A stretch of 64,000 bases of DNA from Cytobacillus oceanisediminis 2691. Its GTDB lineage: Bacteria > Bacillota > Bacilli > Bacillales > Cytobacillaceae. The notes beneath the pieces are model-generated. The model was not told the origin of the DNA and searched no databases. It was given only the letters and a program-made list of their open reading frames with translations. Positions 1 through 64,000 of the stretch are shown here, one piece after another. A program made the translations under genes and the position numbers. Numbering within the stretch: position 1 is the stretch's first letter; each line of letters starts with the position of its first letter. The DNA lies in the NCBI RefSeq assembly GCF_007678455.1, contig NZ_VEEP01000004.1, positions 124,001-188,000 of the forward strand, written 5' to 3'.

Positions 1-1485
1 AAAACACTCAAAACAATCCTGGGGAAGGTTAGTGATTCCGAAAAGGGACTTCCTAAAGAAAAACTTGAGTATTATCTCGCCAGAGGCTATAGCAGGAATG
101 ACAGGGTTGGTTTAAGTTATATCGAGCAGCAATATGAAGATGTCCTGCACGGACAGAAAGCAAAGGTAAAGAACATCACCGATAAAGGCGGCAATGTTCT
201 TGATACCCAGGTGATATCCGAAGGACAGCGGGGAAAGGACCTTGTGCTGACAATTGACATGGATCTGCAGCTTGCTGTTGATAAAATTATTGAAGAAGAA
301 TTACTGAAGGCGAAGCAGACATCAAGAACAGGGCTTCTTGACAGGGCATTTGTCGTGTTGATGGATCCTAATACTGGGGAAATTTTGACACTTGCAGGGA
401 AACAGATTGTCAAGGATGAAGACACAGGCAAGGATGTCATGCAGGATTTTGCGAGCGGCAATTTCACAACTTCTTATAATGTCGGGTCTGCGGTAAAAGG
501 TGCCACGATTTTGACAGGTTTTAGCACCGGTGCGATCAGTCCGGGGACGCAATTTTATGACACGCCTATAAAAATTAAAGGCACGAACCCTAAGAAGTCC
601 TGGAAAGCGGGATTGGGTACTCTTGATGACCGTAATGCCTTGAAGGTATCCTCGAATGTATATATGTTCAGGACTGCGATCAATATTGGTAAAGGAAATT
701 ATAAGTATGATCAGCCATTGTATCTAGAGCCCGAGGCTTTTGATACCATGAGGAATCATTTCAGCCAATTCGGACTTGGTGCAAGAACGGGAATCGACTT
801 GCCAAACGAAATGATCGGTTTTAAAGGAACAGAGAAAAGGCCAGGTCTCTTGCTCGACTTTGCCATCGGCCAGTATGACACCTATACTACGCTGCAATTG
901 GCACAATATGTTTCAACGATCGCAAATGGCGGAAATAGAATCCAGCCGAGAATTGTCAAGGAAATCAGGGAACCGGTCATGAAAAATGAAGAGGTGGGTC
1001 CTGTCGTGAATGAATTTGAGCCTGTCATCCTGAATAAGGTCGATGCCAAGCCTGAATGGTTTGACCGAGTACAAGAAGGGTTCAGGAGAGTCATGCAGGA
1101 ACCTGGCGGTACGGCATATGGAGCATTTCATTCTGCGGAATATAAGCCAGCGGGAAAAACAGGGACTGCACAGGCATTTTATGATGGACCAAAAAGGAAA
1201 AATTATGACATGCCGCCAGAAGTCATGAACTTAAGCCTTGTTGGATATGCCCCTTATGATAACCCCGAAATCGCCGTGGCAGTAATGGTCCCATGGGCGT
1301 ATGAGGGCAATACGGGCCACCATGCAAATAATGATATCGGGCGAAGAGTCCTTGATACGTATTTTGATTTGAAAAAGAAACGTATGGAAGGGAACATGAA
1401 CCCGGAACAACCGATACAGGAAGTTGAAAAGAAAGAAGCAGGAACTGAACTTTTAGAAGAAATTGCAGAAGATACCGAGCAATAA
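1..1485 (+). CDS. pbpA: Class B penicillin-binding transpeptidase (PBP2A-like), 5' end cut by window
   Basis: Cross-links peptidoglycan stem peptides on the outer face of the membrane. The frame is open from base 1, so the membrane anchor and most of the N-terminal dimerisation domain lie outside the window; 494 residues are visible. The transpeptidase signatures are all present: SAVK (SxxK) at nt 487-498, SSN (SxN) at 649-657 and KTGTAQ from nt 1156. The last 30 or so residues are acidic and low in complexity. Its place immediately before the pst operon is that of B. subtilis pbpA (yqgF). A hairpin with a T run follows the stop, separating it from pstS. The family call is secure; the exact paralogue name rests on synteny. 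Confidence 0.92.
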   Translation, partial: KTLKTILGKVSDSEKGLPKEKLEYYLARGYSRNDRVGLSYIEQQYEDVLHGQKAKVKNITDKGGNVLDTQVISEGQRGKDLVLTIDMDLQLAVDKIIEEELLKAKQTSRTGLLDRAFVVLMDPNTGEILTLAGKQIVKDEDTGKDVMQDFASGNFTTSYNVGSAVKGATILTGFSTGAISPGTQFYDTPIKIKGTNPKKSWKAGLGTLDDRNALKVSSNVYMFRTAINIGKGNYKYDQPLYLEPEAFDTMRNHFSQFGLGARTGIDLPNEMIGFKGTEKRPGLLLDFAIGQYDTYTTLQLAQYVSTIANGGNRIQPRIVKEIREPVMKNEEVGPVVNEFEPVILNKVDAKPEWFDRVQEGFRRVMQEPGGTAYGAFHSAEYKPAGKTGTAQAFYDGPKRKNYDMPPEVMNLSLVGYAPYDNPEIAVAVMVPWAYEGNTGHHANNDIGRRVLDTYFDLKKKRMEGNMNPEQPIQEVEKKEAGTELLEEIAEDTEQ

Positions 1486-1494
1486 GAGCCTTTA

Positions 1495-1524
1495 AAAACT
1501 GTCTCATATGAGGCAGTTTTTTTT
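1495..1524 (+). terminator. Rho-independent terminator of pbpA
   Basis: Stem AAAACTG..CT / AG..CAGTTTT around a CATATG loop, followed by eight T, just after the pbpA stop. Confidence 0.85.
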
Positions 1525-1603
1525 ATCGTTTGGGAATACTATGCTTAACCGGCAAACCATACAATGCTTGTTTTTCGGCAGGAGTATGCATCAATCCCGC
1601 AAA

Positions 1604-1657
1604 TTTACAAAACCTTTACATTAAGTTAAAACATCCTTAAAAGAAAAACAGTATTCT
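1604..1657 (+). promoter_or_regulatory. PhoP-binding Pho box and promoter of pstS
   Basis: Four TTnAnA-type hexamers repeat at exact 11-bp steps: TTTACA 1604-1609, TTTACA 1615-1620, TTAAAA 1626-1631, TTAAAA 1637-1642. PhoP dimers bind such repeats of TT(A/C/T)A(C/T)A. A -10-like TATTCT lies at 1652-1657. If transcription starts near 1664, the repeats span about -60 to -22, the placement known for the B. subtilis pstS core site. No good -35 is visible, as expected for an activated promoter. Confidence 0.82.
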
Positions 1658-1705
1658 TGGTCTTGTAGGACAAAACAACCACATCTCGTAGGGGGAATTC
1701 AAGAA

Positions 1706-2659
1706 ATGAAGAGTCTTAAAAAGATGAGCCTGTTTTTAATGCTTGCAGCTGTTATGGTATTCACCGCAGCCTGCGGCGGTGGAGATAACGAAGGTGGAAA
1801 CGGAGAAGAACTTGAAGGCAGTGTCGTCATTGACGGATCTGGCACAGTTTATCCTTTAATGGCACGTATGGCTGAGAACTATATGGGTGAACAGGAAAAC
1901 GTATCAGTAGAAGTTAGCCGCTCCGGAACTTCAGCAGGTTTCAAGAAATTCCTTGCTAAAAACGGAACTGACTTCAACGATGCTTCCCGTCAGATTAAGG
2001 ACGAGGAAAAAGCAAAAGCAGAAGAACTTGGCATCGAAGTACAGGAAATGAAGGTTGCGCTAGATGGTATCACAATCGTCATCAATAAAGACAATGATTG
2101 GGCTACAGATCTTACTGAACAAGAAGTGAAAGATATTTTCCTTGCAAGTGCTGGAAAGAAGAAATGGTCTGATGTTCGCGCTGATTTCCCGGATGAAGAA
2201 ATCAAGACTTATGGCCCTAATGAAAACCACGGAACGTACGAATTCATGTTTGAAACAATCCTGGAAGAACAGGATCTGCCGGAAAACATTAACTTACAGC
2301 AAGATTACTCTACTTTAGTAGACCTAGTTTCAAAAGATAAAAACGCGATTGGTTTCTTCGGATATGGTTACTATGAAAGCAATAAAGACAAGCTTTCAGC
2401 GGTTAAAGTAGACTTTGGCAACGGTCCTGTTGAACCTTCACTGGATACGATCAAAGAAGATGGCGACTATGCACCATTCACTCGTCCAGTGTTCACGTAT
2501 TTGAATGTGAATCAAGCTAAAGAGAAGCCACAAGTGCTTGATTATGCAATCTATACAATGAACAATGCACAGGATGTAGCAAAAGAAACTGGTTTCGCAC
2601 CATTATCTGATGAAGACATCAAATCAACACTGGACACATTGAACGGCCTTAAGAAGTAA
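1706..2659 (+). CDS. pstS: Phosphate ABC transporter substrate-binding lipoprotein PstS
   Basis: Captures inorganic phosphate outside the membrane and delivers it to PstCA. 317 residues. A lipoprotein signal peptide ends in a lipobox TAAC with the lipidated Cys23, followed by a Gly-rich linker. Phosphate-binding motifs of the family are visible: DGSGTVYPL near residue 44 and SRSGTSAGF near residue 71. The ATG is preceded by a strong GTAGGGGG binding site. It is the first gene of pstS-pstC-pstA-pstB-phoU, with a Pho box upstream and an attenuator-like hairpin downstream, so PstS is probably made in excess over the membrane subunits. Confidence 0.95.
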   Translation: MKSLKKMSLFLMLAAVMVFTAACGGGDNEGGNGEELEGSVVIDGSGTVYPLMARMAENYMGEQENVSVEVSRSGTSAGFKKFLAKNGTDFNDASRQIKDEEKAKAEELGIEVQEMKVALDGITIVINKDNDWATDLTEQEVKDIFLASAGKKKWSDVRADFPDEEIKTYGPNENHGTYEFMFETILEEQDLPENINLQQDYSTLVDLVSKDKNAIGFFGYGYYESNKDKLSAVKVDFGNGPVEPSLDTIKEDGDYAPFTRPVFTYLNVNQAKEKPQVLDYAIYTMNNAQDVAKETGFAPLSDEDIKSTLDTLNGLKK

Positions 2660-2673
2660 AGCTTTGACTAACG

Positions 2674-2717
2674 GGAGATGAGAGGTAAGACCTTCTCATC
2701 TCTTGCGTGTGTTTTTT
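2674..2717 (+). terminator. Attenuator-like hairpin between pstS and pstC
   Basis: GAGATGAGAGGT pairs with ACCTTCTCATCTC around a short AAG loop (one bulge). A T run follows after 9 nt rather than directly, suggesting partial termination. In homologous operons this lowers pstC-pstB-phoU expression relative to pstS. Confidence 0.65.
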
Positions 2718-2792
2718 AATTATTAGATGGTCCCTGGGGTACTATAAGGGAAAGTTCTTTCTTGGATGAGAAGGATGAAAGGGGTTTTTTGC

Positions 2793-3749
2793 GTGGCAAA
2801 AAGCGTTGTTCACGAAGACGGCAAAAAGTTGAATGTTCGTGAAATGATATCAGAAAAGAAAAAGACAAAGAGCTTTACAAATTATACTGAAAAATTCATA
2901 CCGAAAATATTATTAGGGATTGCAGCAATCTCTGTCCTGACGACAATCGGAATTGTTCTTACATTATTAACGGAAACAATCGCCTTTTTTAAAGACGTTC
3001 CATTCATAGATTTCTTTACTGGCACTAAATTGAAGCCGCTAGGGGAAAATGCGGTATTCGGTGTTTTGCCTTTGCTGACCGGAACTCTCATTTCAACTGC
3101 TATCGCGATGCTTGTCGCGATTCCTGTTGGATTAATGACCGCCGTGTTCCTGAGTGAGTATGCTTCTGAAAAGACTCGAAGGCTGCTAAAACCAATTCTT
3201 GAAATTCTGGCAGGTATTCCAACGATTGTATATGGTTTCTTTGCCTTTACTTTCGTAACACCTTTATTAAGGTCATTCGTACCCGGACTGGAACCAACGA
3301 ATATCCTTAGCCCGGGAATTGTCATGGGAATCATGATCATCCCGATGGTTGCTTCACTGTCGGAGGATGCAATGAGTTCAGTGCCAAATGCGATGAGGGA
3401 AGGAGCATTGGCCCTTGGTGCAACCAAGCTTGAGGTAACCTGGAAGGTTGTCATCCCTGCTGCGATTTCTGGTATTATTGCATCGTTCGTCCTTGGAATT
3501 TCCAGAGCTATAGGTGAGACGATGATTGTGACAATCGCGAGTGGCAGCTCCAAGAATTTTACTTTTGATGTCACGCAATCGATGCAGACAATGACAGCCT
3601 ATATTGTAGAAGTAACCGGCGGAGAAGCAGCGGCAGGCTCAACTTTATACTACAGCCTATATGCAGTTGCCATGACTTTGTTTGTTTTTACATTGATCAT
3701 GAACCTGGTCGCCCAGTTTATCTCTCGAAAGTTTAGGGAGGAATATTAA
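2793..3749 (+). CDS. pstC: Phosphate ABC transporter permease PstC
   Basis: One half of the membrane channel that imports phosphate. About 318 residues with six predicted membrane segments. The permease EAA loop reads GALALGATKLEVTWKVVIPA near residue 208. The GTG at 2793 was chosen because AAAGGGG lies 8 nt before it; an upstream in-frame ATG at 2766 has no comparable binding site and would add nine residues. The gene is followed after one base by pstA. The pair PstC/PstA is distinguished by order and by similarity to the B. subtilis yqgH/yqgI products. Confidence 0.9.
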   Translation: MAKSVVHEDGKKLNVREMISEKKKTKSFTNYTEKFIPKILLGIAAISVLTTIGIVLTLLTETIAFFKDVPFIDFFTGTKLKPLGENAVFGVLPLLTGTLISTAIAMLVAIPVGLMTAVFLSEYASEKTRRLLKPILEILAGIPTIVYGFFAFTFVTPLLRSFVPGLEPTNILSPGIVMGIMIIPMVASLSEDAMSSVPNAMREGALALGATKLEVTWKVVIPAAISGIIASFVLGISRAIGETMIVTIASGSSKNFTFDVTQSMQTMTAYIVEVTGGEAAAGSTLYYSLYAVAMTLFVFTLIMNLVAQFISRKFREEY

Positions 3750-3750
3750 T

Positions 3751-4635
3751 ATGAAATATGTAGATTCCACTCAAGTCCAGAAAAAAATGGGCACACGGCT
3801 ATTAGCGAATAATCTGGCAAAGGCACTCTTTTTCCTTGCGACCATGTTCGGACTTATGGTACTGATCGTTTTGATTTATCGAGTTCTTAAAGACGGATTA
3901 CCTTGGATCAATATGGATTTTCTTATGAATCGATTATCGACTGATCCAGAAAGAGCAGGTATTTGGGGAGCAATCACAGGCACGTTTTGGCTTATGCTCG
4001 TAGTTGCCCCGGTAACAATGCTGCTTGGTATCGGTACTGCGATTTATCTGGAAGAATATGCGGCAAAAGGCCGTATAGCATCTTTCATTAAAACGAATAT
4101 TTCCAACTTGGCCGGTGTTCCTTCCGTTGTGTTCGGAATCCTTGGATTAACAGTCTTTGCCAGAGCTCTCGATTTGGGATCCGTAGTTCTTGCCGGAGGA
4201 TTGACAATGGCATTGCTGGTACTGCCAGTAGTAGTTGTGGCAAGCCAGGAAGCCATTCGCGCAGTACCACAATTCCTGCGGGAAGCTTCTTACGGTATGG
4301 GCGCCACAAAATGGCAGACAATCAAAAATGTTGTTTTGCCAGCTGCAATTCCGGGAATTCTTACTGGTGTAATACTGGCGCTTTCACGGGCAATCGGAGA
4401 AACAGCGCCACTTGTTGTTATTGGTATTCCAGCACTGTTAATACCTATTCCAGACGGAATCTTTGATAAGTTCACGATTCTGCCGGTGCAAATTTATTAT
4501 TGGACAATTGACTCTGCCCTTGTTGCCGAATATGCCAACCTGGCAGCTGCGACAATTGTGATTCTGTTACTAGTGTTATTTGTGATGAATTCAATTGCCA
4601 TTTTAATACGCAATAAATTCCAAAAGAGATATTAG
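3751..4635 (+). CDS. pstA: Phosphate ABC transporter permease PstA
   Basis: Second membrane subunit of the phosphate importer. 294 residues with about six hydrophobic segments. The EAA loop reads YGMGATKWQTIKNVVLPAAI in the second half. It is preceded by AGGGAGGAA overlapping the pstC stop region, so the two are probably translationally coupled, and pstB follows after 18 nt. Family and role are clear. Confidence 0.93.
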   Translation: MKYVDSTQVQKKMGTRLLANNLAKALFFLATMFGLMVLIVLIYRVLKDGLPWINMDFLMNRLSTDPERAGIWGAITGTFWLMLVVAPVTMLLGIGTAIYLEEYAAKGRIASFIKTNISNLAGVPSVVFGILGLTVFARALDLGSVVLAGGLTMALLVLPVVVVASQEAIRAVPQFLREASYGMGATKWQTIKNVVLPAAIPGILTGVILALSRAIGETAPLVVIGIPALLIPIPDGIFDKFTILPVQIYYWTIDSALVAEYANLAAATIVILLLVLFVMNSIAILIRNKFQKRY

Positions 4636-4653
4636 TCTGGGAGGTTTTAACTT

Positions 4654-5478
4654 ATGTCAGCAGTGACAGAGAAAACAAAAGCAACAGTACAATCCGACGC
4701 GGTGAATAATGCGCCAGAAAATTCAAAGGTTGTATATGAAACAAAAGACCTTAACCTTTGGTATGGTGAAGGACACGCATTAAAAAATATCAACTTAGCG
4801 ATCAACGAAAATGAAGTAACGGCAATCATCGGCCCTTCCGGATGTGGTAAGTCAACTTACATCAAAACTTTGAACCGGATGGTTGAACTGGTTCCTTCTG
4901 TCAAGATTTCCGGTGAGATTTTATACAGGGGACGGAATATCCTTGAAAAGTCCTATCAAGTTGAGGATCTTAGAACGAGTGTAGGGATGGTCTTCCAAAA
5001 ACCGAATCCATTCCCGAAATCAATCTATGACAATATTGCATATGGACCAAAAATCCACGGAATCCGTGATAAGAAAGTACTAGACGAAATTGTTGAGAAA
5101 AGCTTGCGAGGTGCCGCAATCTGGGATGATGTAAAAGATCGTCTGAATCAGAACGCTTACGGCCTGTCGGGCGGACAGCAGCAGCGTATCTGTATCGCAA
5201 GGGCACTGGCAATTGAACCGGATGTCATCCTCATGGACGAACCGACATCAGCTCTTGACCCAATTTCGACCTTGAAAGTAGAGGAACTTGTACAGGAATT
5301 AAAGAAGGATTACAGCATCATCATTGTTACGCATAATATGCAGCAGGCTGCGCGTATTTCCGACAAGACTGCATTCTTCCTGAATGGAGAAGTCATCGAG
5401 TTTGCTGAGACGGATAAGATTTTCTCAAACCCGTCAGATAAGAGGACGGAAGATTATATTACAGGCCGTTTTGGTTGA
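4654..5478 (+). CDS. pstB: Phosphate ABC transporter ATPase PstB
   Basis: Cytoplasmic ATPase that powers phosphate import. 274 residues. Walker [10 protein letters not shown] is at residues 60-68, the signature LSGGQQQR at about 171-178 and Walker B VILMDEP at about 191-197, followed by the SALDP D-loop and the H-loop in THNMQQ. An N-terminal extension of about 28 polar residues precedes the ABC domain. B. subtilis has two adjacent copies (pstBA, pstBB); only one is present here. Confidence 0.95.
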
Positions 5479-5515
5479 TGAACTAACTTGAAATTTGATT
5501 GGAAGGATGAGGACA

Positions 5516-6175
5516 ATGGTAGTAAGAGGGAAATTTGACGAAGACCTGAAAACACTGCATGGAAAATTGCTTGAGCTCGGGAATTTTGCTGTCCATGCGC
5601 TAAACCAGTCACTGGTGGCACTTGAAAACAAGGATATCGAACTTGCACTGAAAATCCTTGAAGATGATGCCGAAGCAAATATCATGGAAGAGGAAATCAA
5701 TGATTTTGCGATTCTGTTAATCGCAAAGCAACAGCCGGTTGCTGTTGATTTAAGAAGGCTGATTGTTGCGATCAAAATCGCGACTGATATTGAGAGAATG
5801 GCGGATTTCGCGGTAAATATTGCGAAATCGACAATCAGGATAGGAAAAGAACCGCTTGTAAAACCGATTGAGCACATCAAACAGATGCATCAATTATCAG
5901 TTGAAATGCTTAAACTTTCATTGGAAGCTTATAATGAAGAGGATCTCGGTAAAGCGAGACAGGTTGCGCAGATGGACGATCAAGTCGACGACCTGTATGG
6001 ACAAACAATCAAGGAGCTGTTGAGCCTGGCCCAGACCAAGCCTGAACAGCTGGCCCAAATCACACAACTTTCATTCATCAGCCGTTATCTCGAACGAGCA
6101 GCTGACCATGTTACAAATATAGCAGAAAATGTTTTTTACTTAGTCAAAGGTAAGAGATATGATCTGAATCAATAA
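5516..6175 (+). CDS. phoU: Phosphate signalling protein PhoU
   Basis: Links the state of the Pst transporter to the PhoR-PhoP two-component system in other bacteria. 219 residues, the usual length, almost entirely helical, with the two PhoU repeats around residues 15-105 and 115-210. The start at ATG 5516 gives MVVRGKFDEDL and has GGAAGG 9 nt upstream; an in-frame TTG at 5495 and an ATG at 5507 are poorer. It is the last gene of the pst operon. The B. subtilis operon lacks phoU, so this is a real difference from the reference order. Confidence 0.92.
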   Translation: MVVRGKFDEDLKTLHGKLLELGNFAVHALNQSLVALENKDIELALKILEDDAEANIMEEEINDFAILLIAKQQPVAVDLRRLIVAIKIATDIERMADFAVNIAKSTIRIGKEPLVKPIEHIKQMHQLSVEMLKLSLEAYNEEDLGKARQVAQMDDQVDDLYGQTIKELLSLAQTKPEQLAQITQLSFISRYLERAADHVTNIAENVFYLVKGKRYDLNQ

Positions 6176-6180
6176 GGCGA

Positions 6181-6207
6181 AAGAGCAGGGGAATCCTTGC
6201 TCTTTTT
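6181..6207 (+). terminator. Terminator of the pst-phoU operon
   Basis: AAGAGCA.GG pairs with CC.TGCTCTT, followed by a T run, six bases after the phoU stop. Confidence 0.85.
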
Positions 6208-6239
6208 ATCATGGCTCTGTAAACAAGACTGTTTGATTT

Positions 6240-6345
6240 TAGTTCAAGGCTTCACTTTCCGTGAGGCTGCGCTAAGCCTCCACGAACTTGCCCACGCACG
6301 ATGAAAATGCTTTGATTTTCGGAGGAGCCATTGCCTTCCACTACA
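6240..6345. repeat. Possible degenerate dispersed intergenic repeat
   Basis: Non-coding and visibly different in texture from its surroundings: CTTTCCGTGAGGCT, an imperfect GTGAGGCT / AGCCTCCAC hairpin (6261-6283) and TTGCCCACGCAC. Bacillaceae genomes carry intergenic repeats with CTTTCCG, AGCCTCC and CTTGCCCACGC words. This looks like a decayed relative, but the parallel is from memory and only one copy is in the window. Confidence 0.3.
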
Positions 6346-6378
6346 AGCAACATTGGGCTTTAACAGTGCCTAAGCATA

Positions 6379-6408
6379 AAAAAAGACCCTCTAAATTGAG
6401 GGTCTTTT
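6379..6408 (-). terminator. Bidirectional-looking terminator before the minus-strand pair
   Basis: Perfect GACCCTC / GAGGGTC stem around TAAATT, with A and T runs on both sides. It lies just downstream of the minus-strand gene ending at 6426. Confidence 0.8.
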
Positions 6409-6425
6409 GCGTTTGTGGATTGTTA

Positions 6426-6923
6426 TTATCTGTTTTTTGTAATGATCTTGGCAATTTGGTCGTAATCAAGACCGCTTTTTAATTCGTACTTGCCGATTTG
6501 TACCTTTGTATGGTAGCCCTTATCAATCAGGAATCTCTCGAATTTATTCTCATCATCGACGATTCCCTGGCTTGCTAGCATCGTGGCTACATCACCTGGT
6601 GACATGCCGCCTGCAATGATCAGTGTGAATGGTTTCTCCTCTTTTACTTCTTCCGCCTTCTCTGCAGGGGCTTCTTCTTTAGTTGTTTCTTCTTTTGGCT
6701 TATCTTCTTTAACAACTTCTGTTTTCTTTTCGTTAAGCTTCGCAAATTCGTTGTTGTTCAGCACCTTGTATCCTTTTTCTTCAAGAATCTTCTTAGCGTC
6801 TGAAACGGCAACTTTCTTTTCAGGTTCTTTTTCTTTTCCAGCGATCACGCTGCTGCCGGCCCATAGGAACACGGCTGCGAAAAGCAATCCTAATGCAAAT
6901 GCTTGAGCTGTTCGTTTATTCAT
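6426..6923 (-). CDS. Membrane-anchored MltG/YceG-like protein lacking the catalytic domain
   Basis: 165 residues. An N-terminal membrane segment (about 8-28) is followed by a charged region and a Lys/Glu/Pro-rich linker (about 65-100). The C-terminal 60 residues (IIAGGMSPGDVATML, then YHTKVQIGKYELKSG) resemble the small LysM-like subdomain that precedes the transglycosylase core of MltG. The catalytic domain with its Glu is absent, so the protein is probably a binding or scaffold module rather than an enzyme. Its start overlaps the end of the upstream minus-strand gene by 4 nt, so the two form an operon. The MltG relationship is a motif-level judgement. Confidence 0.75.
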   Translation of the reverse strand: MNKRTAQAFALGLLFAAVFLWAGSSVIAGKEKEPEKKVAVSDAKKILEEKGYKVLNNNEFAKLNEKKTEVVKEDKPKEETTKEEAPAEKAEEVKEEKPFTLIIAGGMSPGDVATMLASQGIVDDENKFERFLIDKGYHTKVQIGKYELKSGLDYDQIAKIITKNR

Positions 6924-7294
6924 ACGATCTGTCCTTTATCAACGAATTCATTAATGATTTCCTGAACTTCCTGAGTTGAAAGTGATGATTGCTTTGCGAT
7001 CTGATTCAGATCCATCCCCTGCTGGGCAAGCGACCATACCTGGTTTTTGATGATCTCGTGAATTTGCTTTTTTCCTGTATTAAATGAAGATTGCCTGTCC
7101 AGGTTCGCATCGCCTACGAGCAATTCTTCTTCCAGTACTTTTAGTTTTTTCTTGATCTGGTAAAGATCTTGAATTTGCTGGATTGTCAGCTGGTCGATTT
7201 CCTCGCGCAATTCCTTGTATGGATCTTTCAAAAAGAAAGAAAGAGCGAAAAGGAGCGCGGCCAGGACAACCAGGCTAATGATGATGTAGCCCAT
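6920..7294 (-). CDS. Hypothetical membrane-anchored coiled-coil protein with HTH-like C-terminus
   Basis: 124 residues of unknown function. Residues 1-21 form a membrane helix, about 28-60 a charged heptad-like region (KIKKKL..LEEELL pattern), and about 85-120 a helical part (MDLNQIAKQSSLSTQEVQEI) that reads like a small helix-turn-helix. A GGGAGGA binding site precedes the ATG. Its last codon overlaps the start of the MltG-like gene, so the two products may act together at the membrane. No family name is claimed. Confidence 0.75.
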   Translation of the reverse strand: MGYIIISLVVLAALLFALSFFLKDPYKELREEIDQLTIQQIQDLYQIKKKLKVLEEELLVGDANLDRQSSFNTGKKQIHEIIKNQVWSLAQQGMDLNQIAKQSSLSTQEVQEIINEFVDKGQIV

Positions 7295-7623
7295 CTATTA
7301 TTCCTCCCGAGCTGTTATTAGAACACATAGAATAAGTTTACCATTCAAAATTCGAAAATTCGATTGATATTTTTTTCCTGAAAAAAAATGATAGTTTTGT
7401 CTTATTATGATTTCCATTCGTTGTAAACACTGTCGAATCACCGCCATATTTGTAATTCTAAATGACTATGGAAAAATAAATGGGCGTTTCTGCAAAGTGG
7501 ATAAAGGACGCTGCAAATTACGACAATTTGCGTTCATTGTAGCAGTCATGAGAACGTGCTAACATAAATTTAATGAATATAATTCAATTTTCAATCATAT
7601 AATGATGGTTTTGGAGGTCTGTC
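7295..7623. other. Divergent intergenic region with palindrome and promoter-like sequence
   Basis: 329 bp between divergent genes with no credible ORF. It holds a perfect inverted repeat GCAAATT-ACGAC-AATTTGC at 7513-7531, possibly an operator. A TATAAT lies at 7598-7603 facing the plus-strand gene at 7624, but no convincing -35 was found. Confidence 0.5.
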
Positions 7624-8067
7624 GTGACAAATAGCAATCAACAACTAAACAAGATTGAGGATCATTTAAAGGCGAAAATCCTCTCACCAGGCAAGTTATT
7701 TGTTTACTGGCACCTGCAGGAGGAAAAAGTACGTTTCATAGGCAAGTATTTTCTGATACCTGATGAACAGCTGATTCTGGCTTTACGCTTATCTGATCAT
7801 GGCTCCCGAGCTGTCATCCATGAAGCAATCCTTCGCCCAGGAGTATCAAGCTGGCTGTTCAAGGGAGTCAACGCAACAAGCAACTACCAGGTTGAGTTGG
7901 GGCTCAGACACCAAACAGAAACATTCTTTCCAATGCTTCGATCAAATGTCATTATACAAAATCCCAACATCCAGATAGAGGAAGACAAACCGCTTTTGCC
8001 TGGATGGTCTGGAAAGGTGAGCACTTATACTTATTATGAAAACCTTGAAGGGAGCATCAACAAGTGA
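7624..8067 (+). CDS. DUF4912 domain protein
   Basis: 147 residues, function unknown. The body (about 15-120) matches the DUF4912 pattern: LFVYWHL near residue 26, LALRLSDHG near 55, then SSWLFKG..SNYQVELGLRH and a RSNVIIQNP end. GTG start with TTTGGAGG 7 nt upstream. Its TGA overlaps the GTG of the glycosyltransferase (shared bases 8064-8067), indicating an operon. The domain is known mainly from association with carbohydrate and envelope genes; a role here can only be inferred from the glycosyltransferase next to it. Confidence 0.8.
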   Translation: MTNSNQQLNKIEDHLKAKILSPGKLFVYWHLQEEKVRFIGKYFLIPDEQLILALRLSDHGSRAVIHEAILRPGVSSWLFKGVNATSNYQVELGLRHQTETFFPMLRSNVIIQNPNIQIEEDKPLLPGWSGKVSTYTYYENLEGSINK

Positions 8068-9299
8068 AGGGGTGGGGAGATCATGAAAAGAAAAAGATCC
8101 TTATGCTCACATGGGAGTATCCGCCGCAGATTATAGGCGGACTTGCGAGACATGTCCATGCTCTCGCAACAGAACTGGCAGCCGTCCATCAGCAAATTCA
8201 TGTTGTGACCAGCAAACAATCCTTCCAGTCAGATTATGCAAGAGATGGCCGTGTCCACATTCACCGTGTAGCACCACTAAATGCCCAGGATCCTGATTTC
8301 CTTTCATGGATAGGCGGATTCAATCTGGCTGTCATCGAAGAAGGATTGAAGTTGGCTAAACATGTTCAATTCGACCTTGTCCATGCTCATGACTGGATGA
8401 CAGGTCCTGCAGCGGAATTTATCAGCAAAAAATTGGGGATTCCACTGATCGCAACAATCCATGGTACGGAATATGGCCGAAATAAAGGCATCTTTTCTGA
8501 TCTCCAGCAATTCATATTCAAAAAAGAAAATGAACTCTGCCATCAGGCTGATGAAGTCATTGTCTGCAGCGATTATATGGAAGATGAGGTTAATACATTA
8601 TTTAAAGTTTCAAAGGATAGAATCAATGTTATTCCGAATGGGACTAGATTAGAAGAAAAGCACAATCAGGATGTCGAGATTACAGAGATGTACCCATTTT
8701 TAACCAGAAAGAAACTGATATTTTCAATGGGAAGGATCGTCACGGAAAAAGGATTCGATACATTGCTTTCTGCGGCTGGACTTATGAGAAAGCATCATGA
8801 TGTGTGTTTTGTGATTGCGGGGAATGGACCTTTATTGGAAACCTACAGGGATCAAGCAAGTAAGCTGGGACTTAAAGATTCTGTTCATTTTATCGGCTTC
8901 GTAAATGAAACAATCCGTGATGCGTTACTTATGAAAGCGGATATCGCTGTTTTTCCAAGTGAATATGAACCATTCGGACTTGCAGCAGCTGAGGCCCTTA
9001 CCGCAGGGGTCCCGACTGTCCTGGCGAAAACAGGAGGCATGCAGGATCTGATTGAAGATTATAAAACAGGATTTTATATGCAGCCGGGTAATGAAAAAGA
9101 TCTTGCGCTAACACTGGAATGGATTCTTGAAAATCAAACTGCGGCAAAGGAAATCGCCCGGACAGGAAGGATGAAAGTCCTTGAGAGGTTCAGCTGGGCA
9201 CAAAATGCAAAGTCAACAGATAGTCTATATAAAAAGGTATTATCAAACAATCACAGAAGGAGGGTATTTAATGAAGATGAATGCTTATCTCCAAATTGA
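8064..9299 (+). CDS. GT4-family glycosyltransferase (GT-B fold, glycogen synthase-like N-terminus)
   Basis: 411 residues. The N-terminal domain opens with MLTWEYPPQIIGGLARHV, resembling the nucleotide-sugar lid of starch/glycogen synthase-like GT4 enzymes, and has HAHDWMT near 109. The C-terminal domain has FSMGRIVTEKGFDTLL and the EX7E motif EYEPFGLAAAEAL used for the donor sugar. Donor and acceptor cannot be read from sequence. Start is GTG 8064 overlapping the DUF4912 stop; no in-frame ATG exists before codon 14. The end overlaps the next gene by 29 nt. No synthase partners (glgB, glgC) are in the window, so ordinary glycogen synthesis is unlikely. Confidence 0.85.
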   Translation: MKGWGDHEKKKILMLTWEYPPQIIGGLARHVHALATELAAVHQQIHVVTSKQSFQSDYARDGRVHIHRVAPLNAQDPDFLSWIGGFNLAVIEEGLKLAKHVQFDLVHAHDWMTGPAAEFISKKLGIPLIATIHGTEYGRNKGIFSDLQQFIFKKENELCHQADEVIVCSDYMEDEVNTLFKVSKDRINVIPNGTRLEEKHNQDVEITEMYPFLTRKKLIFSMGRIVTEKGFDTLLSAAGLMRKHHDVCFVIAGNGPLLETYRDQASKLGLKDSVHFIGFVNETIRDALLMKADIAVFPSEYEPFGLAAAEALTAGVPTVLAKTGGMQDLIEDYKTGFYMQPGNEKDLALTLEWILENQTAAKEIARTGRMKVLERFSWAQNAKSTDSLYKKVLSNNHRRRVFNEDECLSPN

Positions 9300-9903
9300 C
9301 AATGAAGAGACTTACGAGCCAATCAAGAAACCATTGATATTCAGCCCTGGTTTATGGGTCAATGGAAAAGTGTACTGGCTAGGGAATATGTCGGAAAAAC
9401 TTTTACCGCAGGAAGAATTATCAATAAAAATCAAGCTTGCAAATGTTCATTCAAAGGTTGAATTTTTTGAACTTTATGTTACGAACCATTCCAAAACTGA
9501 AAAGGAAGCCAAGCTGATCCTGATGCAGCGCCATGCTGAAAGTGCAAATGAACAATTCAGCTTTGTATCGCCGAATGAGAATGTCATTTATCACTTTGCG
9601 GATAAAAGAATCTACCTTGTCAATGGACTGAACAGCAGTGGCAGGATGAAGCAGTGCACTGTCCAGCCGATTTGGAATGTAAGCACTGAACGCCTTTGGA
9701 ATTGCAGGGAGTCAGGGAAACTGAACTATCAACCAATGGCAAAAGGTTCTGCAGCCAGCCTGTTCTCGCTTGATCTGAAAATGAACCCCCGGGAAACCCA
9801 AAAAAGCAGCTGTTGGATCATTGAAGGAACGGAAAAAAACGCCGTTGTTCATTTGAATGCGCTCCTTTTAAAAAACACACTAGCAATCCCCGACAAAAAG
9901 TGA
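9271..9903 (+). CDS. Hypothetical protein downstream of GT4 enzyme
   Basis: 210 residues, not recognised. It has alternating short hydrophobic strands, several Trp/Tyr (LWVNGKVYWLGNM, WNVSTERLWNC) and no signal peptide or membrane helix, suggesting a beta-rich, possibly carbohydrate-binding protein; this is inference. ATG 9271 was chosen because AGAAGGAGGG lies 7 nt upstream; an open frame extends further back but lies within the glycosyltransferase gene. Last member of the three-gene cluster 7624-9903. Confidence 0.7.
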   Translation: MKMNAYLQIDNEETYEPIKKPLIFSPGLWVNGKVYWLGNMSEKLLPQEELSIKIKLANVHSKVEFFELYVTNHSKTEKEAKLILMQRHAESANEQFSFVSPNENVIYHFADKRIYLVNGLNSSGRMKQCTVQPIWNVSTERLWNCRESGKLNYQPMAKGSAASLFSLDLKMNPRETQKSSCWIIEGTEKNAVVHLNALLLKNTLAIPDKK

Positions 9904-9959
9904 TATTATAGAAAAGTCGTATGCACGAACCTAGCTTGAATAGTTTGGAGGGAAAATAC

Positions 9960-10109
9960 ATGCGTGTAAACATTACATTAGCTTGCACAGAATGCGGAGA
10001 GCGCAACTATATTTCTAAAAAAAATAAGCGTAACAACCCAGATCGTCTTGAGCTTAAGAAATACTGCTCTAGAGATAAGCGCGCGACAGTACATCGCGAA
10101 ACAAAATAA
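9960..10109 (+). CDS. rpmG: 50S ribosomal protein L33, RpmGA-like
   Basis: 49-residue large-subunit ribosomal protein starting [13 protein letters not shown] and ending VHRETK. GGAGGG precedes the ATG. It resembles B. subtilis RpmGA by sequence and location but keeps three of the four zinc-ribbon cysteines (CTEC and YCSRDK), so it is intermediate between zinc-binding and zinc-free forms. Monocistronic, with its own terminator. Confidence 0.95.
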
Positions 10110-10138
10110 GCAGCGGGATTTTTCCCAGCTGCTTTTTT
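10109..10138 (+). terminator. Terminator of rpmG
   Basis: GCAGC.GGG / CCC.GCTGC stem with T-rich loop and a six-T tail, starting at the rpmG stop. Confidence 0.85.
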
Positions 10139-10356
10139 GTTTGCCAAATTTCCATAGAGTGTTGGTCTTCCATGCACCATCGCATTTTAGGGTTTCAAGG
10201 CAAATACCGAAAGACTTCTGAACTGAACTATCTAAAAAGGCAGTCAATTTGCACATGAGCCTATCCAAAACCCTTTTTCCCACATGGTGTGAATGGTATT
10301 GTTAATACATAGATGTCAGGTACAAACAAAATAGCAAAGGGTTGGGGGAAAGAAGC

Positions 10357-10926
10357 ATGGATACCAAAAAAAATCTCAGACAGTCGACAAAGGAAAAACT
10401 GTCAAAACTTAACCTGCCAGAATATGAAGATCAGTCCTATCAAATCGCACAGCAGCTGTTTCGTTCTGATGAGTGGATTTCAGCGACAACAGTAGCTCTC
10501 ACTGTGTCGAAGGCTCCTGAAGTTGATACTTTTCAGCTCATCAGGAAGGGCTGGGAGCAGGGCAAAAGAATCGTTGTCCCTAAATGTGAACCTAAAACGA
10601 GGGGCCTTGATTTCAGGGAACTGAAGCGATTCTCACAGCTCGAAACCGTTTTTTATGGGCTGTTGGAGCCAATTGTCTCCGAGACCGTTTCAGTGGGCCG
10701 GGGAGAAATCGATTTGGTTGTGGTTCCTGGACTTGCGTTTTCGCATAACGGTTATAGACTTGGTTTTGGAGGAGGTTACTATGACCGTTTCCTGGCAGAC
10801 TTCCAGGGAATGAAAGTCTCCCTGGCTTTTAAAGATCAACTGGTTGATGAAGTCCCCGTTGAAAGCCATGACATACCCGTACAGAAAATCATTCACAGCG
10901 AAGGGGTAATCCATATTGGGAATTGA
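10357..10926 (+). CDS. yqgN: 5-formyltetrahydrofolate cyclo-ligase
   Basis: Returns 5-formyl-THF to the active folate pool as 5,10-methenyl-THF using ATP. 189 residues, normal for the family. The signature FGFGGGYYDRFL-like stretch (LGFGGGYYDRFL) is at about 133-144 and an N-terminal basic region KKNLRQSTKEKL matches the ATP-binding start. ATG 10357 follows a GGGGGAAAG site; an in-frame TTG at 10342 is inside that site. The last 11 nt overlap the next gene. Confidence 0.92.
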   Translation: MDTKKNLRQSTKEKLSKLNLPEYEDQSYQIAQQLFRSDEWISATTVALTVSKAPEVDTFQLIRKGWEQGKRIVVPKCEPKTRGLDFRELKRFSQLETVFYGLLEPIVSETVSVGRGEIDLVVVPGLAFSHNGYRLGFGGGYYDRFLADFQGMKVSLAFKDQLVDEVPVESHDIPVQKIIHSEGVIHIGN

Positions 10927-11704
10927 TCAGATTTTGATCATAGGGTTTATCGCAGGAGTTGCTGGCATGTCTGCCTATTTTCAGCTTCTTAAACCATCTG
11001 GGGCTTTCGCGGCTTTTTTGACGGGTATATTGATATGGGCGGGATTTGGAATTAAGGGAATGATGTTATTGGGGGTTTTCTTCCTCACCTCCAGCCTGCT
11101 GTCCAAATATAAAAGCCAGCGCAAGGAACAATTGGGTGAATTACATGAAAAGGGCTCGGCAAGGGATTGGGCGCAGGTAGCAGCGAATGGGGGAACTGCA
11201 GCATTTGCTGGTCTGGCTAATTTCATATCACCCGATCCTGTGTGGTTCATTGTTCTGGCGAGCTCCCTTGCCAGTGCTAATGGTGATACATGGGCTTCGG
11301 AATTAGGCGTATTGAGCAAAGTACAGCCATTATCGATCAAATCTTTTAAAAGGGTGCCAAGAGGAACTTCAGGTGCGATTTCAACTGTTGGAACAGCTGC
11401 AGCTGCGGGAGGTGCCTTGTTGATTGCCCTGACTGCTGATTACCTGTTTGCGATGGGCGCAGGGTGGACAGTGGCGGTTTTTCTGTTGGGTGTGACGGGA
11501 ACGATGATCGATACCCTGCTCGGGGCTTATGTCCAGGCGGGATTCACATGCGTCAAATGCAATTTGCTCACAGAGAAAATACAACATTGCTCGGAACCAA
11601 CCCGTCATGTTTCCGGGCTGGTCATGATGAATAATGATGCAGTCAATTTTCTCTCATGTTTTACAGCGGCCTTGGGGGGAATGTTATTATATAGCATCCT
11701 CTAA
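10916..11704 (+). CDS. DUF92 family integral membrane protein
   Basis: 262 residues with about six membrane helices. DUF92/TMEM19 features are clear: GDTWASELG near residue 124, RVPRGTSGAIS near 145, and a second half with DTLLGAYVQ followed by CVKCN. Function in bacteria is unknown; some relatives are linked to isoprenoid-phosphate metabolism, which cannot be tested here. TTG start at 10916 with GAAGGGG upstream, overlapping the yqgN end, so the two are coupled. Confidence 0.85.
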   Translation: MGIDQILIIGFIAGVAGMSAYFQLLKPSGAFAAFLTGILIWAGFGIKGMMLLGVFFLTSSLLSKYKSQRKEQLGELHEKGSARDWAQVAANGGTAAFAGLANFISPDPVWFIVLASSLASANGDTWASELGVLSKVQPLSIKSFKRVPRGTSGAISTVGTAAAAGGALLIALTADYLFAMGAGWTVAVFLLGVTGTMIDTLLGAYVQAGFTCVKCNLLTEKIQHCSEPTRHVSGLVMMNNDAVNFLSCFTAALGGMLLYSIL

Positions 11705-11745
11705 CACACAGCTGAAAAGCTTTGATTTTTCTTCCTTAAATAAAC

Positions 11746-11830
11746 TGGATTGAATTGTAACAAAGTGTTTATAATGATAACGTTTACTCTGTATAACAGC
11801 AATACATAATCATTGTGAAAAAAAGTACAA
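11746..11830 (+). promoter_or_regulatory. ldh control region: promoter, cre-like site and Rex-like operator
   Basis: A TATAAT is at 11770-11775, with a weak TGGATT at 11746-11751 (18-bp spacing). TGATAACGTTTACT at 11775-11788 matches the CcpA cre consensus TGWAARCGYTWNCW at all but one position. TTGTGAAAAAAAGTACAA at 11813-11830 resembles the Rex operator TTGTGAA-n4-TTCACAA, with a perfect left and a 5/7 right half. Together they suggest carbon and NADH/NAD+ control of ldh. Confidence 0.6.
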
Positions 11831-11834
11831 TTAA

Positions 11835-12818
<984 letters not shown>

Positions 12819-12824
12819 AAAAAT

Positions 12825-12858
12825 GGGCTGTCCGTAAAGCAGCCCTTGTAACTTTTTT
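12825..12858 (+). terminator. Terminator of ldh
   Basis: Perfect GGGCTG / CAGCCC stem with a 9-nt loop; the T run starts several bases later, so efficiency is uncertain. Confidence 0.65.
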
Positions 12859-12973
12859 AAAAATTGAAACCGCCTTCTTCTATTATATATGGAACATTTT
12901 CTAACCCATCTTTTTTTGGTATGAAAGGATAAAAATGTGCTTTTATTCCTAAAATAAAAAGGGAGGGATATAT

Positions 12974-13171
12974 ATGGCAAGAAAAGTGGTTTCGATTTTT
13001 ATGCTTGGCCTGGCGGGATACCTTGTATTCGGTAATAGATACCGGGTCATGAATATGCTTCTGGGAAACAGGTTCCTGCGCCGGGTGGCAGTGGGTTCGA
13101 TCATGGGACTGCCCGGAATCAGAAGCAAGATGATGGGTTCATTATTTTCAGGACCTTCGGAATTCCAGTAA
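12974..13171 (+). CDS. Small hypothetical membrane protein
   Basis: 65 residues with one N-terminal hydrophobic helix (VVSIFMLGLAGYLVFG) and a basic, Met-rich remainder. Start ATG has GGGAGGGA upstream and the gene has its own terminator, so it is very probably expressed. Not recognised; no function proposed. Confidence 0.7.
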   Translation: MARKVVSIFMLGLAGYLVFGNRYRVMNMLLGNRFLRRVAVGSIMGLPGIRSKMMGSLFSGPSEFQ

Positions 13172-13194
13172 AAAGACCTTAAAAGGTCTTTTTC
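13170..13194 (+). terminator. Terminator of the 65-residue protein gene
   Basis: AAAAAGACCTT / AAGGTCTTTTT hairpin directly at the stop codon; symmetrical. Confidence 0.8.
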
Positions 13195-13311
13195 TGCTTT
13201 AAAGGCCTCTTTATATCTGGTATGAAGTTATTTGGTTTATAATAATTTTGGAGAGGAAAAAATATAGATAATACATAGTGGCCGGATTTTGGCGGGAAAG
13301 TAGGGGAGAAG

Positions 13312-14859
13312 TTGGCTTTTTTGGAAGAGTATTTGTTTTGGAAAGTTGCTGAATTCCTGATTGTAAAAAAGGAATACCGTATCCTGCAAGCATCACAGGA
13401 TCAGGGAGAATTGTGGCTGGAGAAGACAGAAAACAAGCAAACGCAGGTTATTCGCCTGCTTCAATATAATCTTGACTGGAGCAACTGGCTTCAACGTGAC
13501 ATCATTTTGATTGCTGAAAATGGCGAGAGAATCCGCAGGAAGTTTGCTAAAAAGGACTTAAAGATCCTAAACCTATACTTTAGTGCATATCCACCTGTGG
13601 ATGATTATGAATTCCGTCTTGCGGAGCCTTATCTTTCTGTAAATGGAAAGGTGACTGTTGAGTCCATTTTGGTAGAAAGGGCCAAGGCGGAGGAAGCTTT
13701 AGGAAAACTTGAAAGCAGGTTCAATGACCAATTAAGAATTGATCTTGCTGAGGAACATTCTGGAGAAGTAATCGAGGCCATTAAAAAAAATGCCCTTTTA
13801 AACGCAGTAGAAAGGGCAAAGGAAGAACAATCTGTTTTTCACTATGGAAAACCCTTTTTCACCTATATATTCATTGCCATCCAGGTACTAATGTTTCTCG
13901 TCCTTGAGGCAGCGGGGGGAAGCACGGATACTTCCACCCTGATTAAGTTTGGCGCAAAATTCAACCCTTTGATTCTTGAAGGTGAATGGTGGCGCTTTTT
14001 CACGCCGATATTCATCCATATAGGCCTGCTCCATTTGTTCATGAATACACTGGCTTTATATTATTTAGGAACAATGGTTGAAAGGCTGTATGGTAATTTT
14101 CGATTTTTGGTTATTTACATCCTGGCAGGATTCAGTGGAGTGCTTGCCAGTTTTATATACAGCCCGAATCTTTCGGCTGGTGCAAGCGGAGCGATTTTTG
14201 GCTGCTTTGGTGCCTTGCTTTATTTCGGTGTAGCAAAACCAAGGTTGTTTTGGCGGACACTGGGCCTGAATATACTTGTCGTACTTGGCATCAACCTGGC
14301 ATTCGGATTTACCATTCCAGGAATCGATAATGCGGGCCATATAGGAGGCCTGATTGGAGGATTTGCAGCAGCAGGAATCTTCCATCTGCCAAAGAAAAGA
14401 CGTATTTTGCTTCAAACCACCTTTCTGGCAGTGACGATTGGGGCTATCTTTTTCTCATTACAATATGGTTTTAGCGAAAAAGCAGATCTGGTCGATGAAA
14501 GGTCCATTTTAGTGCTTGCCCAGCAGCATGTTAAAGAAGAGGAATATCAGCAGGCAAATGACCTGCTTACAGAGTATGGCAAGTCGGAGCAGCTCTCATC
14601 AGAATCCTTATTCATGCTTTCTTTTACCGAAATCAAGCTGGGAAGGCTGGAAGAGGCCAAATCGAATCTCCTTAAAGTAATCGAGATGGAACCGAATTTC
14701 CATGAAGCGTACTATAATCTTGCCTTAATCTTTTTTGATGAAAAAAATCTTGATCTGGCACGTATATACGCTAAAAAAGCAGTAGAGCTGAATCCTGGAA
14801 AAGAAAGCTATAAAAAGACACTTGAGCAGATTAATTTCTATCTTGAAGAAGCTGCTTGA
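13312..14859 (+). CDS. gluP: Rhomboid intramembrane serine protease with TPR tail, GluP
   Basis: Cleaves membrane proteins within the bilayer; B. subtilis GluP (YqgP) is linked to Mg2+ transporter turnover. 515 residues: soluble N-terminal domain (1-175), rhomboid core of about seven helices (about 180-390) and TPR-like repeats (about 400-510). The catalytic Ser292 is in GASGAIFG and His343 in NAGHIGGLIGG. TTG start with AGGGGAG upstream. Its last 29 nt overlap the end of the convergent minus-strand gene. Confidence 0.93.
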   Translation: MAFLEEYLFWKVAEFLIVKKEYRILQASQDQGELWLEKTENKQTQVIRLLQYNLDWSNWLQRDIILIAENGERIRRKFAKKDLKILNLYFSAYPPVDDYEFRLAEPYLSVNGKVTVESILVERAKAEEALGKLESRFNDQLRIDLAEEHSGEVIEAIKKNALLNAVERAKEEQSVFHYGKPFFTYIFIAIQVLMFLVLEAAGGSTDTSTLIKFGAKFNPLILEGEWWRFFTPIFIHIGLLHLFMNTLALYYLGTMVERLYGNFRFLVIYILAGFSGVLASFIYSPNLSAGASGAIFGCFGALLYFGVAKPRLFWRTLGLNILVVLGINLAFGFTIPGIDNAGHIGGLIGGFAAAGIFHLPKKRRILLQTTFLAVTIGAIFFSLQYGFSEKADLVDERSILVLAQQHVKEEEYQQANDLLTEYGKSEQLSSESLFMLSFTEIKLGRLEEAKSNLLKVIEMEPNFHEAYYNLALIFFDEKNLDLARIYAKKAVELNPGKESYKKTLEQINFYLEEAA

Positions 14860-15712
14860 GGACGATGCTTTCTCCGGTCCTTGTCTGGGTGACAACCAGC
14901 AGATGGCTTTTATCCTTCGCAATCAAAATCAATGGCATGGTACTTCCATTTGGGTCAATGGCAGTGCCATCGCTTTTTTTTATGCCCAGATAATAATTCT
15001 TATACAATCCTTCCCACAATTTTCCCAGTATGTTGGCGGTTTCCTTTTTCGTAAAACCTGTTATAGACTGATCTTCATATTTCCTGATTGTGTCCAGGGG
15101 GACGGATAGATAATCTGCCGCCTTGAACCTGAAGGTGTTTTCAGCTATTTTCAAACTTCGGTTAAGCCTGTTCCTTACACTTTGGTCAAGCACTCTTTTC
15201 CATTCCTTCTCCTGCTTGCTTTTGGCGATGGTGAATGATTGGAGCGGGCTGAACTGAGAGTCGACCACATAGATCATGTCATCAGACATTTTTTGGGCAC
15301 TTGTGATCCGGTTCCCGTCACCATGCAGCTCAGCATAGTGAAAAGAAATCGCGTCATATCTGGCGCTTTCTCCATATGAGATGAGTTCTTCCTGGGATAA
15401 ATCTGACGTATCCTGCTCCCATTTGGCAAATTTCCCTTTTAAAAGCCCATTGACGAACAAAAGTCCCATATCCTGCCGGAGGTAAGCCTCACGGTCCAAA
15501 CTTGAATGGACCTTCCAGTCAACCTGATGCTGATTGTTTACTTTATCTTTTAAAAGCGTTAGTGAGGTACTGGCACTTTTATACTTAACCGCATCATTCA
15601 AGGGGAAAAATGTGATTGTCTCGATGGAAGTGTTGCCAATCTGGAATTGGATCAAAAATGCAGAGACCATAATTGCCAATACACTTATACTCAAAAACCA
15701 TAACTTTTTCAT
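14831..15712 (-). CDS. Hypothetical membrane-anchored extracytoplasmic protein
   Basis: About 293 residues. One N-terminal signal-anchor helix (about 4-24) is followed by a long soluble domain with no motif I recognise; a DAISFHYAELHGDGN stretch and a C-terminal SKDGTAIDPNGSTMPLILI-like part suggest a folded exported domain. ATG 15712 fits a GGAAAAGG site at 9 nt; an ATG three codons upstream at 15721 is too close to it. Convergent with gluP and overlapping it by 29 nt. Function unknown. Confidence 0.7.
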   Translation of the reverse strand: MKKLWFLSISVLAIMVSAFLIQFQIGNTSIETITFFPLNDAVKYKSASTSLTLLKDKVNNQHQVDWKVHSSLDREAYLRQDMGLLFVNGLLKGKFAKWEQDTSDLSQEELISYGESARYDAISFHYAELHGDGNRITSAQKMSDDMIYVVDSQFSPLQSFTIAKSKQEKEWKRVLDQSVRNRLNRSLKIAENTFRFKAADYLSVPLDTIRKYEDQSITGFTKKETANILGKLWEGLYKNYYLGIKKSDGTAIDPNGSTMPLILIAKDKSHLLVVTQTRTGESIVLKQLLQDRN

Positions 15713-15878
15713 CCTGCTCATCCTTTTCCGATAATAGGGTATGTCGGTATAACCACTATATGATACTTGTCCGGATCACATGCCTTTAAGTATTTTTTTA
15801 GATTCTTTTGGCTAAGATGGAAAAAGGAATCGACAGGAAAATAATGGTCGGTGGTAATGAGAGGTGTTAGTAGATTAT

Positions 15879-17339
15879 ATGGCAGAAAAAAAGAAGCATC
15901 CGGTCCATACGAACTTGAAAGAAAATATCGCTTACTTAAGAGAAGAATTAGGAGTCGATAAAAGTTTCGACGTGATCCAGCTTGATGTCGAATATGCCGG
16001 AAGAGATATGGCGCTGTTCCTTGTAGATGGATTTGTCAAGGACGACATCATGCTCTATATCATGCAGTTACTGGCCAAGCTGGAACCAGGCGCCCTTGAA
16101 GCTGATACATTAAAAAAACTGGTCAAGACTTATATTCCATATGTAGAGGTGGAGACGACTGACAACCTTGATAAAGTTGTCGATATGGTACTGGCCGGCC
16201 CGACCGCTCTTGCAGTGGACGGGTTAACAGAAATCATCCTGATTGATGCGAGGACATATCCTGTACGCGGTCCACAGGAGCCCGATACAGAAAGGGTAGT
16301 GCGAGGGTCCAGGGACGGCTTCGTGGAGACTTTGGTCTTCAATACGTCGCTTACGAGAAGGAGAATCCGCGACCGTACATTGAGAATGGAATACATGCAG
16401 GTCGGCAGAAGATCTCAAACAGATATTGTTATTTGTTATATTGAGGATATCGTTGATCCTGAGATGGTAGAGAAAGTAAAAGACTCAATCAGCAAAATTG
16501 ATACGGACGGGCTGCCAATGGCTGAGAAAACCATCGAGGAATTTATCTCGGGACGACATTGGAATCCATTTCCGACGGTAAGATACACGGAACGGCCTGA
16601 TACAGCAGCTACTCATTTATATGAAGGGCATGTTTGCATTATCGTCGATGGTTCACCAAGCGTACTGATTACACCAACAACATTCTGGCACCATCTGCAG
16701 CATGCGGAGGAGTACCGCAATAAGCCTCTCGTCGGCGCGTATTTAAGGATGGTACGCTTCCTGGCAGTATGGTCTTCCTTATTTCTGCTGCCGTTATGGT
16801 ATTTATTCGCCGTCAAGCCGGAACTGCTGCCAAAAGCGATGTCATTTATCGGACCAAATGACACCGGAGAGATTCCGCTGTTTTTACAGTTTTTCCTGAT
16901 TGAAATTGGTATAGATGTTCTAAGAATGGCGGCCATCCATACACCAACCTCGCTGGCAACTGCCCTTGGCCTGGTGGCTGCGCTGATGATCGGGCAGGTG
17001 GCCGTGGAAGTAGGGCTCCTGACAAATGAAGTTATTCTGTATCTGGCTATCGCAGCGATTGGTACATTTGCGACGCCAAGTTACGAAATGAGTCTTGCAA
17101 ACCGGCTCGTGAGGATTTTCTTATTGGTCATGACTGCGGCATTCCATCTTTATGGTTTCCTGATCGGCATTGTGATTTTCATCCTTTTACTGGCCAGGAT
17201 GAAATCGTTTGGTGTACCGTATCTCTGGCCATTCATTCCCTTCAATCCACGGGCATTCAGGGATGTCCTTATCCGGTCACCGATCCCTCTGAAAAACAGG
17301 AGACCAAGGATATTGAAACCGCAGGACCCAGACCGTTAA
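15879..17339 (+). CDS. GerA-family spore germination protein, SpoVAF-like
   Basis: 486 residues. A cytoplasmic N-terminal domain (about 1-280) is followed by five or six membrane helices (about 290-455), the GerA A-subunit layout; length and the MAEKK opening fit SpoVAF rather than receptor GerAA. SpoVAF forms channels that speed ion release during germination. ATG 15879 was chosen because GAGAGGTG is 12 nt upstream; GTG 15864 lies inside that site. It stands alone here, away from any spoVA operon, so it may be a second copy. YqhR/FigP, the reported SpoVAF partner, is encoded at 48089. Confidence 0.82.
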   Translation: MAEKKKHPVHTNLKENIAYLREELGVDKSFDVIQLDVEYAGRDMALFLVDGFVKDDIMLYIMQLLAKLEPGALEADTLKKLVKTYIPYVEVETTDNLDKVVDMVLAGPTALAVDGLTEIILIDARTYPVRGPQEPDTERVVRGSRDGFVETLVFNTSLTRRRIRDRTLRMEYMQVGRRSQTDIVICYIEDIVDPEMVEKVKDSISKIDTDGLPMAEKTIEEFISGRHWNPFPTVRYTERPDTAATHLYEGHVCIIVDGSPSVLITPTTFWHHLQHAEEYRNKPLVGAYLRMVRFLAVWSSLFLLPLWYLFAVKPELLPKAMSFIGPNDTGEIPLFLQFFLIEIGIDVLRMAAIHTPTSLATALGLVAALMIGQVAVEVGLLTNEVILYLAIAAIGTFATPSYEMSLANRLVRIFLLVMTAAFHLYGFLIGIVIFILLLARMKSFGVPYLWPFIPFNPRAFRDVLIRSPIPLKNRRPRILKPQDPDR

Positions 17340-17352
17340 ACTATTTCTGTGA

Positions 17353-17386
17353 GAAGCAGCAATTCCGATTGCTGCTTTTTCCTTTT
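17353..17386 (+). terminator. Terminator of the SpoVAF-like gene
   Basis: GAAGCAGCAAT / ATTGCTGCTTTTT perfect stem with TCCG loop, then T-rich. Confidence 0.85.
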
Positions 17387-17505
17387 GCAAACTTGTGCAG
17401 GTTTTGTCAGAAAATCTTGTCCAGCCTACTTGAGAGGGCAAAAGGTATCCTTTATACTTAGTATGGTAACGCATGCTCTTATTTTCACAAATAGAGGGGA
17501 TTAAG

Positions 17506-17721
17506 TTGAAGACAATTTATGATATCCAGCAGTTCCTTAAAAATTACGGGACATTCATTTACATAGGCGACAGGGTGGCGGATTTGGAACTCATGCACGC
17601 GGAGCTGAAGGAACTTTATAATTCCCAATTGATTGAGACGAAAGAATACCAATCTGCGGTTTTGCTCTTGAGGCAGGAAATTCGGATGGAACAAGAAAAA
17701 AAAGCAAAAGAGAAAAGGTGA
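17506..17721 (+). CDS. yqgQ: YqgQ family protein (DUF910)
   Basis: 71 residues, helical, function unknown; conserved directly upstream of glucokinase in Bacillaceae. The TTG at 17506 gives KTIYDIQQFLKNYG after the initiator, matching the start of B. subtilis YqgQ, and has AGAGGGGA 5 nt upstream. Only 6 nt separate it from glcK, so the two form an operon. Confidence 0.88.
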   Translation: MKTIYDIQQFLKNYGTFIYIGDRVADLELMHAELKELYNSQLIETKEYQSAVLLLRQEIRMEQEKKAKEKR

Positions 17722-17727
17722 CGTTTG

Positions 17728-18705
17728 ATGGCTGAAAAATGGCTTGTTGGTGTAGATTTAGGAGGAACGACAACGAAACTTGCTTTCATCAGTTTGTATG
17801 GAGAAATTCTTCATAAATGGGAAATTCCCACTGATGTTTCTAACGAAGGGAAAAACATAACTGTCAATATCGCAAAAACTATTGACACGAAATTGGAGGA
17901 GCTAGGGCATTCTAAAAGTGAAATCCTCGGAATTGGCATGGGAGCCCCTGGCCCTGTTGACCTGGCTACCGGCGTTATTTTTGAAGCGGTGAATCTTGGG
18001 TGGCGAGAGCCTTATCCGCTAAAGGACTTGCTTGAAGTGGAAACCTCGCTTCCGGCAGTAATCGATAATGATGCAAACTGTGCGGCTCTTGGTGAAATGT
18101 GGAAAGGCGCCGGGAATGGCGCAAAGGATCTGGTATGTGTAACCCTTGGTACAGGTGTTGGCGGAGGAGTCATTACCAATGGCGATATTGTCCACGGAGT
18201 GAGTGGCGCTGCAGGTGAGATTGGCCATATTACTTCACTTGCAGAAGGCGGGGCTCCTTGTAACTGCGGAAAAACTGGCTGTCTTGAAACCCTTGCATCG
18301 GCTACAGGCATTGTAAGAATCGCTGTTGAATTATTGAATGCTCATTCTTCTAAAGGTGATCTTGCAGCAGTGTTCAAGGAAACGGGCATTGTAACGGCCA
18401 AGGACGTATTCGATTCAGCGAAACGGAATGATGAGTTGGCCCTGAAAGTCATTGATACAGTTGCCTTGCATTTGGGAATCGCCCTTGCAAATATAGCCAA
18501 TACCCTCAATCCGGAGAAAATCGTTCTTGGGGGCGGAGTTTCAAAAGCTGGGGATGTCTTGCTCAACCCAGTAAAAGAACAATTCTTGCGTAATTCCTTT
18601 CCGCGTGTAGCGCAATCGACCGAAATCAGCATCGCTACCCTGGGGAATGATGCCGGCGTGATTGGTGCTGCCTGGCTTGTTAAAAATAAAATTGGACATA
18701 ACTAA
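17728..18705 (+). CDS. glcK: Glucokinase, ROK family
   Basis: Phosphorylates glucose to glucose 6-phosphate with ATP. 325 residues. The ATP phosphate-binding motif [11 protein letters not shown] is at about 7-17, and the ROK zinc motif [10 protein letters not shown] has Cys178, Cys180 and Cys185, preceded by GEIGHI with the zinc-ligand His. ATG 17728 is favoured over the TTG just before it. ROK repressors are excluded by the absence of an N-terminal DNA-binding domain. Operon with yqgQ. Confidence 0.95.
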
Positions 18706-18712
18706 AATGTTG

Positions 18713-18748
18713 AAGGAGTTTTCTAGGAGAAAACTCCTTATTTTTTTG
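18713..18748 (+). terminator. Terminator of yqgQ-glcK
   Basis: AAGGAGTTTTC / GAAAACTCCTT long perfect stem followed by seven T. Confidence 0.9.
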
Positions 18749-18977
18749 TGTTAAAAGTTTCAATTTTCGGAAATTGAACATATTTGAAACTTTTCCATGT
18801 TTAAGTCGTCTATAATAGTGGAAAATTACAATGAATGGTCTACGCTTTTTTAGCGTCTAATTTTGTTTGCTTTTTAGGAAAAAAAGTATTAAGATTATCT
18901 TTGATTCTTGAGAGAATGGAAAAATAAACCTAAAAATTCCCGGATCTGTTTATTATTAACAGGGAGGTACCAATCGG

Positions 18978-20867
18978 ATGAAAAACAATAAATGGCCTAA
19001 AGTTTCTTTAGTTGCCATCGCCACAATCCTGCTTTGGCTGAAGACTTATATAGCCTATAAGACCAGCTTCGATATTAAAATTGAAAATTGGAGACAGGAG
19101 CTTATCCTGTTCATAAATCCATTGAGTTTCCTAATGATACTTTTCGGACTCAGCATGTTCATGAAAGAAAAAGCGCAGAAACGCTATATCATGGTTACTA
19201 GTTTCATAGTATCAGCAGTTTTGTTCGCAAATGTCGTGTTTTACCGCTTTTTCAATGACTTCCTGACCATTCCTGTGCTTTTCCAAACAAGCAATATGAG
19301 CGATCTGGGAAGCAGTGTGACCGAGCTGATCAACTTCAGTGATTTATTTTATTTTGCGGATATAATCCTTTTAGCCGTCCTCATGAAATTTAAACCAGCT
19401 CTTTTGGGATGGCGGGAATATAGCAAAGTGGACCGCCGGGCCTATTTCCTTGTTGCTGTCGCAATTGCTTTATTCAATATGGGAATGGCTGAAACAGAGC
19501 GTCCACAACTCTTGACAAGAACTTTCGACAGAGAAATGCTGGTCAAGAATATCGGGACATACAATTACCACCTTTATGATGCCTTCCTGCAGTCGAAGTC
19601 TTCTGCGCAGCGTGCAATGGCCGACGGAAGTGAACTGGCTGACATCGACAACTATGTGCGAGCCAACTATCTGCCGCCGAATGATGAGATGTTTGGAATT
19701 GCGAAAGGCAAGAACGTAATCCTGATTTCGCTTGAATCGACACAGGATTTTGTCATTAATCAAACCGTGAATGGCCAGGAAATTACGCCATTCCTGAATG
19801 ATTTCATCAAGGAAAGTTATTACTTCAATAATTTCTATCACCAGACGGGTCAGGGCAAGACTTCGGATTCTGAATTCCTGGTGGAAAACTCCCTGTATCC
19901 ATTAAGCCGCGGAGCAGTATTCTTTACGCACTCTGGAAATGAATATACCGCCACACCGGAAATCCTGAATGAAAACGGATATTTCACCGCTTCCTTGCAT
20001 GCGAATAACAAGAGCTTCTGGAACCGGGACATTATGTATCAATCATTAGGATATCAGCGGTTCTACTCACTGCCGGATTATGAGGTGAATGAAGAAAACT
20101 CTGTTGGCTGGGGCTTAAAGGATATTGACTTCCTGCAACAGTCCGTTGATCACTTGAAGGCGATGCCAAAGCCGTTCTATTCGAAGTTCATCACATTGAC
20201 GAACCATTTCCCATTCGAGTTGAGTGAGGAAGATCAATATATACAGCCATATACGTCAAATGATAAGACAGTCAACAATTATTTCCCGACTGTCAGGTAT
20301 GAGGATGAAGCCATTAAGCAGTTCATCCAGAAATTAAAAGATGAAGGCTTGTATGAAGATTCGATCATTATTCTTTACGGAGACCATTACGGAATCTCTG
20401 ATAACCATAATAAAGCGATGAGTGAGTATCTTGGCAAGGAAATCACGCCATTTGAAAGCACGCAGCTGCAGCAGGTGCCGTTGATCATCCATATCCCTGG
20501 GCAGGAGGGCAAGACAATGACAACAGTCGGAGGACAGATAGACATCAAACCGACAATCTTGCACTTACTGGGAATCGACACTAAGAATAATATCGATTTC
20601 GGATCTGACCTGTTTGCCAAGGACCGGCGTGACTTTGCTGTTCTTCGCGATGGCAGCTTCATCACCAAGGATCATGTGTTCACTCGTGAGACCTGCTATG
20701 ATAAAGACACAGGTGAACCGACAGATCAGGATGCGTGCGCACCTTATTTTGAATCTGCGGATAGTGAACTTGAGTACTCCGATAAAATTATTTACGGAGA
20801 TTTACTGAGATTCTATGGTGAGCAAAGTCAAGGCAATGATCTTTCTGATTCGAATTCAAAAGAGTAA
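18978..20867 (+). CDS. yqgS: LTA synthase family glycerophosphotransferase, YqgS-like
   Basis: Polymerises or transfers glycerol phosphate from phosphatidylglycerol on the cell surface. 629 residues: five N-terminal membrane helices (about 5-180) and an extracellular sulfatase-fold domain (about 240-600). The catalytic Thr295 lies in GKTSDSEF; metal-ligand regions include ISLEST near 251 and YGDHYG near 467. Among LTA synthases, synteny with glcK and yqgU points to YqgS, a minor B. subtilis enzyme. AGGGAGGT precedes the ATG. The 270-bp leader has a TATAAT at 18811-18816. Confidence 0.9.
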
Positions 20868-20874
20868 TACCTGT

Positions 20875-20906
20875 AAAAAACCTGCGCCCCTGGAGCGCAG
20901 GTTTTT
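20875..20906 (+). terminator. Terminator of yqgS
   Basis: AACCTGCGC / GCGCAGGTT stem with flanking A and T runs. Confidence 0.88.
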
Positions 20907-21096
20907 GTTATGCAAAGAAAATCAAATTGACTTGTGTTTTTTAAAATTGAGTTTTTACCTAAAGAGGTGTATGTTATCATCAATGGCGGTAACAAATGTA
21001 AATTTTATTGGATTTTTCGAAAATCATTGAAACATTTAGCTGTTCTTAACGTACAGATATATACATTGTCAAAAAGGTGGTGTAGGAGTGCAGCAA

Positions 21097-22248
21097 ATGA
21101 AGGAAAATACATATAAAACACCTTATGTCAGATGGATTGTGCTCATAATCGCCACTTCTGCATACATCCTTTCCGGGTGCTCTCAGCTGCTGGATGTATC
21201 CCTCCATAAAGATGCCAGTCACAGCCTTGAGCGTATAAAAGAAACTCCAGGGATATCCTTTTTAGGATCTGAGGTCATTCCGATCAAGCTAGGCGTGCAA
21301 GAGGAATTTAGTAAGGCTTCAGGATGGCTGAGTAATACAGAGATACTTTATATTTCAAATAAAAACGAAAGCAGTTCAATCCTTTATTCTTACAGCCTTA
21401 TAACAGGACAATCGACAATGCTGTACAAAAGCGGCCAGCCAATCATCACGGCTGAGATCAGTCCCAAAAAGGATAAGGTAATGATTCACAGTTCCGCATC
21501 TGAAGAAGGGGTTCTTACTGTCATCGATTTATCAGGAAAGGAATTATATTCTGGGAAAATTGAATCATATGAATTGACCTTTGAATGGAATCCTTTCAAT
21601 GACGAATTACTTATTGTTTCTGCTTTTACAGAAGAATGGGATTTCAACACATATTTATTGGATTTAAAGGAGAACAGCCTGAAAGAACTCCAATTGCCTG
21701 AGCCTTTTGTCAGGTGGATTTCGGAGGATATGCTTGTATATCAACAATGGGATGAGAATGAAATATCGTTAAAGGCGCCGTTGAAGTCTTTTTCTATCAG
21801 CGGGAATCATTCTAAAACATTGCTTGAGGACGTGTATCAATTTGATTCATTAGGAAAGTATTTATTGACCATCGAGGTAGCTGAAGGCGAAAATCCAGGA
21901 TTGGGATTATACACCTTCACCAGGGAAGGGATCCATTCTGCTGGCAGTTTAACCGCTCCTTTGCTGACATCTTTTTCTGGATGGGTTGTTCCTTTTTATG
22001 ATTTAATGGATGATGGAAAGGCTTTTATGTATCTGCGGGCAAAGGAGCAGGGTGAGGCAGATCTTTATGATGGCGGGTTTGACTTGATGAGGTATCAGTT
22101 TGGGGAGGATAAAGAGGAAATGGTTTTCTCTGAACTGGCAAATGAACCACTTTCCTGCTCGCCTTCCGGTGAAATGTGCCTGTATGGTTTCCAGTTAGAA
22201 AGAGTGATGAATATCGATACGAAGGAGATCATTGAACTCGTTCAATAA
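21097..22248 (+). CDS. yqgU: Putative lipoprotein YqgU
   Basis: About 383 residues. The signal peptide ends in LSGC with a lipidated Cys28, so the protein is anchored on the outer membrane face. The rest resembles a beta-propeller (repeated strands such as SWLSNTEILYIS, WNPFNDELLIVS, WISEDMLVYQQW). Function unknown. ATG 21097 has TAGGAG at 8 nt; GTG 21088 three codons upstream, with AGGTGG, is also possible. Name from synteny (yqgS-yqgU-yqgV). Confidence 0.8.
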   Translation: MKENTYKTPYVRWIVLIIATSAYILSGCSQLLDVSLHKDASHSLERIKETPGISFLGSEVIPIKLGVQEEFSKASGWLSNTEILYISNKNESSSILYSYSLITGQSTMLYKSGQPIITAEISPKKDKVMIHSSASEEGVLTVIDLSGKELYSGKIESYELTFEWNPFNDELLIVSAFTEEWDFNTYLLDLKENSLKELQLPEPFVRWISEDMLVYQQWDENEISLKAPLKSFSISGNHSKTLLEDVYQFDSLGKYLLTIEVAEGENPGLGLYTFTREGIHSAGSLTAPLLTSFSGWVVPFYDLMDDGKAFMYLRAKEQGEADLYDGGFDLMRYQFGEDKEEMVFSELANEPLSCSPSGEMCLYGFQLERVMNIDTKEIIELVQ

Positions 22249-22272
22249 TTTGTTCAGCTAGGAGAGATTAAG

Positions 22273-22587
22273 ATGGCAATTGTAGATGTAACAGTGATTC
22301 CAATCGGAACTGAGACACCAAGTGTCAGTTCCTATGTGGCTGATATCCAGCGGATCCTAAAAAATTATGAAGAGCAGGGTAAAATCCGTTATCAACTTAC
22401 TCCCATGAATACATTGATTGAGGGTGAGCTGCCTGTTTTATTTGAAGTGGTCCAGGCAATCCATGAAGCGCCGTTCAATAAGGGCATTCAGCGGGTGGCC
22501 ACTAATATCCGGATTGATGACAGACGGGATGTAAAAAGAAAGATGGAGGATAAAGTCAACAGGGTTAACGAATTGCTCAAGCAATAG
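22273..22587 (+). CDS. yqgV: MTH1187-family thiamine-binding protein YqgV
   Basis: 104 residues of the small ferredoxin-like MTH1187/YkoF-related family. The typical opening VDVTVIPIGTETPSVSSYV and the YQLTPMNTLIEG stretch are clear. Members bind thiamine or related ligands; the physiological role here is not established. TAGGAGAG precedes the ATG, 24 nt after yqgU. Confidence 0.88.
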   Translation: MAIVDVTVIPIGTETPSVSSYVADIQRILKNYEEQGKIRYQLTPMNTLIEGELPVLFEVVQAIHEAPFNKGIQRVATNIRIDDRRDVKRKMEDKVNRVNELLKQ

Positions 22588-22608
22588 CTTGAAATATGTA
22601 ACAAATAT

Positions 22609-22638
22609 AAAAGACCACCTGTGAAAGGTGGTCTTTTA
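22609..22638. terminator. Bidirectional terminator between yqgV and yqgW
   Basis: Perfect AAAAGACCACCT / AGGTGGTCTTTT stem between convergent genes. Confidence 0.88.
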
Positions 22639-22649
22639 TTGTGGTTCGA

Positions 22650-22823
22650 TTAGTGTGCTGTCGGGAATCCGTGGTTAAGGACTGTCATGACCGTGAACCA
22701 GCCAATAACGAGGAATGTTCCTCCGCCGAATACGATTCCAAGAATGTTCTTGTTTTTAAGTGCCGAGAAAGTTGCGTAACCGGCTAGCAGAGTAACTAAA
22801 GCGAAGATAATTGCCAATCCCAT
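22650..22823 (-). CDS. yqgW: DUF2759 small membrane protein YqgW
   Basis: 57 residues with two hydrophobic helices (GLAIIFALVTLLAGYATF and GIVFGGGTFLVIGWFTV). The ATG at 22823 is preceded by GAAGGGGGC, which decides against a longer upstream frame. Matches the DUF2759/YqgW pattern and location. Function unknown. Confidence 0.85.
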   Translation of the reverse strand: MGLAIIFALVTLLAGYATFSALKNKNILGIVFGGGTFLVIGWFTVMTVLNHGFPTAH

Positions 22824-22938
22824 GATAAAGCCCCCTTCATAAATTAGGCAGACAATAAGTCTGTTTTTTGAAAAAATGTTTGGTTGTAATTTAGGCGGCA
22901 GCCTGTATGTAATGACAAGCATACACTCGTTTTTTATT

Positions 22939-23418
22939 TTATATTTTTTTACACCATTTGTCGAGGTCTAAAAATTCAACTTTCACGCCATATGCTTTTA
23001 CTATACCCATTATTAGTTCAGTATAGTGGTTTGCCGCAAAATAAATTCCATTTGCAGCCTTAAATACGAGATGTTCCTCCAACTGAATCAGGGCCATCTC
23101 CATTTGAATGCCGGTGCCATCCAAAATTTGGAACGCTGACAGTTCATCAGCGAATAAATAGGTTGCGCCATCCACATGGAAACCATAGTCGAAAAAGTCT
23201 TCTCCTGCATGGCCCTCTGTTTTAACCAGTTGATGTGTTGATTCAAGCAATTCAGCTTCCCTGAGTAACCCAATCGCTTCATCTGCATCCTTTTGTTCGA
23301 AATATATATAGTAATTTTCATAAATTAGATGCGGTGGAGCAACCTGCAAAAGTACTTCCTGAAAATCGGACAACTCCTCAATAAAAGAGTTTGCTTCCAT
23401 TGCAATGACAAAATTCAT
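22939..23418 (-). CDS. Hypothetical protein
   Basis: 159 residues, soluble, acidic, no motif recognised. A helical first half is followed by strands rich in aromatic residues (DFFDYGFHVDGATYLF, FKAANGIYFAANHY). ATG 23418 (MNFVIAMEANSF) has AAGGAG 7 nt upstream, better than the ATG seven codons further up. Lies between yqgW and yqgX where B. subtilis has no gene of this type that I recall. Confidence 0.65.
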   Translation of the reverse strand: MNFVIAMEANSFIEELSDFQEVLLQVAPPHLIYENYYIYFEQKDADEAIGLLREAELLESTHQLVKTEGHAGEDFFDYGFHVDGATYLFADELSAFQILDGTGIQMEMALIQLEEHLVFKAANGIYFAANHYTELIMGIVKAYGVKVEFLDLDKWCKKI

Positions 23419-23560
23419 TTGTTTTCTCCTTATCCTCAATCCGAAAATTTCATGAGCACCCTTCCCGGCTTATGCTTTCTTATAAATTCTTAAAACTTGT
23501 CTAACATTAGTGTAAAATAAAAATATACATATTACAAAAAAGAAGCGGAGGCTGCTTACA

Positions 23561-24196
23561 ATGAAATGGAAACAGATCCCTCTGGGTCCTTTGCAGACGA
23601 ATTGTTATGTCGTTTACGATGAAAGTCATTCATGCCTGATTGTCGATCCTGGTGAAAACCCAAGGAAGTTGACTGCGGTGATCGAACAGCTCGAACTCAA
23701 GCCTGAAGCGATTGTATTGACACATGCACATTTCGACCATATCGGTGCAGTTGATAGAATAAGGGATAAGTATGGCATAAAGGTCTTTATCCATGAAAAA
23801 GAAAAAGACTGGCTCACCGATCCTGCACTTAATGGATCGAAACACTTTATGCTGAACGAGCCAATCAAAGCAAGAGCAGCGGACCATTTGTTCAAAGATG
23901 AAGGTGAGATGTCCATCGGGAATTTCAAGTTCGAAGTTTTGGAGACACCAGGGCATTCACCGGGGAGTGTATCCTTTTACTTCCAGAAGGCGAATTTTGT
24001 ACTGGCCGGTGATGCCCTCTTTCAGGGAAGCATAGGCAGAACAGACTTGCCGGGAGGAAACCATAACCAGTTAATCAAAAGCATTCACGATAAACTGCTG
24101 GTATTGTCTGAGGAAACCGAGGTACTGCCTGGTCATGGACCAGCAACGACGATTGGTATGGAAATGGACTCAAATCCATTTTTGAATGGGTTTTAA
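23561..24196 (+). CDS. yqgX: Metallo-beta-lactamase fold hydrolase YqgX (glyoxalase II-like)
   Basis: 211-residue metallohydrolase. The zinc motif THAHFDHIG supplies His55, His57, Asp59 and His60; further ligands are in TPGHSPGS near 130, GDALF near 150 and LPGHGP near 190. Relatives act as hydroxyacylglutathione or bacillithiol-linked thioester hydrolases; the B. subtilis relative is annotated as probable glyoxalase II. AGCGGAGG upstream of ATG. Substrate is inferred. Confidence 0.9.
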   Translation: MKWKQIPLGPLQTNCYVVYDESHSCLIVDPGENPRKLTAVIEQLELKPEAIVLTHAHFDHIGAVDRIRDKYGIKVFIHEKEKDWLTDPALNGSKHFMLNEPIKARAADHLFKDEGEMSIGNFKFEVLETPGHSPGSVSFYFQKANFVLAGDALFQGSIGRTDLPGGNHNQLIKSIHDKLLVLSEETEVLPGHGPATTIGMEMDSNPFLNGF

Positions 24197-24225
24197 TTTT
24201 TGAAAAATTGGGCTTGAAAACTAGA

Positions 24226-24255
24226 AAAACCCTTCTCGACTGAGAAGGGCTTTTC
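24226..24255 (+). terminator. Terminator of yqgX
   Basis: CCCTTCTC / GAGAAGGG stem with flanking A and T runs. Confidence 0.87.
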
Positions 24256-24366
24256 TGGGGGATGTTCTATTCATATCATGGGAGGGGATATAGTTAAGCT
24301 ACTAGTAAAACTTTATAATAAAGAATACACTATGTCAATAGTGAAAACCTTTTTCAAGGAGTCATT

Positions 24367-25458
24367 ATGAAAGAAATAATCAAAGAGTTTATTGCAGTCT
24401 CGCCAAAAAGGATGATCACATATGCGGACTATATGCAGCTTGCACTCTATCATCCAGAGGAAGGTTATTATATCAAGGAACGCCAAAAAATCGGAAAAAA
24501 AGGGGATTTTTACACATCAAGCAATGTATCTGATGTGTTTGGCAAATTAATAGGGAAGTGGTATGCGAAAAAATGGAGTGATTTCGGCCTTCCGCCATCT
24601 GTTTGTGAAATCGGAGCTGGAAACGGCCGTTTTGCACGGGCATTCATTGAAGGTTGGAAGGAAATGAACGCAGAAACACTGACATATTATATTGTTGAAA
24701 AAAGTCCTTATCATCGAAGTCTGCAGAATGCAGAGCTGGCAGGGCTTGAAGATGTCATCATCGTACATGGTGATACATATGCAGAAACAGAAATGCATAA
24801 GGGAATGATCTTTTCCAATGAGTTATTTGATGCCTTTCCTGTCCATGTCGTTGAAAAGATTGAAGGCATCGTGCACGAGGTCTTTGTTGCCAGCGAGGAT
24901 GATCAATTGAAAGAAATAAAAGTTCCTGTTTCGGATGAACGGATTATTAGATTTCTTAATGATCAGCAATTCGTGCTTGCTGAAGGACAAAGGATCGAAA
25001 TTCCACTTGCCATGGAACCATTCATTAACTCGATAGCAAAAAAACTGGATAAAGGCTTATTGGTGACGGTGGATTACGGATATACAAAGGATGAATGGAT
25101 GCATCCATCACGGAGACAGGGGAGCTTAAGAGGCTATTACAATCATCAGATGTACCATGACATCCTGGAGCATCCCGGCGAAATGGACCTCACCAGCCAC
25201 GTGCATTTTGATGCTCTCAAAGATATCGGTGAATCATTCGGTTTGGAATTCCTGGAGAAAATGAGGCAGGATGAATTCCTGATTGCTGCTGGCATCCTCG
25301 ATGAACTAGGGCAGCATCAAGACCCGAATCCATTTTCCGAGGCAAGCAAAAGAAATCGTGCAATACGCAGCCTGATCCTCCCGGGCGGAATCAGCCAGTC
25401 ATTTGATGTCGTCATCCAGGGGAAGGGCCTGGGGGAATCGGTACAAAAATTATTCTAA
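24367..25458 (+). CDS. SAM-dependent methyltransferase, MidA/NDUFAF7-like (COG1565)
   Basis: 363 residues. The N-terminal MTYADYMQLALYHPEEGYY opening is typical of this family, followed by GDFYTSSNVSDVFG. SAM-binding motif I reads VCEIGAGNGRFARAF near residue 80, and NELFDAFPVHVV near 155 and VTVDYGYTKDEW near 237 are further family motifs. Mitochondrial members methylate an arginine of complex I; the bacterial substrate is unknown. AAGGAG precedes the ATG. Monocistronic. Confidence 0.88.
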   Translation: MKEIIKEFIAVSPKRMITYADYMQLALYHPEEGYYIKERQKIGKKGDFYTSSNVSDVFGKLIGKWYAKKWSDFGLPPSVCEIGAGNGRFARAFIEGWKEMNAETLTYYIVEKSPYHRSLQNAELAGLEDVIIVHGDTYAETEMHKGMIFSNELFDAFPVHVVEKIEGIVHEVFVASEDDQLKEIKVPVSDERIIRFLNDQQFVLAEGQRIEIPLAMEPFINSIAKKLDKGLLVTVDYGYTKDEWMHPSRRQGSLRGYYNHQMYHDILEHPGEMDLTSHVHFDALKDIGESFGLEFLEKMRQDEFLIAAGILDELGQHQDPNPFSEASKRNRAIRSLILPGGISQSFDVVIQGKGLGESVQKLF

Positions 25459-25463
25459 GAAAT

Positions 25464-25496
25464 AAAAAAAGCGATGGATGACCATCGCTTTTTTTA
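25464..25496. terminator. Bidirectional terminator
   Basis: AAAAAAGCGATGG / CCATCGCTTTTTT hairpin between convergent genes. Confidence 0.88.
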
Positions 25497-25514
25497 TTGA
25501 GCGTGCACAATGGA

Positions 25515-25760
25515 TCAATGTCCAGCTCCACCTAGTGGCATCATAAATGTTGACCAGTAAGTAAAACCTGCAAAGAAAACCGTTAAGTATGCGCCGAAGA
25601 CGTAGATGTACATACGCTCAGACAGTTTCAAGTAACTTAAAAGCAAGAAAAATCCAGTTTGACCAAAGAAAATCAAGGACGTTGTATACATGTCACCCAA
25701 GAAAAACATGACAGCAAAGATTCCCGTCCAGAATCCTAAAACTCTGTACATACGATCCAA
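25515..25760 (-). CDS. yqgY: DUF2626 membrane protein YqgY
   Basis: 81 residues with three hydrophobic helices covering most of the length. The TTG at 25760 is chosen because AAGGAGGG lies 6 nt upstream; the ATG three codons later would be 15 nt away. Matches YqgY in size, character and position before yqgZ. Function unknown. Confidence 0.83.
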   Translation of the reverse strand: MDRMYRVLGFWTGIFAVMFFLGDMYTTSLIFFGQTGFFLLLSYLKLSERMYIYVFGAYLTVFFAGFTYWSTFMMPLGGAGH

Positions 25761-25839
25761 AGATATCCCTCCTTTACCCTACATGTCCATCACTATCATA
25801 TTATAAAGTAAAGTGGAGTGAAAAGTAAACAAGGATTGA

Positions 25840-26541
25840 TTATTGTGCGATAACAGCCTGGTATGAACAAGAATCACAGCCTGTGAACATATTTTCTTTT
25901 TCAATCAGTTCAATTTCCCCAAACAGGGATTCAAACATTCCCCGCAAAAACTCATAATGCATATTGCACACCGTTTCAGTATGCTCCATGGCAACTTCCT
26001 TGAAAGGGCAGTTGAAAATCTGGAAATAAATTTTTGTCTTCTCACTATTAGGTTCAAATTCTGGATAGAAACCAGCAAGCGTGGCAGCATTCTTAATTGA
26101 GTTCAGTTTATGTTCAAACGTCATTTCTTCTGACAATTGCGGGTGACGTGACATCTCCTGTTCCATGAGTTCTGTGCCAAATCGCTTTCCGGTCAGATAC
26201 AAAGCCTTCTTTCCGGCTTCACCGAGTGACATCATTGTCGTCATGGCGATTTTTGACAGCAGCTGATAATCACGGAATGGGAAATGCAGCTGGATGACTT
26301 CGTCTGACAAGCGGTATAGCCTGCTAGGGCGTCCCCCCTTGCCAGTCTTTTTTGTCTCCGAAATCAGCATGTTCACGTCTTCGAGCTTTGATAAATGCAG
26401 CCTTGCTACATTGGGATGAATTTCAAAATTGTCGGCGATTTCCTGCACAGTCACATCTTTATGCCTTTTTGTGATGTATTGATAAATATAATAACGCGTT
26501 GGATCAGACAAAACACTTGTAATTTTTAATGTTTGCTCCAC
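25840..26541 (-). CDS. SufR-like winged-helix regulator with C-terminal cysteine cluster
   Basis: 233 residues. An ArsR/HTH_20-type DNA-binding domain (about 5-80, VQEIADNFEIHPNVARLHLS) is followed by a ligand domain. The C-terminal part has spaced cysteines NCPF, VCNMHYEFLRG and CDSCSY, the arrangement seen in SufR-type Fe-S-sensing repressors. It could therefore sense Fe-S clusters or another metal; the analogy is by pattern only. GTG start with GAGGTGA 7 nt upstream. Divergent from the MgsR-like gene, with repeated motifs in between. Confidence 0.78.
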   Translation of the reverse strand: MEQTLKITSVLSDPTRYYIYQYITKRHKDVTVQEIADNFEIHPNVARLHLSKLEDVNMLISETKKTGKGGRPSRLYRLSDEVIQLHFPFRDYQLLSKIAMTTMMSLGEAGKKALYLTGKRFGTELMEQEMSRHPQLSEEMTFEHKLNSIKNAATLAGFYPEFEPNSEKTKIYFQIFNCPFKEVAMEHTETVCNMHYEFLRGMFESLFGEIELIEKENMFTGCDSCSYQAVIAQ

Positions 26542-26596
26542 CTTATTTCACCTCAGACCACTAATTTGCCTTCATTATAATACAAGGGAAAATAAG

Positions 26597-26614
26597 GTTT
26601 ACACTGTTTACACT
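26597..26614. repeat. Tandem 9-bp repeat, possible operator
   Basis: GTTTACACT occurs twice head to tail (26597-26605, 26606-26614) in the region shared by the SufR-like and MgsR-like genes. Could be an operator or promoter element of either. Confidence 0.45.
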
Positions 26615-26664
26615 ATATGTTTAGAAAATGTTCACAACTAAATGGCGAAATGATGACAAAATAC

Positions 26665-26694
26665 TATACAAAACTTATACAAAGGTTATACAAT
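26665..26694. promoter_or_regulatory. Three TATACAA iterons at 11-bp spacing
   Basis: TATACAAA at 26665-26672, TATACAAA at 26676-26683 and TATACAAT at 26687-26694, each one helical turn apart, upstream of the MgsR-like gene. Spacing suits a response regulator of the OmpR/PhoP type, but each repeat has one mismatch to the PhoP hexamer. The binding protein is unknown. Confidence 0.5.
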
Positions 26695-26734
26695 GTATTC
26701 AGAAGATAATTTTGTTCGCCAGGAGGTAACCTTA

Positions 26735-27088
26735 ATGGAAGAGCTGACGTTTTTTTCTTATCCGAGCTGTACTTCATGTCGTAAAACGAAAAAGTGGCTG
26801 ATTTCGAACAGCGTGAAATTCAATGAACGTCATTTGTTCAAAGATACCCCAAACCAGAAGGAATTGATGGAGATATTGACGTTGACGACAGAAGGCGTCG
26901 ATGAACTGCTTGCGACCAGGGGAGAAACCTTTAAAAATCTCAAACTTAATGTCGATGAATTATCACTTTCAGAAGTGATCAATCTTGTGATTGAAGAACC
27001 CAAGCTTCTAAGGCGTCCAATTTTGACTGATGGGAAAAAGCTAATTGTTGGATTCAATCCTGATGCGCTGAAAAAAATCGCCAAATAA
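26735..27088 (+). CDS. mgsR: Spx/ArsC-family regulator, MgsR (YqgZ)-like
   Basis: 117 residues of the thioredoxin-like ArsC/Spx family. A CTSC redox motif (Cys12, Cys15) sits after the first strand in FFSYPSCTSCRKTKKWL, and RRPIL near residue 90 is the conserved RP turn. In B. subtilis MgsR (YqgZ) binds RNA polymerase and modulates part of the general stress response; position after yqgY supports that orthology over arsenate reductase. ATG 26735 has a near-perfect AGGAGG at 26721. No SigB promoter was recognised. Confidence 0.85.
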   Translation: MEELTFFSYPSCTSCRKTKKWLISNSVKFNERHLFKDTPNQKELMEILTLTTEGVDELLATRGETFKNLKLNVDELSLSEVINLVIEEPKLLRRPILTDGKKLIVGFNPDALKKIAK

Positions 27089-27122
27089 AAAAACGGAAGG
27101 AATGCTTCCGTTTTTTTTTTTT
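27089..27122 (+). terminator. Terminator of the MgsR-like gene
   Basis: AACGGAAG / CTTCCGTT stem followed by a very long T run. Confidence 0.9.
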
Positions 27123-27142
27123 GGAATAAAATCCAATAATAG

Positions 27143-27214
27143 CTGGGCTAGCTGGATTCGAACCAACGCATGACGGAGTCAAAGTCCGTTGCCTTACCGC
27201 TTGGCTATAGCCCA
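27143..27214 (-). tRNA. tRNA-Gln (anticodon TTG)
   Basis: Cloverleaf on the minus strand: acceptor TGGGCTA / TAGCCCA, D arm with AGCGGTAAGGC, anticodon loop CTTTGAC giving TTG, and T arm with GGTTCGAATCC. Discriminator base G. The 3' CCA is not encoded (the next bases are CT), so it must be added by tRNA nucleotidyltransferase. Single tRNA between the MgsR-like gene and comGA. Confidence 0.95.
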
Positions 27215-27352
27215 ATGATGAGGATATTGATGGTACGGTAGTTATTATGAATCGAACTGTCACTAATTATACACATTTACTCCATTTTTTTCGCAGGAAC
27301 AGGAAGTGCTATGTAGAATCCCTTTGTATAACAAAAAAGGTGGTGCATCCCT

Positions 27353-28423
27353 ATTGTAAAATCAATTGAACTATTGGCGGAAAATATTTTAAAAGATGCT
27401 TTAAAGAGCGGCGCTTCGGACATTCATATTATCCCGCGAGAGAGAGACACCCTGGTAAAATTCAGGTTTGGCAATCAGCTTCTGCCCCGGTACACCCTAG
27501 AACAGGTTGATTGCGAACGGCTCATTTCCCATTTTAAATTCACCGCTTCGATGGATATAGGCGAAAAGAGAAGGCCGCAAAGTGGAGCCTTTACTTACCA
27601 GGACCACGATCGAAAAATTGGTTTGAGAATCTCCACACTGCCAGCCTACCAGAACGAAAGCATGGTCATACGTCTCCTTCCCGAACAAAACCATATTCCT
27701 TCATACCAAATATCATTATTCCCATCCACATCGAAAAAATTAATTTCCCTTTTAAAACATGCACATGGTCTGATTATTTTTACCGGCCCTACAGGCAGCG
27801 GCAAAACCACAACATTGTATTCTATGCTGTCCGAAACATCGGAAATGGTTAATCGCAACGTCATCACACTCGAAGATCCCATTGAAAAACCGAGTGAATC
27901 AGTGCTTCAGGTCCAGGTCAATGAACGGGCCGGAATATCTTATTCTGCCGGCTTAAAGGCAATCCTCAGACATGATCCGGATATCATTATGGTCGGGGAA
28001 ATCAGGGATAAGGAGACTGCAGAGACAGCGATAAGGGCATCCTTGACTGGGCATTTGGTGCTGACTACGATGCATACACGGGATGCAAGGGGAGCGATCT
28101 ACAGGCTGATTGAATTCGGGGTCAATTGGCTTGAAATCGAACAGACCTTGATCGCAGTTACCGCTCAAAGGCTTGTTGAACTGACATGTCCTTATTGTGA
28201 AGATGCATGCTCGCCGTTTTGCTATTCCTCAGGAAGCGGCAAAAGAGGAAATGTGTTTGAAATTCTTACGGGACGGGATTTATCTGCTGTATTGAAGGAA
28301 GCAAAAGGTGAACATCAGAATTACCACTACAAAACGCTCAAAGATGCTATCAAGAAAGGCATCGCTCTCGGATTTATCAAGGAATCGGAATACCAGAGGT
28401 GGGTTCTAAATGAAGGAGAATAA
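27353..28423 (+). CDS. comGA: Competence pseudopilus assembly ATPase ComGA
   Basis: Traffic ATPase that drives the pseudopilus for DNA uptake. About 356 residues. ASDIHIIPRERD near 20, Walker A GPTGSGKTT near 143, Asp-box LEDPIE, Walker B RHDPDIIMVGEIRD and HLVLTTMHTRDA near 235 are intact; a CPYC pair lies near 283. No ATG, GTG or TTG gives the full N-terminus: homology needs VKSIELLAENIL, reached only from ATT 27353, which has AAGGTGGTG 7 nt upstream. TTG 27374 is a fallback without a binding site. No ComK box was recognised upstream. First gene of comGA-GG. Confidence 0.9.
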   Translation: MVKSIELLAENILKDALKSGASDIHIIPRERDTLVKFRFGNQLLPRYTLEQVDCERLISHFKFTASMDIGEKRRPQSGAFTYQDHDRKIGLRISTLPAYQNESMVIRLLPEQNHIPSYQISLFPSTSKKLISLLKHAHGLIIFTGPTGSGKTTTLYSMLSETSEMVNRNVITLEDPIEKPSESVLQVQVNERAGISYSAGLKAILRHDPDIIMVGEIRDKETAETAIRASLTGHLVLTTMHTRDARGAIYRLIEFGVNWLEIEQTLIAVTAQRLVELTCPYCEDACSPFCYSSGSGKRGNVFEILTGRDLSAVLKEAKGEHQNYHYKTLKDAIKKGIALGFIKESEYQRWVLNEGE

Positions 28424-29441
28424 GTGGCCTGTCGCAGAACAGGCCAGATTCCTGAAAAGGACAGGGGAGCTGCTTTCGCAGGGATATTCTTTAGCAGAAG
28501 CGATTGAATCGATGACTTTCCATCTGGAGATGAAGAGGAAAGCGGATATCAAAAGAAGTCTCGATAAGCTGCGTGAAGGCTTTCCTCTATATTTAATCCT
28601 TGCTGAATTAAATTTCAAAAGAGATTTGATCAGCTATGTTTATTTTGCCGAGCAGCACGGCGGGCTGGCCCATGCGGTCACTGAAGGATCAGATATGGTA
28701 TTGAAACGTGAAGCCGATTATCAGAGGTTGAAAAAGCTGGCCGCTTATCCATTGTTCCTGGCAGCACTCACATTCATCTTATTTTTCTTCGTCAGCAAGG
28801 TGTTGCTGCCGAAATTCACCTCTCTTTTTTCGGATATGAACATGGCACCGAATATTTTTATGGCAGCCATTGGTGCTGCTGATGACATTGTTCCCTTCCT
28901 ATTTTATTTTCTTCTCAGCCTCGCTGTGCTGCTAACCCTCTATTACAAAATGAAATTCAGGAAACTCCCAGTCTTACAACAAAAAACGAAATTGGTGAAG
29001 CTTCCGTTTGCAGGCGGGTTGATCAAACTTCTTTATTCCCATTCCTTCGCAGTCCAGCTAAGCTATCTGTTTTCAGGAGGGCTTCCGGTTCACGATGCCT
29101 TAAAGGTCTTTGAGCAAATTCACCATGAACCATTTTCAAGTGAAATCGGAAAGGATATTATCTTGAAATTGGCAGCTGGTGAGGATTTTGACAGGGCGGT
29201 GGGTGATTATCCGTTCTTTGAAGCTGAATTGCCAAGAATCATCAGACACGGTCAAAAGAATGGAAAGCTGGATCAGGAGCTTTATTTTTACAGCCGGCAT
29301 TGCCTTAAAGAACTTGAAGAAAAAATGGAGAAATCAATGAAAACGGTGCAGCCAGTGTTATACAGCTTCATTGGCCTGCTGGTCATCTCCCTGTATCTGG
29401 CTATCCTGCTGCCAATGTTCCAGATGATGAAAGGGATTTAA
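28410..29441 (+). CDS. comGB: Competence pseudopilus membrane protein ComGB
   Basis: Polytopic GspF/PilC-like platform that works with ComGA. 343 residues with two GspF domains and three membrane helices, near 120-145, 165-185 and at the C-terminus (YSFIGLLVISLYLAILLPMF). Overlaps comGA by 14 nt, indicating translational coupling. Confidence 0.92.
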   Translation: MKENKWPVAEQARFLKRTGELLSQGYSLAEAIESMTFHLEMKRKADIKRSLDKLREGFPLYLILAELNFKRDLISYVYFAEQHGGLAHAVTEGSDMVLKREADYQRLKKLAAYPLFLAALTFILFFFVSKVLLPKFTSLFSDMNMAPNIFMAAIGAADDIVPFLFYFLLSLAVLLTLYYKMKFRKLPVLQQKTKLVKLPFAGGLIKLLYSHSFAVQLSYLFSGGLPVHDALKVFEQIHHEPFSSEIGKDIILKLAAGEDFDRAVGDYPFFEAELPRIIRHGQKNGKLDQELYFYSRHCLKELEEKMEKSMKTVQPVLYSFIGLLVISLYLAILLPMFQMMKGI

Positions 29442-29477
29442 ATCAGGTCAATTAGTTATAAAAAGGAGAAATGAATA

Positions 29478-29783
29478 ATGAAAAATCAAAAGGGTTTTAC
29501 CCTGATTGAGATGATGATCGTGCTATTGGTCATTTCTGTGTTATTAATCATTACGGTGCCGAATATTGCTTCGCATAATAATAATATCAACAAGAAAGGC
29601 TGCGAGGGGTATATAAAACTTGTAGAAGCCCAGGTACAAGCTTATAAGATGGATAAGAAAGTCACTCCTACTTTTCAGCAGCTAAATGACGAAAAATATC
29701 TAAAAAGCCCTGATGCCGCATGTCCTGATGGTACAAAAATCGAGATTTTATCCGACGGGACTGTCCAGAAATCTGCATCATGA
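29478..29783 (+). CDS. comGC: Major pseudopilin ComGC
   Basis: Main subunit of the competence pseudopilus. 101 residues. Prepilin site KGFTLIEMM at 5-13 is cut by ComC between Gly and Phe, and a hydrophobic helix to about residue 30 follows. Two cysteines (CEGY, ACPDG) can form the disulfide known in ComGC. AAGGAG lies upstream. The last 4 nt overlap comGD. Confidence 0.95.
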   Translation: MKNQKGFTLIEMMIVLLVISVLLIITVPNIASHNNNINKKGCEGYIKLVEAQVQAYKMDKKVTPTFQQLNDEKYLKSPDAACPDGTKIEILSDGTVQKSAS

Positions 29784-30232
29784 TCTGGAAAATAAAGAAC
29801 TCCGGCGGATTCACCATGGTTGAAATGCTCATAGTCCTATCAGCTTTCCTGGTGCTCACTAGTACAACGGCCTTTCTTTTTACTCCGCATAATGACATCC
29901 TCGCAAAGGACCTTTTCTTCACCCAGTTTGAATCCGACCTCCTGTACAGCCAGCAATATGCTATTTCCCATCAGGAACAAATTACTGTCCACTTGATGCC
30001 AGAGTATAATCACTACTATATCCGCGGTACCGATTATGGATCGCCTTATCTGGTCAAAAGATATTATTCACCAGAAGTAAAAGTCAAAAAAGGGACAATG
30101 CAGTTACTGTTTCACTATATGCCGGATGGGAATATCGATAGCTTCGGCTCTATCTATATTACTGCCGGATCAAAGAAGTTTCGGATGATGTTCCTGATCG
30201 GGAAGGGTCGATTTTATGTTGTGGAAGAATGA
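29780..30232 (+). CDS. comGD: Minor pseudopilin ComGD
   Basis: 150 residues. Prepilin motif GGFTMVEMLIVLSAF at about 9-23, then a soluble domain with many aromatic residues. Membrane-anchored until processed by ComC, then part of the pseudopilus. Overlaps comGC by 4 nt and comGE by 17 nt. Confidence 0.9.
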   Translation: MIWKIKNSGGFTMVEMLIVLSAFLVLTSTTAFLFTPHNDILAKDLFFTQFESDLLYSQQYAISHQEQITVHLMPEYNHYYIRGTDYGSPYLVKRYYSPEVKVKKGTMQLLFHYMPDGNIDSFGSIYITAGSKKFRMMFLIGKGRFYVVEE

Positions 30233-30551
30233 TCACGGTTTTTTCCTGGCAGACATGCTATTGTCCTTGGCTGCCTTTCTAATGGCCAGTGCGGTTTTGC
30301 TCCCATTGGCAATTGTGGTGATGGGAAAGACAGCAGATGTAAGGACCGAGGGAGACGCAGGCTCTATTTTATTTGACGAACTGATGTACTTGAAAGTTGC
30401 GGGATCAGCTTCTGGAAGAGACTGGATTACTCAAAACGGGAATCAGTATGAAGTGACAGTGACAAAGGATGAAAATGAGTCCGCATGGGAGGTATGTGTT
30501 CATTATGAAAGCGACCAGCAACATAAAAAAAAATGTTCCTCGACTGAATGA
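30216..30551 (+). CDS. comGE: Minor pseudopilin ComGE
   Basis: 111 residues. Prepilin-like N-terminus HGFFLADMLLSLAAF, in which the usual Glu at +5 is replaced by Asp, as is common for ComGE-type minor pilins. Lies within the tightly overlapping comG operon. Assigned mainly by order. Confidence 0.85.
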   Translation: MLWKNDHGFFLADMLLSLAAFLMASAVLLPLAIVVMGKTADVRTEGDAGSILFDELMYLKVAGSASGRDWITQNGNQYEVTVTKDENESAWEVCVHYESDQQHKKKCSSTE

Positions 30552-30978
30552 ACTGGGATTTACCATGCTGGAGATGCTTTTATCATTGGTGGTGTTTTTA
30601 TTGATTACATCAATGCTTCCTTTAGGGTTTAGAATCATCCTTGATGATAGTGTCACTGAAAAGGGAATAAGAAGGATGGAATGGGAAGTTTTCAGCAGCC
30701 AGGCAAGAAAGGAAATTCGTACTGCTGAACAGCTGACAGTCCAGCCTGATAAGCTGTTATTGAAAGTCAATGGCCAATTTATCCTTTACGAAAAGTACGG
30801 TTCCAGCATGAGAAGGAGAGTGGATTACCAAGGACACGAGATTTTAATGCAGAACCTTTCAAGCTTTACTTTTGAAAAAATTGCTGATGGCGTGATGATA
30901 AATGCAGTGGCTCTGGATGGAACCCACTATTCGGTTAAAGTCCACCAGTTTATTCAAACCGGGGGTGTTCAGCCATAA
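30505..30978 (+). CDS. comGF: Minor pseudopilin ComGF
   Basis: 157 residues. Prepilin motif LGFTMLEMLLSLVVF at about 17-31 after an unusually long polar leader. ATG 30505 has GGGAGG about 11 nt upstream and overlaps comGE by 47 nt; an in-frame ATG at 30469 would lengthen the leader further. The soluble part has the family's QARKEIRTAEQL-like region. Required for DNA uptake with the other ComG proteins. Confidence 0.87.
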   Translation: MKATSNIKKNVPRLNELGFTMLEMLLSLVVFLLITSMLPLGFRIILDDSVTEKGIRRMEWEVFSSQARKEIRTAEQLTVQPDKLLLKVNGQFILYEKYGSSMRRRVDYQGHEILMQNLSSFTFEKIADGVMINAVALDGTHYSVKVHQFIQTGGVQP

Positions 30979-31349
30979 ATGAAAAAGGGTTTATCTATCC
31001 ATTAACGATGATCTTTTTACTCTTGATGTCCTTCTTTCTGTTGATTTTGACAGAGCAGCATATCGCAGAGAAAAAGTTTGCCAAAGAAACGAATAGCATT
31101 CGGCTCCAAGAATATTATATGCTGTGCTCTATCAAAGAAGCTGAGCATTTGTTAAGGGAAGGTAATTTGCCCGCTAGCGGTTTACTGTATTATAAATTTG
31201 GAAAAGTTGGCTTCCTGACCCAGTCTTTATCTGCCAACGTCGATGAAGTGACATTCACCCTTGAGCTCGACAGCGGAGAAAAAGGGGTCGGTTTTGGCCA
31301 ATATGACAAGGAAAAGGGCATGATGATAAAATGGAGGGAAAAGAACTGA
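30975..31349 (+). CDS. comGG: Minor pseudopilin ComGG, apparent ATA start
   Basis: About 124 residues if started at ATA 30975. The ComGG hallmark KGFIYP lies upstream of the first ATG (31008), and the frame back to its in-frame stop near 30934 contains no ATG, GTG or TTG. ATA 30975 is the first plausible codon and has GGGGGTG 7 nt upstream. Starting at 31008 would lose the processing site. The rest is a hydrophobic helix (FLLLMSFFLLIL) and a short soluble domain, as in ComGG. Overlaps the comGF end by 4 nt. Confidence 0.8.
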   Translation: MNEKGFIYPLTMIFLLLMSFFLLILTEQHIAEKKFAKETNSIRLQEYYMLCSIKEAEHLLREGNLPASGLLYYKFGKVGFLTQSLSANVDEVTFTLELDSGEKGVGFGQYDKEKGMMIKWREKN

Positions 31350-31364
31350 CAGGGGATTAAAGAT

Positions 31365-31865
31365 ATGAGAGCAATTTATTTAATTGGGTTCATGGGTTCA
31401 GGAAAGACGACTGTCTCTCAGGAATTGGGCCGGAGACTGAATGTGGCAGTATATGATTCAGATGAGGAAATCGTTAAAAGAACAGGGAAGTCGATTAATG
31501 AGATCTTCGCTGCAGATGGGGAAGAAAAGTTCCGCCTTTTGGAGTCTGAGGTGCTGCGATCAATGCCTTCTAACGATGCCGTTATTGCAACCGGAGGAGG
31601 GATCATAGGATCGGAAGAAAACAGACGGTATCTAAAGGAAAAAGTGAATGTTGTCTATCTGCATGCAGACCTTGAAAACATCTTGGAAAGACTGAAGGAT
31701 GACAATTCCCGGCCTTTATTGAGAAAGGACAAAATGAAAACAGCTGAATCACTGTACATGAACCGACTTCCGTTGTATCGTGAAGCAGCGGGAATTGAAA
31801 TCGATACCTCTGAGAAAACAATTCAGCAAATTGTCGATGGCATCATCCAGCGTATGAAAAAATAA
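31365..31865 (+). CDS. aroK: Shikimate kinase
   Basis: Phosphorylates shikimate at the 3-hydroxyl in chorismate synthesis. 166 residues. Walker A GFMGSGKTT starts at residue 8; DSDEEI near 32 and ATGGGII near 77 are shikimate-binding, and RPLL near 114 is the lid. It lies 16 nt after comGG with AGGGGAT upstream, so it may be read from the com operon as well as its own promoter. In B. subtilis the equivalent gene is elsewhere. Confidence 0.93.
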   Translation: MRAIYLIGFMGSGKTTVSQELGRRLNVAVYDSDEEIVKRTGKSINEIFAADGEEKFRLLESEVLRSMPSNDAVIATGGGIIGSEENRRYLKEKVNVVYLHADLENILERLKDDNSRPLLRKDKMKTAESLYMNRLPLYREAAGIEIDTSEKTIQQIVDGIIQRMKK

Positions 31866-31906
31866 CACCTGGTTATACTTGATAACGTATGAAGGATGGT
31901 GTAACC

Positions 31907-32092
31907 ATGAAAACAAATGATTACGTAAAATACCTTACCCAGACCGTTGTGAAATATATTGACCAGCCAAAAGAGGAACGACGGAAAATCAAACAGGCAA
32001 AAAAGGAAGCAGAGGCGACCTTTTTATTCAGATGGTTCGGTATACTTCCATTTATGCTGATGTCCGGAGTGAAAAAGAAAAAGAACAAATGA
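31907..32092 (+). CDS. yqzE: YqzE family protein
   Basis: 61 residues, basic, with KTNDYVKYLTQ at the start and RWFGILPFMLM near the end, the YqzE pattern. ATG 31907 has AAGGATGGTG upstream. Linked to comG across Bacillaceae and induced with competence in B. subtilis; function unknown. Confidence 0.88.
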   Translation: MKTNDYVKYLTQTVVKYIDQPKEERRKIKQAKKEAEATFLFRWFGILPFMLMSGVKKKKNK

Positions 32093-32095
32093 CTT

Positions 32096-32126
32096 AAAGC
32101 CCGGCTAGAATGATAAGCCGGGCTTT
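32096..32126 (+). terminator. Terminator after yqzE
   Basis: AAAGCCCGGCT / AGCCGGGCTTT stem; only a short T run follows. Confidence 0.8.
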
Positions 32127-32164
32127 ACTATGTGCTTTTTCTGTTTGCAGGCAGTTCCTGAGTT

Positions 32165-32956
32165 TCACTTAATCGCGTTTTCAGTTAAATAAAACAGTCC
32201 GCCATTGATGATGGATAGTTGGACTTTTGGTTCATATTGTTCTTTTAAAGCTGTTTTTTCTGTTTCAAAACTATCGGATTTTTCTTCTGCATCTTCGTAA
32301 AAATGATGAAGTAAATCGAGGTCCTTCTGCCAGCGTTTTCGCGCATCCGCTGCCCAGGAATGGTCCTCTTGCTCGATATCGGATGTCAAATAAGCCTGGA
32401 TCCTGTTTACGCCGCTCTTTGGCTTTATTAAAGGAGAAAGCGTATAGGCATAATCAGGTATTTTTGTTGTTAAAGGCAAGGTCAATAAACGTTCATGAAA
32501 GTTTTCTACCATCCTGCCGTTGATCAGGTGAAGTCCAATAGAATGGAAAACATCCCGTTTTCTGTCACATTGATAAGATACTTTTATATTGATTCCGATC
32601 CAGGGAATCAAAGCAGTTTGTGCAGGGTAGTGATTGTTTTCATATAACCGGATGAAGCCGGCAAGGTTCTTGGTCGATTCAAAGATTTGATGAAGACGGG
32701 GAGAACCAAAATGGACAATCTCCCCTTTCAAATCATCTGGAGCCTGTTGTTTGTCAGTAATGAAGGTCAGCTTCATTGGATTCGGTACTCCACCAGTTTT
32801 CTCAAGGTAATGCCAGTAAAACGGACGGTTCATTAATTCCTTATCAAGCTCTATGGTGAGCTGGACAGTCATGTATCCTTTGTCATTTTCAATCAGTTCA
32901 CAATTATTAGCTGTGAAATACCTTTCCAGAAAATTATGGATTTCCTGTTGCTGCAC
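32165..32956 (-). CDS. yqhG: YqhG family protein
   Basis: 263 residues, function unknown, no membrane segment. Opens MQQQEIHNFLERYFTAN, and the order and overlap with the SNF2 gene match B. subtilis yqhH-yqhG. The 5' end overlaps the helicase gene by 23 nt, so the two are coupled and probably functionally linked. Confidence 0.87.
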   Translation of the reverse strand: MQQQEIHNFLERYFTANNCELIENDKGYMTVQLTIELDKELMNRPFYWHYLEKTGGVPNPMKLTFITDKQQAPDDLKGEIVHFGSPRLHQIFESTKNLAGFIRLYENNHYPAQTALIPWIGINIKVSYQCDRKRDVFHSIGLHLINGRMVENFHERLLTLPLTTKIPDYAYTLSPLIKPKSGVNRIQAYLTSDIEQEDHSWAADARKRWQKDLDLLHHFYEDAEEKSDSFETEKTALKEQYEPKVQLSIINGGLFYLTENAIK

Positions 32957-34622
32957 GCTGATTTTCCCCCTTCATTTCTTCCGCGAACTGAATCATCGAT
33001 GTCAAGTTTTCCATCTTGATTCGAATTTCCCCCTCTGATGAAGACTTTCCGAAGATATCAACCAAGTGGTCTTCGATATTGCCAAACTCCAATTTTGTCA
33101 GGATATCATCAAGTTCCCCGATCACTTTTTCGAACAGGTTGATCTTCTCGTAAAGCAGTTTCATAACATGTTCTTCAACCGTATCTTTCGTTGCGAAGTT
33201 GTATATTTTCACATCTTTTTCTTGTCCAAGACGGTGGATCCTGCCGATCCTTTGTTCCAGTCTCATTGGGTTCCAGGGAAGGTCAAAGTTGATGATATGA
33301 CTGCAGAATTGCAGGTTGATTCCTTCGCCCCCAGCCTCGGTCGCGATCAGCACCTGGACATTCTTCTGGAAGAGTTCTCTCATCCAGTCCTTTTTACCGC
33401 GTTTGAACCCTCCGCGAAAGGGAACTGAGGTGATGCCATTTTGCTTAAGGAACCACTGAAGGTAAAGCTGGGTGGCCCGATATTCGGTAAATATGATGAC
33501 TTTGTCATCAATTTGTTTGATCAACTCAAGTGCTTTTTCGGCTTTGGAGTTTTTTGTTACTGCCTCCACTCGTTTGATAAGCTCGGCAATCGTATTTTGG
33601 AAACCGACGGAGGGGTTTTCCTGCCGCTGCAGCATATTTCTCAGTGTATAAAAAACCGCCTCCCTGCTGCTGCAAGCCTCACGCTGGAGAGTCATCAGCG
33701 AGAACTGGCTTGAGGCTAGACCGCCAGCAGAACCTCTTAAGTCCATGATTGAGTCATATAAAGCCCTCTCCTCATTGGAAAAATGGATAGGAATGGTTTC
33801 TACATGTCGCTTTGTCCACTCGATTCCGGTATCCGAACGCCTGTTGCGGATCATCACTTTATTCACAAGTTCCCTCAGATGCTCATCATCATTGACAGAC
33901 CGGGCATCCTTTTTGTATTTGTCAAAAAACGCTGTTTCACTGCCGAGATGACCGGGCTTCAACAGAGATACAAGATTAAATATTTCTTCGATCCGGTTTT
34001 GGATTGGAGTTGCGGTCAGCAGCAGACAGAACCGTTTTTTTAGGTTTTGGACAAATTCATAGTTTTTTGTTTTATTATTTTTCAATTTATGAGCTTCATC
34101 AATTATGATAAGGTCATAATTTAAATTGTTGATGATGTCACTGTGAGGGGCACGTTTGGCTGTATCAATCGAAGAAACCACCACATCGCATTGCTCCCAC
34201 ACATAGCTTTTCTTCTGGGCGATTGCGGGGATATGGAATTTGGTGTTCAATTCCATTGCCCATTGCGAGACCAGCGAAGCAGGGACTAAAATCAGGACCT
34301 TTTTCACCAGTCCCCTGATCATATATTCTTTCAAAATTAATCCGGCCTCGATCGTTTTCCCCAGTCCCACTTCATCAGCAAGGATCGCTTTTCCATTCAT
34401 ATTTTCGACAACCTGTTTTGCCACTTCAAGCTGATGCGGCAATGGGGTTAGTTCGGGAAGATGAACTGGTGCCTGGAGACCTTCAAATTCAGGGATAATG
34501 GTATGTTTTTCTATTTCGACGGCAAGTTTATACAGCTCCCAATTTCCCCAGGGTCCGTCCTTCTCAATTCTTTCAGCCATTTCGTCCTGCCAGAGAGAAT
34601 CATAGTTAATTTGCACGGTCAT
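32934..34622 (-). CDS. yqhH: SNF2-family ATP-dependent helicase YqhH
   Basis: 562 residues. Motif I DEVGLGKTIEAGLI near 90, motif II DEAHKLKN near 195, motif III LLTATPIQNR, and C-terminal motifs including EGINLQFCSHIINFD and QRIGRIHRLGQ are all present, so both RecA-like lobes are complete. Such RapA/SNF2-type proteins remodel protein-DNA or polymerase complexes; the bacterial target is unknown. ATG 34622 follows AAGAGGTGG; a longer frame upstream lacks a binding site. Confidence 0.92.
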   Translation of the reverse strand: MTVQINYDSLWQDEMAERIEKDGPWGNWELYKLAVEIEKHTIIPEFEGLQAPVHLPELTPLPHQLEVAKQVVENMNGKAILADEVGLGKTIEAGLILKEYMIRGLVKKVLILVPASLVSQWAMELNTKFHIPAIAQKKSYVWEQCDVVVSSIDTAKRAPHSDIINNLNYDLIIIDEAHKLKNNKTKNYEFVQNLKKRFCLLLTATPIQNRIEEIFNLVSLLKPGHLGSETAFFDKYKKDARSVNDDEHLRELVNKVMIRNRRSDTGIEWTKRHVETIPIHFSNEERALYDSIMDLRGSAGGLASSQFSLMTLQREACSSREAVFYTLRNMLQRQENPSVGFQNTIAELIKRVEAVTKNSKAEKALELIKQIDDKVIIFTEYRATQLYLQWFLKQNGITSVPFRGGFKRGKKDWMRELFQKNVQVLIATEAGGEGINLQFCSHIINFDLPWNPMRLEQRIGRIHRLGQEKDVKIYNFATKDTVEEHVMKLLYEKINLFEKVIGELDDILTKLEFGNIEDHLVDIFGKSSSEGEIRIKMENLTSMIQFAEEMKGENQRAATGNP

Positions 34623-34789
34623 TTTATCCACCTCTTTTAATATAAAAAATATTGCCCAAATCGCCTTTCTAATGGTAGGATGAAGGTAGCTTTTGAATGT
34701 TTTGAAATTTGTCACTTTATGGCCGAAAGCATCAGTTTGCAGACATAGGTAATAACGTCTAGCATGCCCAAATGTGAAAATAATATAAA

Positions 34790-35008
34790 TGCGGATGACA
34801 ACAAGGGGAGAGACTACTCCGGTAGCGCCGAAGGAGCAAGCAAAATTGTGAATCTCTCAGGCAAAAGAACTCTTGTTTGACGCATCTCTGGAGAGCGCTT
34901 CCATATGTGTAAGCCACCAAAGGGGAAAGCCTTTACAAGGTAAACTTTCAGGTGAAAGGACAGAGACCTTCTCAGATTAAGAGGGGGTGCTCTGTCCTTT
35001 TCTGCTTT
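34790..35008 (+). promoter_or_regulatory. Tandem glycine riboswitch with terminator platform
   Basis: Two gcvT-type aptamers in series. Aptamer 1 covers about 34800-34875 (GGGGAGAGACTACTCC, GCGCCGAAGGAGCAAG, TCTCAGGCAAAAGAAC). Aptamer 2 covers about 34880-34965 (ATCTCTGGAGAGCG, CACCAAAGGGGAAAGCC, TTTCAGGTGAAAGGACAG). AGGACAGAG then pairs with CTCTGTCCT (about 34958-34998) before TTTTCTGC, an intrinsic terminator as expression platform. Glycine binding should favour readthrough into gcvT. Confidence 0.93.
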
Positions 35009-35087
35009 CTTGACCGAATGCGCTGTCAAGAATGGTGCTGGGATGGATGTAAACTGATATTTTGGCGGAGACGAAGGGGGATACATA

Positions 35088-36194
35088 ATGACGGAATTAA
35101 AACGGACACCGCTTTTTGAAGTGTATAAGGAATATGGCGGGAAGACAGTTGATTTTGGCGGCTGGGAATTGCCTGTCCAGTTTTCAAGCATCAAGGAAGA
35201 ACACGAAGCAGTAAGAACAAAAGCAGGTTTATTCGATGTTTCCCATATGGGGGAAATCGAGGTGAAGGGCCCCGATAGTCTGGATTACTTACAAAAATTG
35301 ATGACAAACGATGTTTCAAAGCTTAAGAACGGCGGTGCCCAGTACACAGCCATGTGTTATGAGAACGGCGGCACTGTGGATGATTTGCTTGTTTATAAAA
35401 TCGAAGATGACCATTACCTCCTTGTAGTGAATGCCTCCAATATTGAAAAGGATTACGATTGGATGCAGAAACACCTTGAAGGTAATGTGAAAATTGAAAA
35501 CTTATCCGAAGGTATGGCCCAGATTGCTATACAGGGACCGAAGGCCGAAGGGATCCTTCAAAAGCTGTCCGCGGAACATGATCTCGGCACTATTGGCTTT
35601 TTCAAGTTCAGTGAAGAAGTCGATCTGAACGGCAAGAAGGCGCTTGTATCTCGTACAGGGTATACAGGTGAAGACGGATTCGAAATTTACTGCGATTCCA
35701 ATGACGCGGTCAGCCTCTGGAAAGAAATTCTTGTGGCCGGCAAAGAAGATGGCGTCATCCCATGTGGTCTTGGTGCCAGGGATACACTTCGTTTCGAAGC
35801 GAACCTTGCATTGTACGGCCAGGAGCTGTCGCCGGAAATCAGCCCGCTTGAAGCAGGGATTGGCTTTGCGGTCAAGCTTAACAAAGAAGCTGATTTCATT
35901 GGAAAAGATGCGCTAAAGCAGCAAAAAGAAAATGGCCTGCCTAGAAAGATTGTCGGCATAGAAATGATCGACCGGGGCATTCCGCGCCATGGCTACCCTG
36001 TTTATAAAGGGGATGTCAGGATTGGTGAGGTTACCACTGGAACGCAATCCCCAACGCTCAAAAAGAACATCGGGCTTGCACTCATTGATACAAAGGAAAC
36101 TGAGTTAGGCAACGAAGTAGAAGTTGAAATCCGCGGCAAACGCTTGAAAGCTGCTGTTTCAGCTACACCTTTTTATAAAAGAGACAAAAAGTAA
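35088..36194 (+). CDS. gcvT: Glycine cleavage system T protein (aminomethyltransferase)
   Basis: Transfers the methylene carbon from the H-protein-bound intermediate to tetrahydrofolate and releases ammonia. 368 residues. Folate-binding features [12 protein letters not shown] near 46 and EDGFEIYC near 192, and [17 protein letters not shown] near 228 are typical. First gene of gcvT-gcvPA-gcvPB, under the glycine riboswitch. gcvH is not in the window. AAGGGGGA site before ATG. Confidence 0.95.
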
Positions 36195-36216
36195 AAGCCG
36201 GAGAGGGGAAAGAGTT

Positions 36217-37563
36217 ATGAAGCATCGCTATTTACCGCTGACGGAAAGTGACAAAAACGCAATGTTGGAAAGCATCGGCGTATCATCGATCGATGAACTG
36301 TTCAGCGATATTCCTGAAAAGGTCCGTTTTGCCGGAGAATACAATATTAAAAAAGCTAAGCCGGAAACAGCTCTTATGAAGGAGCTTGCCCAGATGGCTT
36401 CCAAAAATGCTGATTTAAAAATGAATACTTCATTCATTGGTGCAGGCGTATATGATCATTATATTCCGGTCATTGTCGACCATGTTCTGTCACGTTCGGA
36501 ATTTTACACTGCCTACACTCCATATCAGCCGGAAATCTCACAGGGGGAACTTCAGGCTATCTTTGAATTCCAGACGATGATCTCCGAATTGACTGGCATG
36601 GAGGTAGCGAACTCTTCCATGTATGATGGCGGTACTGCACTGGCAGAAGCAGCTATGCTTAGTGCGGGCCATACCAGAAGGAAGAAGGTATTGATCTCAA
36701 GTGCTGTCCATCCGGAATATAAGGATGTCGTCAAAACTTATGCAAAAGGACAATACATTGATGTAGTCGAAGTGCCTCATAAAGATGGTGTAACAGACCT
36801 GGATGCATTGAAGGATATGGCAAGCGAAGATGTCGCTGCTGTCATCGTCCAGTATCCGAACTTCTTTGGCGGTCTTGAGTCAATGAAGGAAATTGAAGAA
36901 ATTGTCCATGAGAACAAATCTCTTTTCGTAGTTTCGAGCAATCCGCTAGCGCTGGGGGCGTTGACACCTCCAGGCAAATTCGGCGCTGACATTGTGACGG
37001 GAGACGCACAGCCATTCGGGATCCCGACAGCATTCGGCGGCCCTCACTGTGGATACTTTGCAGTAACTGGAAAGCTGATGAGGAAGGTTCCAGGAAGACT
37101 TGTCGGCCAGACTAAGGACGATCAGGGACGCCGAGGATTTGTATTGACACTTCAGGCGAGGGAACAGCATATCCGCCGTGATAAAGCGACATCCAATATC
37201 TGCTCGAACCAGGCATTAAATGCACTTGCTGCCTCTGTGGCGATGACTGCAATCGGTAAAAAAGGCGTTCGTGAAATGGCTGTCGCCAATATCCAGAAAG
37301 CTCATTACGCTAAAAAGGCATTCAAGGAAAATGGCTTTGAGATTGCATTTGAAGGCCCATCCTTCAATGAATTCGTTGTCAAGCTGAATAAGCCGGTCAA
37401 AGAAGTGAACCAGAAGCTCCTCGAAAAGGCCATCATAGGCGGCTATGACCTTGGCCGTGATTATTCCGGACTTGAGAATCACATGCTTGTTGCAGTGACT
37501 GAGTTAAGGACAAAAGAAGAAATCGATACATTTGTAAAGGAAATGGGGGATATCAATGCATAA
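36217..37563 (+). CDS. gcvPA: Glycine dehydrogenase (decarboxylating) subunit 1
   Basis: N-terminal half of the split P-protein. It pairs with GcvPB to decarboxylate glycine and load the aminomethyl group onto GcvH. 448 residues with the fold type I PLP-enzyme pattern but no PLP lysine, as expected. Typical stretches are [13 protein letters not shown] near 72 and [17 protein letters not shown] near 97. Preceded by GGAGAGGGG and overlapping gcvPB by 8 nt. Confidence 0.95.
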
Positions 37564-39019
37564 GGAAGATCAGCCACTCATTTTTGAATTAAGCACACCA
37601 GGCCGTGTCGGCTACAGCCTTCCGGAAATGGATGTTCCAGAAGCGGATTTATCAGAGCTTTTGCCTGAAGGATTCCTTCGTGAAGAGGAACCAGAACTTC
37701 CTGAGGCTTCCGAGCTTGATATCATGCGCCATTATACAGCATTGTCGAAACGCAACCACGGTGTTGATTCCGGATTCTATCCGCTTGGATCATGTACAAT
37801 GAAATACAATCCGAAGATGAATGAAAATGTCGCTCGTTTCAACGGATTTGCACACTTGCATCCATTGCAGGATGAGAGTTCAGTGCAGGGGGCGCTTGAA
37901 TTGATGTACGATCTGCAGGAACACTTGATTGAAATCACCGGTATGGATGAAGTTACCCTGCAGCCAGCAGCTGGTGCACACGGTGAGTGGACGGGATTGA
38001 TGATGATCCGCGCTTTCCATGAAGCCAATGGTGACCAAAACCGTACGAAGGTCATCGTTCCTGATTCCGCTCACGGAACCAATCCTGCTTCTGCTACAGT
38101 CGCTGGTTTTGAAACGATTACGGTAAAATCTGATGAAAACGGCCTTGTTGACCTTGAAGACCTTAAAAAGGTTGTTGGGGAAGATACTGCTGCGTTGATG
38201 CTTACAAACCCGAACACGTTGGGATTATTTGAAGAAAATATCCTAGAGATGGCCGAGATAGTCCACGGCGCAGGCGGAAAGCTTTATTACGATGGAGCGA
38301 ACCTGAACGCTGTAATGTCCAAGGCTCGCCCTGGCGACATGGGCTTTGATGTTGTTCACTTGAACCTTCACAAGACATTCACAGGCCCACACGGCGGCGG
38401 CGGCCCGGGATCAGGCCCAGTCGGCGTAAAAGCAGACCTTATTCCATTCCTGCCAAAGCCTATCGTTACAAAGCAGGATGGCGTATACAAATTCGATTAC
38501 GACCGCCCGCAATCAATCGGAAGGGTTAAACCTTTCTACGGAAACTTCGGCATCAATGTCCGTGCCTATACGTATATTCGGACAATGGGACCAGACGGCT
38601 TGAAGGCTGTAACAGAGTACGCGGTACTAAATGCCAACTATATGATGAGAAGGCTTGCTGAATATTATGATCTGCCATTCAACAGGCACTGCAAACACGA
38701 ATTCGTCCTTAGCGGCAAGCGCCAGAAAAAGCTTGGCGTCCGTACATTGGATATTGCCAAACGCCTGCTTGACTTCGGTTATCATCCGCCAACCATCTAC
38801 TTCCCATTGAATGTAGAAGAAGCGATCATGATCGAGCCGACAGAAACAGAATCCAAGGAAACCCTTGATGCGTTCATCGACGCGATGATCCAGATCGCAC
38901 GTGAAGCAGAGGAGAACCCGGAAATCGTTCAGGAAGCACCTCACTCTACTGTTGTAGGCCGCCTGGATGAAACAACAGCTGCAAGGAAGCCAATCCTGCG
39001 CTATCAAAAAGCTGAATAG
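37556..39019 (+). CDS. gcvPB: Glycine dehydrogenase (decarboxylating) subunit 2
   Basis: PLP-bearing half of the split P-protein. 487 residues. Lys273 in [18 protein letters not shown] is the predicted Schiff-base lysine, followed by the Gly-rich loop. [17 protein letters not shown] near 137 and [11 protein letters not shown] near 169 are family motifs. The start overlaps gcvPA by 8 nt, consistent with 1:1 synthesis. Confidence 0.95.
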
Positions 39020-39025
39020 TTTTTT

Positions 39026-39063
39026 AAAAGTCCTGCCGGTTTGAAATTGGCAGGACTTTTTTT
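39026..39063 (+). terminator. Terminator of the gcv operon
   Basis: AAGTCCTGCC / GGCAGGACTT stem, then seven T. Confidence 0.9.
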
Positions 39064-39099
39064 GATAATGATTATTTTTGGTAGCTGAGCCCGGTAGAC

Positions 39100-39452
39100 T
39101 TCGGACAGATTTGGAGGGAATCAGCGAAAAGCTGTCTGAACAAGGTGCAACTTCGGACAGGTTTGGAGGAAATCATTGAAAAGCTGTCCGAACTAGGTCC
39201 AACTTCGGACAGGTTAGAAGGGAATCAGAGGAAAGCTGTCCGAACTAGGAGCAACTTCGGACAGGTTTGAAGGAAATAAGCAAAAAGCTGTCCGAACTAG
39301 GAGCAACTTCGGACAGGTTTGAAAGGAATCATCAGAAAGCTGTCCGAACTAGGTGCAACTTCGGACAGGTTTGGAGGAAATCAGTAGAAAGCTGTCCGAA
39401 CCAGGAGCAACTTCGGACAGGTTTGGAGGAAATAAGCAAAAAGCTGTCCGAA
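39100..39452. repeat. Array A: seven 52-bp units with inverted arms
   Basis: TTCGGACAG starts at 39100, 39152, 39204, 39256, 39308, 39360 and 39412, exactly 52 bp apart. Each is followed 32 bp later by its complement CTGTCCGAA (first copy CTGTCTGAA). The 23-nt loops are similar (G-TTTGGAGGAAAT type, ending AAAG) and the 11-nt gaps read CTAGGAGCAAC or close variants. The array lies between the gcv terminator and the convergent yqhL gene. Fifty-two is not a multiple of three, so it is not coding. A related array lies at 61759-62130. Function unknown. Confidence 0.95.
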
Positions 39453-39527
39453 CCTAAGATGCAAAAGACATTTATTTTAGAACTAAAAGAAGCTAAACCG
39501 AAAAGAGTGTTATGACTTTAAAAGCTA

Positions 39528-39553
39528 ACCCCCCAGCATTTCTGCTGAGGGGT
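39528..39553 (-). terminator. Terminator of yqhL
   Basis: ACCCC.CAGC / GCTGAGGGGT hairpin just past the minus-strand stop; downstream minus-strand sequence is moderately T-rich. Confidence 0.7.
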
Positions 39554-39572
39554 GATTTTATGGAAAGATTGC

Positions 39573-39953
39573 TTATTTAGCTTTGATTTTGCCGCCCCAT
39601 TTTTTGAAGCCGCCTTCAAGATGGGATAAGTCTTTATAGCCTTTTTTGTGAAGCAGCTGTGCAGCACGGCCGCTGCGTGATCCGCTCTGGCAATAAAGAT
39701 AGACTGGCTTGTCCGGTCTGACTTCCTTCAGACGTGCCTTTAGCTGGGTTAGCGGGATGTTTCTTGCGCCTAGAATATGTCCGTTGGCAAATTCATTTGG
39801 TTCACGGACATCAATGAGCTGCGCTTTACGGTACCCTGCTTTGAATTCTTCCTCTGACAAAGTCTTCAGGATTTTCTTTTGGCGGAAATACATAAACACA
39901 GAGTAAAGAATCACCGCAACTGTCAGGACGATTAAAAAAATAAGTGTATCCAA
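39573..39953 (-). CDS. yqhL: Membrane-anchored rhodanese-like protein YqhL
   Basis: 126 residues. An N-terminal helix (about 3-23) anchors a cytoplasmic single rhodanese domain. The active-site loop is CQSGSR with Cys88; DVREPNEFANGHI near 48 is the CH2A motif. Likely a sulfur-carrying or sulfurtransferase protein. The TTG start is set by AAGGAG 9 nt upstream; an overlapping ATG is out of frame. Position between gcvPB and lipM matches B. subtilis. Confidence 0.9.
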   Translation of the reverse strand: MDTLIFLIVLTVAVILYSVFMYFRQKKILKTLSEEEFKAGYRKAQLIDVREPNEFANGHILGARNIPLTQLKARLKEVRPDKPVYLYCQSGSRSGRAAQLLHKKGYKDLSHLEGGFKKWGGKIKAK

Positions 39954-40125
39954 AACATATTTCTCCTTTCAAGCTTAGCTGAGCCACCTTTAATTATATA
40001 AGCCTTCCTGGATAAGAGCAAAGGAATTTAACAAAATTCTTTCGAACAAGCTGCTTTGCTTTTGAAAATTTATTTGTTAGACTAAAAAAATCGTAGCTTT
40101 GAACAATTTTAAATGGGGTAATGCA

Positions 40126-40962
40126 ATGGAAAAAGAGGTATGGAGATTTATTGATTCAGGAGACAATTCACCGTCATTCAATATGGCGCTGGATGAGGCG
40201 TTGCTCGATTGGCATGGTGCCGGAAAAATCCCGCCTGTTGTCCGCTTTTATGGCTGGAACCCGGCGACACTTTCAGTTGGCTATTTCCAGAGGATCGAGC
40301 GCGAGATTGATATGGATGCGGTACAGCATCATGGTCTCGGATTTGTGCGCAGGCCCACTGGAGGCAGGGGTGTCCTGCATGAACACGAACTTACATATAG
40401 TGTCATCGTTACAGAAGACCACCCTGAAATGCCGAAAACAGTCACTGAGGCATATCGCGTCATTTCAGAGGGGATTTTACTAGGGTTCCAGAAACTTGGA
40501 CTGGAAGCTTATTTTGCCGTGCCAAAAACATCTGCCGAAAAAGATGCACTGAAGAACCCGAGATCTGCGGTTTGTTTTGATGCACCAAGCTGGTACGAGC
40601 TGGTTGTCGAGGGAAGGAAGGTCGCCGGAAGTGCCCAGACACGTCAGAAAGGTGTCATCCTTCAGCATGGATCCATATTGCTGGATTTGGATGAAGATAA
40701 ACTTTTCAGCTTATTCAAGTACCCGAATGACAGAATCAAAGAAAGAATGCAGCGAGCCTTCAAGACCAAGGCAGTGGCAATCAATGAGATCAGCGGCCGG
40801 AAAATTGAACTAGAAGAAGCGAAGAAAGCCTTCAAAGAAGGTTTCGAGGACGGGCTTGGAATTATTTTGGAGCCTTATACCTTAAGTGAAGAGGAATTGG
40901 ATTATGTGAATGCACTTGCCAAAAACAAGTACGAATCTGATGACTGGAATTTTAAAAGATAA
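40126..40962 (+). CDS. lipM: Octanoyl-[GcvH]:protein octanoyltransferase LipM
   Basis: Transfers octanoate from acyl carrier protein to GcvH, the first step of lipoate synthesis in Bacillus, functionally linked to the glycine cleavage genes upstream. 278 residues, as in B. subtilis LipM. The nucleophile Cys150 lies in [13 protein letters not shown], followed by the lipoate-ligase-fold motif [27 protein letters not shown] near 74 is also typical. ATG 40126 has TGGGG 7 nt upstream. Confidence 0.93.
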
Positions 40963-40970
40963 AAAATTTT

Positions 40971-40995
40971 TAAAGCGGTTGAACCGCTTTTTTTC
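40971..40995 (+). terminator. Terminator of lipM
   Basis: AAAGCGGTT / AACCGCTTT hairpin with one-base loop and T-rich tail. Confidence 0.8.
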
Positions 40996-41156
40996 TTTTA
41001 TCCAGTATTTTCTAGAGGTCGGGGGGATTGTAAAAAGTGCAACCCTCGAAATTTGTTGTTTTTTATCGTTTAAGGGAAAAATTCTATCTTTCTCTCTTTT
41101 TATCTCTCATTTTTAGTAGTTTTCATGTTTGACAAAATAAAGTTCTTTTGTCCTGA

Positions 41157-41205
41157 ACACCATATATAGTATTGTCGAAAATAAAAAATACACTATATAT
41201 TGATT
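41157..41205 (+). promoter_or_regulatory. Two NrdR boxes upstream of nrdJ
   Basis: ACACCATATATAGTAT (41157-41172) and ACACTATATATTGATT (41190-41205) match the NrdR consensus acaCwAtATaTwGtgt. They start 33 bp apart, about three helical turns, the usual double-box spacing. A candidate promoter TTGTCG (41172-41177) / TATATT (41196-41201) overlaps the second box, which fits repression by NrdR-ATP/dATP. The remaining 110 bp to nrdJ holds a short CTAGAA / TTCTAG repeat but no ORF. Confidence 0.85.
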
Positions 41206-41316
41206 TTTGATGTTTCGATATGATAACGTAAGGGTAATTCAAAAAAAGCAGCTAGAATTACATATTTCTAGTATCACATTAAAGAATGGATTTAAACCTT
41301 TGAAGGAGTTGTAGAA

Positions 41317-43875
41317 ATGTCTGTTACTATTGGACAAAAAATGAGCCTGAATGTTGAAAGTCTGAATGAGGATATCAAGTTGTTCCCGCAGGTTCACCCC
41401 ATCACACCTGAAATGAAACTTACCCACAAAGGCGTCTCCCGACTTGTCATGCTGGACCGCTATACTTTTAAAGACACCGAAAAAATCACACTCTCTAGTG
41501 GGGATTTTGTCGTCCTCACGATCAAGGAAGATCCAAAGTTCCCGGCACGCGGACTTGGATTCATACAAGATATTGATTGGGAGAACAAGACAGCGAAAGT
41601 TCTTGTAGAAGAAGAGTTTCGCGGAGTACTTGATGATCCCGAAGAATCAGCCACTGGCATTATCAAGCGTTCCCTGGACGTGATTGAAAAGCCGCTGGAA
41701 GTATTCTACGAGCAAATCGCAAAACGGAATGCGACGGGGCTGGCAGCTGTTGAAAAAACAGAAGAGAAGCGCCAGGAGTGGTTTGAAAAGTTCTATCAGG
41801 AACTAGTATCAATGAACTTCATTCCTGCAGGGCGTGTCCTTTACGGAGCAGGCGCAGACACAGACGTAACCTACTTCAACTGCTATGTAATGCCTTTCGT
41901 AAAAGATTCCCGCGAAGGCATCTCTGAGCATCGCAAGCAGGTCATGGAAATCATGAGCCGCGGCGGCGGAGTCGGAACGAACGGATCAACATTAAGACCG
42001 CGCAACACACTGGCCAGAGGCGTAAACGGAAAATCATCCGGATCGGTTTCATGGCTTGATGACATCGCCAAGCTTACACATTTAGTTGAGCAGGGCGGGT
42101 CAAGAAGGGGAGCGCAGATGATCATGCTTTCTGACTGGCATCCTGACATTGTGGAATTCATCATTTCAAAAATGCAGAACCCAAGAATCCTTCGCTTCCT
42201 GATAGAAAACACAAACGATGAGTCAATCAAGAAAATGGCTAAGGAAAAACTTAAATTCACGCCGATGACACTTCAGGAAGAAGCAATGTACCAGGGAATT
42301 GTGAACTACAAAACGATCCCAGGCTACGGTGGATTCAGCGCTGATATCATTAAATCTGCTGAAGAAAAGCTTGCAACAGGCGGAACTTATACTGTCCATA
42401 ACTCAGAATTCCTGACTGGTGCAAATATCTCAGTCACATTGACAAAAGATTTCATGGATGCAGTCGACAACGATGCAGACTATGAACTTCGCTTCCCAGA
42501 TGTAGAAAGCTACGATGCTGAGACGATGAAAATTTATAATGAAGAGTGGCATAAAGTAGGGGATGTTCGCGAGTGGGAAAAGCTTGGCTATAAAGTCCGT
42601 ACCTATAGAAAAATCAAAGCCAAAGAACTATGGAACCTGATCAATATCTGTGCGACGTATTCTGCGGAGCCTGGCATTTTCTTCATCGACAATGCCAACG
42701 ACATGACGAACGCACAGGCATATGGACAGAAGGTTGTAGCGACCAACCCGTGTGGGGAACAGCCTCTCGCACCAAACTCTGTCTGCAACCTGGCTGCTGT
42801 TAACCTTGCAGAAATGGCGGACAAGGAAACCAAAACAGTTAATTTTGAAAAATTGAAGCGTACTGTTGAAGTTGGTGTGCGCATGCAGGACAATGTCATC
42901 GATGCGACTCCATATTTCCTTGAAGATAATAAGAGACAAGCCCTGGGCGAACGCCGTGTCGGTCTAGGGGTAATGGGTCTTCATGATTTACTGATCTACT
43001 GTGAAACAGAATACGGTTCAGAGGAAGGTAACCAGCTTGTCGATAAGGTTTTTGAAACCATCGCGACATCAGCGTACCGTGCATCTGTTGAACTTGGAAA
43101 GGAAAAAGGAAGCTTCCCATTCCTTCAGGGCGGCACAGAAGAAGAAACAAACAGACTTCGTAAGGCATTCACAAATACTGGTTTCATGAAGAAAATGCCT
43201 GAGGATATTCGTGAATCAATCCTTGAAAATGGAATTCGCAACTCGCACTTGCTGACTGTTGCTCCGACAGGATCTACTGGTACAATGGTTGGCGTATCAA
43301 CAGGCCTTGAGCCATACTTCAGCTTCTCTTACTTCAGAAGCGGCCGACTAGGCAAGTTCATCGAGGTGAAGGCGGATATCGTCCAGGAATACCTCGACCG
43401 TCATCCGGAGGCAGATCCTGAGAACCTGCCGAACTGGTTCGTATCTGCGATGGAACTGGCCCCTGAAGCCCATGCTGATGTGCAGTGTGTCATCCAGCGC
43501 TGGATTGACAGCTCGATCAGCAAAACGGTCAACGCACCGAAGGGTTACAGCGTTGAGCAGGTGGAAAAGGTATATGAGCGCCTTTATAAAGGAGGAGCAA
43601 AAGGCGGAACCGTTTATGTAGACGGCTCCCGCGATTCCCAGGTATTGACGCTTAAAGCTGAAGAGAACTCAATGGATGATGAAGTTGAAAAGAAAGAAAA
43701 ACAAAAGCAGCATGTTGTGCTTGTCGATACGATCAATGAATTGCGATCAACCAATGTGACGATTGGCTCTGAAGTCGGCAACACATGCCCGGTCTGCCGC
43801 AAAGGTGAGGTAAAAGAAATCGGCGGCTGCAATACTTGTACAAACTGTAACGCGCAATTAAAGTGTGGTTTATAA
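41317..43875 (+). CDS. nrdJ: Adenosylcobalamin-dependent (class II) ribonucleotide reductase
   Basis: Reduces ribonucleotides to deoxyribonucleotides using vitamin B12 instead of an oxygen-generated radical. 852 residues. A short N-terminal part precedes the ten-stranded barrel, with NPCGEQPLAPNSVCNLAAVNL near 470 (finger-loop Cys and Asn/Glu), and VAPTGSTGTMVGVSTGLEP near 648. The C-terminus carries a CPVC and CTNC zinc ribbon and ends KCGL. AAGGAG lies before ATG. Controlled by two NrdR boxes. Not part of the B. subtilis order, so probably an insertion. Confidence 0.95.
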   Translation: MSVTIGQKMSLNVESLNEDIKLFPQVHPITPEMKLTHKGVSRLVMLDRYTFKDTEKITLSSGDFVVLTIKEDPKFPARGLGFIQDIDWENKTAKVLVEEEFRGVLDDPEESATGIIKRSLDVIEKPLEVFYEQIAKRNATGLAAVEKTEEKRQEWFEKFYQELVSMNFIPAGRVLYGAGADTDVTYFNCYVMPFVKDSREGISEHRKQVMEIMSRGGGVGTNGSTLRPRNTLARGVNGKSSGSVSWLDDIAKLTHLVEQGGSRRGAQMIMLSDWHPDIVEFIISKMQNPRILRFLIENTNDESIKKMAKEKLKFTPMTLQEEAMYQGIVNYKTIPGYGGFSADIIKSAEEKLATGGTYTVHNSEFLTGANISVTLTKDFMDAVDNDADYELRFPDVESYDAETMKIYNEEWHKVGDVREWEKLGYKVRTYRKIKAKELWNLINICATYSAEPGIFFIDNANDMTNAQAYGQKVVATNPCGEQPLAPNSVCNLAAVNLAEMADKETKTVNFEKLKRTVEVGVRMQDNVIDATPYFLEDNKRQALGERRVGLGVMGLHDLLIYCETEYGSEEGNQLVDKVFETIATSAYRASVELGKEKGSFPFLQGGTEEETNRLRKAFTNTGFMKKMPEDIRESILENGIRNSHLLTVAPTGSTGTMVGVSTGLEPYFSFSYFRSGRLGKFIEVKADIVQEYLDRHPEADPENLPNWFVSAMELAPEAHADVQCVIQRWIDSSISKTVNAPKGYSVEQVEKVYERLYKGGAKGGTVYVDGSRDSQVLTLKAEENSMDDEVEKKEKQKQHVVLVDTINELRSTNVTIGSEVGNTCPVCRKGEVKEIGGCNTCTNCNAQLKCGL

Positions 43876-43890
43876 TATAGAATCAATAGT

Positions 43891-43920
43891 TTAGCCACGG
43901 CCCAGGCCGTGGCTATTTCT
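43891..43920 (+). terminator. Terminator of nrdJ
   Basis: AGCCACGG / CCGTGGCT stem around CCCAGG; weak T run. Confidence 0.75.
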
Positions 43921-44028
43921 ATGGGTAAATTCTGGTTTACCTCCATGAACCAAAAAACTCCATGTTCTAAATATTAGGATTGCTCCTATTATATAGTAAT
44001 AGAAGCAGAAAAAAGGACAGGGGAAGCG

Positions 44029-45039
44029 ATGATTGGGTTAATTATTATTTTGCTGCTGGTTTTATTTTTGCCTTTTTCCATTAAAATGATTGAACATAAT
44101 TTGGAACTATTTTTATTTACTATGGGCTTTGCTGCAGCAATTATTAGTGGTGAGATGGACCGTCCGCTCATTGAAAAAGCGGTGACTGAACCTATTGATA
44201 TCACGATTGCAGTATTAGCTGCTGGTTTGCTTGCCAAGTGGTTTAAGGAGGAATTGGAAAAATCGATCCTATGGGGAAGCAGACTACTGACTCCCAGGTT
44301 ATTTTTCGGATTGACTGTTGTTTTTCTTGGACTGGCATCTAGTATTATAACTGCGATCATTGCTGCTATTATATTGGTTATGATTATAAAGGTCCTTCCG
44401 CTCGACCGAAGATCTGAAGTTCGTTTTACCGTATTGGCGTGCTTCTCGATCGGACTTGGTGCTGCCTTGACACCGATTGGTGAGCCATTAGCCACGATCA
44501 CAATCAGCAGATTGGACAAGGACTTCTTTTATTTACTGGAGTTGATTGGGAAAGAAGTTCTTCCAGCATTATTTATTTTTGGTGTGATGTCTATTATCCT
44601 TGTAAGGCCCGTTTGGGGAAAAAAAAGTTTGAAATCGGCTTTCCGTCCTGAGTCGTACGAGGAAATTGCTGTTCGGTCAATTAAAATCTATATATTTGTA
44701 ATGGGCCTTACCTTTCTTGGACATGGGTTTGAGCCACTTATCAAAACATATATTATAGGACTTTCTCCGGGGCTGTTATATTGGATTAACATGATATCCG
44801 CAATCCTCGATAATGCTACCCTTGCTGCAGCAGAAATCAGTCCTGCAATGGACTCTGGAACAACCCGTGCGGTTTTGCTTGGCCTGGTCATTAGCGGAGG
44901 CATGCTGATCCCGGGTAATATCCCGAATATTATCGCTGCAGGAAAACTGAACATAACGAGCAAGGAATGGGCGGCATTCGGGGTTCCTGTCGGCCTGATT
45001 ACAATGTTCCTTTATTATATTGTCCTGTTTATTTTCTAA
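44029..45039 (+). CDS. DUF1646 family integral membrane protein
   Basis: 336 residues with about ten membrane helices, matching the DUF1646 family of putative cation transporters. Notable intramembrane motifs are GAALTPIGEPLATI near 144 and SAILDNATLAAAEISPAMDS near 259, reminiscent of ion-transporter superfamily (Na+/H+ antiporter-like) half-helix motifs. AGGGGAAG precedes the ATG. Substrate unknown. Confidence 0.8.
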   Translation: MIGLIIILLLVLFLPFSIKMIEHNLELFLFTMGFAAAIISGEMDRPLIEKAVTEPIDITIAVLAAGLLAKWFKEELEKSILWGSRLLTPRLFFGLTVVFLGLASSIITAIIAAIILVMIIKVLPLDRRSEVRFTVLACFSIGLGAALTPIGEPLATITISRLDKDFFYLLELIGKEVLPALFIFGVMSIILVRPVWGKKSLKSAFRPESYEEIAVRSIKIYIFVMGLTFLGHGFEPLIKTYIIGLSPGLLYWINMISAILDNATLAAAEISPAMDSGTTRAVLLGLVISGGMLIPGNIPNIIAAGKLNITSKEWAAFGVPVGLITMFLYYIVLFIF

Positions 45040-45070
45040 CTGGTTGCCTATTCTGTAATCAAAATGAGCC

Positions 45071-45106
45071 AAAAGGATGGAAATATTTTTTCCATCCTCT
45101 TTTTTC
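45071..45106 (+). terminator. Terminator of the DUF1646 gene
   Basis: AAAAGGATGGAA / TTCCATCCT stem then six T. Confidence 0.88.
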
Positions 45107-45122
45107 ATTTCTGCCCATACTA
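45092..45122 (+). promoter_or_regulatory. Candidate sigma-G promoter of splB
   Basis: CATACTA at 45116-45122 matches the sigma-G -10 CATNHTA exactly. A CCATC near 45092 is a weak -35 at 19 bp and overlaps the preceding terminator. B. subtilis splAB is transcribed by sigma-G, which supports the call. Confidence 0.5.
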
Positions 45123-45155
45123 ACACTACTGACATATGGAATGAAATGAGGACTG

Positions 45156-46184
45156 ATGATGAAAGCTTTTGTACCACAGCTTGTTTATATCGAGCCGAGG
45201 GCATTGGAATATCCGCTCGGGCGGGAATTAAAAGAAAAGTTCGAGAAAATGGGATTGGAAATCAGGGAGACGACTTCACATAATCAGGTGCGAAATATCC
45301 CTGGCGAAAATGAACTCCAGCAGTACCGGAATGCCAAATCGACATTGGTTGTTGGTGTCAGGAAAACGCTGAAATTTGACACCTCCAAACCTTCTGCTGA
45401 ATACGCCATACCGCTTGCAACCGGCTGCATGGGCCATTGCCACTATTGCTATTTGCAGACGACACTTGGCAGTAAGCCATATATCCGCACGTATGTGAAT
45501 CTCGAGGAGATTTTCGATCAGGCACAAAAGTACATGGATGAGAGAAAGCCTGAAATCACCAGGTTTGAAGCTGCATGTACATCAGATATCGTTGGCATTG
45601 ATCATTTAACTCATGCTTTAAAACAAACAATTGAATTCTTCGGACAAACCGAATATGGGCAATTGCGTTTTGTCACGAAGTATCATCATGTTGACCATTT
45701 GCTCGATGCAAAACATAATGGCAGAACAAGATTCCGTTTCAGCGTCAATGCCCGTTTCGTGATCAAAAACTTTGAACCTGGAACATCATCCTTTGATGAA
45801 AGGCTGGAGGCAGCCAGAAAAGTGGCACAGGCAGGATACCCGCTTGGCTTCATCGTTGCGCCAATCTACATCCATGAAGGCTGGAGAGAAGGCTATCAGG
45901 AATTGTTCGAAAGGCTTAGCCATTCGCTGGAAGGAATCGACCTGACTGGACTAAGCTTCGAGCTGATTCAGCACCGCTTCACCAAACCTGCAAAAAATGT
46001 TATTCAGAAGCGTTATCCTAAATCGAAACTGGAAATGGATGAGGAGAAAAGGAAATACAAATGGGGAAGGTACGGAATTGGCAAGTATGTCTATCAGACT
46101 GATGAAGCAAAAGATCTTGAAGAAACAATCCGCGGCTATATCCATTCATTTTTTCCGGAAGCAGAAATACAATATTTCACTTAA
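45156..46184 (+). CDS. splB: Spore photoproduct lyase
   Basis: Radical-SAM enzyme that reverses the spore photoproduct thymine dimer during germination. 342 residues. With the ATG at 45156 the Fe-S cysteines are 91, 95 and 98 (CMGHCHYC), and Cys141 in EAACTSDIVG is the hydrogen donor, the numbering of the B. subtilis enzyme. FVTKYHHVDHLLDAKHNG near 168 is conserved. The usual partner splA is absent directly upstream. GAGGAC precedes the start. Confidence 0.95.
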   Translation: MMKAFVPQLVYIEPRALEYPLGRELKEKFEKMGLEIRETTSHNQVRNIPGENELQQYRNAKSTLVVGVRKTLKFDTSKPSAEYAIPLATGCMGHCHYCYLQTTLGSKPYIRTYVNLEEIFDQAQKYMDERKPEITRFEAACTSDIVGIDHLTHALKQTIEFFGQTEYGQLRFVTKYHHVDHLLDAKHNGRTRFRFSVNARFVIKNFEPGTSSFDERLEAARKVAQAGYPLGFIVAPIYIHEGWREGYQELFERLSHSLEGIDLTGLSFELIQHRFTKPAKNVIQKRYPKSKLEMDEEKRKYKWGRYGIGKYVYQTDEAKDLEETIRGYIHSFFPEAEIQYFT

Positions 46185-46310
46185 GAAGAGTTTAGGGATT
46201 TAATTCGATTGTGTCCTTGAACCGAAATTTTCTACTTGTACGCCGTACTATTTTACAAATGAAGCGCTTAAAGATGTAAAGATGGGATTACATCGACGGG
46301 AGTGGCTCAT

Positions 46311-47195
46311 ATGTATATTGACGGCGTTTTTTCCGGCGGAGGAATCAAAGGGTTGGCACTGGTTGGTGCCTGTGCAGCGATTGAGGAGCGAGGGTTCCGT
46401 TTTAAACGGGTCGCAGGCACTAGTGCGGGTTCGCTGATCGCTGGCTTGCTTGCTGCCGGCTACACGAGTACGGAGATGGCGGGCATCCTGGATGAACTTG
46501 ACCTGAAAAAATTTCTCGATTCCAGGAAAACGATCTTCCCATCAGCCTTGACTAAATGGCTTTTTGTATACTGGCGGCTGGGGCTCTATAAAGGTGACGA
46601 ATTAGAAAGCTGGATATCGGAGGTGCTGGCTGCCAGAGGGCTTCGCACCTTTGGCGATCTTGCCCCTGATGCATTGCGGATCATTGCCTCAGACCTCACA
46701 AACGGCAGATTACTGATCCTGCCGGATGATCTTCCAAAGTATGGTGTCGATCCAAGGACTTTCCCTGTGGCAAGGGCGATCAGGATGAGCTGCAGTCTGC
46801 CGTTCTTTTTCGAACCGGTAAAACTCCGTGACCGGGTCGGTGCGAATATCGTGGTGGATGGAGGAGTGCTAAGCAATTTTCCGATGTGGTTATTCGACCA
46901 GGAGAATGTGAAAAAAGTACGTCCCGTACTTGGTGTCAAGCTAAGTCAAAACCTGATCCAGCAGCCAACGAATAAAATAAAAAATGCGCTGCAATTATTT
47001 GAAGCATTATTTGAGACAATGAAGGATGCTCATGACTCCAGGTACATTTCGCGAAAGCATGAAAAGAATATCATCTTCATTCCGACGGAGGGGAATTTGA
47101 CAACCGAATTCCAACTCTCGGATGAGAAAAAACAAGAATTGATTGAACTGGGAAAGAAGAATGGGGAGAAATTTTTCAAATCATGGTGCTACTGA
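46311..47195 (+). CDS. yqhO: Patatin-like phospholipase YqhO
   Basis: 294 residues. Oxyanion motif GGGIKG is at about 9-14, nucleophile Ser38 in GTSAG, and catalytic Asp near 184 in VVDGGVLSN, so the Ser-Asp dyad is complete. Predicted lipid acyl hydrolase; substrate unknown. ATG 46311 has GGGAG 8 nt upstream; the GTG at 46302 overlaps that site. Position matches B. subtilis yqhO. Confidence 0.9.
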   Translation: MYIDGVFSGGGIKGLALVGACAAIEERGFRFKRVAGTSAGSLIAGLLAAGYTSTEMAGILDELDLKKFLDSRKTIFPSALTKWLFVYWRLGLYKGDELESWISEVLAARGLRTFGDLAPDALRIIASDLTNGRLLILPDDLPKYGVDPRTFPVARAIRMSCSLPFFFEPVKLRDRVGANIVVDGGVLSNFPMWLFDQENVKKVRPVLGVKLSQNLIQQPTNKIKNALQLFEALFETMKDAHDSRYISRKHEKNIIFIPTEGNLTTEFQLSDEKKQELIELGKKNGEKFFKSWCY

Positions 47196-47399
47196 TTCTT
47201 AATGGTTTTTCTCGTAAGAATTGTTGTTAAAATCCTAAAGCCGATTTTAACCTATGATAAGGCATTTTGCTTGTCGGTATCTAGTTTGCAAGCTCTTTTC
47301 TCGTCTAAATCGTCCATTTAGCGAAGTTACCTAGGTCATTCCATGCAACTTTGCAGCAATTAGCAACAAAGTTTTAGAAAAGAGCCTTCCTTATAAAGC

Positions 47400-47438
47400 A
47401 AAAAATCGAGCTTTAAAAGGAAGCCCGATTTTTTTTTC
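47400..47438. terminator. Bidirectional terminator between yqhO and yqhP
   Basis: AAAATCG.GCTT / AAGC.CGATTTT imperfect stem with A and T runs. It overlaps the yqhP stop at 47413. The preceding 205 bp after yqhO hold nothing recognisable. Confidence 0.65.
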
Positions 47439-47778
47439 TGCTTTTTTTACCGTCTATGACTGTTAAGTGCGAAGCGTCCTTCTTTTTCCGTGCCGATGCG
47501 AGGGATTTTATCTTAGAACGTTTAGAGGATGCATTCGCTTCTTTTGCCTGGTACCGTTTCTTGGACCGCTTTGCTGCCTTTTGGAAAGCACGCTTTTGCT
47601 CTCTGCCCGCACTTGATCCCGACAGGCGGGTCACAAGGAAATAGATTGCGGCACCAATCAATGCAATTGTTGCCAGTGTAACAAGAATACTTACAGGATC
47701 GGTAAACAACTGAAAGGCGAAACCAAAGATTGCAAGGACAATCAGCCCTGAAAAAATATACTTAAAAGTTCTACTCAT
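47413..47778 (-). CDS. yqhP: YqhP family membrane protein
   Basis: 121 residues. Two membrane helices (about 5-25 and 30-50) are followed by a very basic tail rich in Lys, Arg, Ser and Ala that probably faces the cytoplasm. ATG 47778 (MSRTFKYIF) has GGAGGTGG upstream. Matches the YqhP position; function unknown. Confidence 0.82.
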   Translation of the reverse strand: MSRTFKYIFSGLIVLAIFGFAFQLFTDPVSILVTLATIALIGAAIYFLVTRLSGSSAGREQKRAFQKAAKRSKKRYQAKEANASSKRSKIKSLASARKKKDASHLTVIDGKKSRKKNRASF

Positions 47779-48040
47779 CGAAGAAAGCCACCTCCCTACT
47801 AGCATCATGAGCAATTTCAACTGTTTTTAAACTTACCAACGATTACTTTATACAAATTCTTCGATATTATACTCTTCTCCTGCTACTTTTACCTTTTTAA
47901 AAGCGACTTAAACGAAAGATTTCCATTTTCATGGCATTTGGACACAAAGACGAGAAAGATTTCTGTTAAATTCATTTTACTAAAAATCAATAAAAACCTC
48001 TATATGAAGAACAGGCCTCCGTAACATTTTTTCCAGATAT
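47779..48040. other. Divergent spacer between yqhP and yqhR
   Basis: Non-coding, AT-rich. Apart from the candidate promoter at its right end no repeat, RNA or operator is recognised. Confidence 0.5.
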
Positions 48041-48070
48041 GCAATTCATTTGCACAACAGGGACATACTA
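48041..48070 (+). promoter_or_regulatory. Candidate sigma-G promoter of yqhR
   Basis: GCAAT (48041-48045), 18 bp, then CATACTA (48064-48070). The -10 and spacing fit sigma-G (gMATR-n18-CATNHTA), the -35 only partly. Predicted start about 48076, right at the GGAGG binding site, leaves a very short leader and is a weak point. Confidence 0.45.
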
Positions 48071-48088
48071 AAACCGGAGGTGCAATAT

Positions 48089-48604
48089 ATGGCAGAAAAT
48101 CATGGCAATTTAGAACAGGATCAAAGGGAAAAACCGATGTCATTCATTGCGATGAGTATAGTTACGGGATTGTTCGGCGGGATCTTTTGGAGTGCTCTGG
48201 CTTATTTGGCCTATATATTTAATTTTACCGAGATCCGCCCAAACGTGATCCTGGAACCCTGGGCATTGGGAGAGTGGAAGCAGCAGTGGCTTGGGACAGT
48301 CATATCGATCATAGCGATTGGCATTTTTTCAGCAGGTGCCGCCATGGTCTATTATGTGGCAATGAGGAAGCTGAATTCCATCTGGGCTGGTGCAGCCTTC
48401 GGAATTGCGCTGTTTTTCCTTGTATTCTATGTGCTCAATCCGCTGTTCCCCGGGATCAAACCTTTCTGGGACCTGTCAAAAAACACCTTGGTCACTTCGC
48501 TTTGTTTCTATGTTCTATATGGTGTGTTTGTCGGTTATTCTATATCCTATGAGGAAAATGAGAATCGCAACAAGGAGAAAAATCGTCAGGAGATCACCTC
48601 TTGA
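48089..48604 (+). CDS. figP: YqhR membrane protein (FigP)
   Basis: 171 residues with four membrane helices and a charged C-terminal tail. ATG 48089 has CCGGAGGTG 7 nt upstream. Position and topology match B. subtilis YqhR, renamed FigP and reported to form a complex with SpoVAF that promotes spore germination. Here a SpoVAF-like protein is encoded at 15879. Orthology rests on synteny and topology. Confidence 0.82.
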   Translation: MAENHGNLEQDQREKPMSFIAMSIVTGLFGGIFWSALAYLAYIFNFTEIRPNVILEPWALGEWKQQWLGTVISIIAIGIFSAGAAMVYYVAMRKLNSIWAGAAFGIALFFLVFYVLNPLFPGIKPFWDLSKNTLVTSLCFYVLYGVFVGYSISYEENENRNKEKNRQEITS

Positions 48605-48640
48605 GCGGCTGAAAGTAGTTTTCACAAAAATAGTTATGAT

Positions 48641-48669
48641 AGAATGTTCTTAGTGAACATTCTTTTTTT
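48641..48669 (+). terminator. Terminator of yqhR
   Basis: AGAATGTTC / GAACATTCT perfect stem then T run. Confidence 0.9.
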
Positions 48670-48683
48670 ACGGGAGCCTGAAC

Positions 48684-49121
48684 ATGAAAAAAATACTTAT
48701 GCTCAATGGTCCGAACTTGAACCGGCTTGGGAAAAGAGAGCCCGGAATTTATGGTGTCAGCACTTTGAGTGATTTGGAAAAACGGATGATCCAGCTAGGT
48801 GCTGAGAAGCAGATGGAGGTTGTCTGTTTTCAATCCAATCATGAAGGGGAACTGATTGACAAACTCCATGAGGCAGAGGACACTGCTATAGACGGAATTA
48901 TCTTTAATCCCGGGGCATTCACCCACTATAGCTATGCCATCAGGGACGCGATAGCAGGAATTACCTGTCCGGTTATCGAAGTACATATCTCGAATGTATA
49001 TCAGAGGGAAGAATTCAGGCACAAATCAGTGATTGCCCCTGTATCCACGGGGCAGATTGCAGGCCTGGGGCTTCTTGGCTATGAACTGGCGCTTGAAGCG
49101 TTCAAAAGAGTAGAAGGATAA
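48684..49121 (+). CDS. aroQ: Type II 3-dehydroquinate dehydratase
   Basis: Third step of the shikimate pathway. 145-residue dodecameric type II enzyme: [18 protein letters not shown] near 6 (catalytic Arg and Tyr on the flexible loop), NPGAFTHYS near 75 and EVHISN near 99 (catalytic His). Corresponds to yqhS. 15 nt before papA. Works in the same pathway as aroK at 31365. Confidence 0.95.
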
Positions 49122-49136
49122 GAGGAGGAAGAGGTT

Positions 49137-50198
49137 ATGGGAAAAATACAAAAATTGCGTGAAAGCTTCCAAAGGCTTGGAATTGATGGAATGCTCGTTA
49201 CAAGCGATTATAATCGCCGATATATGACGGGTTTCACTGGCTCGGCGGGCATGGTGCTGATCAGTGCTGATAAAGCTTTATTCATCACCGATTTCAGGTA
49301 TACAGAGCAGGCAGCCAAGCAATGTGAAGGTTATGAAGTCGTCCTGCATAAAGGTTTGGTCCACGATGAGGTTGCCGAGCAGGCAAAAAAACTGGGGATT
49401 AAAAAGCTCGGCTTTGAAGAAAATCATGTTACATACTCAGCTTACAAAACCTTCGATAAAGCCGTGGAAGCTGAATTAGTGCCTGTATCGGGTGAAATTG
49501 AAAAGTTACGCTTGATAAAGACTGATTCAGAGATTAAGATATTAAAGGAAGCAGCAGCCATCGCAGATGCTGCGTTTACACATATACTTGAGTTTATCCG
49601 TCCTGGAAGAACAGAGCTTGAAGTATCGAATGAACTTGAATTTTTTATGAGAAAGCAGGGGGCAACCTCTTCATCATTTGATATTATTGTGGCTTCCGGC
49701 TATCGTTCAGCCCTTCCGCACGGAGTAGCAAGTGACAAGGTGATTGAAACAGGAGACTTTGTAACCCTGGATTATGGGGCATATTATAATGGGTATGTAT
49801 CTGATATCACTCGTACAGTATCGATGGGAAATCCTTCCGAAAAGCTGATGGAAATCTATAATATTGTGCTTGAAGCCCAGCTTCGTGGTATGGCAGGCAT
49901 CAAACCTGGAATGACGGGCAAAGAAGCGGATGCTTTAACAAGGAACTTTATTACCGAAAAAGGATATGGCGAGTATTTTGGCCATTCTACAGGCCACGGA
50001 ATCGGTCTTGAAGTACATGAGGGACCTGGTCTTTCATTCCGTTCAGACACCATTCTTGAAACAGGCATGGTTGTGACTGTTGAGCCAGGAATTTACATCG
50101 CCGGCCTTGGCGGGGTAAGGATTGAAGATGATACTGTGATTACACTTGACCATAATGAGTCACTGACGCATTCTACGAAAGAACTCATCATTCTATAA
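49137..50198 (+). CDS. papA: Xaa-Pro aminopeptidase (M24 family)
   Basis: Removes an N-terminal residue next to proline. 353 residues: N-terminal creatinase-like domain (1-130) and pita-bread catalytic domain. The metal ligands are in [17 protein letters not shown] near 210, [16 protein letters not shown] near 286 and TVEPGIYI near 317. Directly before efp, as in B. subtilis (yqhT-efp). AGGAGGAAG before ATG. Confidence 0.93.
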
Positions 50199-50220
50199 GA
50201 CGACATTAGGAGGACAAACA

Positions 50221-50778
50221 ATGATTTCAGTAAACGATTTCCGTACGGGCCTAACGATTGAAGTTGATAACGGCATTTGGCGTGTACTTGATTTCCAACA
50301 CGTAAAGCCAGGAAAAGGAGCGGCTTTCGTTCGTTCAAAGCTTCGTAATCTTCGTACAGGAGCAATCCAGGAAAAAACTTTCCGTGCAGGTGAAAAGGTA
50401 GCGAAAGCACAAATCGAGAACCGCAAAATGCAGTATCTGTATGCTAGCGGCGACCAGCACGTATTCATGGACAATGAGTCTTACGAGCAAATCGAATTGC
50501 CAGGAACTTCTATTGAATATGAGTTGAAATTCCTTAAGGAAAACATGGAAGTCTACATCATGCAATTCGGCCATGAAACTCTTGGTGTCGAGCTTCCAAA
50601 CACTGTTGAATTGGAAGTAACAGAAACAGAACCAGGTATCAAAGGTGACACTGCTTCCGGCGGTACTAAGCCTGCGACATTGGAAACTGGCCTTACTGTA
50701 CAGGTTCCATTCTTTGTAAACCAGGGAGACAGACTTATCATCAATACAACAGATTCTTCTTATGTATCACGCGCATAA
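50221..50778 (+). CDS. efp: Translation elongation factor P
   Basis: Relieves ribosome stalling at polyproline. 185 residues with three OB/KOW-like domains. The modification-loop region [10 protein letters not shown] carries Lys32. GGAGG precedes ATG, 22 nt after papA. A strong terminator follows. Confidence 0.96.
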
Positions 50779-50784
50779 TTTTTC

Positions 50785-50819
50785 AGGAACCTGCTGCATT
50801 TGCCAGCAGGTTCTTTTTT
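50785..50819 (+). terminator. Terminator of aroQ-papA-efp
   Basis: GAACCTGCTG / CAGCAGGTTC perfect stem then six T. Confidence 0.92.
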
Positions 50820-50829
50820 ATTCAAGCAT

Positions 50830-50867
50830 AAAAAAAGCATCTCATGAATATTCACGAGATGCTTTTA
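50830..50867 (-). terminator. Terminator of the minus-strand rhodanese gene
   Basis: AAAAGCATCTC / GAGATGCTTTT stem abutting the stop at 50870; symmetrical A/T runs. Confidence 0.87.
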
Positions 50868-50869
50868 AT

Positions 50870-51232
50870 TTATTGTTCAAGATCAAACTTCCACTCATTC
50901 AATCCGCCAGTCATATTGTAAATATTCTTAAATCCGTTTTTTGCCAGAATTCCGCTAGCCTGGGTTGAACGGTTGCCGCTTCGGCATACAACCAGATACT
51001 TTTCATCTTGATCGAGCTCTGAAAGCATGCTTTCGATGACTTGCAGCGGAACTAATTTTGCGCCGGGAATATGGCCAGCAGCGAACTCATCCGGTGTACG
51101 GACATCCAGGACCTGAACTTCTCCGCTATCAATCAATTCTTTGGCCTTGTCGACTGAAACATCGGTATAAGAGCCGCCAGAACAGCCGGTGATTAACAAG
51201 ACGAACAGGAATGCTGCGAATAACTTCTTCAT
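50870..51232 (-). CDS. Rhodanese-domain lipoprotein
   Basis: 120 residues. Signal peptide with lipobox LITGC (Cys17) places a single rhodanese domain outside the cell. Active-site Cys83 lies in CRSGNR and DVRTPDEFAAGHIPGA near 43 is the second family motif. Possible sulfur or redox function; substrate unknown. It resembles the YqhL domain but is exported rather than cytoplasmic. AGGAGG before ATG. Confidence 0.9.
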   Translation of the reverse strand: MKKLFAAFLFVLLITGCSGGSYTDVSVDKAKELIDSGEVQVLDVRTPDEFAAGHIPGAKLVPLQVIESMLSELDQDEKYLVVCRSGNRSTQASGILAKNGFKNIYNMTGGLNEWKFDLEQ

Positions 51233-51421
51233 GATGAACCTCCTAAAAATACTTATAGAGGTATTTTAACTTAAAAATCAAAAAGTGGATATAGACAAAT
51301 TGTGTCAGGAGATAAAGGTCATCCATTTTTGGTGAGGGCTCTTTTTTCATTCGATAAGTGATTATCAGTCAAGTTATCAAGCAATGCAGAAGCCAGGCAG
51401 ACAGCCTGGCTTTGCTTTTTA

Positions 51422-52087
51422 TCAAGTAATATACGTTCCTGTCACGGTTGCTTTGATCTCCAGCTTGCCCGGTTCTATGGGCGTTCCTTTTGCGCTGCTA
51501 GTGTCCATTGAAGCAACCAGGAAGGGGCCGGGAGATCCCTTTTGGGTTTCCTCGGTAATGGAGAGAGGGGAAATGGAAGTATGGAATCCCAGTGTCCGGG
51601 CGATGGTTTGTGCTTTGTTGTATGAATCGATTACTGCAATTGAAAGTGCCTGGTTATATAAGGCCTGAGGCTCTGCGACTGAGAATTGGATGTTCATTAC
51701 CTCATTCGCTCCATTGGCCACAGCCGTATCAATGGCCAATCCCGCCTGGGCAAGATTCCTGATAGTGACAGTATACAAATGTGTGACACGATACCCCTGA
51801 AATAGCTGCTTGCCTTCCTCATAGGTATAGATGGGATCGATCCGAAAATCTGCCGTTTTTATATCATCCTTTGCTATCCCGAGGTTCTGTAACGATTTTA
51901 ACATTGAAGCAGAATTTTCCGCATTCTCTGTCTGGGCGGCTTGGAGGTTTGGATTTTCTGTCCGAACCCCTACTGTAGCTGTTGCCCTGTTGGGTGCGGA
52001 GTAAACATTCCCTTCGCCGCTGACTGTGATTTTTCTATTGTTTCCAGCATTGTTCGTATTATAGGCACCATATCCTCCATTAACCAT
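51422..52087 (-). CDS. SIMPL-domain (DUF541) protein
   Basis: 221 residues. DUF541 starts at ITVSGEGNVYSAPNRATATVGV near 16 and continues with the family's TADFRIDPIYTYE near 80. Homologues are mostly periplasmic or membrane-associated; here no classical signal peptide is seen, only a short Gly/Asn/Tyr-rich N-terminus (MVNGGYGAYNTNNAGNN) reminiscent of spore-surface proteins. ATG 52087 has GGAGGG 6 nt upstream; two ATGs before it are too close. Confidence 0.83.
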   Translation of the reverse strand: MVNGGYGAYNTNNAGNNRKITVSGEGNVYSAPNRATATVGVRTENPNLQAAQTENAENSASMLKSLQNLGIAKDDIKTADFRIDPIYTYEEGKQLFQGYRVTHLYTVTIRNLAQAGLAIDTAVANGANEVMNIQFSVAEPQALYNQALSIAVIDSYNKAQTIARTLGFHTSISPLSITEETQKGSPGPFLVASMDTSSAKGTPIEPGKLEIKATVTGTYIT

Positions 52088-52189
52088 CATCATCCCTCCA
52101 CATTTATTGTCTCTTACCCATATCTATGTAAGAAAAGAAAAACAAATAACGAGGAGGGATCATATTGGTGAATCTTGAGGAAAAATCAA

Positions 52190-52342
52190 TTACTCGCCGG
52201 CTCCGGGTGCTTTGTCCGTATCATTTTTGTTGTTATATTTTGGGTCGGTCATTGGCGATTCCTTGAGACTCCTGCCTCCTCCGAGGTAAGTAGCGCGGTC
52301 GGCCCTTTGCACTTTCTGGAACTTCTGATGATCCTCATTCAT
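52190..52342 (-). CDS. Small hydrophilic protein of 50 residues
   Basis: Reads MNEDHQKFQKVQRADR to the C-terminal DKAPGAGE with no Cys. It is charged and probably disordered, with a GGGRSLKESP segment. AAGGAG stands 8 nt before the ATG on the minus strand. It lies upstream of the SIMPL gene on the same strand, 102 bp away, and just before spoIIIA, where B. subtilis has yqhV, to which it is not similar. Function unknown; composition is like small spore proteins, which is only a suggestion. Confidence 0.65.
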   Translation of the reverse strand: MNEDHQKFQKVQRADRATYLGGGRSLKESPMTDPKYNNKNDTDKAPGAGE

Positions 52343-52453
52343 TTTGATCAACTCCTTTCAATACTAGTCTTTTCATTCAAAACTGAATTTATTTTTTCGT
52401 TTTGATCTTTATTGAAAAAACGATTGTGAAGCCGTTCTGAATGAATCTGCAGG

Positions 52454-52481
52454 TCATAAAGTGGCCAAGCAGGCATACATA
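52454..52481 (+). promoter_or_regulatory. Candidate sigma-E promoter of the spoIIIA operon
   Basis: TCATAAA (52454-52460), 13 bp, CATACATA (52474-52481). Close to the sigma-E consensus KMATATT-n14-CATACAHT, with one base less spacing. B. subtilis spoIIIA is transcribed by sigma-E in the mother cell. Predicted start near 52488 leaves a 20-nt leader containing AGGAGG. Confidence 0.65.
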
Positions 52482-52508
52482 TTAAGTAAGCGAAAATCAG
52501 GAGGATCA

Positions 52509-53435
52509 ATGATGGATGATATCTTATCTTTTTTGCCGAAACGGATTGCTGAATTGCTGGACGCAGTGCCTCCTAATGACAAAGATGGGATGGAAGAAGT
52601 GCGGATCCGGATCAACCGGCCGCTTGAAATAACGGTAAGAGGAAAGCCGAACTTCCTGCCGTATATCATTCCCCCTGAGGATGCTGTCCAGCTGTTGAAT
52701 AAGCTCGGGCATTTTTCTATGTATACCCTGGAGGAAGAATTGAAGCGCGGTTATATTACTATTGCCGGCGGCCATCGAGTCGGGCTTGCCGGGAAGGTCA
52801 TTCTTGAAAATGGCTCTGTAAAAGCAATCAGGGATATTTCTTCTTTCAATTTCAGGATTGCAAGGGAGAAAATCGGGATTGCTGACCCGCTGATGCCATA
52901 TATATACCAAAACGGCTGGAAGCATACGATGATCATCGGTCCCCCGCAGACAGGCAAAACAACATTGCTCAGGGATATAGCCAGGATGATTTCAAGTGGT
53001 GTTCCTGACAAAAAAGTACCGCCTTTAAAAGCGGGGATTGTCGATGAAAGATCAGAAATTGCCGGATGTGTTAAGGGAGTCCCGCAGCTAACCTTTGGAC
53101 CAAGGGTGGATATATTGGACTCATGTCCGAAAGCAGAAGGCATGATGATGATGATTCGTTCAATGAGTCCGGATATTCTTGTCGTGGATGAAATTGGCCG
53201 GAAAGAAGATGCCGATGCGATCCTTGAAGCTGTCAACGCAGGAATCAAGCTGATCATGACCACGCATGGGGAATCTCTTGAGGATATCCAAAAAAGGCCA
53301 ACCTTGAAACCAATCCTAGAAATGGGCATCTTTGACCGGTTTGTGGAACTTGGAAGAATTTCAGGCCCTGGGACAATCACTTCGATTCGTGATGTAAGCG
53401 GAAATGAGATCCGCCAAAAAGTGAGAGTGACATAA
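52509..53435 (+). CDS. spoIIIAA: Stage III sporulation ATPase SpoIIIAA
   Basis: Secretion-type ATPase proposed to power the SpoIIIA-SpoIIQ channel between mother cell and forespore. 308 residues. Walker A GPPQTGKTT at about 144-152, Walker B DILVVDEIG near 225 and GIVDERSE near 180 are intact. ATG 52509 has AGGAGG 5 nt upstream, ruling out the longer frame. First gene of spoIIIAA-AH; abuts spoIIIAB. Confidence 0.95.
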   Translation: MMDDILSFLPKRIAELLDAVPPNDKDGMEEVRIRINRPLEITVRGKPNFLPYIIPPEDAVQLLNKLGHFSMYTLEEELKRGYITIAGGHRVGLAGKVILENGSVKAIRDISSFNFRIAREKIGIADPLMPYIYQNGWKHTMIIGPPQTGKTTLLRDIARMISSGVPDKKVPPLKAGIVDERSEIAGCVKGVPQLTFGPRVDILDSCPKAEGMMMMIRSMSPDILVVDEIGRKEDADAILEAVNAGIKLIMTTHGESLEDIQKRPTLKPILEMGIFDRFVELGRISGPGTITSIRDVSGNEIRQKVRVT

Positions 53436-53951
53436 ATGATAAAAATAATCGGTGCTATATTGATTATCCTGTCGACAACCTGGACAGGTTTTGAGGCTTC
53501 GAGGCATCTTAGTGAACGGCCAAGACAGCTCCGGCTTTTGAAGTCGGCCTTGCAGTCACTGGAAGCGGAAATCATGTACGGGCATACACCTCTCCATGAA
53601 GCTTCAAGGAAGCTGTCTGAACAAATGGCGAAGCCCCTCTCATGGTTTTTTGAGACATTTTCCAAAAAGCTGACTGAATCTGAAACCACAGTCAAATCAG
53701 CATGGGAAGAGAGCCTGAAAGAAGTCTGGAAATTGACAGCCTTCAAACAGGGAGAATTTGAAATCATGAAGCAATTTGGAGAAACGCTTGGCAGGCATGA
53801 CAGGCATTCTCAGCAAAAACAAATTCTCCTGACGATTTCCCATCTTGAACGAGAAGAAGCAGATGCCTGCGAGAAACAGATGAAATACGAAAAAATGGTG
53901 AAAAGCATCGGCTTTTTATCTGGCTTATTATTAATCATCTTACTGATGTAG
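53436..53951 (+). CDS. spoIIIAB: Stage III sporulation protein SpoIIIAB
   Basis: GspF-like membrane component of the channel complex. 171 residues with an N-terminal membrane helix (about 2-20), a helical soluble domain and a C-terminal helix (GFLSGLLLIILLM). LKSALQSLEAEIMYGHTPL near 41 is the conserved family stretch. Starts directly after the spoIIIAA stop. Confidence 0.93.
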   Translation: MIKIIGAILIILSTTWTGFEASRHLSERPRQLRLLKSALQSLEAEIMYGHTPLHEASRKLSEQMAKPLSWFFETFSKKLTESETTVKSAWEESLKEVWKLTAFKQGEFEIMKQFGETLGRHDRHSQQKQILLTISHLEREEADACEKQMKYEKMVKSIGFLSGLLLIILLM

Positions 53952-53970
53952 CGTTTAGGAGGAGGACAAG

Positions 53971-54177
53971 ATGGGTCTAGAAGTGGATATCATTTTTAAA
54001 ATAGCAGGTGTAGGCATTGTTGTGGCATTTTTGCACACGATTCTCGATCAGGTGGGGAAGAAGGAATATGCACAGTGGGTAACGTTGTTTGGATTCATCT
54101 ATATCCTTTTCATGGTTGCATCGATTGTTGATGATCTTTTTCAAAAAATCAAATCGGTATTCCTATTTCAGGGGTAA
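53971..54177 (+). CDS. spoIIIAC: Stage III sporulation protein SpoIIIAC
   Basis: 68-residue protein with two membrane helices (IIFKIAGVGIVVAFLHTI and WVTLFGFIYILFMVASIV). Size and order identify it. AGGAGGA before ATG. Related in sequence to SpoIIIAD, which follows. Confidence 0.93.
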   Translation: MGLEVDIIFKIAGVGIVVAFLHTILDQVGKKEYAQWVTLFGFIYILFMVASIVDDLFQKIKSVFLFQG

Positions 54178-54191
54178 GGGAGGGCTTTGCG

Positions 54192-54581
54192 ATTGAAATC
54201 CTTCAAATAACAGGTGTAGCACTGATCGCGACATTTCTGGCACTGATTGTCAAAGAGCAAAAGCCCAACTTTGCCTTTTTGCTGATTGTGTTCACAGGTT
54301 CAGCTATCTTCCTTTTTCTGGTAGATCAAATTTATCAGATCATTTCCATGATTCAGAAGCTGGCTGCCAATGCCAGGGTGAATGTTGTTTATGTGGAAAC
54401 AATCCTAAAAATAATCGGCATCGCCTATATTGCCGAATTTGCGGCCCAAATCACAAAGGATGCTGGTCAAGGCGCAATCGCCTCAAAGATCGAACTTGGC
54501 GGCAAAATCCTTATTCTGGCCATGGCAATTCCGATTCTTACTGTAATGATTGAAACGATCATTCGCTTGATTCCGGGCTGA
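54192..54581 (+). CDS. spoIIIAD: Stage III sporulation protein SpoIIIAD, apparent ATT start
   Basis: About 129 residues with three or four membrane helices; LIVKEQKPNFAFLLIVF and AGQGAIASKIELGGKIL are family hallmarks. Homology requires the residues EILQITGVALIATFLALIV, which lie upstream of the first ATG and follow an in-frame ATT at 54192. The frame from 54177 on contains no ATG, GTG or TTG; the codon before the ATT is GCG, where some homologues have GTG. AAGGGAGGG ends 7 nt before the ATT. Confidence 0.9.
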   Translation: MEILQITGVALIATFLALIVKEQKPNFAFLLIVFTGSAIFLFLVDQIYQIISMIQKLAANARVNVVYVETILKIIGIAYIAEFAAQITKDAGQGAIASKIELGGKILILAMAIPILTVMIETIIRLIPG

Positions 54582-54613
54582 CTAAATTCCCGCCCCTAAA
54601 GAGGTGAAAGAAG

Positions 54614-55813
54614 TTGAAGCAGCGTCTGCAGTTCATACTTGGCATTCTATTGATCCAGCTATTTTTTTTCATCCCGGGTGTACAAGCTGAGGGTAATGAA
54701 CCGGAAATAAACCCGGTGGTCACCCCGGATAAAATCGCAAGAGCCCAGCTTGAAGATTTGAATATCGATGAGCTTAAGGGATTCTGGGAAGATATCATCA
54801 ATAAATATGATGGTTATCTGCCAGAAAGCCAGAAAGGAAGCCTGTATGATTTTATAAGCGGTGAAAAGAAGTTCTCGTTGAAAGAGTGGTTCAAAGGCAT
54901 CGTGAATTTCGCCTTTCATGAGTTCATAGTAAACGGAAAATTGCTGGGATCCTTGATCCTGCTGACTATTTTCAGCATGTTTCTTCAAGCACTGCAAAAC
55001 TCCTTCGAAAAAAGTACTATCAGCAAGGTAGCCTACTCCATTGTGTTCATGGTTCTCATCATTATTGCGCTCAACAGCTTCCATGTAGTCGTAGATTACA
55101 CGAATGACGCGATTGGGACAATGATCCAGTTCATCCTTGCCCTGATCCCGCTGTTGCTGGCATTGATGGCCACTTCCGGAGGTTTGATTTCAGCAGCATT
55201 TTTCCATCCCGTCATTCTGTTTATGATGAACACCAGCGGGATGTTCATCCAATATGTTGTTTTGCCATTGTTATTCTTATCAACACTTTTGAGCATCGTC
55301 AGTATCCTGTCCGAACATTACAAGGTCACGCAGCTGGCCAGCATGCTCCGTAATTGGAGCGTCGGCCTGCTGGGAATCCTGCTGACAGTGTTCCTCGGCG
55401 TCATTTCCGTCCAAGGGGCATCTTCAGCGATTACGGATGGAGTGACTGTCAAAACAGCAAAATTCATTACAGGCAATTTTGTTCCTGTTATTGGCCGCGT
55501 TTTTACAGATGCGACAGACACGGTCATCAGTGCTTCCATGCTTCTGAAAAATACGGTTGGAATAGCCGGTGTTGCCATTCTGCTGATCATCGCAGCCTTT
55601 CCGGCAATAAAGATCCTCATGGTTGCCTTTATCTATAAATTTGCAGCAGCAATCCTCCAGCCGCTTGGCGGCGGACCAGTCATAACCTGTCTCGATATTA
55701 TCAGTAAGAGCATCATCTATGTCTTTGCTGCGCTGGGCATTGTTTCCTTGATGTTTTTCCTGACGATCACAGTCATTATTGCAGCAGGAAACTTAACAAT
55801 GATGGTGAGGTAA
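54614..55813 (+). CDS. spoIIIAE: Stage III sporulation protein SpoIIIAE
   Basis: Main polytopic membrane protein of the SpoIIIA complex. 399 residues: a signal peptide (about 1-24), an extracytoplasmic region (about 25-105) and seven or so membrane helices. GGGPVITCLDIISKSI near 354 is conserved. TTG start with GAGGTGAAAG upstream. Confidence 0.94.
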   Translation: MKQRLQFILGILLIQLFFFIPGVQAEGNEPEINPVVTPDKIARAQLEDLNIDELKGFWEDIINKYDGYLPESQKGSLYDFISGEKKFSLKEWFKGIVNFAFHEFIVNGKLLGSLILLTIFSMFLQALQNSFEKSTISKVAYSIVFMVLIIIALNSFHVVVDYTNDAIGTMIQFILALIPLLLALMATSGGLISAAFFHPVILFMMNTSGMFIQYVVLPLLFLSTLLSIVSILSEHYKVTQLASMLRNWSVGLLGILLTVFLGVISVQGASSAITDGVTVKTAKFITGNFVPVIGRVFTDATDTVISASMLLKNTVGIAGVAILLIIAAFPAIKILMVAFIYKFAAAILQPLGGGPVITCLDIISKSIIYVFAALGIVSLMFFLTITVIIAAGNLTMMVR

Positions 55814-55825
55814 GGAGGGGAAGAA

Positions 55826-56455
55826 ATGGATTTTATAAAAGAGTGGGTCACGAATATTATCATCTTCATTCTCCTGGCGACCGTCCTGGATATGCTGCTG
55901 CCCAATTCGAGTTTCCAGAAATACACCAAAATTGTGACAGGGCTGATTTTGATCGCTATCATCCTGTCTCCGGTCATGAAACTTTTCAGTTCTGATTTTG
56001 AAACTGCAATCGCTAAAATGGGCCAGTTCAGCGGCCAGGGGGATGAAAAGATAAAAAATTCAATAGAAATTCAGAAAAAAGAAATACAAGCCTCTCAGCA
56101 TGCATATATTTTAGAAACAATGGCTGTCCAATTGCAAACAGCCGCAGAGGAGGAGTTGATGGAACAGCAAGGAATGGAGATTGCTAATATCGAGCTTGAA
56201 GTAAATGATCAGGATCGGCGGCCTTTCCCAGAGAACCTGGAGTATATCATCGTCCATCTGAAAAAAGCAGAGGATGAGGGAGAGGCTGTGGCAGTAGTAA
56301 GAGAAGTAGAAATTGATACGAATGCACCCCTTCCATCAAAACAAACCTCTCAGAATACAGATCAAATATCTTCTCTTCTGTCAGAAAAATGGAATGTTCC
56401 TGAAAAGTCTATTCAAATAATGATAGAAGGGGGGAGTGACGAGCATGGACAATGA
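55826..56455 (+). CDS. spoIIIAF: Stage III sporulation protein SpoIIIAF
   Basis: 209 residues. Two N-terminal membrane helices (about 6-25 and 35-52, with the hallmark WVTNIIIFILLATVLDMLLP) and a soluble ring-building-motif domain. Overlaps the next gene slightly. AAGGAGGGG before ATG. Confidence 0.94.
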   Translation: MDFIKEWVTNIIIFILLATVLDMLLPNSSFQKYTKIVTGLILIAIILSPVMKLFSSDFETAIAKMGQFSGQGDEKIKNSIEIQKKEIQASQHAYILETMAVQLQTAAEEELMEQQGMEIANIELEVNDQDRRPFPENLEYIIVHLKKAEDEGEAVAVVREVEIDTNAPLPSKQTSQNTDQISSLLSEKWNVPEKSIQIMIEGGSDEHGQ

Positions 56456-57104
56456 GAAAGGTCCGTTGAGCTGGCTCAAGAAACAACTGGGCAGCAAGGA
56501 TGGGCCGCCGGACAAAAAATCCGGCAAATACCAATACTTAATAATTGTCGTCCTATTCGGCGCAGCCATCATGCTGATCGGCAATATCATCGGCGACCAG
56601 AATCCCGATTTGGCTGTTACTGCCACCAAGGAGGCGGAGACTGAAGAGGACACGGCTGTATTCGGTCAGAAAAAATCAGCAGGAAACGATGTCATTTCCG
56701 AATATGAAGAAGCATATGAAGCCCAGTTGACCGAAATCCTGGAAGGCATCAATGGCGTAGGGGATGTCACTGTTTTGGTGAATGTGGATGCTACTGAAAA
56801 GAAGGTTCTTGAGAAAAATACCGTCATCCAATCACAGACGACCGATGAAACTGACCGGGAAGGCGGCAAACGAAAAGTCCAGGATGCATCGCAAGACGAG
56901 CAGCTGGTCATCATCAGAAATGGTGAGAAAGAGGTGCCAATCGTACTCGAGACAAAAAAGCCTGAAATCAGAGGCGTGCTCGTGGTTGCGAAAGGTGCAG
57001 AAAATATACAAGTGAAAAAATGGATTATCGAGGCGGTCACAAGGGCATTGGATGTTCCGAACCACCGGGTGGCTGTCATGCCTAAAAAATCTAAGGGGGA
57101 ATAA
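56445..57104 (+). CDS. spoIIIAG: Stage III sporulation protein SpoIIIAG
   Basis: Forms the large ring of the intercellular channel. 219 residues: one membrane helix (about 27-47) and a ring-building-motif domain split by an inserted beta region (VLVNVDATEKKVLEKNT onward). ATG 56445 has GGGGGGAG 10 nt upstream; the GTG at 56436 is too close to it. Overlaps spoIIIAF by 11 nt. Confidence 0.94.
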   Translation: MDNEKGPLSWLKKQLGSKDGPPDKKSGKYQYLIIVVLFGAAIMLIGNIIGDQNPDLAVTATKEAETEEDTAVFGQKKSAGNDVISEYEEAYEAQLTEILEGINGVGDVTVLVNVDATEKKVLEKNTVIQSQTTDETDREGGKRKVQDASQDEQLVIIRNGEKEVPIVLETKKPEIRGVLVVAKGAENIQVKKWIIEAVTRALDVPNHRVAVMPKKSKGE

Positions 57105-57107
57105 TAG

Positions 57108-57653
57108 ATGTTATTGAAAAAGCAAACAGTTTGGTTACTGACTATGTTGAGTCTTGTGGTTGTATTATCGGTGTATTATATCACTTCACCAGAGCAGCAG
57201 AAGTCCGATCTTGCAGGGGTTGAAGAGAAGAAAGCAGAAGGTAAGGAAACAGCAGCGACTGAAACGAAGGATGGCAAGACTGTAGTTTCCGGTGTCGCGA
57301 GCGATGAGAAGTTCGAAGCGCTTCGAATGAAGCTTGAAGAACAGCGCACAAAGCAAAAAGAAGAGCTGCAGACGGTAGCCGCAACAACTGACTTGCCAGC
57401 AGAAGAAAGAAGCGAAGCAATCGATAAAATGAATCAGCTTGATGCGATTTCACAAAAGGAACAGATTCTAGAAACATTGATTACATCAATGGGCTATGAA
57501 GACGCACTAGTGCGTGCGGATGGTGAAAATGTCAGGATCACAGTGAAAGCCAAGGAACATTCAGCTTCTGCTGCAAACGAAATCATCCAGATGGTCAGAA
57601 CAGAGTTAGGCTCTTTCCAGCCTGTAGCAGTTCAGTTTGATCCTGCAAAATAA
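57108..57653 (+). CDS. spoIIIAH: Stage III sporulation protein SpoIIIAH
   Basis: Mother-cell membrane protein whose extracytoplasmic domain binds forespore SpoIIQ and forms the channel ring. 181 residues: membrane helix (about 7-24), acidic linker, and a C-terminal ring-building domain (about 75-180). Last gene of the operon, followed by a terminator. Confidence 0.94.
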   Translation: MLLKKQTVWLLTMLSLVVVLSVYYITSPEQQKSDLAGVEEKKAEGKETAATETKDGKTVVSGVASDEKFEALRMKLEEQRTKQKEELQTVAATTDLPAEERSEAIDKMNQLDAISQKEQILETLITSMGYEDALVRADGENVRITVKAKEHSASAANEIIQMVRTELGSFQPVAVQFDPAK

Positions 57654-57666
57654 ATCAATAAAGCAT

Positions 57667-57692
57667 AAGGGAAGGCAAATGCCTTCCCTTTA
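57667..57692. terminator. Bidirectional terminator of spoIIIA and the chemotaxis gene
   Basis: AAGGGAAGGC / GCCTTCCCTT perfect stem, overlapping the stop of the minus-strand gene at 57690. Confidence 0.87.
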
Positions 57693-59171
57693 ATTTTGCT
57701 GCAGCCTTATTAATTGATCCAAAGATTGGTGAGCAACTTCGACTGATTTGAAAAGTTGTTCATGATGTTCGGTTTGCGAGACGGCTGAGGAGGAAATTTC
57801 CTCTAGTGCTGCACTGGCCTGCTGGATGACGGAGCTGAAGCCAGCAATTGAACTTTCGATTGCCACCGATGAATCGAGTATTGTTCTAGTCAGTTCATCC
57901 TGCTCCGAAATATCCGCCTTCAGGTCCTTGAAGGTCTGGTGGATACTCTTGAATGCCTCCATTGTTTCCGCAGCGAGTTCCAGGTTCTCCGTGAGCTTTT
58001 CGGCTGTCAGGTTAACGCCTGTTTTCGTATTTGATGTGTCACTCATGACACTTTTAAGGTTTTCAGTAATCTGGGTTGCTGTGTTGCTTGTGATGTCGGC
58101 GAGTTTTCTTACTTCTTCGGCAACAACGGCAAAACCCTTGCCGCTGTCTCCGGCCCTGGCAGCTTCAATCGATGCGTTCAGTGCCAGCAAATTAGTTTGT
58201 GAAGCGATACCCTGGATGTCAGATGCGAAGCTGGCTGTCTCCTTGATCAATGAAGATAGAGACAGGATATGTTCGTTGACATTCCTCATATTGTCATAAG
58301 ATGCGGTCAATTCTTTTATCAGGTTGGACATCAACTCATCACCTCTTTCGGTGACACTCGCTGCTGCCACTGAATCGTGATGGAGTTTTTCGACAAGTGT
58401 CGATGTTCTGGCAATCACCTCGTTCGTCCTTTCAAGGGATTGAGTGATATCCGCAACAGAATCTGATTGAATGTTGATTCCTGCAGATATTTCTGTCACC
58501 GATTGGGTCATTTCAATAGAAGATTCATAGTTCTCACGGCTTTTGAACTTCACTTCATCTATGAGGGTTGCGATACTCCTGGTACTGGATTTAATGACTT
58601 CTTTCGTCTCTGAATCCTTCGCTAATAGTCTCTCTGTTTCCTGCTGGGCAGAAACGATGGTCTCTGCAAGCTTTTTTGAGATCGAAAATTGAAACCCAAG
58701 CATGACTGTAACTAACATGTACAGAAGGTAGATGGTCACATAATTTTTAGGCTCCAATGGCAGTTCTTGCCCGTGTAGAAGCGTGAAAATCGTAATGAGC
58801 ACAAAACCCAGCCCAGAAGCAAGAAACAGCAATTTCCTGTCCATGTAGATTGCAGCAGCCGCCAGGATAAAATATAGAAGTGAGAAGGCAGCGGGGGAAA
58901 CACTGGTTTCCATAATCAGGTACAAAACGCCTGATACAATGAACACAGATAGATAGGGAATGAAGTTTGCCAGCTTGTTAGAATAGTAAAGCAAGGCGAC
59001 CAGCCCCACACCCAATCCGCCGCCTACAATAATAGAGAGGATGACGGCAAGTTCTTTTTGCATGGCGATATCCACTGCAGCGGCCAAAATAACGGATACA
59101 AAAGTGGCTTTGACGGTTAAGGAATTTTTCCTTTGTAGATCCTCATGTTTAATTTCTTCGATTGTTTTCAT
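57690..59171 (-). CDS. Methyl-accepting chemotaxis protein with integral membrane N-terminus
   Basis: 493 residues. About five or six membrane helices (about 20-180) with hardly any extracellular loop are followed directly by a cytoplasmic signalling domain; no HAMP is evident. The kinase-control tip reads [19 protein letters not shown], followed by [16 protein letters not shown]. It must sense something in or near the membrane or receive a signal internally. Not part of the conserved spoIIIA-accB order in B. subtilis, so an insertion. Start ATG 59171 has GAGGAG-type sequence upstream. Confidence 0.9.
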
Positions 59172-59303
59172 ATGTTCTAGTCTCCTCGCAAAAACAAACT
59201 AATGTTATATTCGCTAGAAATTTCGGGATTCCTGTCGTATGAATTCACTTTTTTTTCAGAAAATATTAAAATAGAGAAGGAAGACAAGAAACAGTGTTAC
59301 ATG

Positions 59304-59352
59304 TTGAATTTTTACATGGTATTATCGTATAGTGTTAGTATCTAGTCTTAAT
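59304..59352 (+). promoter_or_regulatory. Promoter of accB-accC
   Basis: TTGAAT (59304-59309), 18 bp, TATAGT (59328-59333): a reasonable sigma-A promoter. Directly after it, TTAGTATCTAGTCTTAAT (59335-59352) resembles one half of a FapR operator (TTAGTACC type) with a poor second half. Confidence 0.55.
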
Positions 59353-59379
59353 TATGAAATGGACAAGGGGTGCCTAAAG

Positions 59380-59886
59380 ATGTTAAAAGTACAGGAAATC
59401 AGAGAGTTAATTAAATTAGTGGACCAATCAAGCATTGACGAGTTTTCATATGAATATGAAGGATCAAAGATCAAAATGAAGAAGCACGGAGCAGTGAAAT
59501 CTGTGGTTGAACATGTTCAGCCAGCTGCAACGGCGCCTGCGCAGCAGCCAGTGCCGGCAGTACAGGAAGCTCCACGCCCTGAGCCTAAAGTTGAAGCGGC
59601 AGCAGTCCAGGAAGTGAAGCAGGAAGAAGTGCAGGATACTTCAAATTTACATAAGATTGTTTCACCAATGGTGGGGACCTTCTATGCATCCTCATCCCCA
59701 GAAGCAGATGCATATGTGAAAGCGGGATCCAAAGTGAGCAAGGATTCAGTTGTATGTATCGTCGAGGCGATGAAACTTTTCAATGAAATTGAAGCAGAAG
59801 TGAATGGGGAAATCGTAGAAATTTTAGTTAAAGATGGACAGCTTGTAGAATACGGCCAGCCTTTATTCCTGGTTAAGCCCGAATAA
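59380..59886 (+). CDS. accB: Biotin carboxyl carrier protein of acetyl-CoA carboxylase
   Basis: Carries carboxybiotin between AccC and the carboxyltransferase in the first step of fatty acid synthesis. 168 residues: N-terminal helical part, Pro/Ala-rich linker (about 45-85) and biotinyl domain with Lys132 in [16 protein letters not shown] 59380 has AAGGGGTG upstream; the longer upstream frame is rejected. Operon with accC. Confidence 0.96.
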
Positions 59887-59898
59887 GGAGCGATATTG

Positions 59899-61254
59899 AT
59901 GATAAAAAAAGTACTTATAGCCAACAGAGGAGAAATAGCCGTCCGCGTCATCCGTGCGTGCAGGGAATTGGGGGTTGAATCCGTCGCTGTTTATTCAGAA
60001 GCTGACAAAGAATCTCTCCATGTACAGCTAGCTGATGAGGCATACTGCATCGGACCAAAGGCTTCAAAGGACAGCTATTTGAATTTCACAAATATTATCA
60101 GCGTGGCCAAGCTAACAGGCTGCGATGCCATTCATCCTGGGTACGGTTTCCTTTCCGAGAATGCCGATTTCGCCGAGCTTTGCAGGGAGTGCAATATTAC
60201 TTTCATTGGCCCTTCTCCTGAAGCAATCCAGAAAATGGGGACTAAGGATGTTGCAAGGGAAACGATGAAGCACGCGAATGTGCCGATCGTGCCGGGTTCA
60301 CAGGGAATCGTTGAAAGCACGGAGGATGCGGTCAGCCTGGCGAATGATATCGGATACCCGGTCATCATCAAGGCGACGGCAGGCGGAGGCGGTAAAGGAA
60401 TCCGTGTTGCCCGGACCGAGCAGGAGCTGATCAAAGGGATCAATATTACCCAGCAGGAAGCGATGACAGCGTTCGGAAATCCTGGAGTGTATATTGAAAA
60501 ATATATTGAAGACTTCCGTCATGTTGAAATCCAGGTTCTTGCTGACAGCTACGGCCACACCATCCACCTGGGAGAGCGTGATTGCTCAATCCAAAGACGC
60601 CTGCAAAAACTGCTTGAAGAAACACCATCTCCGGCGCTTGACGGTGAAATCAGGGCAGAAATGGGTGAGGCAGCGGTAAAGGCTGCAAAAGCAGTTGATT
60701 ATACCGGTGCAGGCACTGTAGAATTTATATATGACTATCGTGACCGCAAATTTTATTTCATGGAGATGAATACCCGCATCCAGGTTGAACATCCTGTAAC
60801 TGAAATGGTAACGGGCGTCGATTTGATCAAGGAACAGATCAAGATTGCCTCCGGCGAAAGGCTGAGCCTTAAGCAGGAAGACGTCCAGTTCAATGGATGG
60901 GCGATTGAATGCCGGATCAATGCAGAAAACCCGGCGAAAAATTTCATGCCATCGGCGGGCAAAATCAAAATGTATCTCCCTCCAGGCGGTTTTGGTGTTA
61001 GAATAGATTCAGCGGCATATCCTGGTTATACAATCCCGCCTTACTATGATTCAATGATTGCGAAAGTCATTACTTATGGAAGCAGCAGGGAAGAAGCGAT
61101 TGACCGCATGAAGAGGGCACTTGGAGAGTTTGTGGTAGAAGGAATCCACACAACCATCCCGTTCCATCTCAAGCTGCTGAATCACGAAAAATTCGTGGAA
61201 GGTCAGTTCAATACGAAATTCCTGGAAATGTATGACGTGATGTCAGAAGAATAA
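59899..61254 (+). CDS. accC: Acetyl-CoA carboxylase biotin carboxylase subunit
   Basis: ATP-dependent carboxylation of biotin on AccB. 451 residues with an ATP-grasp fold: [19 protein letters not shown] at the start, [15 protein letters not shown] near 157, [15 protein letters not shown] near 286. AAGGAG before ATG 59899; a TTG one codon upstream is also possible. Confidence 0.96.
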
Positions 61255-61268
61255 TAGGAGGTCTAGCC

Positions 61269-61679
61269 ATGAGTGAACAGCAACATTTACTTGAAATGAG
61301 CCATGATGAAAACGGCTTGGGCAAAGTAGAAATTGCACCCGAAGTAATTGAAGTCATTGCAAGCATCGCTGCATCAGAAGTAGAAGGTGTCATGCAGATG
61401 CGCGGCAGCTTCGCAGCTGGTGTAGTCGAAAGACTTGGAAAGAAAAACCACGGCAAAGGTGTAAAAGTTGAGCTTGTAGAAGACGGAATCAAGGTTGACG
61501 TATATTGCGTCATGAAGTTTGGCGTATCAATTCCTGTGGTAGCACAGAAAATCCAGGATAACATCCGCCAGGCATTATTGAACATGACAGCACTTGATGC
61601 TACAGAAGTCAATATCCATGTAGTCGGCGTTCAGTTCGAAAACCAAAAAGTAGAACCAGAAGTCGAACAGGAAGTCTAA
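61269..61679 (+). CDS. amaP: Asp23/Gls24 family envelope-stress protein (YqhY)
   Basis: 136 residues of the Asp23/DUF322 family: GKVEIAPEVIEVIASIAASEVEG near 18, then VSIPVVAQKIQDNIRQAL near 80 and VNIHVVGVQF at the end. In B. subtilis YqhY (sometimes AccP) is cotranscribed with accBC and affects acetyl-CoA carboxylase activity. Fourteen nt after accC with TAGGAGG upstream, so likely the same operon here. The symbol amaP is used loosely in databases; yqhY is the positional name. Confidence 0.92.
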   Translation: MSEQQHLLEMSHDENGLGKVEIAPEVIEVIASIAASEVEGVMQMRGSFAAGVVERLGKKNHGKGVKVELVEDGIKVDVYCVMKFGVSIPVVAQKIQDNIRQALLNMTALDATEVNIHVVGVQFENQKVEPEVEQEV

Positions 61680-61685
61680 TCACCG

Positions 61686-61724
61686 AACCAAAGGCATAAA
61701 TATACATGCCTTTGGTTTTTTTTA
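61686..61724 (+). terminator. Terminator of accB-accC-yqhY
   Basis: ACCAAAGGCAT / ATGCCTTTGGT long stem then eight T. Confidence 0.92.
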
Positions 61725-61758
61725 TAGATTTGGTAGGTTAGGGCGAATTTTTTTAAAG

Positions 61759-62130
61759 CTGTACGAAGTAGGTCCAAGTTCGGACAGGATTGCGTATTTT
61801 CCGGTAAAAGCAGTCCGAAGCAGGCCGAAGTTCGGACAGGATATCGGTTTTAGCAGTGAAAGCTGTCCGAAGTAAGCCCGTATTCGGACAGGATTCCGGG
61901 TTTTCTAGTAAAAGCTGTCCGAAGTCGGTCCAAGTTCGGACAGGATCCCGGGTTTCCCAGTAAAAGCTGTCCGAAGTAGACCCGTGTTCGGACAGGATTC
62001 CGGGTTTTCTAGTAAAGCTGTCCGAAGTAGACCCGTGTTCGGACAGGATTTCAGTTTTTCTAGGAAAAGCTGTCCGAAGTGGACCGGAGTTCAGACACCA
62101 TACCGGTTTCATCAGGAAAAGCTGTCCGAA
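61759..62130. repeat. Array B: 52-bp repeats sharing the arms of array A
   Basis: TTCGGACAG starts at 61779, 61831, 61883, 61935, 61987 and 62038, plus a decayed copy at 62090. CTGTCCGAA follows 31-32 bp later at 61863, 61915, 61967, 62018, 62070 and 62122; two early right arms at 61759 and 61811 are decayed. The period is 52 (once 51). Loops are of the GATTCCGGGTTTTC..AAAAG type, unlike array A, while arms and geometry are identical. It lies between the accBC-yqhY terminator and nusB. Non-coding; function unknown. Confidence 0.95.
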
Positions 62131-62279
62131 CCGAGCACACATAACCCCATTAATCAACCCAAGCACGGAAATGGTAAAAAGCATCCGCAATTCTTTGCTT
62201 CGACCAGATATTTCCCTTTGTTTTGATTAACTTTTTTCTAAAAAGTGAAAAATAATAGGAAACCATGCTTTATCAGATG

Positions 62280-62288
62280 TGATATGCT
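62280..62288 (+). promoter_or_regulatory. Candidate promoter of nusB (extended -10)
   Basis: TGA-TATGCT is an extended -10 pattern 49 nt before nusB; no good -35 was seen. The preceding stretch from the array end (62131) holds nothing recognised. Confidence 0.35.
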
Positions 62289-62336
62289 ATTATTTTGTTA
62301 GAATCAGACAAGCGATAAAAGGAGCTAAAGAATTTC

Positions 62337-62729
62337 ATGAAAAGAAGAACAGCAAGAGAAAAGGCACTGCAAGCCTTATTCCAGATTGATATAAGCAAGG
62401 TGGAAGCATCGGATGCGATTGAGCATGTGCTTGAGGAAGAAGCAGGAGATGACTATCTGAACAAGCTTGTGTACGGTACAGTGGAGCATCAGCCGGAAAT
62501 TGATGAGGAGATCAAGGTTTATTTGGAAAAATGGTCCCTCGACCGTCTGGCAGCTGTTGACCGTAATCTGCTTCGCCTGGCCGTATACGAATTGAAATAT
62601 TGCAATGAAGAGGTACCTATGAATGTCGTTCTTGATGAAGCGATTGAAATTGCTAAATTATATGGGGATGACCAATCAAGCCGGTTCATCAATGGTGTTC
62701 TGTCAAAAGTAAAACAAAGCATTTCCTGA
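62337..62729 (+). CDS. nusB: Transcription antitermination factor NusB
   Basis: Binds boxA RNA with S10 to keep polymerase elongating through rRNA operons. 130 residues, all-helical; [16 protein letters not shown] at the start and FINGVLSKV at the end are hallmarks. AAGGAGC precedes ATG. 53 nt before folD. Confidence 0.95.
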
Positions 62730-62782
62730 CACCATTGAAACATGCAGGTTGGCCTTTCCCTGATCACATAGGGGGAGAAAGT

Positions 62783-63655
62783 ATGGCTGCTATAATTATT
62801 GATGGGAAAGAAATTGCTAAAAAGAAAAGACTCGAAATTGCGGATCAGGTTCAGGAGCTAAAAAAGCAGGGTATCACCCCAGGCCTGGCTGTCATTCTTG
62901 TCGGAGATAATCAGGCTTCAAGAACCTATGTCATCAGTAAGCAAAAAACAGCTAAAGAACTGGGTATGCACAATGTGCTGATAGAGTATCCCGTATCGAT
63001 TACTGAACAGGAGCTTTTGGCAAAAATCGATGAATTGAATAATGATGAGGCCATCCACGGCATTTTGGTACAGCTGCCTCTTCCAGGTCATATCAGTGAA
63101 AAGAAACTGATCGAAGCCATTTCCCCTGAAAAAGATGTCGATGGCTTCCATCCAATCAATATCGGCCGGATGATGACCGGCCAGGATGCTTTTTTGCCAT
63201 GTACTCCATACGGCGTGATGGTGATGATGGAGGATATCGGAATCGACCTGTCCGGCAAGCATGTAGTAGTGGTTGGCAGGAGCAATATTGTTGGGAAGCC
63301 GGCAGGACAATTGTTTTTAAATGAAAATGCAACGGTTACATATTGCCATTCGAGAACCAAGGATTTGAAAGAACACACAAAGCAGGCGGATGTCATTGTA
63401 GCAGCTGTTGGAAAAGCCGGATTGATTACAGCGGAACATATAAAGCCAGGAGCTGTGGTCATCGATGTGGGCATGAACCGGAATGATGCAGGCAAACTTT
63501 GCGGAGATGTCGCTTTTGAGGAAGTAAAAGAAACGGCCGGCTATATCACTCCAGTACCGGGCGGTGTCGGGCCAATGACCATTGCCATGCTGATGTACAA
63601 TACCCTTAAGTCGGCAAAAAATCATATGAACAGACTTCAAAATTCAAATCTATAA
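62783..63655 (+). CDS. folD: Methylenetetrahydrofolate dehydrogenase / cyclohydrolase FolD
   Basis: Interconverts 5,10-methylene-, methenyl- and 10-formyl-THF with NADP. 290 residues. Catalytic Lys in YVISKQK near 54, [12 protein letters not shown] near 97, [12 protein letters not shown] near 163 and [15 protein letters not shown] near 259 are all intact. ATG 62783 has GGGGGAG upstream. Connects to the one-carbon units supplied by the glycine cleavage genes and to YqgN. Confidence 0.96.
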
Positions 63656-63711
63656 GGCATGATCCTGTCCATATCTGTTATGGTTAGAAACTGAAAATCC
63701 ACTTATGTTAA

Positions 63712-63740
63712 GTGACGAATCGGGATTCTAAACTTATAAT
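63712..63740 (+). promoter_or_regulatory. Candidate sigma-A promoter of xseA
   Basis: GTGACG (63712-63717), 17 bp, TATAAT (63735-63740): perfect -10 and 4/6 -35 at ideal spacing. Confidence 0.55.
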
Positions 63741-63817
63741 GGATATGGGCAGTTTTTTATGAAGCCTGAATCAATCTTTAACGGAATATTCATTAGTTCT
63801 ACCAAAGGAGTTTTCCA

Positions 63818-64000
63818 ATGGAGCAACAGCGTTATCTTACCGTCAATGCGTTAACTAAATACATAAAACGAAAATTCGATGCTGATCCGCATTTGCAGGG
63901 TGTTTATCTTAAAGGGGAAATTTCCAACTTCAAAAGGCATTCCAGCGGACATATGTATTTTACACTCAAGGACGAGAAAGCCCGAATCCTTGCTGTCATG
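63818..64000 (+). CDS. xseA: Exodeoxyribonuclease VII large subunit, 3' end cut by window
   Basis: Only the first 61 residues are visible: [20 protein letters not shown], then [25 protein letters not shown], the N-terminal OB-fold that binds single-stranded DNA. AAAGGAG precedes the ATG. XseA with XseB degrades single-stranded DNA. Order folD-xseA matches B. subtilis. Confidence 0.95.

Follow-up and report, generated by a model that had tools for sequence, protein, structure and literature searches.

Seven 52-bp palindromic units between gcvPB and a rhodanese gene of Cytobacillus oceanisediminis: a member of the 52 nt tandem repeat class and a possible helically phased docking array

The convergent gap between gcvPB and a rhodanese-domain gene of Cytobacillus oceanisediminis 2691 holds a 52-bp palindromic tandem array that is a member of the published class of 52 nt tandem repeats of Bacillus, described without an assigned function (Subirana & Messeguer, 2021; PMC8161180). 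An earlier note on this DNA had known of no named element of such form. New here are the recurrence of an arm core in the family, a TGTC-N19-GACA frame, a 10.4-bp phase of A/T content, the absence of unit-level compensation and of strand bias, and change by whole units. The idea put first here is protein binding in phase with the helix: the array would be a helically phased DNA docking or bending array for a putative dyad-reading protein, a tentative reading to which we assign a probability of roughly 45%, and within which we infer protein docking, bending, and a nucleoid or supercoil role.

The published class has a constant length of 52 nt and variable sequence, occurs in ∼30% of the Bacillus species studied, and has been proposed to involve nucleoid proteins or small RNAs; two of its families, 79_52_5 (oceanisediminis) and 71_52_7 (alkalitelluris), have arms of the TTCGGAC type, and its Table 4 includes B. 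subtilis 168 as a genome lacking such repeats (PMC8161180). The array described here has the constant unit of 51–53 bp in at least four copies (period 52, 6.8 copies), is intergenic and non-coding with a period that is no multiple of three, and stands among many arrays of several sequence families both in its own genome and in a conspecific chromosome.

Geometry, setting and recurrence of the array

Within the window, the whole stretch of 64,000 nucleotides analysed, TRF places the array at 39098–39453 (period 52, 6.8 copies, 87% match, 0% indel). Seven copies of TTCGGACAG begin at 39100, 39152, 39204, 39256, 39308, 39360, and 39412, each step being exactly 52 bp without indels, as had been claimed. 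The further claim that each copy faces CTGTCCGAA 32 bp downstream holds exactly for six of the seven units (39184, 39236, 39288, 39340, 39392, and 39444) but not for the first unit on the gcvPB side, which has CTGTCTGAA instead. The two arms alternate at 32 and 20 bp through the seven units, and the positions confirm a 23-nt loop and an 11-nt gap, with no indel between 39100 and 39412; TTCGGACAG-N23-CTGTCCGAA was absent from 100 base-shuffled windows. Six 27-bp quasi-palindromes of the form TGTC-N19-GACA, starting at 39133, 39185, 39237, 39289, 39341, and 39393, span 39133–39419. A second array of the 52-nt class, found by TRF at 61755–62130 and containing one 51-bp step, lies between plus-strand genes that by inspection resemble Asp23 and NusB.

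The gap is convergent, as first described: gcvPB, encoding glycine dehydrogenase subunit 2 (plus strand, 37556–39019; NCBIfam NF003346 over cut-off, 817 bits), ends at 39019, and the rhodanese-domain gene occupies 39573–39953 on the minus strand. The latter's name, yqhL, is taken from the earlier note, and its profile matches to rhodanese families are all below cut-offs. Terminator-like hairpins of both genes bracket the array. That of gcvPB, with its T run, lies upstream of the array at 39025–39065 (plus strand) and was read by eye; it is not among the sites of the terminator scan, whose loop limit is 8; that of the rhodanese gene, on the other side at 39528–39553 (minus strand), was returned by the scan. 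The array itself contains no T run, and the scan's sole site in 38900–39700 is outside it, unlike a cluster of intrinsic terminators with its G+C-rich hairpins and following T runs; the view that the array is not a terminator set is thereby upheld. The gcvPB hairpin with its T run also contains a pair of promoter-like plus-strand matches that overlap each other and point into the array (39041–39075; 0.6 expected). At the Rfam gathering score the array has no match, and the window yields only a tRNA and a glycine riboswitch, whose aptamer lies at 34795–34882 upstream of gcvT-gcvPA-gcvPB (RF00504, 68.6 bits).

The array is neither confined to this assembly nor set in decayed genes, the flanking proteins examined looking like ordinary chromosomal genes. 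Its own genome contains 48 exact places of TTCGGACAG-N23-CTGTCCGAA, each of which reads on both strands because the pattern is palindromic, and 50 exact places in the other register, with none for the reversed control in either case. Arrays occur at no fewer than three further places in this genome; the window and 13 own-genome stretches give 15 arm chains, 14 of them with at least three units, in which the spacing is 32 bp in 121/123 pairs and 20 bp in 122/125. A search of relatives, proposed at the outset, gave at 116 loci among the matches listed 415/449 pairs at 32 bp and 426/437 at 20 bp, in a scan that did not itself demand these spacings; in both sets arms with at most one mismatch within 70 bp were counted. 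The scan of genome contigs returned at least 116 stretches, 103 of 116 having an arm-pair array by the chain rule and 13 having none. Named genera with arrays among the matches listed include Neobacillus, Mesobacillus, Cytobacillus, Robertmurraya, Peribacillus, Aquibacillus, Evansella, Texcoconibacillus, Pullulanibacillus, and Ammoniphilus. Of 193 family genomes, 86 (in 14 of 25 genera) have the core pattern GTCCGAA-N11-TTCGGAC-N27-GTCCGAA and none has its reversed control; counts of the pattern range from 0 to >300 (both strands) within a single genus. Loops are similar in arrays at several loci of a single genome. Arrays of Bacillaceae type at four loci (L079, L105, L110, L118) are on contigs titled Chryseobacterium sp. 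ISL-80; as the sibling ISL records bear the title Bacillus, mislabelling or contamination is probable. At L108, L066, L110, and L130, TTCGGACAG arrays adjoin or merge with 52-bp units having other GACAG/CTGTC arms, and at L130 the 52-bp step is unbroken across the change from TTCGGACAG to the GACAG/CTGTC-type unit.

The preference for particular gene gaps is modest. Among arrays with both neighbours, based on ORF gene calls and leaving 26 further arrays at locus edges aside, 22/86 are in convergent gaps compared with 89/537 other gaps, and 12/86 in divergent gaps compared with 131/537; array-masked gene calls (n = 93) give 28 convergent, 53 tandem, and 12 divergent contexts. In tandem contexts the median distance is 150 to the upstream 3′ end and 245 to the downstream 5′ end (p = 0.087).

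The rhodanese gene is present in 21/21 genomes of the genus, and 19 loci include both flanks of the gcvPB interval. There TRF finds a 52-bp array in 11, remnants are present in three (by eye, L138 is decayed and L143 and L148 retain about one unit each), and five have none. In three congeners (L150, L151, and L153) the gcvPB-yqhL interval has no array but 763–841 bp of non-repeat DNA, which may encode a small membrane protein. The arms are TTC(G/A)GACAG..CTGTCCGAA in 5/11 arrays and TTC(G/A)GACAAA..TTTGTC(C/T)GAA or a close form in 6/11, so that whole arrays differ between congeners in both arms together. This coordinated change could be read as compensation, of which no sign is seen at the level of units. 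A second, conspecific genome has eight units at this locus instead of seven (+52 bp). The comparison between two conspecific genomes (flanks 93–100% identical) covered 12 of 18 arrays; all 12 are in place and nine have changed length, by −10 to +13 units and within 0–7 bp of multiples of 52.

The TGTC-N19-GACA frame and the phasing of A/T content

An unbiased sample of 400 kb (20 × 20 kb) from the conspecific chromosome contains 16 arrays of period 51–53 with many different arms, which extrapolates to ∼190 arrays per chromosome, about one per 25 kb. Genome G019, which lacks TTCGGAC arrays, has four arrays in 140 kb and G107 has two in 60 kb; there are none of this period in 60 kb each of G021 and G166 or in 20 kb of G011. 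At p < 0.05, 12/22 sampled consensus units and 15/24 published ones are more palindromic than shuffles, and 10/22 and 9/24 are not; the best palindrome most often spans 27 or 25 bp (8/22 sampled, 12/24 published). The frame TGTC-N19-GACA is present in 9/22 sampled arrays and 5/24 published families, compared with 0.0009 and none in shuffles. In the 400 kb, instances of TGTC-Nk-GACA (k from 0 to 44) with a second copy 52 bp further on number 46 for k = 19, one for k = 37, and zero for every other k, and for k = 19 over periods of 30–79 the counts are 46 at 52, two at 53, and zero elsewhere. Isolated units are at background level (eight at k = 19 compared with 2–10 at other spacings from 10 to 30).

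The TGTC pattern is found in 136/193 family genomes and 17/25 genera, at 0–615 matches per genome, leaving 57/193 without it, among them G011 of the present strain's genus and the whole of genus g20 (13 genomes); the reversed control gives one match in each of two of the 193. Among 398 genomes drawn over the class, nine have the pattern, three of them from the same genus as the present strain, and controls have none. The inner arms vary between arrays and genomes. In 35 TGTC arrays with 229 units, which are not independent by descent, inner positions 5–10 covary between arrays while staying complementary (z = 2.6–7.4) and positions 11–13 do not; at unit level, where cells are few, there is no clear signal in this set. 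The G006 chromosome also carries, at L161 and L167, a sister family of 53-bp period whose arms are GGGTACC...ATACCC; L161 has a 27-bp palindrome too.

Within each 52-bp unit the A/T content peaks five times. Of 26 harmonics, that of 10.4 bp ranks first in 127 TTCGGAC arrays and second in 28 arrays with other arms, with a phase coherence of 0.96 in both sets, to which the fixed arms contribute. For the linker only, the TTCGGAC arrays give a coherence of 0.73 (null maximum 0.20) and the others one of 0.67 (0.44); in the inner linker (positions 31–49) R is 0.81 (null maximum 0.22) in the TTCGGAC arrays and 0.32 (0.47), not significant, in the others. Periods of 8.7, 9.5, and 10.4 fit the TTCGGAC linker about equally (R = 0.82, 0.80, and 0.73). 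In the 22 sampled arrays the mean share of the 10.4-bp harmonic is 0.122 (11 rank first), the largest of the first 13 harmonics, the next being 0.048. The share is 0.121 in the 12 sampled arrays without a TGTC-type consensus, a set that includes L171, a TTCGGAC array whose consensus has no exact TGTC. The 24 published families have a share of 0.109, eight ranking first (1000 permutations: mean 0.039, maximum 0.066), and the 17 of them without TGTC..GAC have 0.099 (permutation maximum 0.074). Controls are lower, at 0.039 for 3000 random 52-mers (5.1% rank first) and 0.052 for array flanks, and the eight consensus units of 21-bp arrays in the sample give no clear helical signal. The suggestion that 52 bp approximates five helical turns is thus borne out on the class average, the gcvPB-rhodanese array itself being weak (share 0.08, rank 4) and the second array in the window stronger (0.21, rank 1).

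Constraint on the arms and competing explanations

Across 129 arrays and 957 units, ten of the 14 arm-core positions have substitution rates of 0.7–1.5%; positions 3 and 39 reach 4.1 and 6.7%, and positions 4 and 38 reach 16.5 and 18.3%. These rates are lower bounds, because a unit was left uncounted if an arm had over two changes in its core. The variable positions are mirrored between both arms (3/39 and 4/38), as base readout would give. They are CpG positions (3–4 and 38–39), and the changes are mostly transitions (116 G>A at 4, 136 C>T at 38), with transversions raised too, at 37 each. Within 108 arrays the per-position difference is 1–3% in the arms (6–12% at 3, 4, 38, and 39), compared with 13–25% at loop positions 9–33 and 19–32% at gap positions 43–51.

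The earlier proposal of two alternative hairpin registers, taken as a function, is not supported by the pairing data. In neither register is there unit-level compensation at the polymorphic pairs of positions 1–9 (z = −1.6 to 1.8 compared with shuffled units); for example, pair 4/38 is observed 94 times with 96.0 expected and pair 9/33 104 times with 101.7 expected. Outer pairs within units are negative (10/32, z = −3.1; 13/29, z = −2.9), and in tandem contexts there is no bias of G.T over A.C (98 vs 109). At L229 (G034:C6) and L243 (G569:C1), adjacent units have different arms that are internally well paired, as isolated double changes at unit level. Across 111 arrays, pairs 4/38 (z = 3.1), 0/42 (z = 3.8), and 11/31 (z = 3.7) are complementary more often than in shuffles, and therefore an array-level pairing constraint on the arms may exist; 8/34 (z = −2.6) and 9/33 (z = −3.0) are complementary less often. 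On these data the arms seem to be read rather than paired.

Terminators separate gene and array in part of the cases: one follows the stop codon and precedes the array in 36/96 3′ segments compared with 3/53 5′ segments (0–2/96 in ten shuffles), and the finder used detects none in 60/96 3′ segments. Taken together, the phased A/T content, the fixed dyads, the base-specific arms without unit-level compensation, and the terminators favor protein recognition of double-stranded DNA rather than an RNA role. In the docking reading, the gcvPB-rhodanese array would belong to a satellite-like element with many arrays spread over the chromosome. The unit of this element may be described as a 27-bp dyad site (outer TGTC/GACA, family-specific inner arms, and a free 7-bp center) plus a 25-bp linker; the two together make five helical turns, along which A/T-rich stretches recur in 10.4-bp phase. 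Such an array would most likely act as double-stranded DNA, forming a multivalent platform for docking and bending on which a putative dimeric DNA-binding protein could read each half-site on one helix face; the arrays would lie mostly outside transcription units, and their copy number would drift by whole units through recombination or slippage. Several points weigh against this reading: a single chromosome has many arm families, so no single specificity could read them all; the patchy distribution (0 to 615 matches, 57/193 genomes without) suits an expendable element; complementary turnover of arms between arrays is expected of a hairpin too; and, as given above, part of the consensus units are no more palindromic than shuffles, the 10.4-bp share of this array is modest, and 60/96 3′ segments show no terminator.

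If the arrays were instead transcribed and their hairpins acted as sRNAs, sponges, or 3′ structures of mRNAs, the very stable predicted fold of 298 nt of the array as RNA (z = −6.1 and −4.6), with stable folds predicted for both strands, the complementary turnover just mentioned, and the promoter-like matches immediately upstream would be accounted for, and a later paper by the authors of the class reports RNA-seq matches, i.e., transcription, for B. coagulans arrays (PMC8625621). This role is nevertheless quite improbable, given an array enclosed by two terminator-like hairpins, the missing G.T over A.C strand bias and unit-level compensation, an A/T phasing that is a property of the double helix, and the lack of an Rfam family at gathering score. 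A neutral satellite, in which slippage and unequal exchange multiply any short palindrome and template switching keeps the arms complementary with no reader involved, would fit the whole-unit drift of copy number and the joint change of both arms at the gcvPB locus; it is improbable, because neither the 52-bp length nor the phased A/T would follow from such a process, and because many genera share these arms and their spacing and the arms differ less within arrays than loop and gap do. The 27-bp site, with two 10-bp arms and a 7-bp would-be crossover region, also has the anatomy of a tandem core site for a site-specific recombinase exchanging whole 52-bp units, as the whole-unit copy change might suggest. 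Such an exchange would need identity at the crossover center, whereas no other part of the unit varies as much within arrays as this center (43–51; pairwise difference 0.19–0.32), unlike a tyrosine recombinase core site, and we regard this explanation as very improbable.

The main and serious rival to the docking reading is a selfish, BIME-like satellite, in which a putative trans-acting recombinase, nuclease, or transposase would read the half-sites and drive dispersal and amplification, arm-less arrays being lost and the host gaining no role from it. Fast copy change and patchiness keep this rival serious: abundance is patchy among close relatives, whole units have been gained or lost in nine of the 12 orthologous arrays of conspecific genomes, and several loci of one genome may have arrays with similar loops. 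G004 and G015, genomes with few TTCGGAC matches, have decayed or single-unit remnants at the gcvPB locus (L138 and L148), which also fits this rival, although the G002 remnant (L143) occurs where TTCGGAC matches are many. Against it, PF01797 (IS200/RAYT) is absent from the array-rich genomes G016 and G020, no cluster among 866 flanking proteins exceeds four cases of adjacency to an array, isolated units are no commoner than at other spacings, and selfishness alone does not explain the 10.4-bp phasing; on balance we hold it to be unlikely, though it deserves to be taken seriously.

Several candidate partners and routes of spread were tried and rejected. An RAYT/IS200 partner fails in that PF01797 is missing in three of 21 genomes (G016, G019, and G020), of which G016 and G020 are array-rich. 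Loss of SbcD as a source of palindrome tolerance is contradicted by SbcD matches in 193/193 genomes (188 over cut-off), and an HU paralogue by single-copy HU in 21/21 genomes of the genus, including G011, which has no TGTC arrays. For a cis-encoded partner, the largest cluster of flanking proteins covers 12 loci, four of them adjacent (ABC-type by letters), and the second covers five, four of them adjacent (aminotransferase-like by letters). The TTCGGAC pattern was found in no viral contig, which speaks against spread by phage, and the gcvPB-rhodanese array has no plasmid match, which speaks against spread by plasmids. Dispersed single sites resembling uptake sequences were dismissed given the background level of isolated TGTC-N19-GACA, as was a single protein with the half-site TTCRGAC for all arrays, given the many arm families of the unbiased sample.

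Comparison with known systems

The 52-nt repeats have been a puzzle of fixed length, apparently unrelated sequences, and no function. A common frame in part of the families, together with the average 10.4-bp phase, offers a concrete answer to the question of why 52, namely five helical turns, and the patchiness over 193 relatives provides a natural experiment for finding the factor. A more speculative and, in our estimation, doubtful extension is that the arrays are what satellite chromatin would correspond to in bacteria, with a five-turn, A/T-phased wrapping unit and putative fast-evolving dyad-reading proteins for which the TGTC contact would be constant while inner-arm specificity turned over between arrays and species.

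The arrays resemble REP/BIME elements, as described in PMC2817692 and PMC3733652, in being many extragenic palindromes, regularly spaced and alternating in orientation, with length polymorphism between strains and a patchy distribution. Unlike those elements as described there, they have no universal GTAG/CGTC tag, the outer motif being TGTC/GACA instead (GTAG follows the arm in some arrays but not in the gcvPB-rhodanese array), they need no RAYT-type transposase in the genome, PF01797 being absent from two array-rich genomes as noted above, and they have a fixed period, with solitary units not above background in the sample. They share direct repeats and constant spacing with CRISPR arrays, but their intervening segments are similar copies rather than unique spacers. 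With the 52 nt tandem repeats the agreement extends to a period of 51–53, non-coding location, several families per genome, and short motifs with their reverse in each repeat. Neither the TGTC-N19-GACA frame nor a 10.4-bp phase was found stated for these repeats in the literature searched. In contrast to the published account of repeats that are species-specific and without sequence conservation (PMC8161180), a single arm core recurs here across genera, and some of the arm families have the TGTC-N19-GACA frame together with an average 10.4-bp phase of A/T content.
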